Assembly: GCA_014762625.1 (NCBI GenBank)
Contig: JABURQ010000060.1
Coordinates: 1-46,227, forward strand
DNA length: 46,227 nt
Source of the DNA: Planctomycetaceae bacterium
GTDB taxonomy: Bacteria; Planctomycetota; Planctomycetia; Planctomycetales; Planctomycetaceae
Reading direction: 5' to 3'
The notes beneath the pieces are model-generated. The model had not been told where the DNA came from, searched no databases, and worked only from the letters and a program-made list of their open reading frames with translations. The position numbers were made by a program, and so were the translations under genes. This document shows positions 1 through 46,227 of the stretch, piece by piece (the stretch's first letter is position 1; every line of letters starts with the position of its first letter).

Positions 1-487
1 CCAGGTTGCGTTTCACCATCAGATGCCAGTCACGCCAATCCTGAGAGTAAAACGGATCGTCGGCGATCGCGCGTAACCCTGGATCGTACCCGATGCGGTT
101 GCGCGAAATGCATTCAAACTGATAGATGAAAAGGCCCGCCGCTCGAGGCTCCTGGCTGAGATATTCCGCTTCCCGTTCGAGAATCAACAAGCCGATTGGA
201 AGGTCGAATCTGGCCTTATCCTCCTCGGCGGCCGTCATCACACAGGTCTGAAACGGGGTGAAATAATGCGATAGCTGCCGCATCCCTTTACTGATTTGTC
301 CGTGATGTTTGATTTCGTCGTAGAGATAATCGATCGCCAGAGGCAGCCGAGTAGTGGCGAGGATTTCTTCCCGAATGGTTTGCAAAATTTCCTGGGCAGG
401 TAGGTTCTGTTCCAGGCGCTCACGATACGTTTTGAAGAAGTGAATCTGCTCGATCAGTTCTTCGCGGGGCAATGGTTCAGCCGTCAT
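1..487 (-). CDS. Unrecognised protein, 3'-truncated by the window edge
   Basis: An open frame runs from an ATG at 487 to the window edge without a stop: 162 codons, so the C-terminus is missing. It begins MTAEPLPREELIEQ and is helix-rich with many charged residues. The stretch around residues 45-105 (LPLAIDYLYDEI, then ISKGMRQLSHYFTPFQ) vaguely resembles the spacing of a GspF-type secretion domain, but no membrane segment is visible, so I do not assign that family. It lies about 100 bp downstream of fabF on the same strand and could be the last gene of that transcript. Codon use looks like its neighbours. That it is a real gene is supported by the long uninterrupted frame; its function is unknown. 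Confidence 0.7.
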   Translation of the reverse strand, partial: MTAEPLPREELIEQIHFFKTYRERLEQNLPAQEILQTIREEILATTRLPLAIDYLYDEIKHHGQISKGMRQLSHYFTPFQTCVMTAAEEDKARFDLPIGLLILEREAEYLSQEPRAAGLFIYQFECISRNRIGYDPGLRAIADDPFYSQDWRDWHLMVKRNL

Positions 488-585
488 TCGCGCATTCCAG
501 GAAAGGACGATATCGGCATTGTAAAGGACCGAAGAGAGAGAACGAAGCCTCGAATTCCACGCGACCGTTAAACATCCCGAGAAGT

Positions 586-1830
586 TCAATCCGCTTTTTT
601 GAGCACCAGACAGGCGTTATGGCCGCCGAAGCCGAAACTGTTTTTCATCGCGTATTGCAGCGGAGCGGAGCGAGGTTCGTGAGGCACGTAATCGAGATCG
701 CAATCCTCGTCGGGATGATCGAGATTGATGGTCGGCGGGGCGATCTGCTCTTTCAAAGCCTGGACACAGACCACAAATTCCACCCCTCCCGAGGCGCCGA
801 TCAAATGTCCGGTATGACCCTTCGTAGAGGAGACCAGAAGTTTCTTGGCATGCTCACCGAAGACCGACTTGATCGCTTTCGTTTCGGCAACGTCTCCCAG
901 CGGGGTACTCGTACCGTGGGCGTTGATGTACCCAATCTGATCGGGAGGAATACCGGCATCTTCAATGGCATATTTCATGGCCACCGCTGCGCCGCTTCCT
1001 TCAGGATCGGGGGCGGTGATATGCGACGCATCAGCAGACATCCCGTAGCCGACCAGTTCGGCAAGAATATTTGCTCCACGTGCTTTGGCAAACTCGTACT
1101 CTTCCAACAGGATAATGCCGGCTCCCTCAGACATCACGAAGCCATCGCGATCCTTGTCCCAGGGACGACTGGCGATTTCCGGATCGTCGTTTCGTGTGGA
1201 GAGCGCTTTCATCCGTGCGAATCCCGACAAGCCCATCGGAGTCAACGCACATTCGCTCCCGCCGGTCACCATCACATCGGCCACGCCGTGTTGAATCAAG
1301 CGAAACGCATCGCCAATGGCGTTCGTCGAAGAAGCACACGCGGTCGCTACGGTTGAGTTGGGACCTTTGAGCTGCCAGTTGACGGAAATGTTTCCGCTGG
1401 CGGCATTAATCATCAATTTGGGAATCATAAAGGGAGAAACGCGCGAAGGACCGACGCCGTACAGCACTTCGTGCTGGGCCTCGATCTCATTCAATCCCCC
1501 GATTCCCGAACCGACCAGAACGCCGTAACGGTAGGGATCGCCCTGCGTGAAGTCGATTCCCGACTCGGCGATCGCTTTGTGGGCTCCGACGAGAGCGAAC
1601 TGGACGAAACGGTCGAGCCGCCTCATTTCCTTGGGATTGATATCCATATGGTCGGCAGCGTCGAAATCGCGCAATTCGCCACCAAACCGCACCTTGAATT
1701 CGGAGCAGTCAAAACGCCTTACCGGCCCGACGCCACTTTTACCCGCGCAGATGCGATCCCAGAACTCAGCAACTTCACAACCGAGGGAAGTGACGACGGA
1801 TGTTCCCGTCACCACAACACGCCGGGTCAT
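586..1830 (-). CDS. fabF: Beta-ketoacyl-ACP synthase II (FabF)
   Basis: This 414-residue condensing enzyme elongates acyl-ACP with malonyl-ACP in type II fatty acid synthesis in the cytoplasm. The thiolase-fold catalytic triad is complete: Cys165 in TACASS, His305 in [11 protein letters not shown] and His342 in [10 protein letters not shown], with Lys337 also present. The C-terminal gating loop [12 protein letters not shown] (about residues 396-407) is intact. Length matches the FabF family. Its ATG overlaps the acpP stop by 4 bases (ATGA), so the two are translationally coupled, as in many acpP-fabF pairs. It is the intact counterpart of the degenerate ketosynthase at 11209-12537. The stop is TGA. 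Confidence 0.97.
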
Positions 1831-2075
1831 TCGGAAGCCTTTTCCTTAATGTATTCAATAGCATCGCCGACGGTGCGAATTTTTTCGTAATCGTCATCCG
1901 GAACGGTAATTCCGAATTCGTCTTCGAATTCCATCACCAGTTCAACAAGATCGAGCGAGTCGGCTTTCAGGTCGTCGATGAAATTGCTTGTCAAAGTGAT
2001 TTCGTCTTTCGAGACACTCAATTGCTCGGAGACGATGTTGATGACCTTGTCTTCCAGGTTTTCCAGATTGGCCAC
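1827..2075 (-). CDS. acpP: Acyl carrier protein (ACP)
   Basis: An 82-residue acidic four-helix carrier protein. Ser40 in ADSLDLVEL is the phosphopantetheine attachment site; the acyl chain grown by FabF is carried on it. Length and acidity are typical for ACP. The start codon is GTG at 2075; a strong ribosome binding site (GGGAGGA) lies about 9-15 bases upstream, which decides the start. The 3' end overlaps fabF by 4 bases. A 250-bp gap with a candidate promoter separates it from fabD, so acpP-fabF may be a separate transcription unit from plsX-fabD. Confidence 0.97.
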
Positions 2076-2258
2076 GTTTCTAATCCTCCCAGGACAGTTT
2101 TTCGTCGGGTGATCAATGCATTCCGACGTCCAGTAGGTGGGCAGATATAACGGCTTTCGCGAGCGGTGTAAACTCCATTTAGTAAGGGAGATACAGATTT
2201 CGCGTCGGACCGCGGTCCGAAACCTCTTGTTTCGGTATCCGCCACAGTAATTTTTAAA

Positions 2259-2288
2259 GTTGTATCACACCTGTTACAAACGGATCAA
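2259..2288 (-). promoter_or_regulatory. Candidate sigma70-type promoter for acpP-fabF
   Basis: On the minus strand a TTGATC box (2288-2283) and a TACAAC box (2264-2259) are separated by 18 bp, followed by about 180 bp of leader to the acpP GTG. The match to consensus is moderate and no transcript data are available. The fabD-acpP gap of about 250 bp contains no convincing gene. Confidence 0.4.
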
Positions 2289-2326
2289 GCGCAGTGACAG
2301 GGGTTTACGTCAACTCCGATTGGTTT

Positions 2327-3232
2327 TCAGGAATCGTTTTTCGGGGTACAGGGAGTTTTCCGCGAGATCCGTTTCATCAGCCCCGTCAGCACTTTACCCG
2401 GACCGATCTCGTAAAACTCGTCGTAGCCGTCGTCCAGCAGTTTTCGGATCGAGTCTTCCCACTTCACAGGGCTCACAACCTGTCGAACCAGGAGCTCCTT
2501 GATTTCCGCCGGATCGTCATGCGATTGGGCATCCACATTGGAAATCACGGGGATTCGCGGGGACGAAATCTCAACTCCCTCCAAAGCCTCTTTCAACTGC
2601 TCGACGGCAGGGTTCATGATCGATGTGTGAAACGCGCCGGCAACGGATAATGGAATCACGCGCCCTTCGGCTTCCGCCAGTTCAGCGGCTTTGGCACAAC
2701 CGGCTTTATCTCCGGAGATGACCGTATTTCCGGGGCAGAGGTAATTGGCGATCTGCACCTGTCCCGCGGAACTCGCTTCCTCGCAGATTTCCTGAACCCG
2801 CTCGACGTCCAGCAACAGAATGCTCACCATCCCGGACGGAGTCGCGTCCGCCGCAGCCTGCATCGCTTCACCTCGTTTGCGGACGAGTCGCAGGCCGTCT
2901 TCAAAACTCATCGCGCCGGCAAATACCAGCGCCGTGTATTCCCCGAGGCTGAGCCCGGCCGTCGCGCTCACCTGATCGATCAGTTCGGGCGACTCGGCTT
3001 TCACCATCTCGAGTGCCATCAGACTGGTCACGAACAGGGCGGGCTGACTGTTATCGGTTGCGTCCAGATCTTCCTGCGGCCCCTCGACACACAACTTCTC
3101 CAAGTCGAAACCGAGAATGTCGTTCGCTTTTTCGAAGAGGGCTTTCGCGGCAGGATATTCTTCGCGGAGCGTCTTTCCCATGCCGACGTGTTGAGCGCCT
3201 TGACCGGGAAACAGAAAAGCCGTTTTCGTCAT
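2327..3232 (-). CDS. fabD: Malonyl-CoA:ACP transacylase (FabD)
   Basis: Transfers malonyl from CoA to ACP, supplying FabF. From the chosen start (MTKTAFLFPGQGAQ) it is 301 residues, the usual FabD length. Visible motifs are FPGQGAQ, the nucleophile elbow GLSLG with Ser95, and the catalytic His202 in AFHTSIM. The elbow reads GLSLG rather than the common GHSLG; as I recall, the GLSLGEYTAL form is seen in cyanobacterial and plastid enzymes, so the residue next to Ser is probably a lineage variant. The frame extends to an ATG at 3244, but a GGAG ribosome site lies just upstream of 3232, favouring the shorter form. It lies downstream of plsX with a gap of about 60 bp. Confidence 0.95.
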   Translation of the reverse strand: MTKTAFLFPGQGAQHVGMGKTLREEYPAAKALFEKANDILGFDLEKLCVEGPQEDLDATDNSQPALFVTSLMALEMVKAESPELIDQVSATAGLSLGEYTALVFAGAMSFEDGLRLVRKRGEAMQAAADATPSGMVSILLLDVERVQEICEEASSAGQVQIANYLCPGNTVISGDKAGCAKAAELAEAEGRVIPLSVAGAFHTSIMNPAVEQLKEALEGVEISSPRIPVISNVDAQSHDDPAEIKELLVRQVVSPVKWEDSIRKLLDDGYDEFYEIGPGKVLTGLMKRISRKTPCTPKNDS

Positions 3233-3294
3233 CATCCACTCCATTTTTCAACAGCAGGCCGAATCCAAATCGGCTCGTCAGTTCAATGATTAAT

Positions 3295-4305
3295 TCAGCT
3301 TTGTTCGAGTTTGATTTCGGCGAGGTGCTCGACGATCTGGTCGTTCAGATTGCGGTCGTTGAGTGTCTCGGAAACCCTTAAGGCATTGGCAATCGCGCGA
3401 CTGTCACTCGATCCGTGACAGATGATACAGGTCCCATCGATCCCCAATAAAGGAGCGCCCCCTGCCGCTTGGTACTGATATTTCTGAGCGAGTTGCTGCA
3501 TCGCCTGACCGGCGAGTTCTTTCTCCTGATCGAGGCTTTCCAGCAATGTATGACCGACCATTTTCATCATGAATTCGGCCATGCCTTCGGAAACTTTCAG
3601 GACGACGTTACCGACAAACCCCTCGCAGACCAGGACATCGGCTTCGCCTTGATACAATCCCCGGCCTTCCACATTGCCGACATACGCTCCGCAGAGCGGG
3701 GTCGTCTGCATCAGCGAATGGGACTCGCGGTAGAGATCGTTTCCCTTACCGTCTTCGCTGCCGATATTCATCAACCCAATTCGGGGAGAATCGACTTGCA
3801 GCATTTCACGGGCAAACAGCCCCCCCATGATGGCGTATTGCAATAAATGTTCGGGGCGAGCGGCAGGATTCGCGCCGACGTCCATCAAGATCGAACGCCC
3901 TTTGATGGTGGGGAGCGTGACGGCGATTCCCGGGCGTTTGACACCTTTCAGGAATAATCGTGTCCGCAATCCCGCCGCGACAACCGCACCGGTATTCCCA
4001 GCACTGACCACCGCATCGACGTTTTTCTCCGCCATCAATTGCCAGCAGACGGCAATTGAATTGTTCGGTTTTTTGCGCAGCGCTTCTGTCGGTTTTTCAT
4101 CCATACCGATCGCTTCGTCGGTATGAATCAGCTTGATTCGCTGTGTGAGCGCACTGTCGGCCTCTGCCAGAAGCGGCTCGACCTGCGGTTCGTTACCGAC
4201 GAGCAAAACTTCCAACTCGGGATTGTCGGCGAGAACGGCGAGCGCGCCTTCGACGTTTGGAGCGGGGGCATAATCGCCGCCCATTGCATCCAATGCAATC
4301 CGCAT
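3295..4305 (-). CDS. plsX: Phosphate acyltransferase PlsX
   Basis: A 336-residue PlsX enzyme that converts acyl-ACP to acyl phosphate, the first step feeding PlsY in bacterial phospholipid synthesis. The N-terminus MRIALDAMGGDYAP is the family signature. VSAGNTGAVVAAGL (about residues 100-113) and LMNIGSEDGKGND (about residues 193-205) are further family blocks. The ATG follows the rpmF stop by only 6 bases, and its ribosome site (GAGGA) lies inside the end of rpmF, so the two are co-transcribed and probably coupled. The rpmF-plsX order is common in bacteria. Unlike E. coli, fabH does not lie between plsX and fabD. Confidence 0.96.
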   Translation of the reverse strand: MRIALDAMGGDYAPAPNVEGALAVLADNPELEVLLVGNEPQVEPLLAEADSALTQRIKLIHTDEAIGMDEKPTEALRKKPNNSIAVCWQLMAEKNVDAVVSAGNTGAVVAAGLRTRLFLKGVKRPGIAVTLPTIKGRSILMDVGANPAARPEHLLQYAIMGGLFAREMLQVDSPRIGLMNIGSEDGKGNDLYRESHSLMQTTPLCGAYVGNVEGRGLYQGEADVLVCEGFVGNVVLKVSEGMAEFMMKMVGHTLLESLDQEKELAGQAMQQLAQKYQYQAAGGAPLLGIDGTCIICHGSSDSRAIANALRVSETLNDRNLNDQIVEHLAEIKLEQS

Positions 4306-4311
4306 GTCGGA

Positions 4312-4491
4312 TTAGTCCTCAGTTTCGACCAGAGTGCGTCCCATGTAATGGCCGCAAGTCGGGCAAACCACGTGAGACGGGATCTTGGTGCTGCATTGGG
4401 GACAGTAAGACAATTGCGGAGCGGTCACCGACATGTGACTGCGTCGCTTGCGCTTACGCTGTTTTGATGATTTTCTCTTGGGAACTGCCAT
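4312..4491 (-). CDS. rpmF: 50S ribosomal protein bL32
   Basis: A 59-residue basic protein starting MAVPKRKSSKQRKRKRRS, the typical bL32 N-terminus, followed by a four-cysteine zinc ribbon: CPQC at about residues 33-36 and CPTC at about 46-49. It is a structural protein of the large ribosomal subunit. The frame could start five codons earlier at 4506, but MAVPK is the conserved family start. It heads the rpmF-plsX-fabD run. The DUF177/YceD gene that often precedes rpmF is not present upstream. Confidence 0.95.
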   Translation of the reverse strand: MAVPKRKSSKQRKRKRRSHMSVTAPQLSYCPQCSTKIPSHVVCPTCGHYMGRTLVETED

Positions 4492-4837
4492 AATCTCAAA
4501 CTTCACTTTAAAAAGTGTGGAGAAGACCGCCTGTCGTCGTCACTCTGACAACAACATCCTGTGTCCTCTGTGCCTGCCAAATCCTGCCTCCAGAACGTCA
4601 GCTCGTCTCGAAACTGACCAGATTCACGCACCGGAAGCGCGATGAAGACGACGCATGGTACGCAATCGCGGAAAAGACTGTCAAGGAACACGCAAACCCT
4701 GTTCTGACAATCATCAATGTCGATCCTTTTCGTCCGACTCATGGAACGTTAGACTCGGTTCCCAGATGAGTCGGATTCCTCCAGGAAATCTCACACTCAT
4801 TTCCCGCACACATCCATTTTTTTCGGCAACGACTCCC
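4492..4837. other. Divergent intergenic region between rpmF and the sugar block
   Basis: 346 bp between two divergently transcribed genes. Short open frames exist on both strands, but none has a recognisable protein, a good ribosome site or neighbour-like coding character. It must hold promoters for both directions; I could not point to a convincing -35/-10 pair in either. Confidence 0.5.
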
Positions 4838-5866
4838 ATGAAGGCGATTCAACTCGAAGAACCCAAACGGTTTAAGAAAATCGATATCGGCCAGCCAGAA
4901 TCCGCAGGCCCCGGTGAAGCCATCGTCCGCGTCCATAACGTCGGGATTTGCGGTACCGATATCAGCGGCTATCTCGGGAAAATGCCGTTTTTCAGCTATC
5001 CACGGATTCCCGGTCACGAGCTGGGTGTCGAAGTCGTGGAGGTCGGTTCCGACGTGACGAACGTCGCCGTCGGTGACCGATGCTCGGTCGAACCCTACAT
5101 TAACAATCCGGAAAGTTTCGCCAGCAAACGGGGATTTCCGAACTGCTGTGAGGATCTCGAAGTCCTCGGAGTCCACAAGGATGGCGGACTGCGACCGTTC
5201 TTCAAACTCCCGGCCCGCAAGCTCCATAAATCGACGTCGCTCAAATTCGAACAACTCGCGCTCGTCGAGACGTTGGCGATTGGCTGTAACGCCGTGAATC
5301 GAGGCAATCCTGCCCCCGAAGAACATGCGATGGTGATCGGTGCCGGCCCGATCGGACTTTCGGTAATTGAGTTCCTGAAGCTGCGCGGCTGTCACATCAC
5401 TGTCCTCGACATGAACCAACAGCGTCTCGATTTCTGTAAAAACACGATGGGAGTCGATGAGACGATTACCTTTACGGGAGACGAAGACGACTTCGTCACA
5501 ATGCAGGATATCACCGACGGGCATCTGTTCGAGCTGGTGATCGACGCCACCGGGAACAACAGGTCGATGTCGAACGCGGTCAATTACGTCGCGCACACCG
5601 GTTCGCTCGTCTACGTCGGCATCACAACCGAGGAAGTCTGCTTCCCGCATCCGATTCCACACCGCAAGCAAATGTCGATCCTGATGTCCCGGAACGCTCA
5701 CCCCAAAGATTTCGACGACATCATAGAACATATCGAACAGGGACGCATCGATACCGATCCCTGGATCACGCATCGGACACCGTTCGACGATCTGATCGAC
5801 AACTTCGAATCGTACACGAAGCCGGAAACCGGCGTCATCAAGGCGATCATCGAAGTGGACGAGTAA
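4838..5866 (+). CDS. Zinc-type polyol/aldonate dehydrogenase (LgoD/RspB-like MDR)
   Basis: A 342-residue medium-chain dehydrogenase that should oxidise a secondary alcohol of a sugar or aldonate with NAD+. Catalytic zinc ligands are visible: Cys38 in GICGTD, His60-Glu61 in PGHELG and Glu144 in VETLAIG. The Rossmann glycine motif GAGPIG is at 168-173, and Asp191 after the second strand favours NAD over NADP. The start at 4838 (MKAIQLEEPKRF) is the family start; the frame extends 61 codons upstream without homologous character. Three of the four structural-zinc cysteines are missing; only the NCCE region remains. Length and the VLGVHKDGG and ITHRTPFDD blocks resemble E. coli LgoD (L-galactonate 5-dehydrogenase) and RspB. 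The substrate is inferred from that likeness and the neighbours. Confidence 0.85.
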   Translation: MKAIQLEEPKRFKKIDIGQPESAGPGEAIVRVHNVGICGTDISGYLGKMPFFSYPRIPGHELGVEVVEVGSDVTNVAVGDRCSVEPYINNPESFASKRGFPNCCEDLEVLGVHKDGGLRPFFKLPARKLHKSTSLKFEQLALVETLAIGCNAVNRGNPAPEEHAMVIGAGPIGLSVIEFLKLRGCHITVLDMNQQRLDFCKNTMGVDETITFTGDEDDFVTMQDITDGHLFELVIDATGNNRSMSNAVNYVAHTGSLVYVGITTEEVCFPHPIPHRKQMSILMSRNAHPKDFDDIIEHIEQGRIDTDPWITHRTPFDDLIDNFESYTKPETGVIKAIIEVDE

Positions 5867-5910
5867 TATTATTTTTCCTCCCAGTACTTCGCACACACGG
5901 AGAATCCTCC

Positions 5911-7263
5911 ATGAATCGTAAATCGATCTGTTTGCTGCTTTTGCTCGCTTTGACGGTCGGCGGTACTGCGCGAGCCACCGACCAGCCGAACGTGATCGTG
6001 ATTTACACCGACGACCAGGGAACGCTCGACCTCAACTGCTACGGTTCCAAAGATCTCATCACGCCGAACCTCGACGGTCTCGCCAAACGAGGTGTCCGCT
6101 TCACGCAATTCTACGCTCCGTCGGCCATCTGCTCTGCGTCACGCGCCGGCATGATCACCGGACGGTTTCCGCTACGGGTGGGCGTGCCATCGAATGTCTC
6201 CTCGAAACAGGGGAATCCCGGTCTCCCTCACGAAGAGATGACGATGGGCGATTTTTTCAAAGCGGCCGGTTATCGGACCGCCCACATCGGAAAATGGCAT
6301 CTCGGTTATACGCCCGAAACGATGCCGAACGAGCAGGGGTTCGATCACTCCTTCGGACATATGGGCGGCTGCATCGATAACTATTCCCACTTTTTCTATT
6401 GGAACGGGCCCAATCGTCACGACCTGTGGCGGAACGGTGAAGAAGTTTACGCCGACGGCCAGTTCTTCCCCGACCTGATGGTTCAGGAAACGGAAAAATT
6501 CCTGAAAGCCGAGAGCGACAAACCGTTTTTCATCTACTGGGCAATTAACACCCCGCATTATCCACTGCAGGCGACCGCCAAATGGCGGGAAAAATACAAG
6601 GATGTTCCCTATCCGCGAAATCTCTACGGTTCGTTCGTCTCGACGACCGACGAACGAATCGGGCAGGTCTTCCATCTGCTCGACGAACTCGGACTCCGGG
6701 ACGACACGATCATCGTCTATCAATCCGACCACGGCCATTCCACCGAGGAACGGACTCACTTCGGCGGCGGCAACGCGGGAATCAATCGGGGAGCGAAAGG
6801 CTGCCTCTTCGAGGGAGGACTCAAGGTCCCCGCGATTATTTCCTGGCCGGGAGAGATTCCGGAAGGGGAAGTCCGCGAGCAGATGGCAACCGGCTGCGAC
6901 TGGTTCCCGACGCTGGCGGAACTGTGCAACATCCCCGTGCCGGACGGTCATCGCTTCGACGGCAAAAGTCTCAAAAACGTGATCATGCAGAATAGCGACT
7001 CACCGCACGTCGCCTTTTACTGGCAATTGGGAGCCAACGAGAAAAATGCACAATGGGTCGTGCGTCACGGCAAATGGAAGCTGCTCGGAAATCCCCGAGA
7101 CACCGTCAGTCGTCAACCGGTCGATACCGTGGACGGCCTGTTCCTGGTCGATCTGGAAGCGGATCCCAGTGAAACGACCAATCTCGCCGAAGCGGAGCCG
7201 GAACAACTGAAACGCCTGTCGCAAATGCGCAACCGGTTTCTGCAATCGATTGCTCCGCAGTAG
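5911..7263 (+). CDS. Secreted sulfatase (formylglycine type)
   Basis: A 450-residue sulfatase with a signal peptide (residues 1-22, hydrophobic core CLLLLLALTV, cleavage near ARA). It hydrolyses sulfate esters, probably on a polysaccharide or oligosaccharide outside the cytoplasmic membrane. The active-site signature CSASRAGMITGR starts at Cys74, which would be converted to formylglycine. The metal site includes Asp34-Asp35 (TDDQG); Lys128 and His130 occur in IGKWHLG, and a SDHGHS motif supplies later metal ligands. It sits 45 bp after the dehydrogenase and 100 bp before the isomerase in a same-strand sugar block, suggesting that it desulfates the sugar those enzymes use. The stop codon is TAG. 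Confidence 0.93.
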   Translation: MNRKSICLLLLLALTVGGTARATDQPNVIVIYTDDQGTLDLNCYGSKDLITPNLDGLAKRGVRFTQFYAPSAICSASRAGMITGRFPLRVGVPSNVSSKQGNPGLPHEEMTMGDFFKAAGYRTAHIGKWHLGYTPETMPNEQGFDHSFGHMGGCIDNYSHFFYWNGPNRHDLWRNGEEVYADGQFFPDLMVQETEKFLKAESDKPFFIYWAINTPHYPLQATAKWREKYKDVPYPRNLYGSFVSTTDERIGQVFHLLDELGLRDDTIIVYQSDHGHSTEERTHFGGGNAGINRGAKGCLFEGGLKVPAIISWPGEIPEGEVREQMATGCDWFPTLAELCNIPVPDGHRFDGKSLKNVIMQNSDSPHVAFYWQLGANEKNAQWVVRHGKWKLLGNPRDTVSRQPVDTVDGLFLVDLEADPSETTNLAEAEPEQLKRLSQMRNRFLQSIAPQ

Positions 7264-7362
7264 AGATACAGGCGATTGCCGGCTCTCGTTAAGCTCCACC
7301 CACCTCATCGATATCATCACCGAATTTCACGCAGAGTCTCCACAGGATAGAAAGAGAATCCG

Positions 7363-8175
7363 ATGAAATCCGCCGTTACTGTCAGTCTCGTCAAAGAAGC
7401 GGAGGGAGGACCGTTCGTCTTCTGGCACGACCTTTCCGCCGCCTGCCAACAAGCCGCCGATCTTGGCTACGACGCCATCGAACTGTTTGCGCCCGGTCCG
7501 GATGCCGTTGATCCTGCCGAGTTGAAGTCTTTACTCGACCAGCACAGCCTCGATCTGGCTGCCGTCGGTACGGGTGCGGGTATGGTGATTCAGAAATTGT
7601 CACTCACGGATCCGGATGCCGACCAGCGAGCGAAAGCGATTCACTTCGTGAAAACGATGATCGATCTGGGAGGACCGTTCGGAGCCCCCGCCATCATCGG
7701 TTCGATGCAGGGCAAATGGGGCGGCGATGTTTCCAAAGAACAGGCCTTGGAATGGTTGGCGGAAGCGCTCCAGGAACTGGGAAAACATGCTTCTCAGTAC
7801 AAAATTCCGCTGATCTACGAACCGCTCAATCGGTACGAAACGAATCTGATCAATACGATGTCGGACGGCGCCTATTTCCTCGAACAGTCGGGAATCGCCA
7901 ACGTCGTTCTGTTAGCCGACCTGTTCCACATGAACATCGAAGAGGACGATATCGCTCACGGCTTAAAAGCGGCCGCCAAACATCTCGGACACGTCCACTT
8001 CGTCGATTCCAATCGCAAACCGGCGGGGAACGGCCATATGGATTACGAGCCGATCGCCGCGGCTCTCAAAGAAATCGGCTTTGACAAATACGCCTCCGCG
8101 GAAGCGTTCCCGTGGCCGAACCCCGAGGATGCCGCGCGGCAGACCATCGAATCGTATCACAAGTACCTCCAATAA
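7363..8175 (+). CDS. Sugar isomerase/epimerase, AP-endonuclease-2-like TIM barrel
   Basis: A 270-residue TIM-barrel protein of the xylose-isomerase-like/AP_endonuc_2 fold, the family of hydroxypyruvate isomerase and ketose 3-epimerases. Likely metal and catalytic residues are Glu153 (YEPLNRYETN), Asp186 and His189 (ADLFHMN), His212 (GHVHFVD) and Glu247 (SAEAFPWP). No signal peptide is seen, so it acts in the cytoplasm. It ends 35 bp before the UxaE-like gene. The family does not fix the substrate; a ketose or keto-acid derived from the sugar handled by this block is the natural guess. The fold is certain enough; the exact reaction is not. Confidence 0.85.
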   Translation: MKSAVTVSLVKEAEGGPFVFWHDLSAACQQAADLGYDAIELFAPGPDAVDPAELKSLLDQHSLDLAAVGTGAGMVIQKLSLTDPDADQRAKAIHFVKTMIDLGGPFGAPAIIGSMQGKWGGDVSKEQALEWLAEALQELGKHASQYKIPLIYEPLNRYETNLINTMSDGAYFLEQSGIANVVLLADLFHMNIEEDDIAHGLKAAAKHLGHVHFVDSNRKPAGNGHMDYEPIAAALKEIGFDKYASAEAFPWPNPEDAARQTIESYHKYLQ

Positions 8176-8210
8176 TCCGACCATCGAGAGTCACCTGGGA
8201 AATCAACAAT

Positions 8211-9476
8211 ATGTCGAAAGCTGTCACATTAGGACTCAAACCAAGTTTCGGGTTCGGAGATCGTATCGGACTCGCTACTCCGGGACATGTCGCCGCCATG
8301 CAGGCCGCCGGCGGTGAAATTGAAGCGATCTACCCGCAACAATCGATTCGTGAAATGACCCGCACCCGTCGAAACCCGGAAGGGGTGATGGCCGATGCGC
8401 TGCGGGGGATGGAGGAGGCCGGTTGGGATCGAGAGACCGGCGCGGACGCCGATCACCTCAAAGAACCGAGCGACGTCGATATCACCGCCGCCGCGGGCTT
8501 CACATTCTTCACCATCGACCCTTCCGACCATGTGGACGAACAGGCCGACGGCTATACTCTGGAAGAACTGAAAACGATGAAATCCAATCTCGGCGGCGTG
8601 AATTGGATCGACGAATACGAGGGACAGGAAATCGATCTGCCGAACGGCACGCAGCTCACGATTGACGAAGAAGCCTGTTTGCGAGCCGCCGTCAAGTACG
8701 GCCTCGCCGTCAATAATGCGGTTGAGTTATCCAACTACATTGCAAAAGTCTGCACAGATCTGGGACAGGACTTTGAGATTGAACTGAGTGTCGATGAAAC
8801 CGAGCAGCCAACCACACTGGCCGAGCATTACATCGTCGCGCATCGCTGTCTCGATCAGGGGATGAAACTCGTCAGCCTCGCCCCACGTTTTCTCGGAGAT
8901 TTCGAAAAAGGGGTCGATTTCAAAGGCGACCTGGAGGCTCTCGAAGCTTCGCTGCACGATCACGCCGCCATCGCCGAATTGCTGGGACCGTATAAAATCA
9001 GTCTGCATTCCGGCTCGGATAAATTGTCGATGTATCCCGCGTTGGCGCGGGCCACCAAAGGGCGTTTTCACGTCAAGACGGCGGGAACGAGTTACCTCGA
9101 AGCATTACGCGTCGTCGTTCGACACGACGAAGCCCTTTTTCGCACGATCGTCAACTTTGCCCGCGATCGCTACGACACCGACAAAGCCACTTATCACGTC
9201 TCAGCGACGTTGGACTCGACCCCTCCCGCCGATGATTCGGTCTCCCTGGAAGAATTAGAACGGGAGTACCTGGAAATCTGGGACGAGGTTCCCGTCGGTA
9301 AAGGATTCACGAAAGAAGGGCGTCAGATCCTGCATTGTACGTTCGGATCTGTCTTGACTCATCCGGAATACGGTCCTGCTGTCCGCCAGGTTCTGGAAGA
9401 CCACCTCGACACCTACACCGAGATTCTGAAAGTCCACTTCGTCAAACATCTCGAAGCACTCCGTGCGGGGATGTGA
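8211..9476 (+). CDS. uxaE: Tagaturonate epimerase family protein (UxaE-like)
   Basis: A 421-residue protein recognised as the UxaE family, which interconverts D-tagaturonate and D-fructuronate in hexuronate catabolism. Diagnostic blocks are GDRIGLATPGHVAAM near the N-terminus, QQSIREMTRTRR, GADADHLK and FTFFTIDPSDHVD, and KISLHSGSDKLSMYP in the middle. Histidines and acidic residues within these blocks probably bind the metal. The start at 8211 (MSKAVTLGLKPSFGFGDR) matches the family N-terminus; an upstream extension to 8112 overlaps the preceding gene and is rejected. It lies between the isomerase and the FucU gene. If the dehydrogenase at 4838 makes tagaturonate, this is the next step. Naming rests on motif memory, not alignment. 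Confidence 0.78.
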   Translation: MSKAVTLGLKPSFGFGDRIGLATPGHVAAMQAAGGEIEAIYPQQSIREMTRTRRNPEGVMADALRGMEEAGWDRETGADADHLKEPSDVDITAAAGFTFFTIDPSDHVDEQADGYTLEELKTMKSNLGGVNWIDEYEGQEIDLPNGTQLTIDEEACLRAAVKYGLAVNNAVELSNYIAKVCTDLGQDFEIELSVDETEQPTTLAEHYIVAHRCLDQGMKLVSLAPRFLGDFEKGVDFKGDLEALEASLHDHAAIAELLGPYKISLHSGSDKLSMYPALARATKGRFHVKTAGTSYLEALRVVVRHDEALFRTIVNFARDRYDTDKATYHVSATLDSTPPADDSVSLEELEREYLEIWDEVPVGKGFTKEGRQILHCTFGSVLTHPEYGPAVRQVLEDHLDTYTEILKVHFVKHLEALRAGM

Positions 9477-9506
9477 GACGGAACCTTCCCGGAAAAAATA
9501 ATCCCC

Positions 9507-9950
9507 ATGCTGAAACACACTTTGATTCACCCCAAGATCAACGAAGTTCTGGGACGCGCCGGACATCATGCGAAGGTCCTGATCGCCGACGGGAATTATC
9601 CCGCCTCGACGACGCTCGGTCCGAACGCGGAACTGGTTTCCCTGAATCTCTCCCCCGGCATCGTCGGAGTTCCCGATGTGTTACGGGCCGTCTTGAGCGC
9701 GTTACCGGTGGACGGCGTGCATACGATGGGTATTCCTCCCGACGATCCCTACGCGGCGGAAGGGGAGCCGCCGATCTGGGGCGAGTACCGAGAGATCCTG
9801 AAAGAGCAGGAACTCTCGATCGAACTGGATCCGATCGATAAATGGGACTTCTACGAAGCGGTCCGCTCACCCGATCATGTGCTGACGATCCAAACCGCCG
9901 AACAGGCCCTGTGGGCTAACGTGCTGCTGGTCGTCGGCTGCCGAACCTGA
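9507..9950 (+). CDS. fucU: RbsD/FucU-family sugar mutarotase
   Basis: A 147-residue cytoplasmic protein of the RbsD/FucU family, small decameric enzymes that interconvert sugar anomers. MLKHTLIHPKINEVLGRAGHH carries the conserved N-terminal His region (His19-His20 area), followed by LIADGNYPAS with Asp28. Length fits FucU, whose substrate is L-fucose; L-galactose has the same configuration apart from the 6-hydroxyl. It lies 30 bp after the UxaE-like gene and 32 bp before the aldo/keto reductase, so it is probably co-transcribed. A mutarotase directly beside a sugar 1-dehydrogenase makes sense, as it would supply the anomer that is oxidised. FucU against RbsD is not fully certain. Confidence 0.85.
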   Translation: MLKHTLIHPKINEVLGRAGHHAKVLIADGNYPASTTLGPNAELVSLNLSPGIVGVPDVLRAVLSALPVDGVHTMGIPPDDPYAAEGEPPIWGEYREILKEQELSIELDPIDKWDFYEAVRSPDHVLTIQTAEQALWANVLLVVGCRT

Positions 9951-9982
9951 AACACCCTCATCACGAATGAAACCATACACTT

Positions 9983-10942
9983 ATGGAACGTCGCGAACTC
10001 GGAAAGACCGGACTCTCATTACCTGTTGTCTCGTTTGGAGCCTCCTCGCTGGGGCAGGAGTTTCGGGAAGTCGATATCAACGAAGCCTTGCGGTCAGTGC
10101 ACGTCGCTCTCGAGTGCGGCATGAATTTCATTGACACGTCGCCGTTTTATGGGCGGGGCATGTCGGAAGTGATGCTGGGTGTCGCTCTGCGAGAGGTTCC
10201 TCGCGAGAGCTACATTCTGGGCACGAAATTGGGGCGTTATGCGGGACAACATTTTGACTTTTCCGCGAAACGGGTTGCAGAGACCGTCGATATCTCGCTG
10301 GAGCGAATGGGCGTCGATCATCTCGATATCTGTCTGTGTCACGACATCGAATTTGTCGAACGTCAGCAGATCGTCGACGAAACACTTCCCGCACTCCGTA
10401 AAGAGCAGGAGAAGGGGAAGGTCCGCTTCATCGGGATCAGCGGCTATCCGATAAGCAACTTCAAATTCGTCCTCGACCAGACCGACCTCGATGTGGTGCT
10501 CTCGTACAACCATTACACGCTTCAGAACACGATGTTCGCCGATCTGGTTCCCTACCTGAAAGAAAAACAGGTCGGCATTATGAACGCGGCTCCATTTTCG
10601 GCGCGTCTGCTGACCAACGCTCCTTTACCGCCGTGGCATAAAGCGACTCCCATTGTGCGGGAAACGTGCGAAAAAGCGGCGCAGCACTGCGACCAGGCGG
10701 GGGTGGACATTGCCCAGTTGGCACTGCAATTTTCGATTGCCAATCCCGATATGGCGACCTGTATCACCGGTTCGGCGAATCCCAAACGGATCGCCCAGTG
10801 GGCCGAATGGGCCAAGTTACCGCTCGACGAGCAACTCTTGAAGGAAGTTCAGGAGATTCTGGCCCCGATCCATAACTGGTTCTATATCGAGGGACTTCCG
10901 GAAAATAATGACGAGCCGGTGAATCCCTTACCGACGTCGTGA
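9983..10942 (+). CDS. Aldo/keto reductase, L-galactose/L-fucose dehydrogenase-like
   Basis: A 319-residue aldo/keto reductase with the complete catalytic tetrad Asp51, Tyr56, Lys82 and His120. The start MERRELGKTGLSLPVVSFGASSLG and the IDTSPFYGRGMSE block resemble the plant L-galactose dehydrogenase/bacterial D-threo-aldose 1-dehydrogenase branch, which oxidises L-galactose or L-fucose at C1 to the lactone with NAD(P)+. It closes the sugar block, 32 bp after fucU. With the LgoD-like dehydrogenase and UxaE it would form aldose to lactone to aldonate to tagaturonate to fructuronate. A lactonase for the second step is not seen here. Family assignment is firm; substrate is inferred. Confidence 0.88.
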   Translation: MERRELGKTGLSLPVVSFGASSLGQEFREVDINEALRSVHVALECGMNFIDTSPFYGRGMSEVMLGVALREVPRESYILGTKLGRYAGQHFDFSAKRVAETVDISLERMGVDHLDICLCHDIEFVERQQIVDETLPALRKEQEKGKVRFIGISGYPISNFKFVLDQTDLDVVLSYNHYTLQNTMFADLVPYLKEKQVGIMNAAPFSARLLTNAPLPPWHKATPIVRETCEKAAQHCDQAGVDIAQLALQFSIANPDMATCITGSANPKRIAQWAEWAKLPLDEQLLKEVQEILAPIHNWFYIEGLPENNDEPVNPLPTS

Positions 10943-11208
10943 TTCTCCCGAAAGAGCGGCAGTTATTGCTGCTGAGAACCATAATCGCCACAATCGGACG
11001 CGGATCGCCACGTTTTGACGTGAAAGGATCGCTGATTTGTCGATCCCTTGCGAAATCGGGGATAATCAATTCAGATAAAGGTAGCTCTTGCGGCAGGTGA
11101 GCGCTGAGAAGAGCGACAATAGACAACTTATGACTAAATCGTCAGCGGTGAAGCTCCCTTTGGGCGGGAGCCATGCATGGTTGACTCGTCTTGTCTGGTA
11201 ACAATTTC

Positions 11209-12537
11209 ATGAATGCATTTGCGGAATCCGACCGCCGGGTCGTGATCACGGGGATGGGGATCCTCAGTTCGGCCGGGATTGGTTGCGAAGAATTCTGGGC
11301 CAATCTTTCCTCCGGAGTCAGTGGGATCAAGCCGTTCGAGCTATTGAGCGGGACCGCCTGTCCCGGCGATATCGGGGGTGAAGTCTCCGGCTTCAACAAA
11401 GACACCATCAAAAAACAGTTCTTCACAGAGAAAGAACAGCGCAAAAGCCTCAAAGTGATGTGTCGCGAAATCCAACTCGGCGCGGCCTCCGCTCTGATGG
11501 CATTCGAACACGCCGGCTTGAGTCGGGAAGGCATGGATTCCCAGCGCATCGGCATCGATTTCGGAGCGGGGCTGATGTGCTCTCCTCCCGACGACCTGCA
11601 AGCAGGGTGCTTCAACTGCCTCGACGACTCGCCGGAACACAAATTTCAGTACGACCGCTGGGGGACTGACGGGTTGAGTAAAATGGATCCGCTCTGGTTG
11701 TTGCGGTATCTCCCCAACATGCCGGCGTGCCACATCGCGATCTTTCTCGATGCTCGCGGCCCCAGTAATTCTCTCACCGAAGACGAAGCGTCCGGGAATC
11801 TGGCGATCGCCGAAGCGTGTCGCATCATCCTTAGAGGCAGCGCGGAGGTGATGCTGACCGGATCGACCGGCACGTTCGTCCATCCGGTCCGCTCGATGCA
11901 CGCGGCCCTCCACGATCCGCTGGCCCCCGACGAAGGCGATCCCGCCACTCGGTCTCGACCGTTCGATTCCTTACGCAGCGGCATGGTTCCGGCGGAGGGA
12001 GCCTGCACGCTGATTCTCGAAGAGGAAGAACATGCCAAAGCCCGCGGCGCGACAATTTACGGTCGTATCCTGGGAACGGGAGCGAGTTGCACTCAAAACA
12101 AAACGAGTCCGCGAACGGGTAATATCGAGGATGCCACGGCAAATGCCATTCGCATGGCGTTGGGCAAAGCAGGACTGCAAGCCGATGAGATCGGCCATAT
12201 CAACGCCAACGGGCGGGGCACTCCCACCGAAGACCTCGCCGAAGCGAAAGGACTTCACAAAGCGCTCGGTTCTTACGGGGCCGAAGTTCCCGTGACGGCC
12301 CTCAAGAGCTTCACCGGCAACTCGGGCGCCGGATGTGCGACCCAGGAACTGTCGGCCTCACTGCTGGGTCTGAAAGACGGCGTCATTCCTTACACGCTGA
12401 ACTGCGAAACCCCTGATCCAGAATGCAATCTGAAGATCGTGACGGGTGAGCCACAGAAAACCGACAACAAGATCTTCGTGAACGTGAACACAACACGCAT
12501 CGGACAATCGGCAGCAGTGGTGGTGCAGGGCGTCTGA
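11209..12537 (+). CDS. Ketosynthase-fold protein lacking all three catalytic residues
   Basis: A 442-residue thiolase-fold homologue of FabF. The overall framework is retained (VVITGMGILSSAG at the N-terminus, Lys366 in LKSFTG), but the active site is gone. The cysteine position in the CASSTNAI-like block is Glu193 (EASGNLAI), the first histidine is Asn334 (NANGRGT) and the second is Asn371 (TGNSGAG). The GFGG gating loop near the C-terminus is also replaced (NTTRIGQS). It cannot condense by the known mechanism. Known non-catalytic relatives are chain-length factors (KS-beta) of polyketide systems, which pair with an active partner and usually carry Gln at the cysteine position. No partner KS or ACP lies adjacent; fabF and acpP are 9 kb away. 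The frame can be extended to a TTG at 11191, but the ATG is preferred. Confidence 0.85.
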   Translation: MNAFAESDRRVVITGMGILSSAGIGCEEFWANLSSGVSGIKPFELLSGTACPGDIGGEVSGFNKDTIKKQFFTEKEQRKSLKVMCREIQLGAASALMAFEHAGLSREGMDSQRIGIDFGAGLMCSPPDDLQAGCFNCLDDSPEHKFQYDRWGTDGLSKMDPLWLLRYLPNMPACHIAIFLDARGPSNSLTEDEASGNLAIAEACRIILRGSAEVMLTGSTGTFVHPVRSMHAALHDPLAPDEGDPATRSRPFDSLRSGMVPAEGACTLILEEEEHAKARGATIYGRILGTGASCTQNKTSPRTGNIEDATANAIRMALGKAGLQADEIGHINANGRGTPTEDLAEAKGLHKALGSYGAEVPVTALKSFTGNSGAGCATQELSASLLGLKDGVIPYTLNCETPDPECNLKIVTGEPQKTDNKIFVNVNTTRIGQSAAVVVQGV

Positions 12538-12578
12538 TCCCGAGCCTTGTACGGCAAATCTGACTTCATCGGGCAACA

Positions 12579-13490
12579 TCACTGTGCGACGGCACCTTGC
12601 CGGAGGATGATGCCGTTGATTAATCCTCCAGTGAGTAATAGCAAGCCTGTGAACTGAAACCAGAGCAACAGCGCCACGATTCCTCCCAATGTGCCGTAGA
12701 TCTCGTTGAATCGATGAAATGAATCGACATAGTACGCAATCCCTACGGTGGCGAACGCGGAACCGATCGTGGCGAACAGGCTGCCCGGAGAGATCAGGTA
12801 GAAGCGCACTTTCACCGAAGGCACGATCCAGTACATCAGTGCCGAAGAAACGAGCATGAACAGCGCCGCCGTCCCCCAGCGGGAGAAATGATAGGCGGGG
12901 GATTGGAGCCAGTCGATTTGCAGCTCTCTCAGAATAAAACGCAAAATTTGCGGGCCGAACACCAGCGCAATCATCGCCACCAGAAACAAAAGGAACAGCA
13001 CGAACACCATCAGGACCGAGATGAGTCGAGCCTGGAGAAACCGCCGCGGTTCGTCAACTCCGAAAGCGGCATCGAGTCCTTGTCCCAACGTGCGGAACAA
13101 TCGAGAGCCGGTCGTCATCAGGAGGAACAGGGATCCGAACGTCAGCGTGATGTTGATGGAACCTTCGATGTCGATGAGCTGGTCTCGGATCAGTGCGGTG
13201 ACTTTTTCGGGCATTCCTCGGTCGATGGCTTGTAACGTGTTCGTCAGAAAACCCTCGATGGGCAGCAAAGCACTGATTGCCAGGATCATAATGAAGAGTG
13301 GAGCCGTGGAAAATAAAGCGTAATAGGCGAGGGCTGCACTCCTGGCCGTGAACTGGAGGCGGACGAATTCCCGGGTGACACGAACGAGTAAGGTCCATGG
13401 CGAGAGCCCGCCCAGAGACCAGAGCTGCGCGTAGGTCATTTGTGGAATGATCTCAGGTGACGGCGGGGCGGAGCTCGAAACGTGCATCAT
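12579..13490 (-). CDS. YihY/BrkB-family inner membrane protein
   Basis: A 303-residue integral membrane protein with about six hydrophobic segments. Family features are the N-terminal block ALAYYALFSTAPLFIMIL (about residues 54-71), a loop GSRLFRTLGQGLDAAFGV (about 126-143), and a C-terminal segment with YGTLGGIVALLLWFQFTGLLLL (approximately residues 265-286), the hallmark of the YihY/UPF0761 (once called BrkB) family. The molecular role is not settled in this family. Two adjacent ATG codons at 13490 and 13487 are both possible starts. It converges on the degenerate ketosynthase gene, with 41 bp between the stops. Confidence 0.9.
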   Translation of the reverse strand: MMHVSSSAPPSPEIIPQMTYAQLWSLGGLSPWTLLVRVTREFVRLQFTARSAALAYYALFSTAPLFIMILAISALLPIEGFLTNTLQAIDRGMPEKVTALIRDQLIDIEGSINITLTFGSLFLLMTTGSRLFRTLGQGLDAAFGVDEPRRFLQARLISVLMVFVLFLLFLVAMIALVFGPQILRFILRELQIDWLQSPAYHFSRWGTAALFMLVSSALMYWIVPSVKVRFYLISPGSLFATIGSAFATVGIAYYVDSFHRFNEIYGTLGGIVALLLWFQFTGLLLLTGGLINGIILRQGAVAQ

Positions 13491-13642
13491 TTCAGCATCA
13501 ATCGTGAAGAAAGAGAGATCTATCAGAATCCCTTATAAACCGGTTGGAATAGCGGAATCCATTCTCTAGAGGAGTATTCTCCCGGTTTTTACTCGTTTGC
13601 GATAACGGCGCTTCGATATCTCCCACACTCTCAATGAGCAAT

Positions 13643-13682
13643 AAAAAAACGACCTCTCGACGGTGGGATCGAGAGGTCGTTT
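13643..13682 (-). terminator. Rho-independent terminator after the TPR gene
   Basis: A perfect 14-bp inverted repeat (13647-13660 and 13669-13682) with an 8-base loop. On the minus strand it is followed by a run of T residues (A run 13643-13649 on the plus strand). It lies 28 bp past the stop of the exported TPR gene and would end that transcript. The surrounding 220-bp gap between the TPR gene and the YihY gene holds nothing else convincing. Confidence 0.9.
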
Positions 13683-13709
13683 CGCTTTGGAAAACTGCTC
13701 GATGTGGCC

Positions 13710-15194
13710 TCAATTCGGCGTGGACGAGTTCGAGTTGGCGGTCTCAAACTGCTTGAGGGCGTATCGGGCACCGCGATAGGCGGAGAGATGTTTCTTGCCG
13801 GATTCGATCGCTTTCTGGAAGTGTTCGCGAGCCCGGCTCCCTTCATTCACCTTCAACATGCGATGCGCGGTGAAAAAGTCGGCTTCGCATTGTTGAGACG
13901 CTTTCATATTTTCGTCTTTTTGCGACATCGCCGCCTGCAGGTCCCGCATCTCGATCGCACCGGCCTGATAGGCGATGAGAGAGTCGATCCAGTCACGTTG
14001 AATGGCCAGTTTCTGCAAGCTATCGCTGAATAATGATTTGGCTTTCTCTTCCTGTCCTAAACGAGACAACGCGAGATAACGCCAGGGATCGACATACCGC
14101 AAATCAGCATCCATTTTTCTGGCTGCTGACAGTGAGTCAAAGGCCGCCTGGTATTGCCCTGCGAAGAACTGAGCGAAGCCCATTTCCGCTTTGGCAACCG
14201 CGCGACTTGGATCGAGTTTCAGCATCTGCTGATAATCGGCGATCGCCTGCTCCGCTTTTCCTTGCGCGAGATTCGCCGAGGCTCGCAGTCGATAAACCTC
14301 AATCTGATTTGGATTGCGTTTGAGCGATTCGTTGAAATCGATCACGGCAGCGCTCGGATTCCCCATTTGCATCAGAGAGAATCCGCGGTTGGTGTAGGAG
14401 GTGTAGTAATTGGCGTCCTGCTTGAGGGCGGAGGTGAAGTCCTGAATCGCCTCTTCGTGCATGTTTTGCTGCTGGAAGAACATCCCCCGGTTATTGAAAA
14501 TAAGCGGACTGTCCGGGAATGTCTCCAACGCCGCCGCAAACGCCGCCTTGGCTTCCTCGACCTTACCCGCTTTCACGAGCGTTTCCGCCATGGCAACGTG
14601 CGATCCGAGATGAGCGGGGAACTCCTTGATGGCGGCACGGTAATCGGCAATCGCACCGTCAAAGTCTGATTTCGATTGTTTGGCGTAGGCTCGCTGGTAA
14701 AGCAGATTCGCCCGATCTTCCCCACGAACTTCGCTTCCGTTCAGTGTCGAGGTGGCGACGTCAATCGCTACATCAGCGTGCTGGGGACGATCTTCAAGTC
14801 GCGCCAGATTCGACATCCCGTAGAGATAGGGGAGATAATACATGGACTGTTCCTGCGTGTCGTGCAGGATCGCGCCGCGACAATCGGCAATTCCCTGGCG
14901 GATTTTGGCGGTGTCTTTAGTCCGGATACCGAGTTCGACCCGGGCGCTTCCCCGCAGGTAGAGGGCGACATGATCCTTGGGATTCTCGGAAATCACTTTG
15001 GAGGTCAATTGATCGACCTTGAGGAACTGTGCCGATCGGTAGGCCTGTTCCGCCTCTTTTTTCGTGTTTTCGTGTTCGGGATTCAGATTGGGAGCCGCCG
15101 CCGGTAATCCAGGGATATTGCGGTTCGGCTGGGCGTTTACCACCGTCGTTAAGGTTAGAATTGCGATGAGAGAGAGAGAAAGTGATTTCGGCAT
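13710..15194 (-). CDS. Exported TPR-repeat protein
   Basis: A 494-residue protein with a signal peptide (MPKSLSLSLIAILTLTTVVNA, cleavage after NA) and a long series of tetratricopeptide repeats from about residue 40 to 370. Clear repeat units include LIFNNRGMFFQQQNMHEEAI and YTSYTNRGFSLMQMGNPSAA. TPR arrays mediate protein-protein contacts; the location is periplasmic or extracytoplasmic. The start at 15194 is preferred over 15233 because a GTGGAAGA ribosome-site-like sequence precedes it and the signal peptide then begins properly. It is transcribed alone, divergent from the nusA unit, with a strong terminator after it. No catalytic domain is visible, so its partner is unknown. Confidence 0.85.
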   Translation of the reverse strand: MPKSLSLSLIAILTLTTVVNAQPNRNIPGLPAAAPNLNPEHENTKKEAEQAYRSAQFLKVDQLTSKVISENPKDHVALYLRGSARVELGIRTKDTAKIRQGIADCRGAILHDTQEQSMYYLPYLYGMSNLARLEDRPQHADVAIDVATSTLNGSEVRGEDRANLLYQRAYAKQSKSDFDGAIADYRAAIKEFPAHLGSHVAMAETLVKAGKVEEAKAAFAAALETFPDSPLIFNNRGMFFQQQNMHEEAIQDFTSALKQDANYYTSYTNRGFSLMQMGNPSAAVIDFNESLKRNPNQIEVYRLRASANLAQGKAEQAIADYQQMLKLDPSRAVAKAEMGFAQFFAGQYQAAFDSLSAARKMDADLRYVDPWRYLALSRLGQEEKAKSLFSDSLQKLAIQRDWIDSLIAYQAGAIEMRDLQAAMSQKDENMKASQQCEADFFTAHRMLKVNEGSRAREHFQKAIESGKKHLSAYRGARYALKQFETANSNSSTPN

Positions 15195-15362
15195 AGTCTT
15201 CCACCATGAAGAAAAGGACTGAAAGTGTTCCAAAAGCCTCCGTTACTGGTGGATATTAGTGAGATCCGAAAAACGCCTCTAGCCCAGTCTGTGGATTTTC
15301 CGGCGAGAAAGAGGGAGATTCCTGCTGAATCGATCTCCTTACGTTCCCAGAGGTTGGGCAAC

Positions 15363-15391
15363 TTGACATCCCTCTGCGGGACAGATACATT
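15363..15391 (+). promoter_or_regulatory. Near-consensus sigma70-type promoter upstream of nusA
   Basis: TTGACA at 15363-15368 and TACATT at 15386-15391 are separated by exactly 17 bp. Transcription would begin near 15398, about 345 bases before the nusA ATG and just at a 7-bp hairpin (15397-15403 with 15413-15419). This is the best promoter match I found in the window. Confidence 0.75.
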
Positions 15392-15565
15392 TAACGGAAC
15401 GAGCGAGAGTTCCTCGTTCGTGGATGAAGAAAGTCCAACTATCCAGCAACGGGACCGTTTGATCGTTTCCGTTACTCAGTCCAATAAGGCAACACCATGT
15501 TTTAAGCCCCAGCGGATCTGAATGACTGGCATACTTGACGGAGTGTATTATACACCTGTCGGGAA

Positions 15566-15588
15566 GAGACTCTGACGTGGAGGGTCTC
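15566..15588 (+). promoter_or_regulatory. Hairpin in the nusA leader, upstream of the attenuator
   Basis: A 7-bp stem (15566-15572 with 15582-15588, one G-U pair) with a 9-base loop lies directly before the terminator-like hairpin at 15596. Two adjacent stems just ahead of a U run is the layout of a leader attenuator. An alternative pairing that would form an antiterminator was not worked out. Confidence 0.45.
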
Positions 15589-15595
15589 CTGTAAA

Positions 15596-15618
15596 GTGGG
15601 CAAGGGCCCGCTTTTTTT
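15596..15618 (+). terminator. Intrinsic terminator/attenuator in the nusA leader
   Basis: GTGGGC (15596-15601) and GCCCGC (15606-15611) form a 6-bp stem with one G-U pair and an AAGG loop, followed directly by seven T residues. It lies about 200 bases after the promoter and 125 bases before nusA, so it either attenuates the nusA-infB operon or ends a separate small RNA of roughly 220 bases. Confidence 0.65.
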
Positions 15619-15742
15619 ATTGGACTGAGCGGATTCCGAAAAGACAACCAGAACTGAGTTGGCATCCACCCGGTCGCCGACAAACCCCGATCACATCACG
15701 ATCTTCGACCGAGAACGTGACATTCAGCAAGACGAGGCAGTC

Positions 15743-17284
15743 ATGAACGGCAATGAACTTCTGAGAATTGTTGACGCCATTCATCGCGATAAAAGTATCG
15801 ATAAAGATACGGTTTTCGAAGGGATCGAACAGGCGATCCTGTCGGCTGCGCGAAAACACTTCGGCGAAGAGGAAGAAGTTGTTGTCGATATCGATCGCGA
15901 ATCGGGAGAACCGACCGTCACCTGTGACGGGGAAGTCCTCGACGCTGATGTGCTCGGCGATCTGCTCGGTCGCGTTTCGGCACAAACCGCCAAGCAGGTA
16001 ATGATCCAACGGATTCGCGAAGCGGAGCGAGATCAGTTATTTGATGAATACACGGAATTACAATCACAATTAATGACGGGCGCGGTCACGCGTCTCGATC
16101 ACGGTTCGGCGACCGTCAACCTTGGTAAAGTCGAAGCGATTCTTCCTCGCAGCGAACAGATTCCCGGTGAATCACATCGCGTGGGAGAACGCGTTCGCGC
16201 CATTATCCTGGAAGTTCGCAAGGTGGGGCCGCGGGTGCGAGTCGTTTTGTCTCGCAAACACCCGGATATGGTTCGCCGGTTATTCGAAATCGAAATTCCG
16301 GAAATCAGTGAGCGGATCATCGAAATCCGGTCGCTTGCTCGTGAAGCCGGTTATCGATCCAAAGTCGCCGTCAGCTGTTTCGATACCAAAGTAGACGCCG
16401 TCGGCGCGTGTGTGGGAGTTCGCGGAGCCCGGATCCGAAACATCGTCGATGAACTGGCGGGCGAGCGTATTGATATCGTCCGTTGGAACGATTCGTTGCA
16501 GGTTCTTGTTCCCAACGCTTTGCAGCCGGCGGAAGTGGAGGATGTGATCCTCTGCCCGATGCTCGGGAAAGTGATCGTTCTTGTCCGCGACGACCAGCTT
16601 TCGCTGGCGATCGGCAAGAAAGGGCAGAACGTCCGACTGGCCTCCAAGCTTGTAGGCTGGGACATTAATGTAATGACTCAGGATAAGCTGGACGATCTCC
16701 TGGACACCGCGGTCACGGCCTTCTGCCAGGTTCCGCATGTTACCGAGGATCTCGCGGAGAATCTGGTCGCTCAGGGGTTCTTCAGTTTCGACGACCTGTC
16801 CGTCATTGAACCGGATCAGCTCGAGGAAATCAGCGGTCTGAGCACCGAACAATGTGCCGAAATCGTTGATTACGCCGACGAAGAATCACTCAAAGCGGAA
16901 CAGGAAGAACTTCGCGAAGCGGAAGAACGCAAGCTGGCTCGCGAGATGGGCCGCATGGAAGCCGATACCGGAGAAGAAGAAGCCAAATCTGAGACCAAGG
17001 AATCTCCGGCTCCAACGGACGAAACGGATTCAGAAGAAGCAGCTTCCGGCGCAAAGGAATCGGAAGAGACCACCGAAGCAACAGACGAGTCCGCTGAGGC
17101 GGAATCCTCTGAAGCCGATGGAGCAGAGGAAGCCGCTGAAGCCAGCGAAACTGAAGAAGCCGCCGAAAAAACAGACGCAGAAGAATCCGCGTCCAGCGAG
17201 CCGGACTCAGAACCGGAGCCGGTTGCGGAAGTGACGACAGACGAAACAGGAGCCGACGAAGAGAAACCAGCCGCCCAAGAATAA
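15743..17284 (+). CDS. nusA: Transcription termination/antitermination protein NusA
   Basis: A 513-residue NusA that binds RNA polymerase and nascent RNA to control pausing, termination and antitermination. Domains in order: N-terminal RNA polymerase-binding domain (about 1-110, [19 protein letters not shown]), S1 domain (about 112-180, [19 protein letters not shown]), KH1 with GVRGARI, KH2 with [18 protein letters not shown], a helix-hairpin-helix segment (about 325-385), and an acidic, Glu/Ala/Ser-rich low-complexity tail from about 390 to the end. The ATG at 15743 gives the canonical N-terminus; a TTG extension to 15659 is rejected. It heads the nusA-infB-rbfA unit behind a promoter and an attenuator-like leader. 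Confidence 0.96.
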
Positions 17285-17329
17285 TCCGAAGCCATCCGTA
17301 GCCGATCAGCGGTTTTCGATGACTTCATG

Positions 17330-17346
17330 AGGAGAGGAATCTTTTG
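17330..17346 (+). promoter_or_regulatory. Strong ribosome binding site fixing a TTG start for infB
   Basis: AGGAGAGG at 17330-17337 lies 6 bases before the TTG at 17344. No ATG gives the conserved IF-2 N-terminus (KVRVFALAKELGL), so this site decides an unusual TTG start. Confidence 0.85.
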
Positions 17347-18219
17347 AAAGTCAGAGTATTTGCACTAGCCAAAGAACTGGGACTCGACAGCAAGGACTTG
17401 ATCCAACACTGTAATGACCTGGGAATTCAGGTCAAAAGTTCAGCCTTGGCCAGCATCACCCCCGAAGAACGTGACAAGGTCGTCGCCTATGTGGAGAACC
17501 AACAGGCGTCGGGGGGTGGAGAATCCGCGCAACCCGAGGCGGAAATCGCCCCGGTTCGAGACGAATCGGCCTCCGAAAAGAAAGTGGGGAAGGTTCGAAA
17601 GCTGAAACCTCGCACCGCCAAAGCGCGGGGTGCTTCCAAGCCGGTCACTGAAGAGACGGGCGAAATTGCCACCGCCACCGAAGAGCCGGAAGAAGAAACG
17701 CCCGGCGATGAAGTCGCCGCGGAAGCGGAGAAGCCGGAAGATTCCGACTCGAATGACGATTCTGGTGAGGATCAACAGCAAACAGAAACCAAAGAAAAAG
17801 AAGAAGACGACAAATCAGAGAAGAAGAAAAGTGATTCCCCGATCAAGCCGATATCGCGTGATGATTACAAACCACGCGGCAGCGCGATGTCTCGCATGCG
17901 GGAGATGAAGCCGATCGGTAGCGGAGTCACCGACCGGGATGAGGAAGAAGAAAAACCGAAGCCGAAACCCAAGCCGAAGCCGAAACCCCAGCAGCCGACC
18001 GTCGCGGCGGCACCGGACCTGAAACTTCCGAAACAGAAAAAGAAAAAAGAGGAAGGGGCTCCCAAACCGGAAATTCGTCTGAACTCCGATATGCTGGAGC
18101 AACAAGCGTCCCCGCTGGGCGAGCAAATCCGGAAAAACGCGGAACGCAAGCTCTCCAAAGGCGACAAAGGACGGGATGAAGAGGAAAGCGGCGGTCGGCG
18201 AGGTCGGAGCCTGATGTAG
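17344..18219 (+). CDS. infB: Translation initiation factor IF-2, N-terminal part (ends at in-frame TAG)
   Basis: The first 291 residues of IF-2. It begins at a TTG with a strong ribosome site and opens with the IF2_N subdomain (MKVRVFALAKELGLDSKDLI, residues 1-52). A long charged linker follows, rich in Glu, Lys and Pro, including a run of KPKP repeats at about 206-216. The frame is stopped by TAG at 18217-18219; the next codons in the same frame continue a typical Arg/Lys-rich IF-2 linker and then the rest of the protein, so this is one gene with a nonsense codon, not two unrelated genes. On its own this part lacks the GTPase and cannot act as IF-2. It follows nusA by about 60 bp. Confidence 0.9.
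   Translation: MKVRVFALAKELGLDSKDLIQHCNDLGIQVKSSALASITPEERDKVVAYVENQQASGGGESAQPEAEIAPVRDESASEKKVGKVRKLKPRTAKARGASKPVTEETGEIATATEEPEEETPGDEVAAEAEKPEDSDSNDDSGEDQQQTETKEKEEDDKSEKKKSDSPIKPISRDDYKPRGSAMSRMREMKPIGSGVTDRDEEEEKPKPKPKPKPKPQQPTVAAAPDLKLPKQKKKKEEGAPKPEIRLNSDMLEQQASPLGEQIRKNAERKLSKGDKGRDEEESGGRRGRSLM
18217..18219 (+). other. infB: In-frame amber codon interrupting infB (codon 292)
   Basis: The frame reads Ser-Leu-Met-TAG-Glu-Arg-Arg-Arg-Arg-Asn-Lys. Both flanks are in the same reading frame, with no insertion or deletion needed. A single C-to-T change (CAG to TAG) would explain it, as would a base-call or assembly error. TAG also terminates the 3' end of infB and several other genes here, so general recoding of TAG is unlikely. 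Confidence 0.95.
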
Positions 18220-20145
18220 GAACGCCGACGCAATAAGAAGAAACTGGCGGAGAAGGAAGATGACGGCGGTCGGCAGCGATCGCGTCCGATGCGTCGTTCT
18301 CGACGACGCGGAAAATCCCAGCCGGTACAATTGAAAACCGAAGCCACGATCGAAATGCCGATCACGCTCCGCGGGCTCTCCGAAGCCCTCGGACGTCCCG
18401 CTCGTGATTTGATGCGAACACTGATGCAGGATGGCGAGATGGTCACGATCAACGAAATGGTCGATGAAGAGACCGCGTTGATGCTCGCTATGGAACACGG
18501 CGTCGATCTGACGATCAAAGAACAGAAAGATGTCGAAGAGGAACTCGAAGAGCTCTTTAACAAAGAGTATCCCGAGGAAGAGTTACGGGAACGGCCTCCG
18601 ATTGTGACCGTTCTGGGGCACGTCGACCACGGGAAAACCACGTTGGTCGATAAGATTCGCTCCGCGAACGTCGCGGCTGGTGAAGCGGGCGGGATCACCC
18701 AACACATTTCGTCCTATCAGGTCGATTACAACGACAAAAAGGTGACCTTCGTCGATACCCCCGGTCACGCCGCGTTTGGAGAAATGCGTGCCCGCGGTGC
18801 GAATGTGACCGATATCATCGTCCTCGTGGTGGCGGCTGATGACGGCGTCATGCCACAGACAGTCGAATGCATCAGCCACGCACGAAACGCCGACGTCCCG
18901 ATTATCGTTGCCATGAACAAAATGGACTTGCCGGACGTCAACGAACAAAAAGTGCTGCAGGAACTGGCTCAGCATGAGATCATCCCTTCCGAGTGGGGAG
19001 GCGACATCGAAGTCGTCCGTACATCTGGAGAGACCGGCGAGGGAGTTGACGACCTGCTGGAAACGATTCTGCTGACAGCGGATCTTCACGAATACAAAGG
19101 CAATTACGATCGTGACGCGATCGGCGTCTGTTTGGAGGCTTTCCGAGATGAAGGTCGCGGACCGGTCGCTTGGATGGTGGTCAAGGACGGAACGTTGCGG
19201 ATCGGCGATAACGTGCTGTGCGGGGGGGCGTTCGGTCGCATCCGCGCCATCTACAACGATAAAGGGGAAGAAATCCAGGAAGCGCCTCCGTCGTTACCGG
19301 TGAAAGTTTCAGGACTCGACTCCGTTCCCGGAGCTGGCGATAAATTCTTCGTTGTGGAAGACATTGAGAGAGCGCGAGAAATCGCTGACGAAAGACAACA
19401 CCACGATCGCACCAAGGTACTTTCTCGAATCAAAGTTCCCGCCGGACTGGAAGATATTCTGGGGGCGATCCGGGAAGGGAAAGTTCAGGACCTGTCGCTG
19501 ATTGTCAAAGCCGATACTCCGGGCTCGCTGGAAGCGATTCGCAGCGAGGTCATGAAGTTCGAACACCCGGAAGTCCGCGTGAACGTCATTCACGAAGGGG
19601 TCGGGGGAGTGAACGAGAGCGATATCTACCTGGCCGCGGCGGGGAATGCGATTATCATCGCGTTCCACGTGATCGCGGAAGATCGAGCAGCAGCCCTCGC
19701 CGATCAGGAAGGTGTCGAAATTCGTCGCTACCAAATCATCTACGAATTGATCCAGGACATCAAAGACGCTTTGGAAGGAATGTTATCTCCCGAACGCGTG
19801 GAAATTGCTGCTGGCCGGGCGTTGGTGCTGAAGACTTTCAGCGTCAGTCGATCCGGTACGATTGCGGGATGTCGGGTCCTCAACGGAAATATCGGACGCG
19901 ATTGTCACGTTCACGTGATTCGCGATCAAACCATTATCAACGACTACCCAATCGCTTCACTGCGGCGTGAAAAAGACGATGTCAAAGAAGTCCGAGAGGG
20001 AATGGAATGCGGTATTCGCCTCGACGGATTTAATGATGTGAAAGAAGGGGACCTTCTGGAAGCCTTCCGCATCGAAGAGAAGAAACGGAGTCTCGACGAT
20101 GTTCCGGCCAAATCGGAATCGGACGAGACCCCGGACGAAGAATAG
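18220..20145 (+). CDS. infB: Translation initiation factor IF-2, GTPase and C-terminal part
   Basis: The remainder of IF-2 in the same frame; counted from the TTG it spans codons 293-933. Visible parts are a second IF2_N-like subdomain ([20 protein letters not shown], about codons 337-395), then the G domain with GHVDHGKTT (425-433), DTPGH (from 471) and NKMD (525-528), and the beta-barrel and C-terminal domains ending in [16 protein letters not shown]. All parts needed for GTP binding, ribosome joining and fMet-tRNA binding are present. If it is made separately, the first in-frame ATG is at 18289, with ATG at 18355 and 18412 as others; none has a clear ribosome site. Shorter IF-2 isoforms from internal starts are known in E. 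coli. The 3' stop is TAG; rbfA follows after about 90 bp. Confidence 0.9.
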
Positions 20146-20235
20146 ACGTCGGATGAAGTTCGTTCTGTACTGAGCGCGCTTCTTCCCGATCTAGATAGAC
20201 CTTCTGATAGTTTCCATTTCTGACGCAGTTCGAAC

Positions 20236-20655
20236 ATGACATCACGCAGAACACTTAAAGTTGCCGAAGCCCTTCGGGAAACCATCGCGACACAGATTCT
20301 GTTCGGGCTCAAAGACCCACGGGTCAAAAATGTGACCGTTCTCGGGGTCAAGGTGAGCGGCGATTTGCGAAACGCCAAAGTCTACGTCTCCGTCATGGGT
20401 GACGAAAAAACACAATCACTGACGATGCACGGTTTGAATTCAGCGAGGGGATTTCTGCAGTCCAAGATCGCGGATGAACTCAATCTTCGATATACCCCGA
20501 TACTGGAATTCGTCCTCGATGACGGCGTTAAGAAAAGTATTCGAGCCTCCGAGCTTCTTCGCGGTGTGATTCCCGAAAGCGATCAATCTGCAGAAGAATC
20601 CGTGGCGTCGGATGAAGAGACGACCGCCGCTCCTGAAGATTCTCCCGTCGAGTGA
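20236..20655 (+). CDS. rbfA: Ribosome-binding factor A
   Basis: A 139-residue KH-fold protein that binds the 30S subunit during late maturation of 16S rRNA. Family blocks are [19 protein letters not shown] at the N-terminus, [27 protein letters not shown] (about residues 27-53) and [20 protein letters not shown]. After about residue 115 there is an acidic tail rich in Glu, Ser and Ala that is not part of the core fold. It follows infB in the order usual for bacteria; truB and rpsO, often next, are not here. Confidence 0.95.
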
Positions 20656-20714
20656 GGCCGGAAGAAACCCGATAGAAAATCCAGCGGACGGACAACCGCG
20701 ATGAAAGGAACACG

Positions 20715-21635
20715 ATGGCGACAGCGAGTTCAATCAAAGCTTCCGAGAAACAGGCAATCTGCAAAAAGCTGACAACCGCGCTCAAAAAGCGATACAGCAG
20801 CTCGGTTCCGAAAGTTGATTTACCTGTGATGGAAAGTCTCGTTTTCGCTGCCTGCCTGGAAAACGAATCTTACGAGCGAGCCCAGGAATACTATGATCAC
20901 CTGCTCGAAGTTTTTCACGACTGGAACGAAGTCCGCGTGAGTTCGATCACCGAACTGGAAGCAGCGTTTGAAGGGATGGAGGATCCGGATTGGCGGGCGT
21001 TGCGCGTCCGGTCGATTTTGCAGTACGTCTTCGAAAAGAACTACGTCTTCGAATTCGAGGGAGTTCGAAAAAAGACACAGGATCTTGCTGCCCGGCATTT
21101 GGGAAAAATTCCGCATCAATCACCTTTTATTGTGAATTGGGTGATGCAGAATGCGCTCGATTCTCATCTGGTTCCTCTGGACGACTTCATGCGAGACACC
21201 GCCGTGGCTCTCGGGTTGCTGGAACGGAAAGAGACCGCCGCTGATGGTGCGGAGTCGCTGAAAGCCGCTCTGCGGAAGGCCGATGCTCCGCTCTTCGCTT
21301 ATCTGCTGAAGAGTTTGTCCATCGAACCGAAGATTCGGGAAGTCGTCCTGAACGAACTCGACTTCACAGACGAAGAATTCGACCCGACCGAAGCCGCCAA
21401 GCGACTGGAGGAGATCATCTCCGCCGCGAAATCCGGTAAGAGAAAAAAGAAGAAACCGGTCCGGAAGAAAAAAGCCGCGAGCGAATCAGACAGCTCCCAA
21501 AAAACCGCGAAGAAAAAATCCAGTTCCTCCTCCAGCAAAGCCACGAAAAAGTCACCCGCCAAAAAGAAAACCAAAGCCACCCCCAAGAAAAAAACAACGA
21601 AAAAATCCACCAAAACTACCGCACGGAAGAAATGA
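20715..21635 (+). CDS. Endonuclease III-fold protein with a lysine-rich, histone-H1-like tail
   Basis: 306 residues. Residues about 35-235 match the helical fold of endonuclease III-type DNA glycosylases (LPVMESLVFAACLE, NEVRVSSITELE, ALGLLE). Lined up without gaps against the helix-hairpin-helix region I recall for E. coli Nth, Asp156 sits at the catalytic Asp position, but the nucleophilic Lys is Phe138 and the hairpin glycines are lost (PHQSPF). The four-cysteine iron-sulfur loop is absent. Residues 240-306 are a Lys/Ser/Thr/Ala/Pro tail with KKK and PKKK repeats, like bacterial histone-H1-type tails. It should bind DNA strongly; glycosylase/lyase activity is doubtful. It follows rbfA by 60 bp, probably in the same operon. 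The fold call is from memory of the family, not from an alignment tool. Confidence 0.7.
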   Translation: MATASSIKASEKQAICKKLTTALKKRYSSSVPKVDLPVMESLVFAACLENESYERAQEYYDHLLEVFHDWNEVRVSSITELEAAFEGMEDPDWRALRVRSILQYVFEKNYVFEFEGVRKKTQDLAARHLGKIPHQSPFIVNWVMQNALDSHLVPLDDFMRDTAVALGLLERKETAADGAESLKAALRKADAPLFAYLLKSLSIEPKIREVVLNELDFTDEEFDPTEAAKRLEEIISAAKSGKRKKKKPVRKKKAASESDSSQKTAKKKSSSSSSKATKKSPAKKKTKATPKKKTTKKSTKTTARKK

Positions 21636-21791
21636 GCGGTCAGGCAATCTCCCGAGAGAGCTTGACAAGAATTCCCATCTTCCGCGAGACTTTCCTTATT
21701 CCGACGATCTAGTTCTTGCGACTCTGGAACAGACACGCCGAGGGAGAGGTGTTATTTCGGAGACCGATGACCTCAGGATGGAGCGATCCGC

Positions 21792-24098
21792 ATGATTTCG
21801 TTGCAGTCGATATACCGGTTTTTTCTCGTGATCGTTCTCACGAGTTCCGCCTTCACGCCGTGCCTCTCCGCGGAACCTCCCGAACCGCCGCCCCTGCCGC
21901 AAACTCTCGATGGCGAGATTCCTGAGAACCTGCTTCCGTTCGAGCCGCTCAAGGCCCAAACGCCGGAAGAGATGAAAAAAGTAGAGGCGGCCGCTCACTT
22001 CATGAACGGCGTTGTGCAGGAAAAACGGAAAAACTGGTCTGAGGCAATGCGGGAATACGCGAAGGCGATTCAAGCAGACCCGCAAGCCATCGAAGCTTAC
22101 AGAGCACTGATTCGACTGAATGTGGAATTCAAGCGACCAGAGACTGCCCAGGCGCTGCTGGTTCAAGCCTTGAAATACGCTCCGGAAGATGCGAATCTTC
22201 TGCAACTTCTCGGCTCGAACCTCCGCAGTCTCCAACAGTTCGAACAAGCGATTGCAGCGTTTGAAAAAGCCTTAGCGTTACCTGAAATTGAGGAAGGAAC
22301 TCAAAAACATACATTGCTGTTACTCGAACTTGCTCCGTTATATCGCGCCGCGAAGAAGTCGGAAAAAGCCGCCGAGTTGTACGCCAAAATATTCAAAATT
22401 TTCCAACAACCATCGAACTACGGATTGAATTATCGAGCCGTGCGACTGATTACCTCCGAGCAAGCTTTTTCCTACGACACGATCGGGCAGGTTTTCCTGG
22501 AGGCGGAGAACTACCCACTCGCACTCGAAGCCTTCAATCTTGCTTTGAAAAACCCGCGTCTCAAACAAGAGGAAATCCGCTATTTCAAAGCGCAGGTATT
22601 TCTGGCTCAAAACAAGCCGCAGCAGGCGCTCGACGAGCTCGAACCCTATATTGAGAAAAAACTTCAATCACAAGGACTCGGCCCGTATCAGTTGCTCATG
22701 AAAATCTATGCGGCACTCGATCGCGAAGAAGAGATTGAACCCCGTCTGGAGGAACTCCAGGAACAGGATAAAAACAACAACTTCCTGCTCTACGCATTGG
22801 CGGACTACTACCGACAGCAGAACAAGAACGCCAAGGCGATCGACCTATATCAGCAAGCGATCGGTCGCGGAGCGGACCCGGAAGGTTACCAGGGCCTGAT
22901 GGACGTGTATTACTCCGAAGGACGCGCTGCGGACTGGCTGGGAGCCCTGTCGGGCTTACTCGGTCTCGGTCGTGAGGTAGAGGGGATGGAAGACCTGTTC
23001 AAACAGGTCAGCGATGACGATGAGTTCATGAAAAAGTTGGTCGCTGCGGCTCATGAATTGAAAGCCGCCGACTCCCGTAAGTTCGGTTACCCCGAAGCCT
23101 ATATCATCGGTCGCCTGGCGGCGGCTTCGAAACGGACCGAATATGTCGTCGAGTTCTACAAACTGGCGATGGAATTCCGTCCCATCCAACGCCCGAAACT
23201 TACCGGAGAACTCACGCAATATCTCACGGAACAAGAGGAACACCTGCTGGCTGCCGACCTGCTCGAAGAAGCGATGAACGCTCCGGGGAATCCCCAACTC
23301 AAAGCCGCCTACCGACAATTGCTGGCACAAAGTTTGATGTCGATTTCTTATGACCAGGAACAAGCCGGAGAACGTGAGAAAGCCCTGGCCACGATTCAGC
23401 GCGCCCAGGAAGCGCTCCCGGACAATCCGCTATTGACTTATCGTCGCGGATGGCTCGAGTGGCGAAACGAGCACACCCAAACTGCTATCGATATCTTTCA
23501 GGGATTGATCGATAAAGTTGATTTCCGAACTCTCGATAACAATCCGCAACTCCAGAATTTGATCAAGCAGTGCCACTTCCTGCTCTCCGCGATTTACGTC
23601 GAAGAGGGAAATGTCGACAAAGGACAGAAGATTCTGGAAACTGTTTACGAACACGATCCGAACGACCCGTCTGTTTGCAACGATCTCGGTTACCTCTATG
23701 CCGACCAGAATATCAAACTGGATCAGGCGGAAAAAATGATTCGTCTGGCCGTCGAAGCCGAACCGGAGAACCACGCCTACCTCGATAGCATGGGTTGGGT
23801 TCTCTATCGCCAGGGAAAACTCGACGAGGCTGAGAAGTATCTGCTGAAAGCCGTCGAAGGTTCTGAAAAAGGGGATGCCACTTTGTGGGATCACCTGGGC
23901 GATGTGTACGATAAAATGGGGAATATCGCCAAAGCGAAAGAGTCTTGGGAAACTGCACTGAAACAGGCGGAAGCCGACGATCGTCCCGACCCGGACCTGA
24001 TGAACAAGATTCGGAAGAAACTCGGATTGCCGGTGAAGGATGAAGCCAAGACCACGGATGCCAAACCGATCCCCGCCCCCAAGCCCGCGACTGAATAA
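21792..24098 (+). CDS. Exported TPR-repeat protein (768 aa)
   Basis: A large TPR protein with a signal peptide (MISLQSIYRFFLVIVLTSSAFTPCLSA, cleavage near residue 27; a Cys at 24 lies close to the cleavage site). A Pro-rich stretch follows (EPPEPPPLPQ), then TPR-like repeats through most of the chain, for example WSEAMREYAKAIQADPQAIE at about residues 77-96 and a well-conserved C-terminal array from about 610 to 735 (DPNDPSVCNDLGYLYAD, YLDSMGWVLYRQGKLDEAEK). The C-terminal repeats resemble those of lipoprotein-type TPR proteins of envelope biogenesis. The end is Lys/Pro-rich. It stands alone between the nusA operon and yebC; no enzyme domain is seen. Confidence 0.85.
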   Translation: MISLQSIYRFFLVIVLTSSAFTPCLSAEPPEPPPLPQTLDGEIPENLLPFEPLKAQTPEEMKKVEAAAHFMNGVVQEKRKNWSEAMREYAKAIQADPQAIEAYRALIRLNVEFKRPETAQALLVQALKYAPEDANLLQLLGSNLRSLQQFEQAIAAFEKALALPEIEEGTQKHTLLLLELAPLYRAAKKSEKAAELYAKIFKIFQQPSNYGLNYRAVRLITSEQAFSYDTIGQVFLEAENYPLALEAFNLALKNPRLKQEEIRYFKAQVFLAQNKPQQALDELEPYIEKKLQSQGLGPYQLLMKIYAALDREEEIEPRLEELQEQDKNNNFLLYALADYYRQQNKNAKAIDLYQQAIGRGADPEGYQGLMDVYYSEGRAADWLGALSGLLGLGREVEGMEDLFKQVSDDDEFMKKLVAAAHELKAADSRKFGYPEAYIIGRLAAASKRTEYVVEFYKLAMEFRPIQRPKLTGELTQYLTEQEEHLLAADLLEEAMNAPGNPQLKAAYRQLLAQSLMSISYDQEQAGEREKALATIQRAQEALPDNPLLTYRRGWLEWRNEHTQTAIDIFQGLIDKVDFRTLDNNPQLQNLIKQCHFLLSAIYVEEGNVDKGQKILETVYEHDPNDPSVCNDLGYLYADQNIKLDQAEKMIRLAVEAEPENHAYLDSMGWVLYRQGKLDEAEKYLLKAVEGSEKGDATLWDHLGDVYDKMGNIAKAKESWETALKQAEADDRPDPDLMNKIRKKLGLPVKDEAKTTDAKPIPAPKPATE

Positions 24099-24156
24099 TT
24101 CTCCGGGTTTGACGACAACATCCTGACTGACAAATCTGAGATTACGGGAGTGCCCT

Positions 24157-24912
24157 ATGGCCGGCCATTCACACTGGGCCAACATTGCTCATAAAAAAGG
24201 GCGTAACGACGCCAAACGAGGGAAACTGTTCGGCAAACTGAGCCGGGCCATCATCGTCGCTGCACAGAACGGCGGTGGCGATCCGGCGATGAACCTTCCG
24301 CTACGGTATGCCATCGATAAAGCTCGAAAAGCGAGTATGCCGAACGACAACATCGATCGGGCCATCAAAAAAGGGTGCGGCGAGTCGGACGGAGAACAGT
24401 ATGTATCGCTGGTTTATGAAGGTTACGGTCCCGAAGGGGTCGCTATCCTCTGCGAAGCTCTCACTGAAAACCGCAATAGAACCGGCGGCGATGTTCGTAA
24501 TCTGTTCGAGAAACATGGCGGCAATCTCGGCACGACCGGTTGCGTCTCCTACATGTTCCAGCGAAAAGGGCTGTTCGCGATTGCTCCCGGCAACACGACC
24601 GAAGAACAAATATTCGATCTTGCGCTGGAAAACGGAGCGGAAGACGTCAAGGAAATCGAAGGCGGTTTTCAGATCACCTGCGATCCCGACGACTTCGATC
24701 AATTGAATACCGCACTCGAAGAAGCCGGCATCGAAACCGAAATCTCCGAAGTGACTCAAATCGCCGACACGGAAGTGGAACTCGATGAAGCCGCTGCGCG
24801 CAAAGTAACGAAACTGATCGACGCGTTGGAAGATAACGACGACGTGCAAAACGTCATCGGCAACTTCCGGATTCCTGATGACGTCCAGACTGTCCTCAAC
24901 GAAGACTCCTGA
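24157..24912 (+). CDS. yebC: YebC/PmpR (TACO1/DUF28) family protein
   Basis: A 251-residue protein with the family N-terminus MAGHSHWANIAHKKGRNDAKR and the block NDNIDRAIKKGCGE (about residues 64-77), followed by YEGYGPEGVAILCEALTENRNRT. The three-domain YebC fold has the usual length. Members act as DNA-binding regulators in some bacteria and as translation factors that ease polyproline-type stalling in others; which applies here cannot be read from sequence. It is 58 bp after the TPR gene and followed by the zinc-ribbon membrane protein gene. Confidence 0.95.
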   Translation: MAGHSHWANIAHKKGRNDAKRGKLFGKLSRAIIVAAQNGGGDPAMNLPLRYAIDKARKASMPNDNIDRAIKKGCGESDGEQYVSLVYEGYGPEGVAILCEALTENRNRTGGDVRNLFEKHGGNLGTTGCVSYMFQRKGLFAIAPGNTTEEQIFDLALENGAEDVKEIEGGFQITCDPDDFDQLNTALEEAGIETEISEVTQIADTEVELDEAAARKVTKLIDALEDNDDVQNVIGNFRIPDDVQTVLNEDS

Positions 24913-24996
24913 GAGCGAGCGGAGCAGGGGACTACCGTGAATCGATAACGTTTCACAGCACCGGCGGCTATTCCCCAATCAGGTAACAGACGCTCC

Positions 24997-26013
24997 ATGA
25001 CGATCGAATTCAACTGTCACAATTGTGGGAAGCCTCTCCAGACTCCGGAGGACAAAGCCGGCAAAACGGGGAAATGTCCCGATTGCGGCGAACCGGTGAC
25101 CGTTCCTGGAACCACGTTCGCTTCACCTCCGGTCAATCCGTTTGAAATCGAAGCCGAGCCCTCTCCCTTCGCCTCTCCTCCGCACAATGCAAACGAATTG
25201 TGCCCGATGTGCGGAGCGAGTATATCGCCCCAGGCCGTTCACTGTCCTGAATGTGGAGAACAGCTCTCAAGTCCCCATCCGGAATCGAGCGAGCCGACTC
25301 AATTCTCCTCGGGACATCGCATCTCGGTCAGCGACGTCATTTCGGTCGCCTGGGCGCGATACGAGCAACAACGGGGGGTTACGATTGCTGCGGTGATGAT
25401 CAGCTTTCTCATCAGCGGAGCAGGGGGGGCGATTTCTTCGGCAGTGAAGGAGACGGATCCCGCGTTGGGAGGCCTCGTGAACATGGCTTCGACGCTGTTC
25501 AATCTCTGGATCGGACTGGGATTGTCACGACTCCTTCTGAACGTGGCTCGTGGTGAAACCGCCGAGTTGAGACTGCTGATGAGCGGAGGTACGTATTATG
25601 GTCGGGCTCTGCTTTCCACGATTGTTTTGCTGTTAGTGATGCTCGTAGTCTTTGGAGTCGTGGCATTGATCGTCGGACTCCTGGCCGCTGTGGTGGGCCC
25701 GGTCTCGCTGCTGGTGGTGCCGGTCCTGATCGTGCTCGCTCTGCGAATCGGACTGATGTTCTGCTGGTATCAGTATCTCCTGGTTGATGTCGATCCCCCT
25801 GGAATCTCCTGCCTGTCGCTATCCCGCGAGATTATGGGGGGAAATTACCTCTCGGTGGCGTTGATTGCTGTTTGCAGCGTTTTGATTGCGTCGGTGGGTT
25901 TGCTGTTGTTTCTTGTCGGATTCATTTTCACCGCCCCTCTTGCGGCATTGATGATGGCAGTCACCTACGATCACCTGACCGGTGGACATAAACCTTTTGC
26001 GGAGAGATACTAA
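24997..26013 (+). CDS. Membrane protein with two N-terminal zinc ribbons
   Basis: 338 residues. Two four-cysteine zinc-ribbon motifs: CHNC (7-10) with CPDC (about 27-30), and CPMC (about 68-71) with CPEC (about 87-90). From about residue 120 there are five or six hydrophobic segments (for example VTIAAVMISFLISGAGGAI and LLVMLVVFGVVALIVGLLAA), ending with LAALMMAVTYDHLTGGHKPF, a tail seen in DUF975-like or glycerophosphoryl-diester-type membrane domains. Zinc ribbons fused to membrane domains are common in planctomycetes. The ribbons would lie in the cytoplasm. No enzyme motif is visible, so the role is unknown. Confidence 0.75.
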   Translation: MTIEFNCHNCGKPLQTPEDKAGKTGKCPDCGEPVTVPGTTFASPPVNPFEIEAEPSPFASPPHNANELCPMCGASISPQAVHCPECGEQLSSPHPESSEPTQFSSGHRISVSDVISVAWARYEQQRGVTIAAVMISFLISGAGGAISSAVKETDPALGGLVNMASTLFNLWIGLGLSRLLLNVARGETAELRLLMSGGTYYGRALLSTIVLLLVMLVVFGVVALIVGLLAAVVGPVSLLVVPVLIVLALRIGLMFCWYQYLLVDVDPPGISCLSLSREIMGGNYLSVALIAVCSVLIASVGLLLFLVGFIFTAPLAALMMAVTYDHLTGGHKPFAERY

Positions 26014-26125
26014 AGTCTTTGCGTGATTTCCGGGATATCGTCTCGATCTTTACCCCTGGACGAGGATTTCGTACTCTACACGCTGCGATTTGAAACCAAC
26101 GCTGCTGAAAGGATGCAGGACCGCG

Positions 26126-27163
26126 ATGGTCAGGGAACCGGTCTTTCAATCAGATGACGACAACGACGGAGGTCCTCCGTTCGATGTCCCTACATCAGCC
26201 GGTTTTCCCCCTGATGACGCGCGCCACGATGAGGAACTCCGTCCTCAGCGTCTCGATGATGTCGTCGGACAGCGAAGAGTCGTCGAACGACTGCGGATCA
26301 TCCTCGACGCCACCATCAAGCGCGATGAACCGCTGTCACATCTGCTGCTCGATGGGCCTCCCGGACTCGGCAAGACGACACTCGCTACTGTCCTGCCGAA
26401 AGAACTCGGTGTCGAGTTGCAAATCACCTCCGGCCCCTCGCTCAGCGCTCCCAAGGACTTACTCCCGTACCTGACGAATGCGTCCGAACGATCCGTCCTG
26501 TTTATCGACGAAATCCACCGCATGCCGGCGTCGGTCGAAGAATTTATCTACCCCGCGATGGAAGACTTTCGCGTTGATATCACTCTTGGCGAAGGCCTGA
26601 ACGCCCGCACGATCAACATGAAGCTCCAACCGTTCACCGTTATCGGGGCCACCACTCGTAGCGGCATGCTGACTGCTCCGCTCCGAGACCGGTTCGTCAA
26701 TCGGGAACATCTCGAGTTTTACGAGCACGAAGAGTTGATGGAAATCCTCACCCGGAATGCAGACAAGCTGAAAACAGAACTCTCGCAGGAAGCTGCCGCC
26801 GAATTGGCACGCCGCAGCCGGGGGACTCCCCGCAAAGCGAATAACCTGCTGCGGTGGGCGCGAGACTACGCGACCAGTCGCGGCGACGGAAAGATCACTG
26901 ACAAACTGGCGGAAGAGGCGCTTGAGATGCGGGGCGTCGATATCCGCGGGCTGGAAGGTCAGGACCGGAAATATTTGACGGTGCTCTCCTCTGTCTTCAC
27001 CGGCGGCCCCGCCGGACTCAATGCAATCGCCCACACGATGAACATCCCGCCTGACACACTGGAAGATGAAGTCGAACCGTACCTTCTGCAGTGCGGCTTG
27101 ATTCAGCGGACGCCGCGCGGCCGCGTGTTGACCGACGATGGCTTGAAACACATCAGTGGGTAG
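26126..27163 (+). CDS. ruvB: Holliday junction branch migration ATPase RuvB
   Basis: A 345-residue AAA+ motor that drives branch migration with RuvA at Holliday junctions. Walker [10 protein letters not shown] at 77-85, Walker B DEIH at 128-131, sensor region [17 protein letters not shown] containing the arginine finger, and the C-terminal winged-helix domain ([24 protein letters not shown]). The N-terminal 35 residues are an acidic extension ([12 protein letters not shown]) before the canonical [13 protein letters not shown]. The ATG at 26126 has AGGA six bases upstream; a TTG extension to 26090 is less likely. ruvA and ruvC are not adjacent. The stop is TAG. Confidence 0.96.
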
Positions 27164-27254
27164 GTTTCCGAGAAAGAGTGGAAGCGGAAACGTAGACGTA
27201 GTAAAATGAAATACTTGACCCACCGATGCCTCTTCCATCAGGAAGGAACACGAC

Positions 27255-27569
27255 ATGTCCGCGAAGACAGAGTATCCGCACTTGACAATCGAACCCGACC
27301 GGACGATCCGCATCGGGCAGACGCGGTACAAAGTGCTCCATTTGGCCGCCGAACATTATCAGCACGGATGGACGGCGGAAGAATTGCTGCGTCAGCATCC
27401 GGACTTGCGTCCAGAAGAAGTATACGCCGCACTCACCTATTTTTACGATCATCGCGACGAGCTGATTTCGGAGTTGAAAGAAACACTGAAGGAAGCCGAA
27501 TCCTTGCGTACCACCCAACCGCTCACTCGTGACGAGTTACTGACGCGACGGGCGGATGCCGGGAGATGA
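27255..27569 (+). CDS. DUF433-family antitoxin-like protein
   Basis: A 104-residue protein of the DUF433 type, a small winged-helix DNA-binding family often paired with DUF5615 nucleases. The N-terminal part (HLTIEPDRTIRIGQTRYKVLHLA) and the helix-turn-helix region TAEELLRQHPDLRPEEVYAALTYFYDH are characteristic. A ribosome site (AGGAAGG) lies 8 bases upstream. It ends one base before the start of the putative toxin gene, so the two are coupled. By family habit it neutralises the partner and represses the operon; this is inferred. Confidence 0.8.
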   Translation: MSAKTEYPHLTIEPDRTIRIGQTRYKVLHLAAEHYQHGWTAEELLRQHPDLRPEEVYAALTYFYDHRDELISELKETLKEAESLRTTQPLTRDELLTRRADAGR

Positions 27570-27570
27570 C

Positions 27571-27921
27571 ATGGCGCTCGGTTTTTACATGGACGTACAC
27601 GTTCCCTCAGCCATCACAGAGGGGCTCCGTCGTCGGGGGATCGACATCCTCACGTCGCAGGAAGACGGAATGCGTGAAGTTGACGACGAAGTGCTGCTCA
27701 GCCGGGCGAACGAACTGGAACGAATTCTTTTCACACAGGACAACGATCTGCTTCAAATTGCTGCGACTTGCCAGCAAGACAATCGTGAATTTTACGGCCT
27801 TGTCTTCACACATCAACTCGGTCCGGGTATTGGCAGTGTCATCGAAGATCTCGAACTGATTGCTCAATGTGCCGAAGCGAGCGAACTCCGCAATCAAGTG
27901 TGGTATTTGCCATTGGATTGA
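27571..27921 (+). CDS. DUF5615 PIN-like toxin/nuclease
   Basis: A 116-residue protein of the DUF5615 (Mut7-C/VapC-like PIN) family. Acidic residues expected to bind metal are Asp8 (MDVHVP), Asp38-Asp39 (EVDDEVL) and Asp57/Asp59 (TQDNDL). PIN-fold proteins of this kind usually cut RNA. The start at 27571 has GGGAG six bases upstream; an earlier in-frame ATG at 27556 overlaps the antitoxin. It is the second gene of the DUF433/DUF5615 pair. The first position reads MDVHVP, while many members have DENVP, a small deviation. Confidence 0.8.
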   Translation: MALGFYMDVHVPSAITEGLRRRGIDILTSQEDGMREVDDEVLLSRANELERILFTQDNDLLQIAATCQQDNREFYGLVFTHQLGPGIGSVIEDLELIAQCAEASELRNQVWYLPLD

Positions 27922-27970
27922 AGCATATTATCGGTGGGTGATAGAGAACCACTGATGTGAACTCCAATCG

Positions 27971-28513
27971 TTAATCAACCGAATTTCCGACAAAAATCCA
28001 GCCGATGTCCTTTGAGCGATCGTCGGAGTAAATCTTGAAACAAACACTTTCCGCTCTTCCCAGTTGTTCATTCAAGAGATCAATTGCTTCCTCAGCTTCT
28101 TTTTGAGTTGGCTTTTCGTGCCCTACCCACTCCAGCAACTGGCTGTTGGTCATTTGACCGGTCACATGCTCTCCTAAGCGGAATGAGACATTTTCAACAT
28201 CGAGCACAGTCCCACTGTATTCACCGGAGGCGCTGTGGATTTTTCGAAAGAAGTTAAGTTGATCGAGCGTTGCTTTAGGAATGCCATCAGCCGCTAATGA
28301 TTCCAGGATTTCGAGTTCATCGCGATAGCAATCGAGCAGTCCATATTCGTCATCGATTGCGGTGTGTTCAACAGCTTTCCGGACCGACTCTAGACGAGTT
28401 TGAAGCAAATGGTGCAGATCATATTCAGCCAGGTATTTCGACTGAATCTCCTGAAGAGCATCTTGCGGGGATTCATGCGATCCACTGACGTAACTCCAGA
28501 GTTGTGCGCCCAT
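27971..28513 (-). CDS. Unrecognised 180-residue protein
   Basis: An open frame from ATG at 28513 (MGAQLWSYVSGSHESPQDAL). It is acidic and mostly helical up to about residue 115, and ends in a short beta-rich segment (VCFKIYSDDRSKDIGWIFVG). No signal peptide, membrane segment or known motif is seen. Base composition is somewhat lower in GC than the flanking housekeeping genes. The gene is convergent with the toxin-antitoxin pair. I do not recognise the family; coding is supported by the long frame on a strand without a competing gene. Confidence 0.6.
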   Translation of the reverse strand: MGAQLWSYVSGSHESPQDALQEIQSKYLAEYDLHHLLQTRLESVRKAVEHTAIDDEYGLLDCYRDELEILESLAADGIPKATLDQLNFFRKIHSASGEYSGTVLDVENVSFRLGEHVTGQMTNSQLLEWVGHEKPTQKEAEEAIDLLNEQLGRAESVCFKIYSDDRSKDIGWIFVGNSVD

Positions 28514-28564
28514 CAATGTTCCTGTTCTGGAATGACCGACCTTCCAACATCGCCGTATTGAACC

Positions 28565-28600
28565 AAAAAAACCGGGAACGCTCTTTCACGCTCCCGGTTT
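28565..28600 (-). terminator. Rho-independent terminator after tpx
   Basis: A 9-bp inverted repeat (28569-28577 with 28592-28600) and a 14-base loop; on the minus strand it is followed by a run of T. It lies about 45 bp beyond the tpx stop and would end that transcript. Confidence 0.85.
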
Positions 28601-28607
28601 CATAAGT

Positions 28608-28633
28608 TCTAGTTGCTAATTGCTAGTTTCTGG
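28608..28633. repeat. Degenerate short tandem repeat (TAGTTGC/TAGTTTC type)
   Basis: Imperfect copies of a 7-8 base unit (TAGTTGC, TAATTGC, TAGTTTC) lie between the terminator and the tpx stop. A related-looking fragment (TCTAGTGACCAGTTTCT) occurs at 29335. The likeness is weak and only two places are seen. Confidence 0.35.
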
Positions 28634-28643
28634 TCGCTCAACT

Positions 28644-29162
28644 TCACGCACCGGCTGCCGCCAATGCCGCATCGTAATCCGGTTCGTTGGCGATTTCGGA
28701 GACGTACTCCACGTGCTTGAGCGTTCCGTCTCCGTCGATCACAAAGACGGCTCGCGCGAGGCAGCGATCCAAAGGACCGCCCTTGATTAGCACACCGTAC
28801 GATTCACCGAATCCCGTGCAGCGATGTCCGCTGAGGGTCGTGATGTTGTCGGCGCCCTCGGCTCCGCACCAGCGTTTCTGGCCGAACGGAAGGTCCATGC
28901 TGACGACGAGAACCTCGGTATCGACCAAAGAACTCGCTTTTTCGTTGAAGGTTTTGGTTTCAGTGTGACACGTGGAGGTGTCCAGCGACGGAACGGTCGC
29001 GATGATGCGGGTTTTTCCCGCGGAGGAAGCGAGATTTACGTCTTCCAGCCCTTGTGATTGCAGGGTGAAATCGGGAGCGGCGTCCCCAGCTTTGAGTTCC
29101 GGTCCCGCGAGATCGACGGGATTCCCTTTGAGAGTGACGGCGCCCGAACGGATATCTGCCAT
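28644..29162 (-). CDS. tpx: Thiol peroxidase (Tpx), atypical 2-Cys peroxiredoxin
   Basis: A 172-residue peroxiredoxin that reduces hydroperoxides with thioredoxin. The peroxidatic cysteine is Cys65 in PSLDTSTCHTET and the resolving cysteine is Cys99 in KRWCGAEG, the Tpx arrangement. The C-terminal block ARAVFVIDGDGTLKHVEYVSEI fits the family. The start at 29162 (MADIRSGAVTLKGNPV) has CAGGAGA upstream and matches Tpx length; the frame extending to 29312 is rejected. Single-gene unit with its own terminator, divergent from mnmG. Confidence 0.95.
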   Translation of the reverse strand: MADIRSGAVTLKGNPVDLAGPELKAGDAAPDFTLQSQGLEDVNLASSAGKTRIIATVPSLDTSTCHTETKTFNEKASSLVDTEVLVVSMDLPFGQKRWCGAEGADNITTLSGHRCTGFGESYGVLIKGGPLDRCLARAVFVIDGDGTLKHVEYVSEIANEPDYDAALAAAGA

Positions 29163-29356
29163 GATGTGTCTCCTGATGAATAAGTGATGTCGTCTGTACT
29201 CTTCAGGATTGTCAGTATCGGTGGTTTGGAACGGATTTCCAAGTCTGGAAACGTCTCCGATTCCAGATTCCACACGACCGCTGGAGTGGACAACTTTGAA
29301 TAAGCCCTCCAAAATGGATGTCTCGTTTCATATGTCTAGTGACCAGTTTCTATCTC

Positions 29357-31189
29357 ATGCCCACATCAACCTACCAATACGACGTCATCGTCATCGGAGC
29401 CGGACACGCTGGAACCGAAGCCGCTTCTGCCGCTGCGCGACTCGGTGCGAAAACCGCGCTGTTGACGATGAATTGCGACACCATCGGGCAGATGAGTTGC
29501 AACCCCGCGATCGGCGGCGTCGCCAAGGGGCAGATCGTCCGCGAGATCGACGCGCTCGGCGGTTTGATGGGTCGCGTCATCGACGAAACCGGTATTCAGT
29601 TTCGCATGCTCAATATCACCAAAGGGCCGGCGATGCATTCGCCCCGCGCCCAGGCGGATAAAAAAGCGTATCAGTTTCTGGTCAAACAGATCATCGAGGA
29701 ACACGAGAACCTGACCGTCAAACAGGAAATGGTCGAGCAACTGTTGGTCGAAGAGGGGAGGGCGGTCGGCGTCCGCGTTCGGGGAGATGCCGAATACCGT
29801 GCTCAGGCAGTTGTGCTGACAACGGGCACCTTCCTCAAAGCGATTATGCATACGGGAGAATCGAAAGCCTCCGGCGGACGAGCCGGGGAAGGTACGACGG
29901 GGACGATTTCCGATTCGCTCCATCAACTCGGATTCGAACTGGAACGCTTCAAGACCGGCACCCCCGCGCGACTCAACGGTCGCACGATTGATTTCTCGCA
30001 ACTGAGCGAGCAACCGGGCGATGACAATCCCCAGCCGTTTTCGTATCTGACAGACAAGATCACGCAGTCCCAGATTTCGTGCTGGTTGACCGATACGAAC
30101 GAAAAGGTCCACGACCTGATTCGCGAGAATCTTCACCGGGCACCGATGTATTCCGGGCAGATCGATTCCCGTGGTCCACGATATTGTCCTTCCATCGAAG
30201 ACAAGGTGGTCCGCTTCGCCGAGCGAAACAGCCACCACATTTTCCTCGAACCCGAGGGATACAACACGCAGGAAATTTACTGTAACGGCATCTCCACCAG
30301 CCTGCCGCGCGACGTCCAGGACGCGATGATCAAACTGGTTCCCGGCCTGGAGAAGGCGGAGATCATGCGGTACGGCTACGCGGTCGAATACGATTTCGCA
30401 CCGCCGACGCAACTGCATGCGACTCTGGAGACCAAAAAAATCTCCGGACTCTATTTCGCGGGTCAGATCAACGGCACCACCGGTTACGAAGAAGCAGGGG
30501 GGCAAGGGCTCCTCGCCGGCGCGAACGCGGCTCTCAAAATTGCCGGTAAAGAACCACTGATCCTCGATCGCAACGACGCCTATCTCGGCGTATTGATCGA
30601 CGATCTGGTAACCAAAGGGGTCGATGAGCCGTATCGCATGTTTACCTCGCGAGCCGAATATCGTCTGTTGCTTCGTCAGGACAACGCGGATCGCCGATTG
30701 ACTCCCATCGCGGATACCTGCGGCCTGATCTCAGACAAACGACGACAGAATCTCGCCCGTCACGAAGCCGACATCTCTCGCGCGACGAAGTTCCTTAATG
30801 AAACACGTCACGAGGGGACTCTCCTGGCAGATTGGTTGAAACGTCCCGAAATCGACTGGGACGCGGTGTGTGAATTTGCCCCGGAACTCGCTGCTCTCGA
30901 TATCTCACCGCGAGCCGCCGAACAAACCGTCGTCGAGATCAAATACGCCGGTTACATCGCCCGACAGCACACTGAAATTGAGAAGCAACAAAAAGCGCAA
31001 TCTCTGAAAATTCCCGACTGGTTCGACTACGGCCAACTGACGCAACTGCGAAAAGAAGCACAGGAAAAACTGAGTCGAATCAAGCCTCGCGACATCGCCC
31101 AGGCGGGACGCATCAGCGGCATCACGCCCGCCGACCTGGCGATCGTCACGCTGCACATTCAAAACCCAGGGAAGCTGTCGAAGTCGTGA
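29357..31189 (+). CDS. mnmG: tRNA uridine-5-carboxymethylaminomethyl modification enzyme MnmG
   Basis: A 610-residue FAD-dependent enzyme that, with MnmE, adds the carboxymethylaminomethyl group to U34 of certain tRNAs. FAD-binding GAGHAG at 14-19 (VIGAGHAGTEAA), the block MSCNPAIGGVAKGQIVREIDALGG (about residues 46-69), the GTFLKAIMHTGE region and GQINGTTGYEEAGGQGLLAG (about 375-394) are family signatures. The C-terminal helical domain, which contacts MnmE and tRNA, is present and the length is normal. The start at 29357 (MPTSTYQYDVIVIG) is preferred to the upstream TTG or ATG options. rsmG and mnmE, frequent neighbours elsewhere, are not here. Confidence 0.96.
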   Translation: MPTSTYQYDVIVIGAGHAGTEAASAAARLGAKTALLTMNCDTIGQMSCNPAIGGVAKGQIVREIDALGGLMGRVIDETGIQFRMLNITKGPAMHSPRAQADKKAYQFLVKQIIEEHENLTVKQEMVEQLLVEEGRAVGVRVRGDAEYRAQAVVLTTGTFLKAIMHTGESKASGGRAGEGTTGTISDSLHQLGFELERFKTGTPARLNGRTIDFSQLSEQPGDDNPQPFSYLTDKITQSQISCWLTDTNEKVHDLIRENLHRAPMYSGQIDSRGPRYCPSIEDKVVRFAERNSHHIFLEPEGYNTQEIYCNGISTSLPRDVQDAMIKLVPGLEKAEIMRYGYAVEYDFAPPTQLHATLETKKISGLYFAGQINGTTGYEEAGGQGLLAGANAALKIAGKEPLILDRNDAYLGVLIDDLVTKGVDEPYRMFTSRAEYRLLLRQDNADRRLTPIADTCGLISDKRRQNLARHEADISRATKFLNETRHEGTLLADWLKRPEIDWDAVCEFAPELAALDISPRAAEQTVVEIKYAGYIARQHTEIEKQQKAQSLKIPDWFDYGQLTQLRKEAQEKLSRIKPRDIAQAGRISGITPADLAIVTLHIQNPGKLSKS

Positions 31190-31238
31190 TAGACAAGCCT
31201 ATTGTTACTGAATCATTATCACCTTGAGGCAGTTCTCA

Positions 31239-32084
31239 ATGCCGACACCATCAGATTCAGACGAAGTGTCCCGCACATGTCACTATTTTGTGGATGAAGC
31301 TGGAGATGGAACTCTTTTCAACAAAAAGAAAAAGACAATTGTTGGTGAAGAAGGATGCTCAAACTATTTTATCTTGGGAACATTAGAAGTCATCCACCCT
31401 GATGTTCTTCATTCTGAACTCGATTCTTTGCGACAGGAATTGTTGTCTGACCCAACCATCAATACTATTCCCTCCATGCAACCAGAACGGAAGAAGACGG
31501 CTATCCAATTTCATGCAAAAGATGATTGCCCTGAAGTCAGAAGGGAAGTGTTCAAATTACTCCTCAAGCATGACATGCGGTTTTTTGCGGTCATCCGTAA
31601 TAAGCACGTGATCGTGGATAAAGTCAAAGCTCACAACGCGAAGCATATCACTTATCGATACAACCCAAATCAACTTTATGACAGATGCATTTCTCGCCTA
31701 TTTCGAGATCGCCTGCATAAAGAAGAGAGCTACATTATCAGATTTTCCAAGCGTGGGAGAAAAGATAGAACCGAATCTCTTGAGATAGCCCTTGATCAAT
31801 CAAAAAGAAACTTTCGGGCCAAATGGAATCGAGACGCCAACAAACCCATTGAAATCAATCCGTCTATCCCACAAGAACACGGTGGTCTACAAGCAGTTGA
31901 CTACTTTCTTTGGGCACTTCAAAGACTTTATGAGAGGCATGAAGAACGTTATTGGAACTTCGTGCAGTCGAAAGTGAGTCTCGTACATGATGTTGATGAC
32001 ACGAGAGAAAGAGACTACGGAGTCTACTACAGCAAGGAGAATCCATTGACTCTTCAAGAGATAAAAAAGAAGCCGGGAATATAA
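31239..32084 (+). CDS. DUF3800 domain-containing protein
   Basis: 281 residues with the DUF3800 pattern: N-terminal YFVDEAGDG (Asp19, Glu20, Asp23) and a late GLQAVDYFLWALQRLYE (Asp near residue 223). These acidic residues resemble an RNase-H-like active site. The function is not established; members often turn up in mobile or defence-related places. Codon use is clearly more AT-rich than neighbours, with frequent AAA, ATT and CAA codons, which suggests recent acquisition. The ATG at 31239 is preceded by GAGG; a TTG at 31224 is possible. It is 50 bp after mnmG, and the next 228 bp are likewise AT-rich without a convincing gene. Confidence 0.78.
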   Translation: MPTPSDSDEVSRTCHYFVDEAGDGTLFNKKKKTIVGEEGCSNYFILGTLEVIHPDVLHSELDSLRQELLSDPTINTIPSMQPERKKTAIQFHAKDDCPEVRREVFKLLLKHDMRFFAVIRNKHVIVDKVKAHNAKHITYRYNPNQLYDRCISRLFRDRLHKEESYIIRFSKRGRKDRTESLEIALDQSKRNFRAKWNRDANKPIEINPSIPQEHGGLQAVDYFLWALQRLYERHEERYWNFVQSKVSLVHDVDDTRERDYGVYYSKENPLTLQEIKKKPGI

Positions 32085-32312
32085 GGACCTGTTGCCAGAT
32101 CACACGGCATGAAGCCGAATTTCGTTCCCGACTCTATGATTAAGTATAGCTGGTTTTGTAATCCTATCAACAGAAAATCCTGCGCCCGATCACAAGAGAT
32201 GGACGAATTGAAACTCCTGCTCATTTTTGCTTCGAAATACGAATTCGAAGACAAGCTGTTAGAGGCTCAGGTTCTTCACCTTGCCATGCTTCCCGAACAG
32301 AATCAATGTCGA

Positions 32313-33143
32313 TTATTCCGGTGACTTTTCAAATTCCACTCGTTTGAACTGAATCGCGTTGAGCATCGAGAGCGTGCTGCCGTCACGTTTGCTCGTAATC
32401 GTCACCGGCTTACCGGCTTCCACCGCAACCGTGTATTTGACGTATTGGACGCCTTCCTGTAGATCGTGACTTTTGTAGCGCATCGTGCCGTCATTCACGG
32501 TATTACGTCCCGAATACTTCGTCCCCGCTGACTTGATGACAATCTTCGCATTTTGATCGGGAGCGTCGCCGTGAGCGAAGACATAGACCTCATACAGTCC
32601 TGCCGCCAGATGCTGGAATCGCACCGAAAGATCGACGCAACGGCAATTGTGATAAAGGTAGGCGTGATAGACGCCCGCGTGCCCCGCGATCCCCCACTCG
32701 CCATCATTCTCACTCAGTTCCATCGTCACATCGGTTTCAGTTCCGTCAGCCAGTTTCAGGGCATCCTTACGACGTTCGCCAACGTCCACCAGAGTCCAGT
32801 AATCGTACGGACCACCGACAACGCCATCAAAGATCATGTTGCCGGGGTTGCGTCCGAAATTGATATTCAGGATTCGGTTGGCGGCAGCGGAATGCTTCCC
32901 TCGCGGTGCCGGATCATCGGGAGTCAGTCGAGGAACCAGGCTTCCTGCTGCAGGCGATCCAATTTCTGGTGAGGTGATGTTGCGCTGACCGACAATTTCC
33001 TGTCCCCGACGTGGCTCTACCGGGCCTTCATGAAGTGGGATCCTGCGTCCCTGGAGAACCTGAACCTTGTCTTCCGCAGAGCAGTATAGACCTAACCCGA
33101 ACACCATCATTGTCATCAACAGCGCAGATTTCGCACGCGGCAT
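32313..33143 (-). CDS. Secreted protein with a probable carbohydrate-binding-like beta domain
   Basis: 276 residues with a signal peptide (MPRAKSALLMTMMVFGLGLYCSA). After a Pro/Arg-rich linker (about residues 30-85), the segment from ILNINFGRNPGNMIFDGV to the end looks like a single beta-sandwich, with LYEVYVFAHGD, YVKYTVAVEAGKPVTITS and a terminal LNAIQFKRVEF, a pattern common in malectin-like and galactose-binding-like domains of planctomycete secreted proteins. No catalytic motif is seen. It diverges from the neighbouring sulfatase gene and could be an envelope or sugar-binding protein. Domain naming is tentative. Confidence 0.6.
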   Translation of the reverse strand: MPRAKSALLMTMMVFGLGLYCSAEDKVQVLQGRRIPLHEGPVEPRRGQEIVGQRNITSPEIGSPAAGSLVPRLTPDDPAPRGKHSAAANRILNINFGRNPGNMIFDGVVGGPYDYWTLVDVGERRKDALKLADGTETDVTMELSENDGEWGIAGHAGVYHAYLYHNCRCVDLSVRFQHLAAGLYEVYVFAHGDAPDQNAKIVIKSAGTKYSGRNTVNDGTMRYKSHDLQEGVQYVKYTVAVEAGKPVTITSKRDGSTLSMLNAIQFKRVEFEKSPE

Positions 33144-33291
33144 GGTACTGTCTCCCAGACAGGTCGAAACGGATTGAAAAACCAGAATTGATTAGGTGAC
33201 GTCAGGAATCCCCGCTGGGTTCCCGGAAGATTGAGATTTTCAAAATCGGAGGCAATTTTCCACAGATTTTCCGTTATTCTGAAGGATCCAG

Positions 33292-34755
33292 ATGTTTGAA
33301 TCGATACTCGCGGAGCGAACAAGCGCTATGAAGCACCTCACCCACATGATCTTTTTCGGACTGCTGACCGTACTCCCCACGATTTCAGGCGCGGAACCAC
33401 CGCGTCCCAATATCGTCCTCGTGATGGCCGACGATCAGGGCTGGGGACAGGTCGGCTATTACAATCACCCGACGCTCAAAACGCCCAATCTGGATGCGAT
33501 GGCGAAAGCGGGATTGCGTTTCGATCGATTTTACGCGGCGGGACCAGTTTGTTCCCCGACGAGAGCCTCCGTGCTGACGGGACGCACTCATGTTCGCACG
33601 GGCGTCCCCAGTCACGGCCATAACCTCTGTCTACAGGAAAAGACACTTCCTTCCGCACTCAATAATGCAGGGTACGCGACCGGGCATTTCGGCAAATGGC
33701 ATCTGAACGGCATCCGCGGTCCCGGAGTGCCGATTCTTGGAGACGACGCGAACCATCCCGGAATGTACGGGTTTGATGAATGGCTGTCGGTCACCAACTT
33801 CTTCGACCGCAATCCGATTTTGAGTCGCAACGGCAGGTTCGAAGAGTTTGAAGGGGACTCATCGGTCATCATCGTTGAGGAGGCGTTGAAATTCATTTCC
33901 CGGCAACAAGTCGCCGGCGAACCTTCTTTCACGGTAATCTGGTACGGCTCACCTCACAATCCGATGCGGGCCGTCGAAGAAGACCTCGACGGTTTCGACG
34001 ACAATGGACTCGGCAATCACCTGGGAGAGATCAGAGGGATCGATCGCAGCGTCGGGAAATTGCGTGCCGGCCTCCGTGACTTGGGAATCGAAAAGGAAAC
34101 TCTCGTCTGGTATTGCAGCGATAACGGCGGCTTGACCGTCGATCCCGATGCCTGCGGACATCTCAGAGGCCATAAAGGCCAGGTCTACGAAGGCGGAATT
34201 CGCGTGCCGGGAATTATCGAATGGCCGGGGACGATTGAGCCGGGTATCACGATCTTCCCTGCTTCCACAATGGATATCATGCCCACGCTGATTGAACTTC
34301 TCGAGTTGCCGGAAGACTCGCAACTGGCGGTCCGGGATGGGGAAAGTATCCTGCCGCTGCTGCGCGGTGAGAAACCGACTCGAACGCACCCGATTCCATT
34401 TTTATTCGGCAACAGTGCGGCGCTGATCGACGGAAAATACAAGATACTGAGTACCAATATCAATCAAGCGAACGAGTGGAAGCTGTTCAATCTGGAGCAG
34501 GATCCCGGCGAAACGAACGATCTCTCCGAGAAGTCTCCGGAGAAATTTGAAACACTGAAAGCTCAAGCCGCCTCAACCATTCAATCGATTGAAGTGAGCG
34601 CCGCCGGAAAAGACTATCCGGAAGGTGAAGTGCTTCAACCGGCCCGACGTGATTTCTGGTATCACATGCAGGCCTACCAACCCCATTTTGAGCGATTCTT
34701 CCAGCGTCCCGAATACGCTGGGTCGGAGAAGAAAGTCCCTCCATCACTCCGCTAG
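33292..34755 (+). CDS. Secreted sulfatase (formylglycine type), second copy
   Basis: A 487-residue sulfatase. The signature CSPTRASVLTGR starts at Cys87, the formylglycine precursor; Asp47-Asp48 (ADDQG) bind the metal; FGKWHLNG and CSDNGG supply further catalytic residues. A hydrophobic segment at about 19-33 and ISGA form the signal peptide. The start at 33292 has AAGGA upstream; starting at the internal ATG 33328 (MKHLTHMIFFGLL) gives a more usual signal peptide, so either is possible. It differs considerably from the sulfatase at 5911, so the substrate is likely different. No sugar-metabolism gene is adjacent. The stop is TAG. Confidence 0.92.
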   Translation: MFESILAERTSAMKHLTHMIFFGLLTVLPTISGAEPPRPNIVLVMADDQGWGQVGYYNHPTLKTPNLDAMAKAGLRFDRFYAAGPVCSPTRASVLTGRTHVRTGVPSHGHNLCLQEKTLPSALNNAGYATGHFGKWHLNGIRGPGVPILGDDANHPGMYGFDEWLSVTNFFDRNPILSRNGRFEEFEGDSSVIIVEEALKFISRQQVAGEPSFTVIWYGSPHNPMRAVEEDLDGFDDNGLGNHLGEIRGIDRSVGKLRAGLRDLGIEKETLVWYCSDNGGLTVDPDACGHLRGHKGQVYEGGIRVPGIIEWPGTIEPGITIFPASTMDIMPTLIELLELPEDSQLAVRDGESILPLLRGEKPTRTHPIPFLFGNSAALIDGKYKILSTNINQANEWKLFNLEQDPGETNDLSEKSPEKFETLKAQAASTIQSIEVSAAGKDYPEGEVLQPARRDFWYHMQAYQPHFERFFQRPEYAGSEKKVPPSLR

Positions 34756-34956
34756 TGTTTCTCCTTACAATCGTTTTTGCGTCATCCGGTGCTGAGCTTC
34801 AGGATCGCAGGGTTTCCAGTCAGTTAGAATGCAAACAGGACGGAACTGTCCCATGCTCATGGTCGATGACACACAACACGACCGAACCTTACCTTCCGCT
34901 GCGGAGTCTACAATTCAGTTAGCATTTCTTGTGTCACACCTGGAAACTGGCATTAC

Positions 34957-35409
34957 ATGACCGTTTGGATTTCAGAAATTTCTCTCGACGATGTAGAGAC
35001 TGTCGTCCCGCTCTTTGATGAGTACCGACAATTTTATGGACAAGCTTCCGACATTGAAGGAGTCCATCTCTACCTGTCTCAGCGTCTCAATAACTGTGAA
35101 TCTGTCATTTTTGTTGCACAGAGGGATCATTCAGCGTGTGGATTTACGCAATTGTATCCTTCGTTTTCATCCATCTCGATGAAACCCATCTGGATTTTGA
35201 ACGACCTTTTTGTACGCGCCAGCGATCGTCGCCGGGGAGTCGGTTATCAACTATTGCAGACGGCGATCGAGTACGCCCGAAAATCTCACGCCTGTCGTTT
35301 GGCATTGGCAACAGAGCGCAAGAATCTTCCGGCTCAAACGCTCTACGAACAGTCGGGATGGGTGAAAGATGAAATTTACATTCATTACAATCATCCGCTC
35401 AACGGATGA
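34957..35409 (+). CDS. GNAT-family N-acetyltransferase
   Basis: A 150-residue GNAT protein that should transfer an acetyl group from acetyl-CoA to an amine. The acetyl-CoA pyrophosphate loop is RRRGVGYQLL (about residues 91-100), preceded by the beta4 strand WILNDLFV and followed by ALATERKNLPAQTLYEQSGW. Its stop overlaps the next start by 4 bases (ATGA), coupling it to a PaiB-like gene. In Bacillus subtilis paiA (a polyamine acetyltransferase) is paired with paiB in the same order, so polyamines are a reasonable substrate guess, but the sequence itself does not fix this. Confidence 0.85.
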   Translation: MTVWISEISLDDVETVVPLFDEYRQFYGQASDIEGVHLYLSQRLNNCESVIFVAQRDHSACGFTQLYPSFSSISMKPIWILNDLFVRASDRRRGVGYQLLQTAIEYARKSHACRLALATERKNLPAQTLYEQSGWVKDEIYIHYNHPLNG

Positions 35410-36050
35410 CACCTCCCGAAAGACGGCACATGTACCGACCAGAAAGTTTTGAGGAAAGTGACCTCCACAAACTGCATGATTTCATGGAAGGACACAGTTT
35501 TGCGACACTCATTTCTCACCATGACAACACACCTGAAGCGAGTCTCCTGCCGCTATTGCTGGACCGGAAGAGCGGCCCGAACGGAACATTGATCGGCCAT
35601 ATGGCGCGAGCCAACCCGCAATGGAAGCATGCCGACGGCCAGGAAGTACTCATTATTTTTCAGGGACCACATGCCTACATTTCCCCGAGCTGGTGTGACT
35701 CGGACAAAGCCGTCCCCACCTGGAACTACGTCGCTGTTTATTGTTACGGCACTCTGGAACTGGAAACCTCGCCCGACCAACTCAGGCAGATTGTCAACAA
35801 CTATGTAACGACCTACGAGAAAAATCTCGACCCCTCCTGGTCAGCAGATCAAGCGGCTCCTGGATTTCTCGACTCTCTGTTACCCGCGATCGTCGGCTTT
35901 CGCATTCGAATCGATCGTCTTGAAGGGAAGTGGAAACTCAATCAAAACCACGACACCGATCGACGGCGGCAGATCATCGAGGGACTGGAACGCTCGTCCG
36001 TACCGAACGACCTTAAGATTGCTAATCTGATGAAACAGACCATCAAATAA
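35406..36050 (+). CDS. PaiB-family FMN-binding protein
   Basis: A 214-residue protein of the PaiB family, described as FMN-binding (split-barrel fold) negative regulators. Family blocks are MYRPESFEESD, SFATLISHHDNTPEASLLPLLLD, GHMARANPQWK, FQGPHAYISPSWC, PTWNYVAVY and the C-terminal AIVGFRIRIDRLEGKWKLNQN. The ATG at 35406 overlaps the GNAT stop; the family usually begins at the internal MYRP (ATG 35430), so the first eight residues may not be translated. Coupling to a GNAT gene reproduces the paiA-paiB arrangement. Confidence 0.88.
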   Translation: MTPPERRHMYRPESFEESDLHKLHDFMEGHSFATLISHHDNTPEASLLPLLLDRKSGPNGTLIGHMARANPQWKHADGQEVLIIFQGPHAYISPSWCDSDKAVPTWNYVAVYCYGTLELETSPDQLRQIVNNYVTTYEKNLDPSWSADQAAPGFLDSLLPAIVGFRIRIDRLEGKWKLNQNHDTDRRRQIIEGLERSSVPNDLKIANLMKQTIK

Positions 36051-36213
36051 CAAACCTCCTGAAAGCGCCAATCTTCAGGCGTGTATCTCCGTGCCCTCTT
36101 CGGCTTCATCAAAAACAAATCAACAACTCACAATCCTGGGTTTATTCTGCGTTGCCGGGCCTTTATCCTGTGACTAGCTAATTTCAAACTCACCTTCCGG
36201 GATCCACAATTCC

Positions 36214-37797
36214 ATGAAACCCTCCTTCCTTCTCCTCTGCATTTCCACCACCGCCATTGGTCTTTCCTGGGGCCTGATTCAGTCCGACTCGGCCACACTC
36301 ATTGAGACGCCCGCCAATGCTAAAGGCTACGTTTATCACGATAAGAATGAGAACCGCCAAAAAGATGCGGGCGAGCCGGGACTTGCCGGCATCAAAGTCT
36401 CGAACGGAAAACAGATCGTTAAAACCGACGAGAACGGGTTCTACGAGATTCCCATCGATGAAGACGAAATCATCTTCGTCATCAAACCCCAGGACTGGCG
36501 TACGCCGATCAGCGAAACGCAACTGCCGCGGTTCTATTACATCCACAAGCCGAACGGCTCTCCCGAATTGAAATTCAAGGGAGTTCAGCCGACCGGACCG
36601 TTACCCGAGTCCGTCGACTTCGCCCTCTATCCCCAGGAAGAGCCGGACACCTTCAAAGCCATTCTGTTCGGCGATCCGCAACCCCGCAATCAGCAGGAAG
36701 TCGATTACATGTCTCACGACGTGATCGAAGAACTGGTGGGGACGGATGCCTCCTTTGGCGTGACGCTGGGCGATATCACCTTCGACAACCTCGATCTCTT
36801 CGAGCCGCAGGCGCGCTCCATCGCGCTGCTGGGAATTCCGTGGTACAACGTGATCGGCAATCACGACATCAACTACGACGCCAAACACGATCACACCAGC
36901 GACGAAACTTTCGAACGGGCTTTCGGACCGTCCTATTACTCCTTCGATTACGGCACCGTTCACTTCATGGTCCTGGACGACATCCTGTGGGAAGTCCGCG
37001 ACGAGACCGGCAAAGGACGTTATCGGGGCGGCTTCGGTCCCGAACAGATGGAGTTCATCAAGAACGATCTGGCCATGATTCCCAAGGACCAACTGGTCGT
37101 GCTGTTGATGCATATTCCGCTCGACGAAGTGGGAGATCGCACGGAACTGTTCCGACTGATCGAGCAACGCCCGTTCTGCGTTTCCATCTCCGCCCACCGA
37201 CACGTCCACCAGCATCTGTTCCTCACCAAAGAGAACGGCTGGGAAGGGCCGGTCCCCCATCATCACATTGTCAACGTGACCGTCAGTGGAAGCTGGTGGC
37301 GCGGGATGCCGGACGAACGAGGAATCCCGCAGACTCTCATGGCCGACGGAGCCCCCAACGGCTATTCGATCATGACTTTCAACGGCACGGATTACTCACT
37401 CGACTTCTTCGCCGCCGGGCGATCCAAGGATTACCAGATGCTGGTGCAATGCCCGGAAGTGGTCGCGAGTAGCGAATCAGGAGAGACCGATCTGTATGCG
37501 AACGTCTTCAATGCCAACGATAAATCGGTCGTCAAATTCCGGATGAACGAGGACTCGTCCTGGCTCTCCATGGAAAAGGTCATGGAGACCGACCCCAATT
37601 ACGAACGCGCTTTTGAGTTGCAGGAATCTCTCGAAAATACTCCGTGGTCCACAATCCCCAAACCGCGTACCTCGACGCATCTCTGGAAAGCGAAACTGCC
37701 CCCGGAACTGACGCCGGGATCGTACCTGATTGAGGTCCACGTCACGAATAGCGACGGCATCGAGTCGGAAGGCTATCGGGTATTGCGGGTGGAATAA
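36214..37797 (+). CDS. Secreted calcineurin-like phosphoesterase with flanking beta domains
   Basis: A 527-residue protein with a signal peptide (MKPSFLLLCISTTAIGLSWG). Residues about 35-140 form an N-terminal beta domain that starts GYVYHDKNENRQKDAGEPGLAGIKVSNG, like SdrD-B or MetallophosN modules, with Asp/Asn residues suitable for calcium. The catalytic domain follows: GDPQ (Asp154, where many members have DxH), GDITFD (Asp187), GNHD (Asn216-Asp218), MHIP (about 304) and AHRHVH. A C-terminal beta domain from about 400 (LYANVFNANDKS to SEGYRVLRVE) matches the MetallophosC layout. It acts outside the membrane on phosphomonoesters or diesters; the substrate is unknown. It precedes the PstS-like gene by 23 bp. 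Confidence 0.87.
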   Translation: MKPSFLLLCISTTAIGLSWGLIQSDSATLIETPANAKGYVYHDKNENRQKDAGEPGLAGIKVSNGKQIVKTDENGFYEIPIDEDEIIFVIKPQDWRTPISETQLPRFYYIHKPNGSPELKFKGVQPTGPLPESVDFALYPQEEPDTFKAILFGDPQPRNQQEVDYMSHDVIEELVGTDASFGVTLGDITFDNLDLFEPQARSIALLGIPWYNVIGNHDINYDAKHDHTSDETFERAFGPSYYSFDYGTVHFMVLDDILWEVRDETGKGRYRGGFGPEQMEFIKNDLAMIPKDQLVVLLMHIPLDEVGDRTELFRLIEQRPFCVSISAHRHVHQHLFLTKENGWEGPVPHHHIVNVTVSGSWWRGMPDERGIPQTLMADGAPNGYSIMTFNGTDYSLDFFAAGRSKDYQMLVQCPEVVASSESGETDLYANVFNANDKSVVKFRMNEDSSWLSMEKVMETDPNYERAFELQESLENTPWSTIPKPRTSTHLWKAKLPPELTPGSYLIEVHVTNSDGIESEGYRVLRVE

Positions 37798-37820
37798 TTT
37801 TCTTTTTAACGGAAATCAAG

Positions 37821-38351
37821 ATGCGAATCCTTGCCAGCTTTCCATCAGCACTTCTCACACTTTGCATTCTTAATGGTTTAATCACCACTGAAACATGCGC
37901 GAACGACAAAATAACGATTGACGGCACCGCACGCATGTCTGAGATCTCAACCGAACTCGAGAAAGCGTATCAGAATCAACATCCAAATCTCACCATCGTC
38001 TCAAATTTCAGTGGAACCGGTGGAGGTTTTCATAGTTTCTATCGTCAAGAAATTGACATCAACCGAGCCGCAAGAAAGATAAATCCCCGAGAGCTGGAAA
38101 AACTGGCCACTCTTAACATATCGTTTCTGGAACTTCCCATTGCACGTTCTAAAGATCAAAACGAGACTCTTTATTTCTATGTTCTACGAGACTCACTTCA
38201 AAAAGAGGCGATCCGTGAATTCTTGACCTTTGTGGTTTCAAAGGATGCGCAAACTCTGATTACAAAACATGGCCAATCGCTTGCTTCCGATCAGCTCAAG
38301 AAAAGTCGGGAATTGCTTGAACAGAGACTGAAACCTTTCAGACCGGAATAG
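37821..38351 (+). CDS. PstS-like phosphate-binding protein lacking the middle domain
   Basis: 176 residues with a signal peptide (about residues 1-27). The N-terminal half follows PstS: ITIDGTARMSEISTELEKAY, the phosphate-binding loop SGTGGGF (about 64-70), the DIN-RAARKI block and FLELPIA (about 101-107). The chain then jumps to the C-terminal PstS region (LYFYVLRDSLQKEAIREFLTF, about 116-136). Roughly 100-130 residues, the domain 2 core, are missing compared with full PstS. It is not a frameshift; the frame is clean. Base use is more AT-rich than the phosphoesterase gene before it. It may be a decayed remnant, or a small phosphate-related protein working with the phosphoesterase 23 bp upstream. 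Stop TAG. Confidence 0.7.
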   Translation: MRILASFPSALLTLCILNGLITTETCANDKITIDGTARMSEISTELEKAYQNQHPNLTIVSNFSGTGGGFHSFYRQEIDINRAARKINPRELEKLATLNISFLELPIARSKDQNETLYFYVLRDSLQKEAIREFLTFVVSKDAQTLITKHGQSLASDQLKKSRELLEQRLKPFRPE

Positions 38352-38459
38352 CCTTCTCCTGAGAAACGGCGTAAAAAATTCGTTTCCCCTTGTACTGGGA
38401 AGAGACGGCGTGGTTAGATGGACAGGGTGCATCCATCTACTACGGCAGGCTTCCACAGA

Positions 38460-40043
38460 ATGAAGTTGCAGTACTACTACGTCAGGCGAGGCGAGGAGTT
38501 GTTCGGTCCTGCCAAACCGAACCAATTGATCGAGGCCGCTTCGAGGGGGGTGATCCATCCGACTGACGAAATCAGTCTCGACCGTGACGGTCCCTGGCAT
38601 CTCGCGTTAACGTGCGTCGAGTTCGGGTTCGATGACGGCAGTTCCAGCTATATCGTCTGGGAAGGAATCGAACGACACGGGCCGTATTCTCTCCTCCGCT
38701 TGTACGAGATGCTGGAATATGGCGAAGCCCGTTGGGAAACCAACGTCGCCGATGTTGATGGTCGTATGACCAAGTTGGGACTACTTCTTCAACTGCCGGC
38801 CCCCAAAGAAGGAACTCTTTCCGAAAATCAACAGTTGTCTGATCAGGTGCCGACTTTTGTCGAAATTGTCCCTCCCTCGGCTCTCAAACCTTCACCGCCG
38901 AATGACAGGCCGCAACGTCAACCTCTCAAAGAAGAAGAGCCTCCCCTGGAGGAAGTGTCCGATCTCCAAACTTTGGAAGCACTCCTGAAAGAGGAACGCA
39001 TTGCAGAGTCGACGAAATCTTTATCGAGCACCGAAAAGAAACTTCCCCCACGACGACACCGAACGCGCCCCCGGCGCAAACAACGCAAAACGGAAGCGTC
39101 TCCCCCTAAAAAACGCTCTCAATCGTCGTCCAGTTTGAGCCAAAAACTGACCTTCTCTCCTTCGCTGCGCAAAACCGCCCGGACGCCGGAGTTCGAGCAA
39201 AGCTACAAGCTGGTCGCGTTCGCGATCACTTTACTGACCAGCTCTTATTTATTTGTGACGAGCCTGCTGATCTCTCGATACGTCGTCCGAATCTTCTTTC
39301 TGGCGATCGAGGTCTTCGTCCCCTTTGAATCTTCGGCGGAATCGCTGCAGGAATCCGATCTCGTACTGGCGGGAATCACGCTGGTCTGCCTGGTGGGGGA
39401 ATTATTATTGCCGCTCTTTTTTCTCATCAAAGCGGATGCCGACTTTCGTCTGTGGGCCGTCGTGACCCTGTTCGGGGCACTCCTTTGTCAGGCATTTGAC
39501 ACGACACAACTGGCCGGACTAACAAACCTGGCCAGACTGATTTGTGTCGCCAGTGGAATCCTCATCACCGGGGGAGGGCTGTGGATGGCGTATCTGGTCC
39601 GAGATCAGCAATGGCTTACGTTTGGAATCCTGACTTCTCTCACCAGTTTGAGTCTCGCTCTCTGGTTGGCCATGCTCTCGCTGAGCGATGTTCTGACTGT
39701 AAAAGTGGACCAGGTGCCTCCTGCTCTGACCGGAAACGTCGTGCCGATCGTGCTGACCGCCCTCTGCCTGCTCGGGATACTGTTGCCGGTCCCGCTCTAT
39801 GCACTCCGCATGATCTCGACGCAAACCGATCGATCCACGCAAGCCTACCTCAACGCCTACTGGTGGGGATTTCTGGGAGGTAGCATCGTCTGTTTGATGT
39901 GTGTGGGATTCCTTTCCGGCACCATCGGGCCGCGATTCCTGAGCTTGCCGATCGCGCTGTTTCCACTGGCGTCAGGGACGGTGCTCGCCGGCCTTCTGCA
40001 ATCACAACTCTGGTTACTTCAGCCCGCTCGAAGCCTCCGTTGA
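38460..40043 (+). CDS. GYF_2-domain membrane protein
   Basis: 527 residues. The N-terminus carries two GYF_2-like repeats (YYYVRRGEELFGPAKPNQLI, about residues 5-24, and YIVWEGIERHGPYSLLRLYEML, about 67-88), domains that bind proline-rich peptides. A charged, low-complexity linker follows (about 125-245, with Pro/Arg/Lys runs). The C-terminal half has eight or so hydrophobic segments, for example LVAFAITLLTSSYLFVTSLL and LARLICVASGILITGGGLW. The ATG at 38460 gives the normal domain start; an upstream ATG at 38418 adds 14 residues without domain character. GYF_2 plus membrane domains is common in planctomycetes; the function is unknown. Confidence 0.72.
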   Translation: MKLQYYYVRRGEELFGPAKPNQLIEAASRGVIHPTDEISLDRDGPWHLALTCVEFGFDDGSSSYIVWEGIERHGPYSLLRLYEMLEYGEARWETNVADVDGRMTKLGLLLQLPAPKEGTLSENQQLSDQVPTFVEIVPPSALKPSPPNDRPQRQPLKEEEPPLEEVSDLQTLEALLKEERIAESTKSLSSTEKKLPPRRHRTRPRRKQRKTEASPPKKRSQSSSSLSQKLTFSPSLRKTARTPEFEQSYKLVAFAITLLTSSYLFVTSLLISRYVVRIFFLAIEVFVPFESSAESLQESDLVLAGITLVCLVGELLLPLFFLIKADADFRLWAVVTLFGALLCQAFDTTQLAGLTNLARLICVASGILITGGGLWMAYLVRDQQWLTFGILTSLTSLSLALWLAMLSLSDVLTVKVDQVPPALTGNVVPIVLTALCLLGILLPVPLYALRMISTQTDRSTQAYLNAYWWGFLGGSIVCLMCVGFLSGTIGPRFLSLPIALFPLASGTVLAGLLQSQLWLLQPARSLR

Positions 40044-40503
40044 CGGTACAATTCCGCTGACGTAAAGCAGGATCGAATCCGGAAGCTAAAAAAGTGAAAA
40101 AAAGATGGTAAATATAAGCGTCAATTCCACGGTTCGGCAGCCAGCCAGACGCAGATCAACCGTAATTTCCGCAGTTTTGTGAACGCTCGGCGGTTTGGTA
40201 ACGCGGTGACCTTCCGTAAAGAAAAAAGTGTTGACCGATTTCAGGGAATAGATACAATCGGCCAGCATGTAAAGCTTGGCAAGATAACAGATCTTGGACA
40301 AGCAGAAGCTTTGGGAGTCACTGAGAACCGGTTTTTCACAGAATTGAATTCTCCAGACCTCCCAGATCCCACCACATGAAGATGAGGTGACCCCGAGGAG
40401 CAGGGACTGTTCCTCAACCTGAGACCCTAACGGATCGGTGACGGAGCCGATCGATCATCAGGAGGCTGAGTCAAACGACTCGATCTAAGGATGGATAAAC
40501 GCT
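40044..40503. other. Intergenic region and leader ahead of the HTH-REC gene
   Basis: 460 bp without a convincing gene. The first 180 bp hold A-rich stretches near 40087-40105 and nothing else recognised. The rest holds a clear promoter (40231-40258) and a leader of about 240 bases with hairpins at 40433-40452 (6-bp stem) and 40468-40481 (5-bp stem). An AGGAGG at 40460 is not followed by an in-range start codon. Confidence 0.65.
40231..40258 (+). promoter_or_regulatory. Sigma70-type promoter for the HTH-REC gene
   Basis: TTGACC at 40231-40236 and TACAAT at 40253-40258 with a 16-bp spacer. Transcription would start near 40265, giving a leader of about 240 bases before the ATG at 40504. Confidence 0.7.
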
Positions 40504-41088
40504 ATGAAAACAGTCTTCACCACTGGTGAGGCGGCCAAAATCTGCAAGGTCAGCCAACAAACCATTATCCGTTGTTTCGATTCCGGACAACTCAAAGGAT
40601 TTCGCGTCCCCGGTTCTCGATTTCGCCGCATCCCACGCGATGTCCTCTACAAATTCATGAAAGACAACGGCATCCCGACTGACGCTCTCGAAAGCGGTCG
40701 CCGTAAGGCTCTGGTCGTCGATGACGATGTCGAACTGGTCGAGCTGATTACCGACGTACTCGATGCGGATGGCCGCTTTGAAGTTCGCACCGCCAACAAC
40801 GGCTTCGACGCCGGTATGATGGTCAAGGAATACAAGCCGGACATTCTCGTGCTGGACGTGATGCTGCCGGACATCAACGGTCGTGACGTGTGCGAACGTG
40901 TCCGCAGCGACTCCACACTGGACGACGTCCAGATCATCTGTATTAGCGGGATGGTCGAAGCCGACAAAATCGACGATCTGAAGAAGTCGGGAGCGAACGA
41001 CTTCGTGCAGAAACCGTTCGAAGTCGAAGGACTGATCGAACGCATCTGCAAACTTCTCGACATGGAACCTGTCGCCTCGAATTCCTAA
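40504..41088 (+). CDS. Excisionase-type HTH / response regulator receiver fusion
   Basis: 194 residues. Residues 1-55 form a MerR/excisionase-like helix-turn-helix (VFTTGEAAKICKVSQQTIIR, with the wing GFRVPGSRFRRI). Residues about 68-188 form a receiver domain: Asp73-Asp74 acidic pocket, Asp118 phosphoacceptor (LVLDVMLPD), Ser148 (ISGM) and Lys170 (VQKPF). The DNA-binding domain comes first, opposite to most response regulators, which carry it at the C-terminus. Phosphorylation at Asp118 would control DNA binding. The histidine kinase gene lies 74 bp downstream and is the obvious partner. It has its own promoter and a long structured leader. Confidence 0.9.
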   Translation: MKTVFTTGEAAKICKVSQQTIIRCFDSGQLKGFRVPGSRFRRIPRDVLYKFMKDNGIPTDALESGRRKALVVDDDVELVELITDVLDADGRFEVRTANNGFDAGMMVKEYKPDILVLDVMLPDINGRDVCERVRSDSTLDDVQIICISGMVEADKIDDLKKSGANDFVQKPFEVEGLIERICKLLDMEPVASNS

Positions 41089-41109
41089 TCGCTCAGGATT
41101 ACTGAAACC

Positions 41110-41147
41110 CCGGCTCCCAGAAGCGGGTCCATCCCGCTTCCAGCCGG
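41110..41147 (+). promoter_or_regulatory. Hairpin between the response regulator and kinase genes
   Basis: An inner 8-bp stem (41120-41127 with 41133-41140, 5-base loop) and an outer 6-bp stem (41110-41115 with 41142-41147). The outer arm overlaps the start of the kinase's GGAGG sequence (41146-41150). There is no T run after it, so it looks more like an RNA control or processing element than a terminator. Confidence 0.6.
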
Positions 41148-41162
41148 AGGGAGTTGTCCGTC

Positions 41163-42302
41163 ATGTCGACAACCTCGCCATCGGATTCGCACCAAAACAC
41201 CGGGGAAATCGTTTCGCTTTTGAAACGCGCTCTGCCGGTCTGTAAACGGCGGGAGTTGCTCACAACACTCGCCGATTTCTGGCGTAAAGCATTATCCTCG
41301 GACGAATGCGCGATCCTGTGCGAAATGCCGCAACGTGAAGAGTTCGCAGCCGTCTATTCCCCCGCAGGAGAACCGCCGGAATACCGTTTGTTACGTGCGG
41401 AAGAAATCGCGACTCACGACTGGCCCGCCATCTGTAACGGGATTTTTTCCGCGCGTCTGGAGAAATGCCGACCACTCCGCCAGAGTGGAACAATGGTCGG
41501 AGTCATTGTCTGGCGTTCCAATTCCACTCCGGACGAAGAACTACTGACAACAACGGCGCTCCTCATCACTCAATTGCGAGAAGTGGAACAACTGCAACCC
41601 AATGGTATGGGGGTCGATTGGTTTCATCGACGCAAACAGGACGCATTGGTTGAATTTGCGGCGGGAGCCGGACACGAAATCAACAATCCGGTCGCCGCCA
41701 TCAGCGGTCGCGTTCAGCTACTGCTGAAATCGGAAGAGGATCCTGTACGGCGGGAGTCGCTGGCAACCATCGGCGCGCAGGCAATGCGAATCAGTCAGAT
41801 GATCGGCGATACAATGCAATACGCCGAGCCGCCTCCGCTGCATCTGACCAACTGCGAACTGGGGACCGCCGTCAAAACCGTCCTATCTAAGCTGAACTCG
41901 CGACTGAAGGACCAGGGGACGCAGGTCAAACTGACTCGCCCGGAAGAAGTCACCGTCTCCGCCGACCAGAACCAGCTCGAGACGGTCATCGCGGAACTCG
42001 TCACCAACAGCATGAATGCGTTAGGGCAGGGGGGCGTGATCAAAATCACCATCACACCGCCCGACACCAACCTCGCCGGTTTCGCCAGACTGGAAGTTGC
42101 CGACAACGGACCGGGCTTGAGCGACGCCGACCGACGGCATCTGTTCGACCCGTTTTACTCCGGACGCCAGGCGGGACGCGGTCTCGGATTCGGTCTCTGC
42201 AAATGCTGGCGGATCCTGACCGCGCACGGCGGAACCATCGACGTCAACTCCGTTCCCTGGGTACAGACAGCACTCACCACCTACTGGCCGGTGGCTGGAT
42301 AA
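41163..42302 (+). CDS. Sensor histidine kinase
   Basis: 379 residues, no membrane segment, so a soluble kinase. Residues about 1-150 are an unrecognised sensory region, possibly GAF-like (SDECAILCEMP, GVIVWRSN). The phosphoacceptor is His171 in AAGAGHEINNP. The ATPase domain has the N box ELVTNSMNALGQGG, the G1 box DNGPGL, an F box (FDPFYSG) and the G2 box GRGLGFGLCKCW. The ATG at 41163 is used; a TTG at 41154 is in frame but sits on the ribosome-binding GGAGGGAG. It lies downstream of the HTH-receiver gene, and a hairpin sits in between. Lack of a membrane segment suggests an intracellular signal. Confidence 0.9.
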   Translation: MSTTSPSDSHQNTGEIVSLLKRALPVCKRRELLTTLADFWRKALSSDECAILCEMPQREEFAAVYSPAGEPPEYRLLRAEEIATHDWPAICNGIFSARLEKCRPLRQSGTMVGVIVWRSNSTPDEELLTTTALLITQLREVEQLQPNGMGVDWFHRRKQDALVEFAAGAGHEINNPVAAISGRVQLLLKSEEDPVRRESLATIGAQAMRISQMIGDTMQYAEPPPLHLTNCELGTAVKTVLSKLNSRLKDQGTQVKLTRPEEVTVSADQNQLETVIAELVTNSMNALGQGGVIKITITPPDTNLAGFARLEVADNGPGLSDADRRHLFDPFYSGRQAGRGLGFGLCKCWRILTAHGGTIDVNSVPWVQTALTTYWPVAG

Positions 42303-42386
42303 AATTTCCTGCAAGACAGCCGCTCGTCAATTCGCTATGGTGTGATTGAATCTCGCTCGTCTCGCTAACTTTCGATCCGTAACACT

Positions 42387-43961
42387 ATGAATCCGGACGC
42401 ATTGAGCCTGTTACCTCCGATGGTCGCCATCATTCTGGCGGTCTGGTGGCGGAACGTGTTGCCGGCTCTCTTTGTCGGTGTTTGGGTGGGAACGACCCTC
42501 TTGGAACAGGGACGCCCCGACCTCGGGCTGCTGCGGATTCTGGACACGCTTTTGTTCAATGTCATCGCCAGCCCAGCTTCTGATGGAAGCGTTGACTACT
42601 CGCACCTCACGATCATCCTGTTCACGCTTTTTTTGGGCGCGATGATCGGTGTCATGTCGGATTCGGGAGGCTCCGCAGCAGTCGTCAATCACATCGCCAA
42701 GCGGATTAAAACCCGCCATCAGGGTCAGACCCTCACCTGGCTCACCGGACTTGTGGTCTTCTTTGACGACTACGCCAACACCATCCTGATCGGCGGAACG
42801 ATGCGTCCCGTGACCGATCGTTTGAAAATTTCACGAGAAAAGCTGGCGTTTCTCATCGACGCGACCGCCGCTCCTGTAGCCGGACTTGCCGTCATTTCCA
42901 CCTGGGCGGGATTTGAAGTAGGCCTGATCGAGGAGGGATTCCAGGGAGTGGGTCAGGAAGTTGACGGCTGGCGGATGTTCATCGAAACCATTCCCTATCG
43001 GTTTTATCCAGTCACGATGTTGCTGTTCGTCGCTGCGATTGCCTGGACAGGACGTGATTACGGCCCGATGTTTCAGGCGGAAACCGATGCCGTCAACGCC
43101 GTTCCGGAAGAAGAAGTGACCGAGGAGAATCCGTCGGGACAACGACCGTTCATGCGGCATGCGTTTATTCCTCTGATTGTGCTGGTGGGAATCGTGGCTG
43201 TTGGAATTACGATCGATCTCGACAGTTCGTCGAAAGCTCTGCTGATTGCGTCTTTTATTGCTTCGATCGCCGGTCTGGTCAGCACTCTGGTCACCAGAAC
43301 ATTTTCATTGGAACAGGCAGTGGAAGCTTGGGTGGGGGGTGTCAAAAGTATGATTCCCGCCTGCGTCATTCTCGTGATGGCCTGGATGATCGGAACAGTG
43401 TGCGACGCGGAACACCTCGACACCGCCGGTTTTCTTTCCTCCACCATTGGCAAACAACTCGACCCGGCGTGGCTCCCCTCCGTCTCCTTCCTGATGGCGG
43501 CGGGTGTCTCTTTCGCAACGGGAAGTTCCTGGGCGACGATGACATTGCTCATTCCGCTGTTCACGTCGCTGAGTTGGAATCTTCTGGGAGCGGATGTCGT
43601 CGAAGCCAGTCATCCGATTGTCCTGGGGACGATCGGTTCGGTACTGGCGGGATCGATCTTTGGAGACCATTGCTCTCCCATCTCCGACACGACCGTTCTC
43701 TCGTCCGCCGCGTCGCATTGCGACCACCTGAAACATGTCTCGACGCAGCTTCCTTATGCCGTGACAGTAGGCGGGATATCCCTGCTGTTGGGGTGTGTGC
43801 CGATCGGTTTCGGACTGAATGTTTGGATTTGCCTGCTGATCCAATGTGTGACTCTACTGGCGGTGATCTTCGTCTTCGGACGGCCTCCGGGAGCGGGAGA
43901 AAGGCAACTTATGCCGAAGACTCCCGGTAATCCGATTGTAGTGATCGAACCGACGGAATAA
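42387..43961 (+). CDS. NhaC-family Na+/H+ antiporter
   Basis: A 524-residue membrane protein with about 11-12 hydrophobic segments. NhaC-family blocks are MIGVMSDSGGSAAVVNHIAKR (about residues 86-106), the charged motif FFDDYANTILIGGTMRPVTDR (about 129-149), ATAAPVAGLAVISTWAGFE, and late FGDHCSPISDTTVLSSAASHCDH (about 436-458). The Asp residues in the DDYAN and GDHCSPISDT blocks are the likely ion sites. It would exchange sodium for protons or a related substrate pair, which fits a marine or brackish habitat, though that is inference. It lies 84 bp after the kinase gene. Length is at the upper end of the family. Confidence 0.88.
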   Translation: MNPDALSLLPPMVAIILAVWWRNVLPALFVGVWVGTTLLEQGRPDLGLLRILDTLLFNVIASPASDGSVDYSHLTIILFTLFLGAMIGVMSDSGGSAAVVNHIAKRIKTRHQGQTLTWLTGLVVFFDDYANTILIGGTMRPVTDRLKISREKLAFLIDATAAPVAGLAVISTWAGFEVGLIEEGFQGVGQEVDGWRMFIETIPYRFYPVTMLLFVAAIAWTGRDYGPMFQAETDAVNAVPEEEVTEENPSGQRPFMRHAFIPLIVLVGIVAVGITIDLDSSSKALLIASFIASIAGLVSTLVTRTFSLEQAVEAWVGGVKSMIPACVILVMAWMIGTVCDAEHLDTAGFLSSTIGKQLDPAWLPSVSFLMAAGVSFATGSSWATMTLLIPLFTSLSWNLLGADVVEASHPIVLGTIGSVLAGSIFGDHCSPISDTTVLSSAASHCDHLKHVSTQLPYAVTVGGISLLLGCVPIGFGLNVWICLLIQCVTLLAVIFVFGRPPGAGERQLMPKTPGNPIVVIEPTE

Positions 43962-44101
43962 CCTTTCTGTTTGTCGGGATTCGTCGCGGGAAAACCCTGG
44001 CGGAATCGATCCTGCTCGATCCGCATGATATGCTGGAGTGAATCGAGACTCGCTCCGATATTTTGAATATTTCATCGTCCCTCCAACCCGCGCAGACTGA
44101 T

Positions 44102-45121
44102 ATGGCAGAACGACTCCAGGGAATTTTCACTCCCAATCTCGTCCCTTACGATTCTCACGGCGATATCAATGAGCCGGAACTTCGTCGCTACGTCAACTGG
44201 CTGATCGACAAAGGGGTTCACGGACTCTATCCCAACGGCTCAACGGGTGAATTCACCCGTTTCACCGTCGAGGAACGAAAACGGATCGTCTCGATCATCG
44301 CCGACGAAACGCGTGGACGTGTTCCCATTCTCGCCGGTGCCGCCGAAGCGAATGTGAAAGAGACTCTGAAAGCGTGCGAATACTACGCCGAACTCGGGGT
44401 GCGGGCGGTCGCGATCGTCGCTCCCTTCTACTACAAACTGAGTCCCGCTTCGGTTTACGCCTACTTCAAGGAAATTGGTGACAACACGCCCGTCGACGTG
44501 ACGCTCTATAACATTCCGATGTTCGCGAGTCCCATCGACGTCCCCACGGTCCGCCGACTCTCCGAAGAATGCGAGCGGATCGTGGCGATCAAGGATTCGT
44601 CCGGCGACCTACCGCATATGATCCGCATGATTCAGGCCGTCCGCCCCAATCGACCCGACTTTTCCTTCCTCACCGGCTGGGACGCGGCTCTGATGCCGAT
44701 GATTCTGATCGGCTGCGACGGAGGCACGAACGCCTCCTCGGGAGTCGTCCCCGAATTGACGCGTAAGCTTTACGACTGCACCATCGGCGGACAACTCGAC
44801 GAAGCACGACGGATTCAGTACGACCTCGTCAATCTGTTCGACACCATGATCTATTCCGCCGAGTTTCCGGACGGCTTCCGCGCCGCCGTCGAACTGCGTG
44901 GTTTCAACATGGGGCGCGGGCGCCAGCCCCTCTCTGACGAACAAACCACCGACCTCAACGCTTTGAGCAAAACGCTGCAATGCCATCTCGCCGAACACGG
45001 CTTCACCGACGAACCGATCGGCGGATGCCCGATTCCGAGCGCCGAGGAACGCGATATGACCGAAGTGAGCGAGATCGTCGCCCGCGTGGTGTCCGAATTG
45101 CACCAACGCGGGATGATGTAA
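44102..45121 (+). CDS. Dihydrodipicolinate synthase/N-acetylneuraminate lyase family aldolase
   Basis: A 339-residue class I aldolase. The Schiff-base lysine is Lys164 (VAIKDSSGD), the catalytic tyrosine is Tyr136 (LYNIPMF) and the carboxylate-binding loop is GSTGEF (47-51 region). It is about 40 residues longer than typical DapA because of a C-terminal extension with [11 protein letters not shown]. In planctomycetes such longer members are usually sugar-acid or unassigned aldolases, so I do not call it dapA. The start at 44102 ([17 protein letters not shown]) is the family start; a TTG at 44063 is rejected. It converges with the PQQ-repeat gene, 7 bp between stops. Confidence 0.87.
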
Positions 45122-45128
45122 ACCCCGC

Positions 45129-46227
45129 CTACTTCGCTCGCAAGTCGTAGCAGAGCAGAATGTCCTGATCGCGGAGGTAGAGCTTGCCGTTGGCCACCAC
45201 CGGATGTGCCCAGGCATTCCGATCGCTGCGGTCGGGTTGATCGAAGTGACTCACTTCTTCGAGTCCCTTCGGTGTCGCCTTGATCAAAGAGACCGGTCCT
45301 TTTTCGGCTCGCAGGATCAAATGACCGTCCGCGTAAACCGTCGCTCCTTTACCGACGCTGCGTCCCTGGAACGCGAGTTCTCCGGTATCGAGATCGACAC
45401 AGCGGAAGGTCCCCCCAGTCGAACCGTACACATAACCATCGAGCAGAACGACGCCTCCGTGATGGTTTGTGATTTCCTTATTCGCGTAAACTTCCTCTGC
45501 ACTCCATTCATTACCGCTCTTCGTCACCTTGAAACAGTTACAGCCCACGCCGTAGCCTGACGTCACAAAGACCAGATTACCGTCCACGATGGGCGTGGGA
45601 ATCACGGCGGTTTTCCCCGGACGGTCGGCGCGCCAGAGAACTTTTCCGGATTCAGGATCGACCCCCGCCACACTTTCTCCGGTGAGCTGAATATACTGTC
45701 GCGTTCCGTCAATAGTCGCGATAATCACAGAGGAATATCCGGCGGAATCGGTCCACTCCTCGGTTCTCCAGAGTTGCTTGCCGGTGTTGCGATCGAGAGC
45801 AAGTAATGTTCCGTCCTTGCCGCCCGGCGTGATCACGACCCGATTTCCATCGACGAGCGGCGATTCGCTATACTTCCAGCCGGACATCATCTTGCCGTGG
45901 AAGTCGTCGTTCAAATTCACCTTCCAGAGGATTTCCCCGCTGTTGACATCCAGACAGACGAAATCTGCGTATTGATTCAAGGCAAACAACTGACCGTTAT
46001 CGATGGTCGGCGTGCTCCGCGTGCCGGGATAGCCTCGATGCCCCCCTTTGTCACCGATGCGAGTTGCCCAGGCACGAGAACCGTCCCCTTCGTTCAAAGC
46101 GATGACGTAGCTGCCGTCGTCGAGATCGCCGAGGGTATAGATCTTTCCCCCCACCACAGAGACAGTGGAATAACCGTTCCCCACGCCGTCCACTTTCCAG
46201 GCGAGAGGGGGACCGTCCGCAGGCCAG
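45129..46227 (-). CDS. PQQ-like beta-propeller repeat protein, 5'-truncated by the window edge
   Basis: At least 366 codons, open to the window edge; the N-terminus lies outside. Repeated blades include GGKIYTLGDLDDGSYVIALNE, VCLDVNSGEILWKVNLNDDF, LALDRNTGKQLWRTEEW, VDPESGKVLWRADRPGK and FRCVDLDTGELAFQG, the PQQ-enzyme-like repeat pattern. The final strand LYLRDQDILLCYDLRAK closes the propeller. The frame continues upstream of the GTG at 46193 (DGPPLAWKVDGVGNGYSTVSV), so that GTG is internal. Proteins of this type are common and exported in planctomycetes; cofactor binding and function are not established. Confidence 0.9.
   Translation of the reverse strand, partial: WPADGPPLAWKVDGVGNGYSTVSVVGGKIYTLGDLDDGSYVIALNEGDGSRAWATRIGDKGGHRGYPGTRSTPTIDNGQLFALNQYADFVCLDVNSGEILWKVNLNDDFHGKMMSGWKYSESPLVDGNRVVITPGGKDGTLLALDRNTGKQLWRTEEWTDSAGYSSVIIATIDGTRQYIQLTGESVAGVDPESGKVLWRADRPGKTAVIPTPIVDGNLVFVTSGYGVGCNCFKVTKSGNEWSAEEVYANKEITNHHGGVVLLDGYVYGSTGGTFRCVDLDTGELAFQGRSVGKGATVYADGHLILRAEKGPVSLIKATPKGLEEVSHFDQPDRSDRNAWAHPVVANGKLYLRDQDILLCYDLRAK

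Follow-up and report, generated by a model that had tools for sequence, protein, structure and literature searches.

Can a bacterium live with a stop codon inside infB, which encodes translation initiation factor IF2? The product of this gene is essential in E. coli, and in a draft assembly of a Planctomycetaceae bacterium the infB frame (17344-20145 on the + strand, 934 codons) carries one internal stop, a TAG at codon 292, ahead of its terminal TAG (Table 1). We refer to the whole stretch of DNA that was analysed, 46,227 nucleotides of contig JABURQ010000060.1, as the window. An earlier note on this DNA, made from its letters, had read IF-2 in one frame with TAG as codon 292, and the translation agrees. 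The same note had placed the stop in the charged linker before the GTPase; this is borne out by the Pfam domain positions, which put the TAG between the N1 and N2 domains, as expected for an internally initiated short IF2. The reading that we favour, with a probability of roughly 0.58, is that the TAG is a wrong or unrepresentative single base of the draft assembly, either an error or an unfixed variant. This figure and the standing given in words to the three other readings are judgements and not computed values.

Table 1. Features of the interrupted infB locus and its neighbours (positions in the window)
Feature	Position	Strand	Basis
nusA, upstream neighbour of infB	15659..17284	+	TIGR01953 333 bits, cut-off 253; NusA_N, KH and S1 domains
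infB part 1: N1 (IF2_N) and charged linker, 291 codons from TTG	17344..18216	+	Pfam IF2_N residues 2-48; anti-SD pairing -8.3 kcal/mol before the start
In-frame TAG, codon 292	18217..18219	+	Translation; aligned position is glutamate in both same-genus genomes
infB part 2: remaining linker, N2 (IF2_N), GTPase, C-terminal domains, terminal TAG	18220..20145	+	TIGR00487; Pfam
First in-frame ATG after the TAG, candidate internal start	18289..18291	+	ATG kept in both same-genus genomes; anti-SD pairing -2.0 kcal/mol, weak
rbfA, downstream neighbour of infB	20236..20655	+	Pfam RBFA 101 bits

The part of infB that follows the stop passes the IF2 equivalog model TIGR00487 by itself (731.2 bits against a cut-off of 424.4), and its Pfam domains are IF2_N, GTP_EFTU, EF-G_D2 and IF-2. 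The equivalog score, the order of the domains and the neighbours nusA and rbfA are all those of an IF2 gene, and the frame is interrupted; judged by sequence, the two halves are two parts of one IF2. The source genome is a draft of 6.23 Mb in 208 contigs (completeness 99.99, contamination 0.34), and no second infB was found in it. The remaining six matches score at most 65 bits, on which ground we rejected an intact second copy elsewhere in the genome. The TAG is flanked, within 18174-18274, by an imperfect 26-base direct repeat (73% identity, 75-base spacing).

Of the genomes examined, this draft is the only one in which we saw the stop. The earlier note had proposed aligning infB from close relatives, and in this alignment neither same-genus genome has a stop at the site; both have glutamate there. 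In one of them (G001) the infB frame is intact over 910 codons, and in the other (G002) infB lies on two contigs (G002:C34 and C111), the upstream piece of which reads through the aligned position. A split infB common to the genus was rejected on this account, the short G002 frame being a contig start. The ends of the two G002 contigs have 10 bases in common, some 50 bases downstream of the position aligned with the TAG, and that assembly breaks near the same linker. Across the 30 infB loci examined, the stop is present in the window's own, G002 is cut by its contigs, and all of the others with upstream sequence (28/28) are open, by which we mean that the frame continues without a stop for 885 bases or more upstream of the match; no TAG was found at the aligned site in the same-genus genomes or in these 28 loci.

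A scan of the whole class gave an infB match in 286 of 297 genomes (E <= 1e-90). Among the 150 matches listed for these 286 genomes, the frame is open for 814 codons or more in 147 and short in three: the window's own (641), that of G002 at its contig end (627), and that of G265 (640), a contig-end case in which the match begins at base 94 of the contig. The window's infB is the only short one among the 150 listed matches that lies away from a contig end. The 11 class genomes with no infB match at this threshold, G007 and G010 among them, include some with completeness of at least 95, and perhaps reflect assembly gaps. The site itself falls in a short block conserved within the genus, with methionine-stop in the window against isoleucine-glutamate in both relatives. 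The linker around it is poorly conserved and its residues vary deeper in the family; the position thus offers no hint of a programmed stop. Among the titles and opening lines of abstracts listed from a literature search on premature stop codons and infB, we found no natural stop in this gene.

Were the stop an established feature of this lineage, the N1 domain might be expected to bear its marks, and comparison with G001 points the other way. Over the first 50 codons dN is 0.067 and dS 0.82, and over N2, which follows the stop, dN is 0.070 and dS 0.84; most longer stretches are at or near synonymous saturation against the window and are little informative. By these values N1 is no less constrained than N2. 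With intact IF2 on both sides of the stop there is then no sign of decay, and if the stop is real it must be young, barring continued use of N1 as a piece of its own. The impression that both halves are fully conserved, recorded in the earlier note, holds for the domains; the linker before the TAG is strongly divergent even within the genus.

We next consider whether translation could restart after the stop. Ribosome sites were scored by their pairing energy with an assumed anti-SD sequence, not one read from this genome, and by this measure the ATG codons at 18289, 18355 and 18412 (-2.0, 0.1 and 0.3 kcal/mol) fall far short of the infB start (-8.3 kcal/mol), in keeping with the earlier remark that no clear ribosome site precedes any of the three. 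Several presumed gene starts in the window also pair weakly with the assumed anti-SD, so the weak site at 18289 is not decisive. Synonymous change does not fall around this ATG either: compared with G001, a 20-codon stretch from 18274 shows differences at 14 of 19 codons. Of all in-frame ATGs in 18220-18619, the one with the best pairing to the assumed anti-SD is that at 18439, inside N2 (-6.5 kcal/mol). The stretch 18424-18484 combines few synonymous differences from G001 (3/15 codons) with this ribosome-site-like sequence, a signal that may be due to chance, given that about 90 such stretches were scanned.

The absence of the stop from relatives, the lack of decay, the weak nearest start and the fact that every other truncated infB in the 150 listed matches sits at a contig end together favour an error or an unfixed variant. 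What is observed is a conserved gene, found in one copy in the genome and intact but for a single internal stop, with no such stop in the relatives examined. The base could have arisen as an error of sequencing or of the consensus, or could be a minor or private variant carried by the population that was sequenced; the organism would then make full-length IF2 of the ordinary kind from a nusA-infB-rbfA cluster of the usual kind. We infer that the living population does not have this base as its norm. A base that misrepresents the organism is rare, and so is the fixation of a nonsense mutation in a gene like this one.

Two other genes with single stops were found in the 208-contig draft, and since these may be errors too they lend some support to an error in infB. 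The first is a PSCyt2/PSD1 gene (L211, G000:C48, 1277-3898) with a single in-frame TAG at 2369; its PSCyt2 domain spans the stop and it is otherwise intact. The second is a DUF1559-like paralogue (L209, G000:C205, 3177-3917) with a single in-frame TAA at 3561, adjoining an uninterrupted paralogue. Each belongs to a family with tens of copies in the source genome, whereas infB was found once, and the two interruptions may be either assembly errors or true pseudogenes of large paralogous families; the latter would count against an error in infB. So does the low overall rate of internal stops, 1 in 365 matches to five domain families: none in ABC transporter (0/66), sulfatase (0/128, from the best 150 of 202 candidates scored), protein kinase (0/37) and, as counted, DUF1559 matches (0/67), and one in PSCyt2 (1/67). 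The C205 stop is missing from the DUF1559 count because the match stops short of the TAA codon. PSCyt2 matches elsewhere hold no internal stop (0/54 in G001 and 0/62 in the one-contig genome G003), which is no real difference from 1/67.

Within the window, a tblastn comparison with frames of G001 and G002, reaching to about 29.9 kb, revealed by eye no second interrupted conserved gene, which again counts against an error. In two more good matches the stop precedes the listed start codon, and the many weaker matches in other frames that hold stops were taken as shadows of real genes. infB itself escaped a strict screen for interrupted genes by codon score, since its linker hardly looks like coding sequence to such a score. 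With looser settings, run over 892,353 bases (61 sequences), 53 pairs of adjacent frames emerged, and the 50 of these that were scanned against Pfam yielded one domain match across a stop (C48) and, in C205, two stretches of one domain; this looser screen is blind to stops between domains and would have missed infB if judged by its domains. The level of interrupted genes in the genome is low, and it does not decide the infB case.

The strongest rival is that the TAG is a real, recent nonsense mutation, which we regard as possible though clearly the lesser prospect. The cell would make a 291-residue N1-linker fragment and, by internal initiation, a short IF2 resembling IF2-beta/gamma (618 residues if started at ATG 18289), at some cost. 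Were the TAG real and fixed, this tentative reading would describe a planctomycete that has no full-length IF2 and lives on the short form, while the separate N1-linker fragment may bind NusA. One E. coli report describes three in-frame starts in infB and short IF2 forms that lack Domain I (N1 and linker) and keep N2; it also describes binding of NusA by Domain I/N1, and a viable Domain I deletion that grows 15-41% slower depending on the medium (PMC12297416). A strain with the short forms only is viable and MMS-sensitive, according to a second report (PMC3334882). The TAG lies between N1 and N2, in the stretch of the E. coli internal starts, so truncation here could be survivable; by this analogy the stop would fall at a tolerated place, where a random error need not fall. 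The ATG at 18289 is moreover kept in both same-genus genomes. We keep a real mutation open because the stop lies where truncation could be survived and because interrupted genes are few in this genome; against it stand the weak ribosome site and unreduced synonymous change at 18289 and the lack of a comparable truncation among the 150 listed matches.

Readthrough of the TAG, whether because termination is leaky or because a suppressor tRNA escaped detection, would give full-length IF2 at a reduced level and is improbable. It would account for the constraint on both sides of the stop, and the TAG in C48 offers a second single in-frame case, but the third interrupted gene has TAA. The source genome has at least 55 tRNA matches (from the best 150 of 219 candidates scored), and the search for an amber suppressor tRNA that the earlier note had suggested came back negative: ARAGORN called no CTA anticodon on 30 loci and 20 further stretches holding the 55 matches, with one 30-bit match (C14:2347-2404) receiving no call. 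Three adjacent tRNAs (L153, G000:C18 25271-25627) comprise two that score low and one with an undefined anticodon, the loop of which, by eye, looks glutamate-like and is one base short. RF1 is intact, with an open frame scoring 483.5 bits against a cut-off of 423. TAG is in ordinary terminal use, ending 46 of the 276 frames that exceed 350 codons (144 end in TGA and 86 in TAA) and 5 of the 33 checked frames in the window. The earlier note had argued against a recoded TAG from its use as the terminal stop of infB, both sulfatase genes, ruvB and a PstS-like gene. TAG does end infB, the sulfatase genes at 5911-7263 and 33292-34755, and ruvB at 26090-27163, and the PstS-like gene was not identified; the argument itself stands, and recoding was set aside on tRNA content, intact RF1 and the ordinary use of TAG. 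With no stop in the relatives read, the same evidence disfavours readthrough, so that of the options first proposed for this codon, error and tolerated nonsense both remain and readthrough recedes. Least credible of all, and very improbable, is an evolved split in which the N1-linker fragment is a separate working protein (for example in contact with NusA) and the short IF2 initiates: N1 is still constrained and nusA adjoins infB here, which would suit the NusA binding described in the E. coli report cited above (PMC12297416), but the arrangement is absent from both same-genus genomes, and there is neither a stop-start overlap nor a good ribosome site at the closest ATG in frame.

What the locus means depends on which of these readings is right. 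If the base is wrong or unrepresentative, as we think more likely, the lesson is only that an unshared stop in a draft genome, even in an important gene, has to be backed by reads before anything is made of it. A real and fixed TAG would provide nature's parallel to the deletion of Domain I in E. coli, and a test outside the laboratory of what N1 is worth in NusA binding and the coupling of transcription and translation.

Two known situations resemble this one. The first is the single nonsense change in a draft genome, which shares with infB a single stop breaking a frame that is whole elsewhere, as in C48 (TAG) and C205 (TAA); the difference is that those genes belong to multi-copy families and infB was found once. 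The second is the E. coli set IF2-alpha, IF2-beta and IF2-gamma (IF2-1, IF2-2 and IF2-3). The likeness is the break between N1 and N2, and part 2 of the planctomycete gene would resemble the short forms. E. coli makes these from in-frame internal starts, whereas here no good start was found at the nearest in-frame ATG (18289); and E. coli also makes the long form from an uninterrupted gene, which the stop, if real, would forbid.
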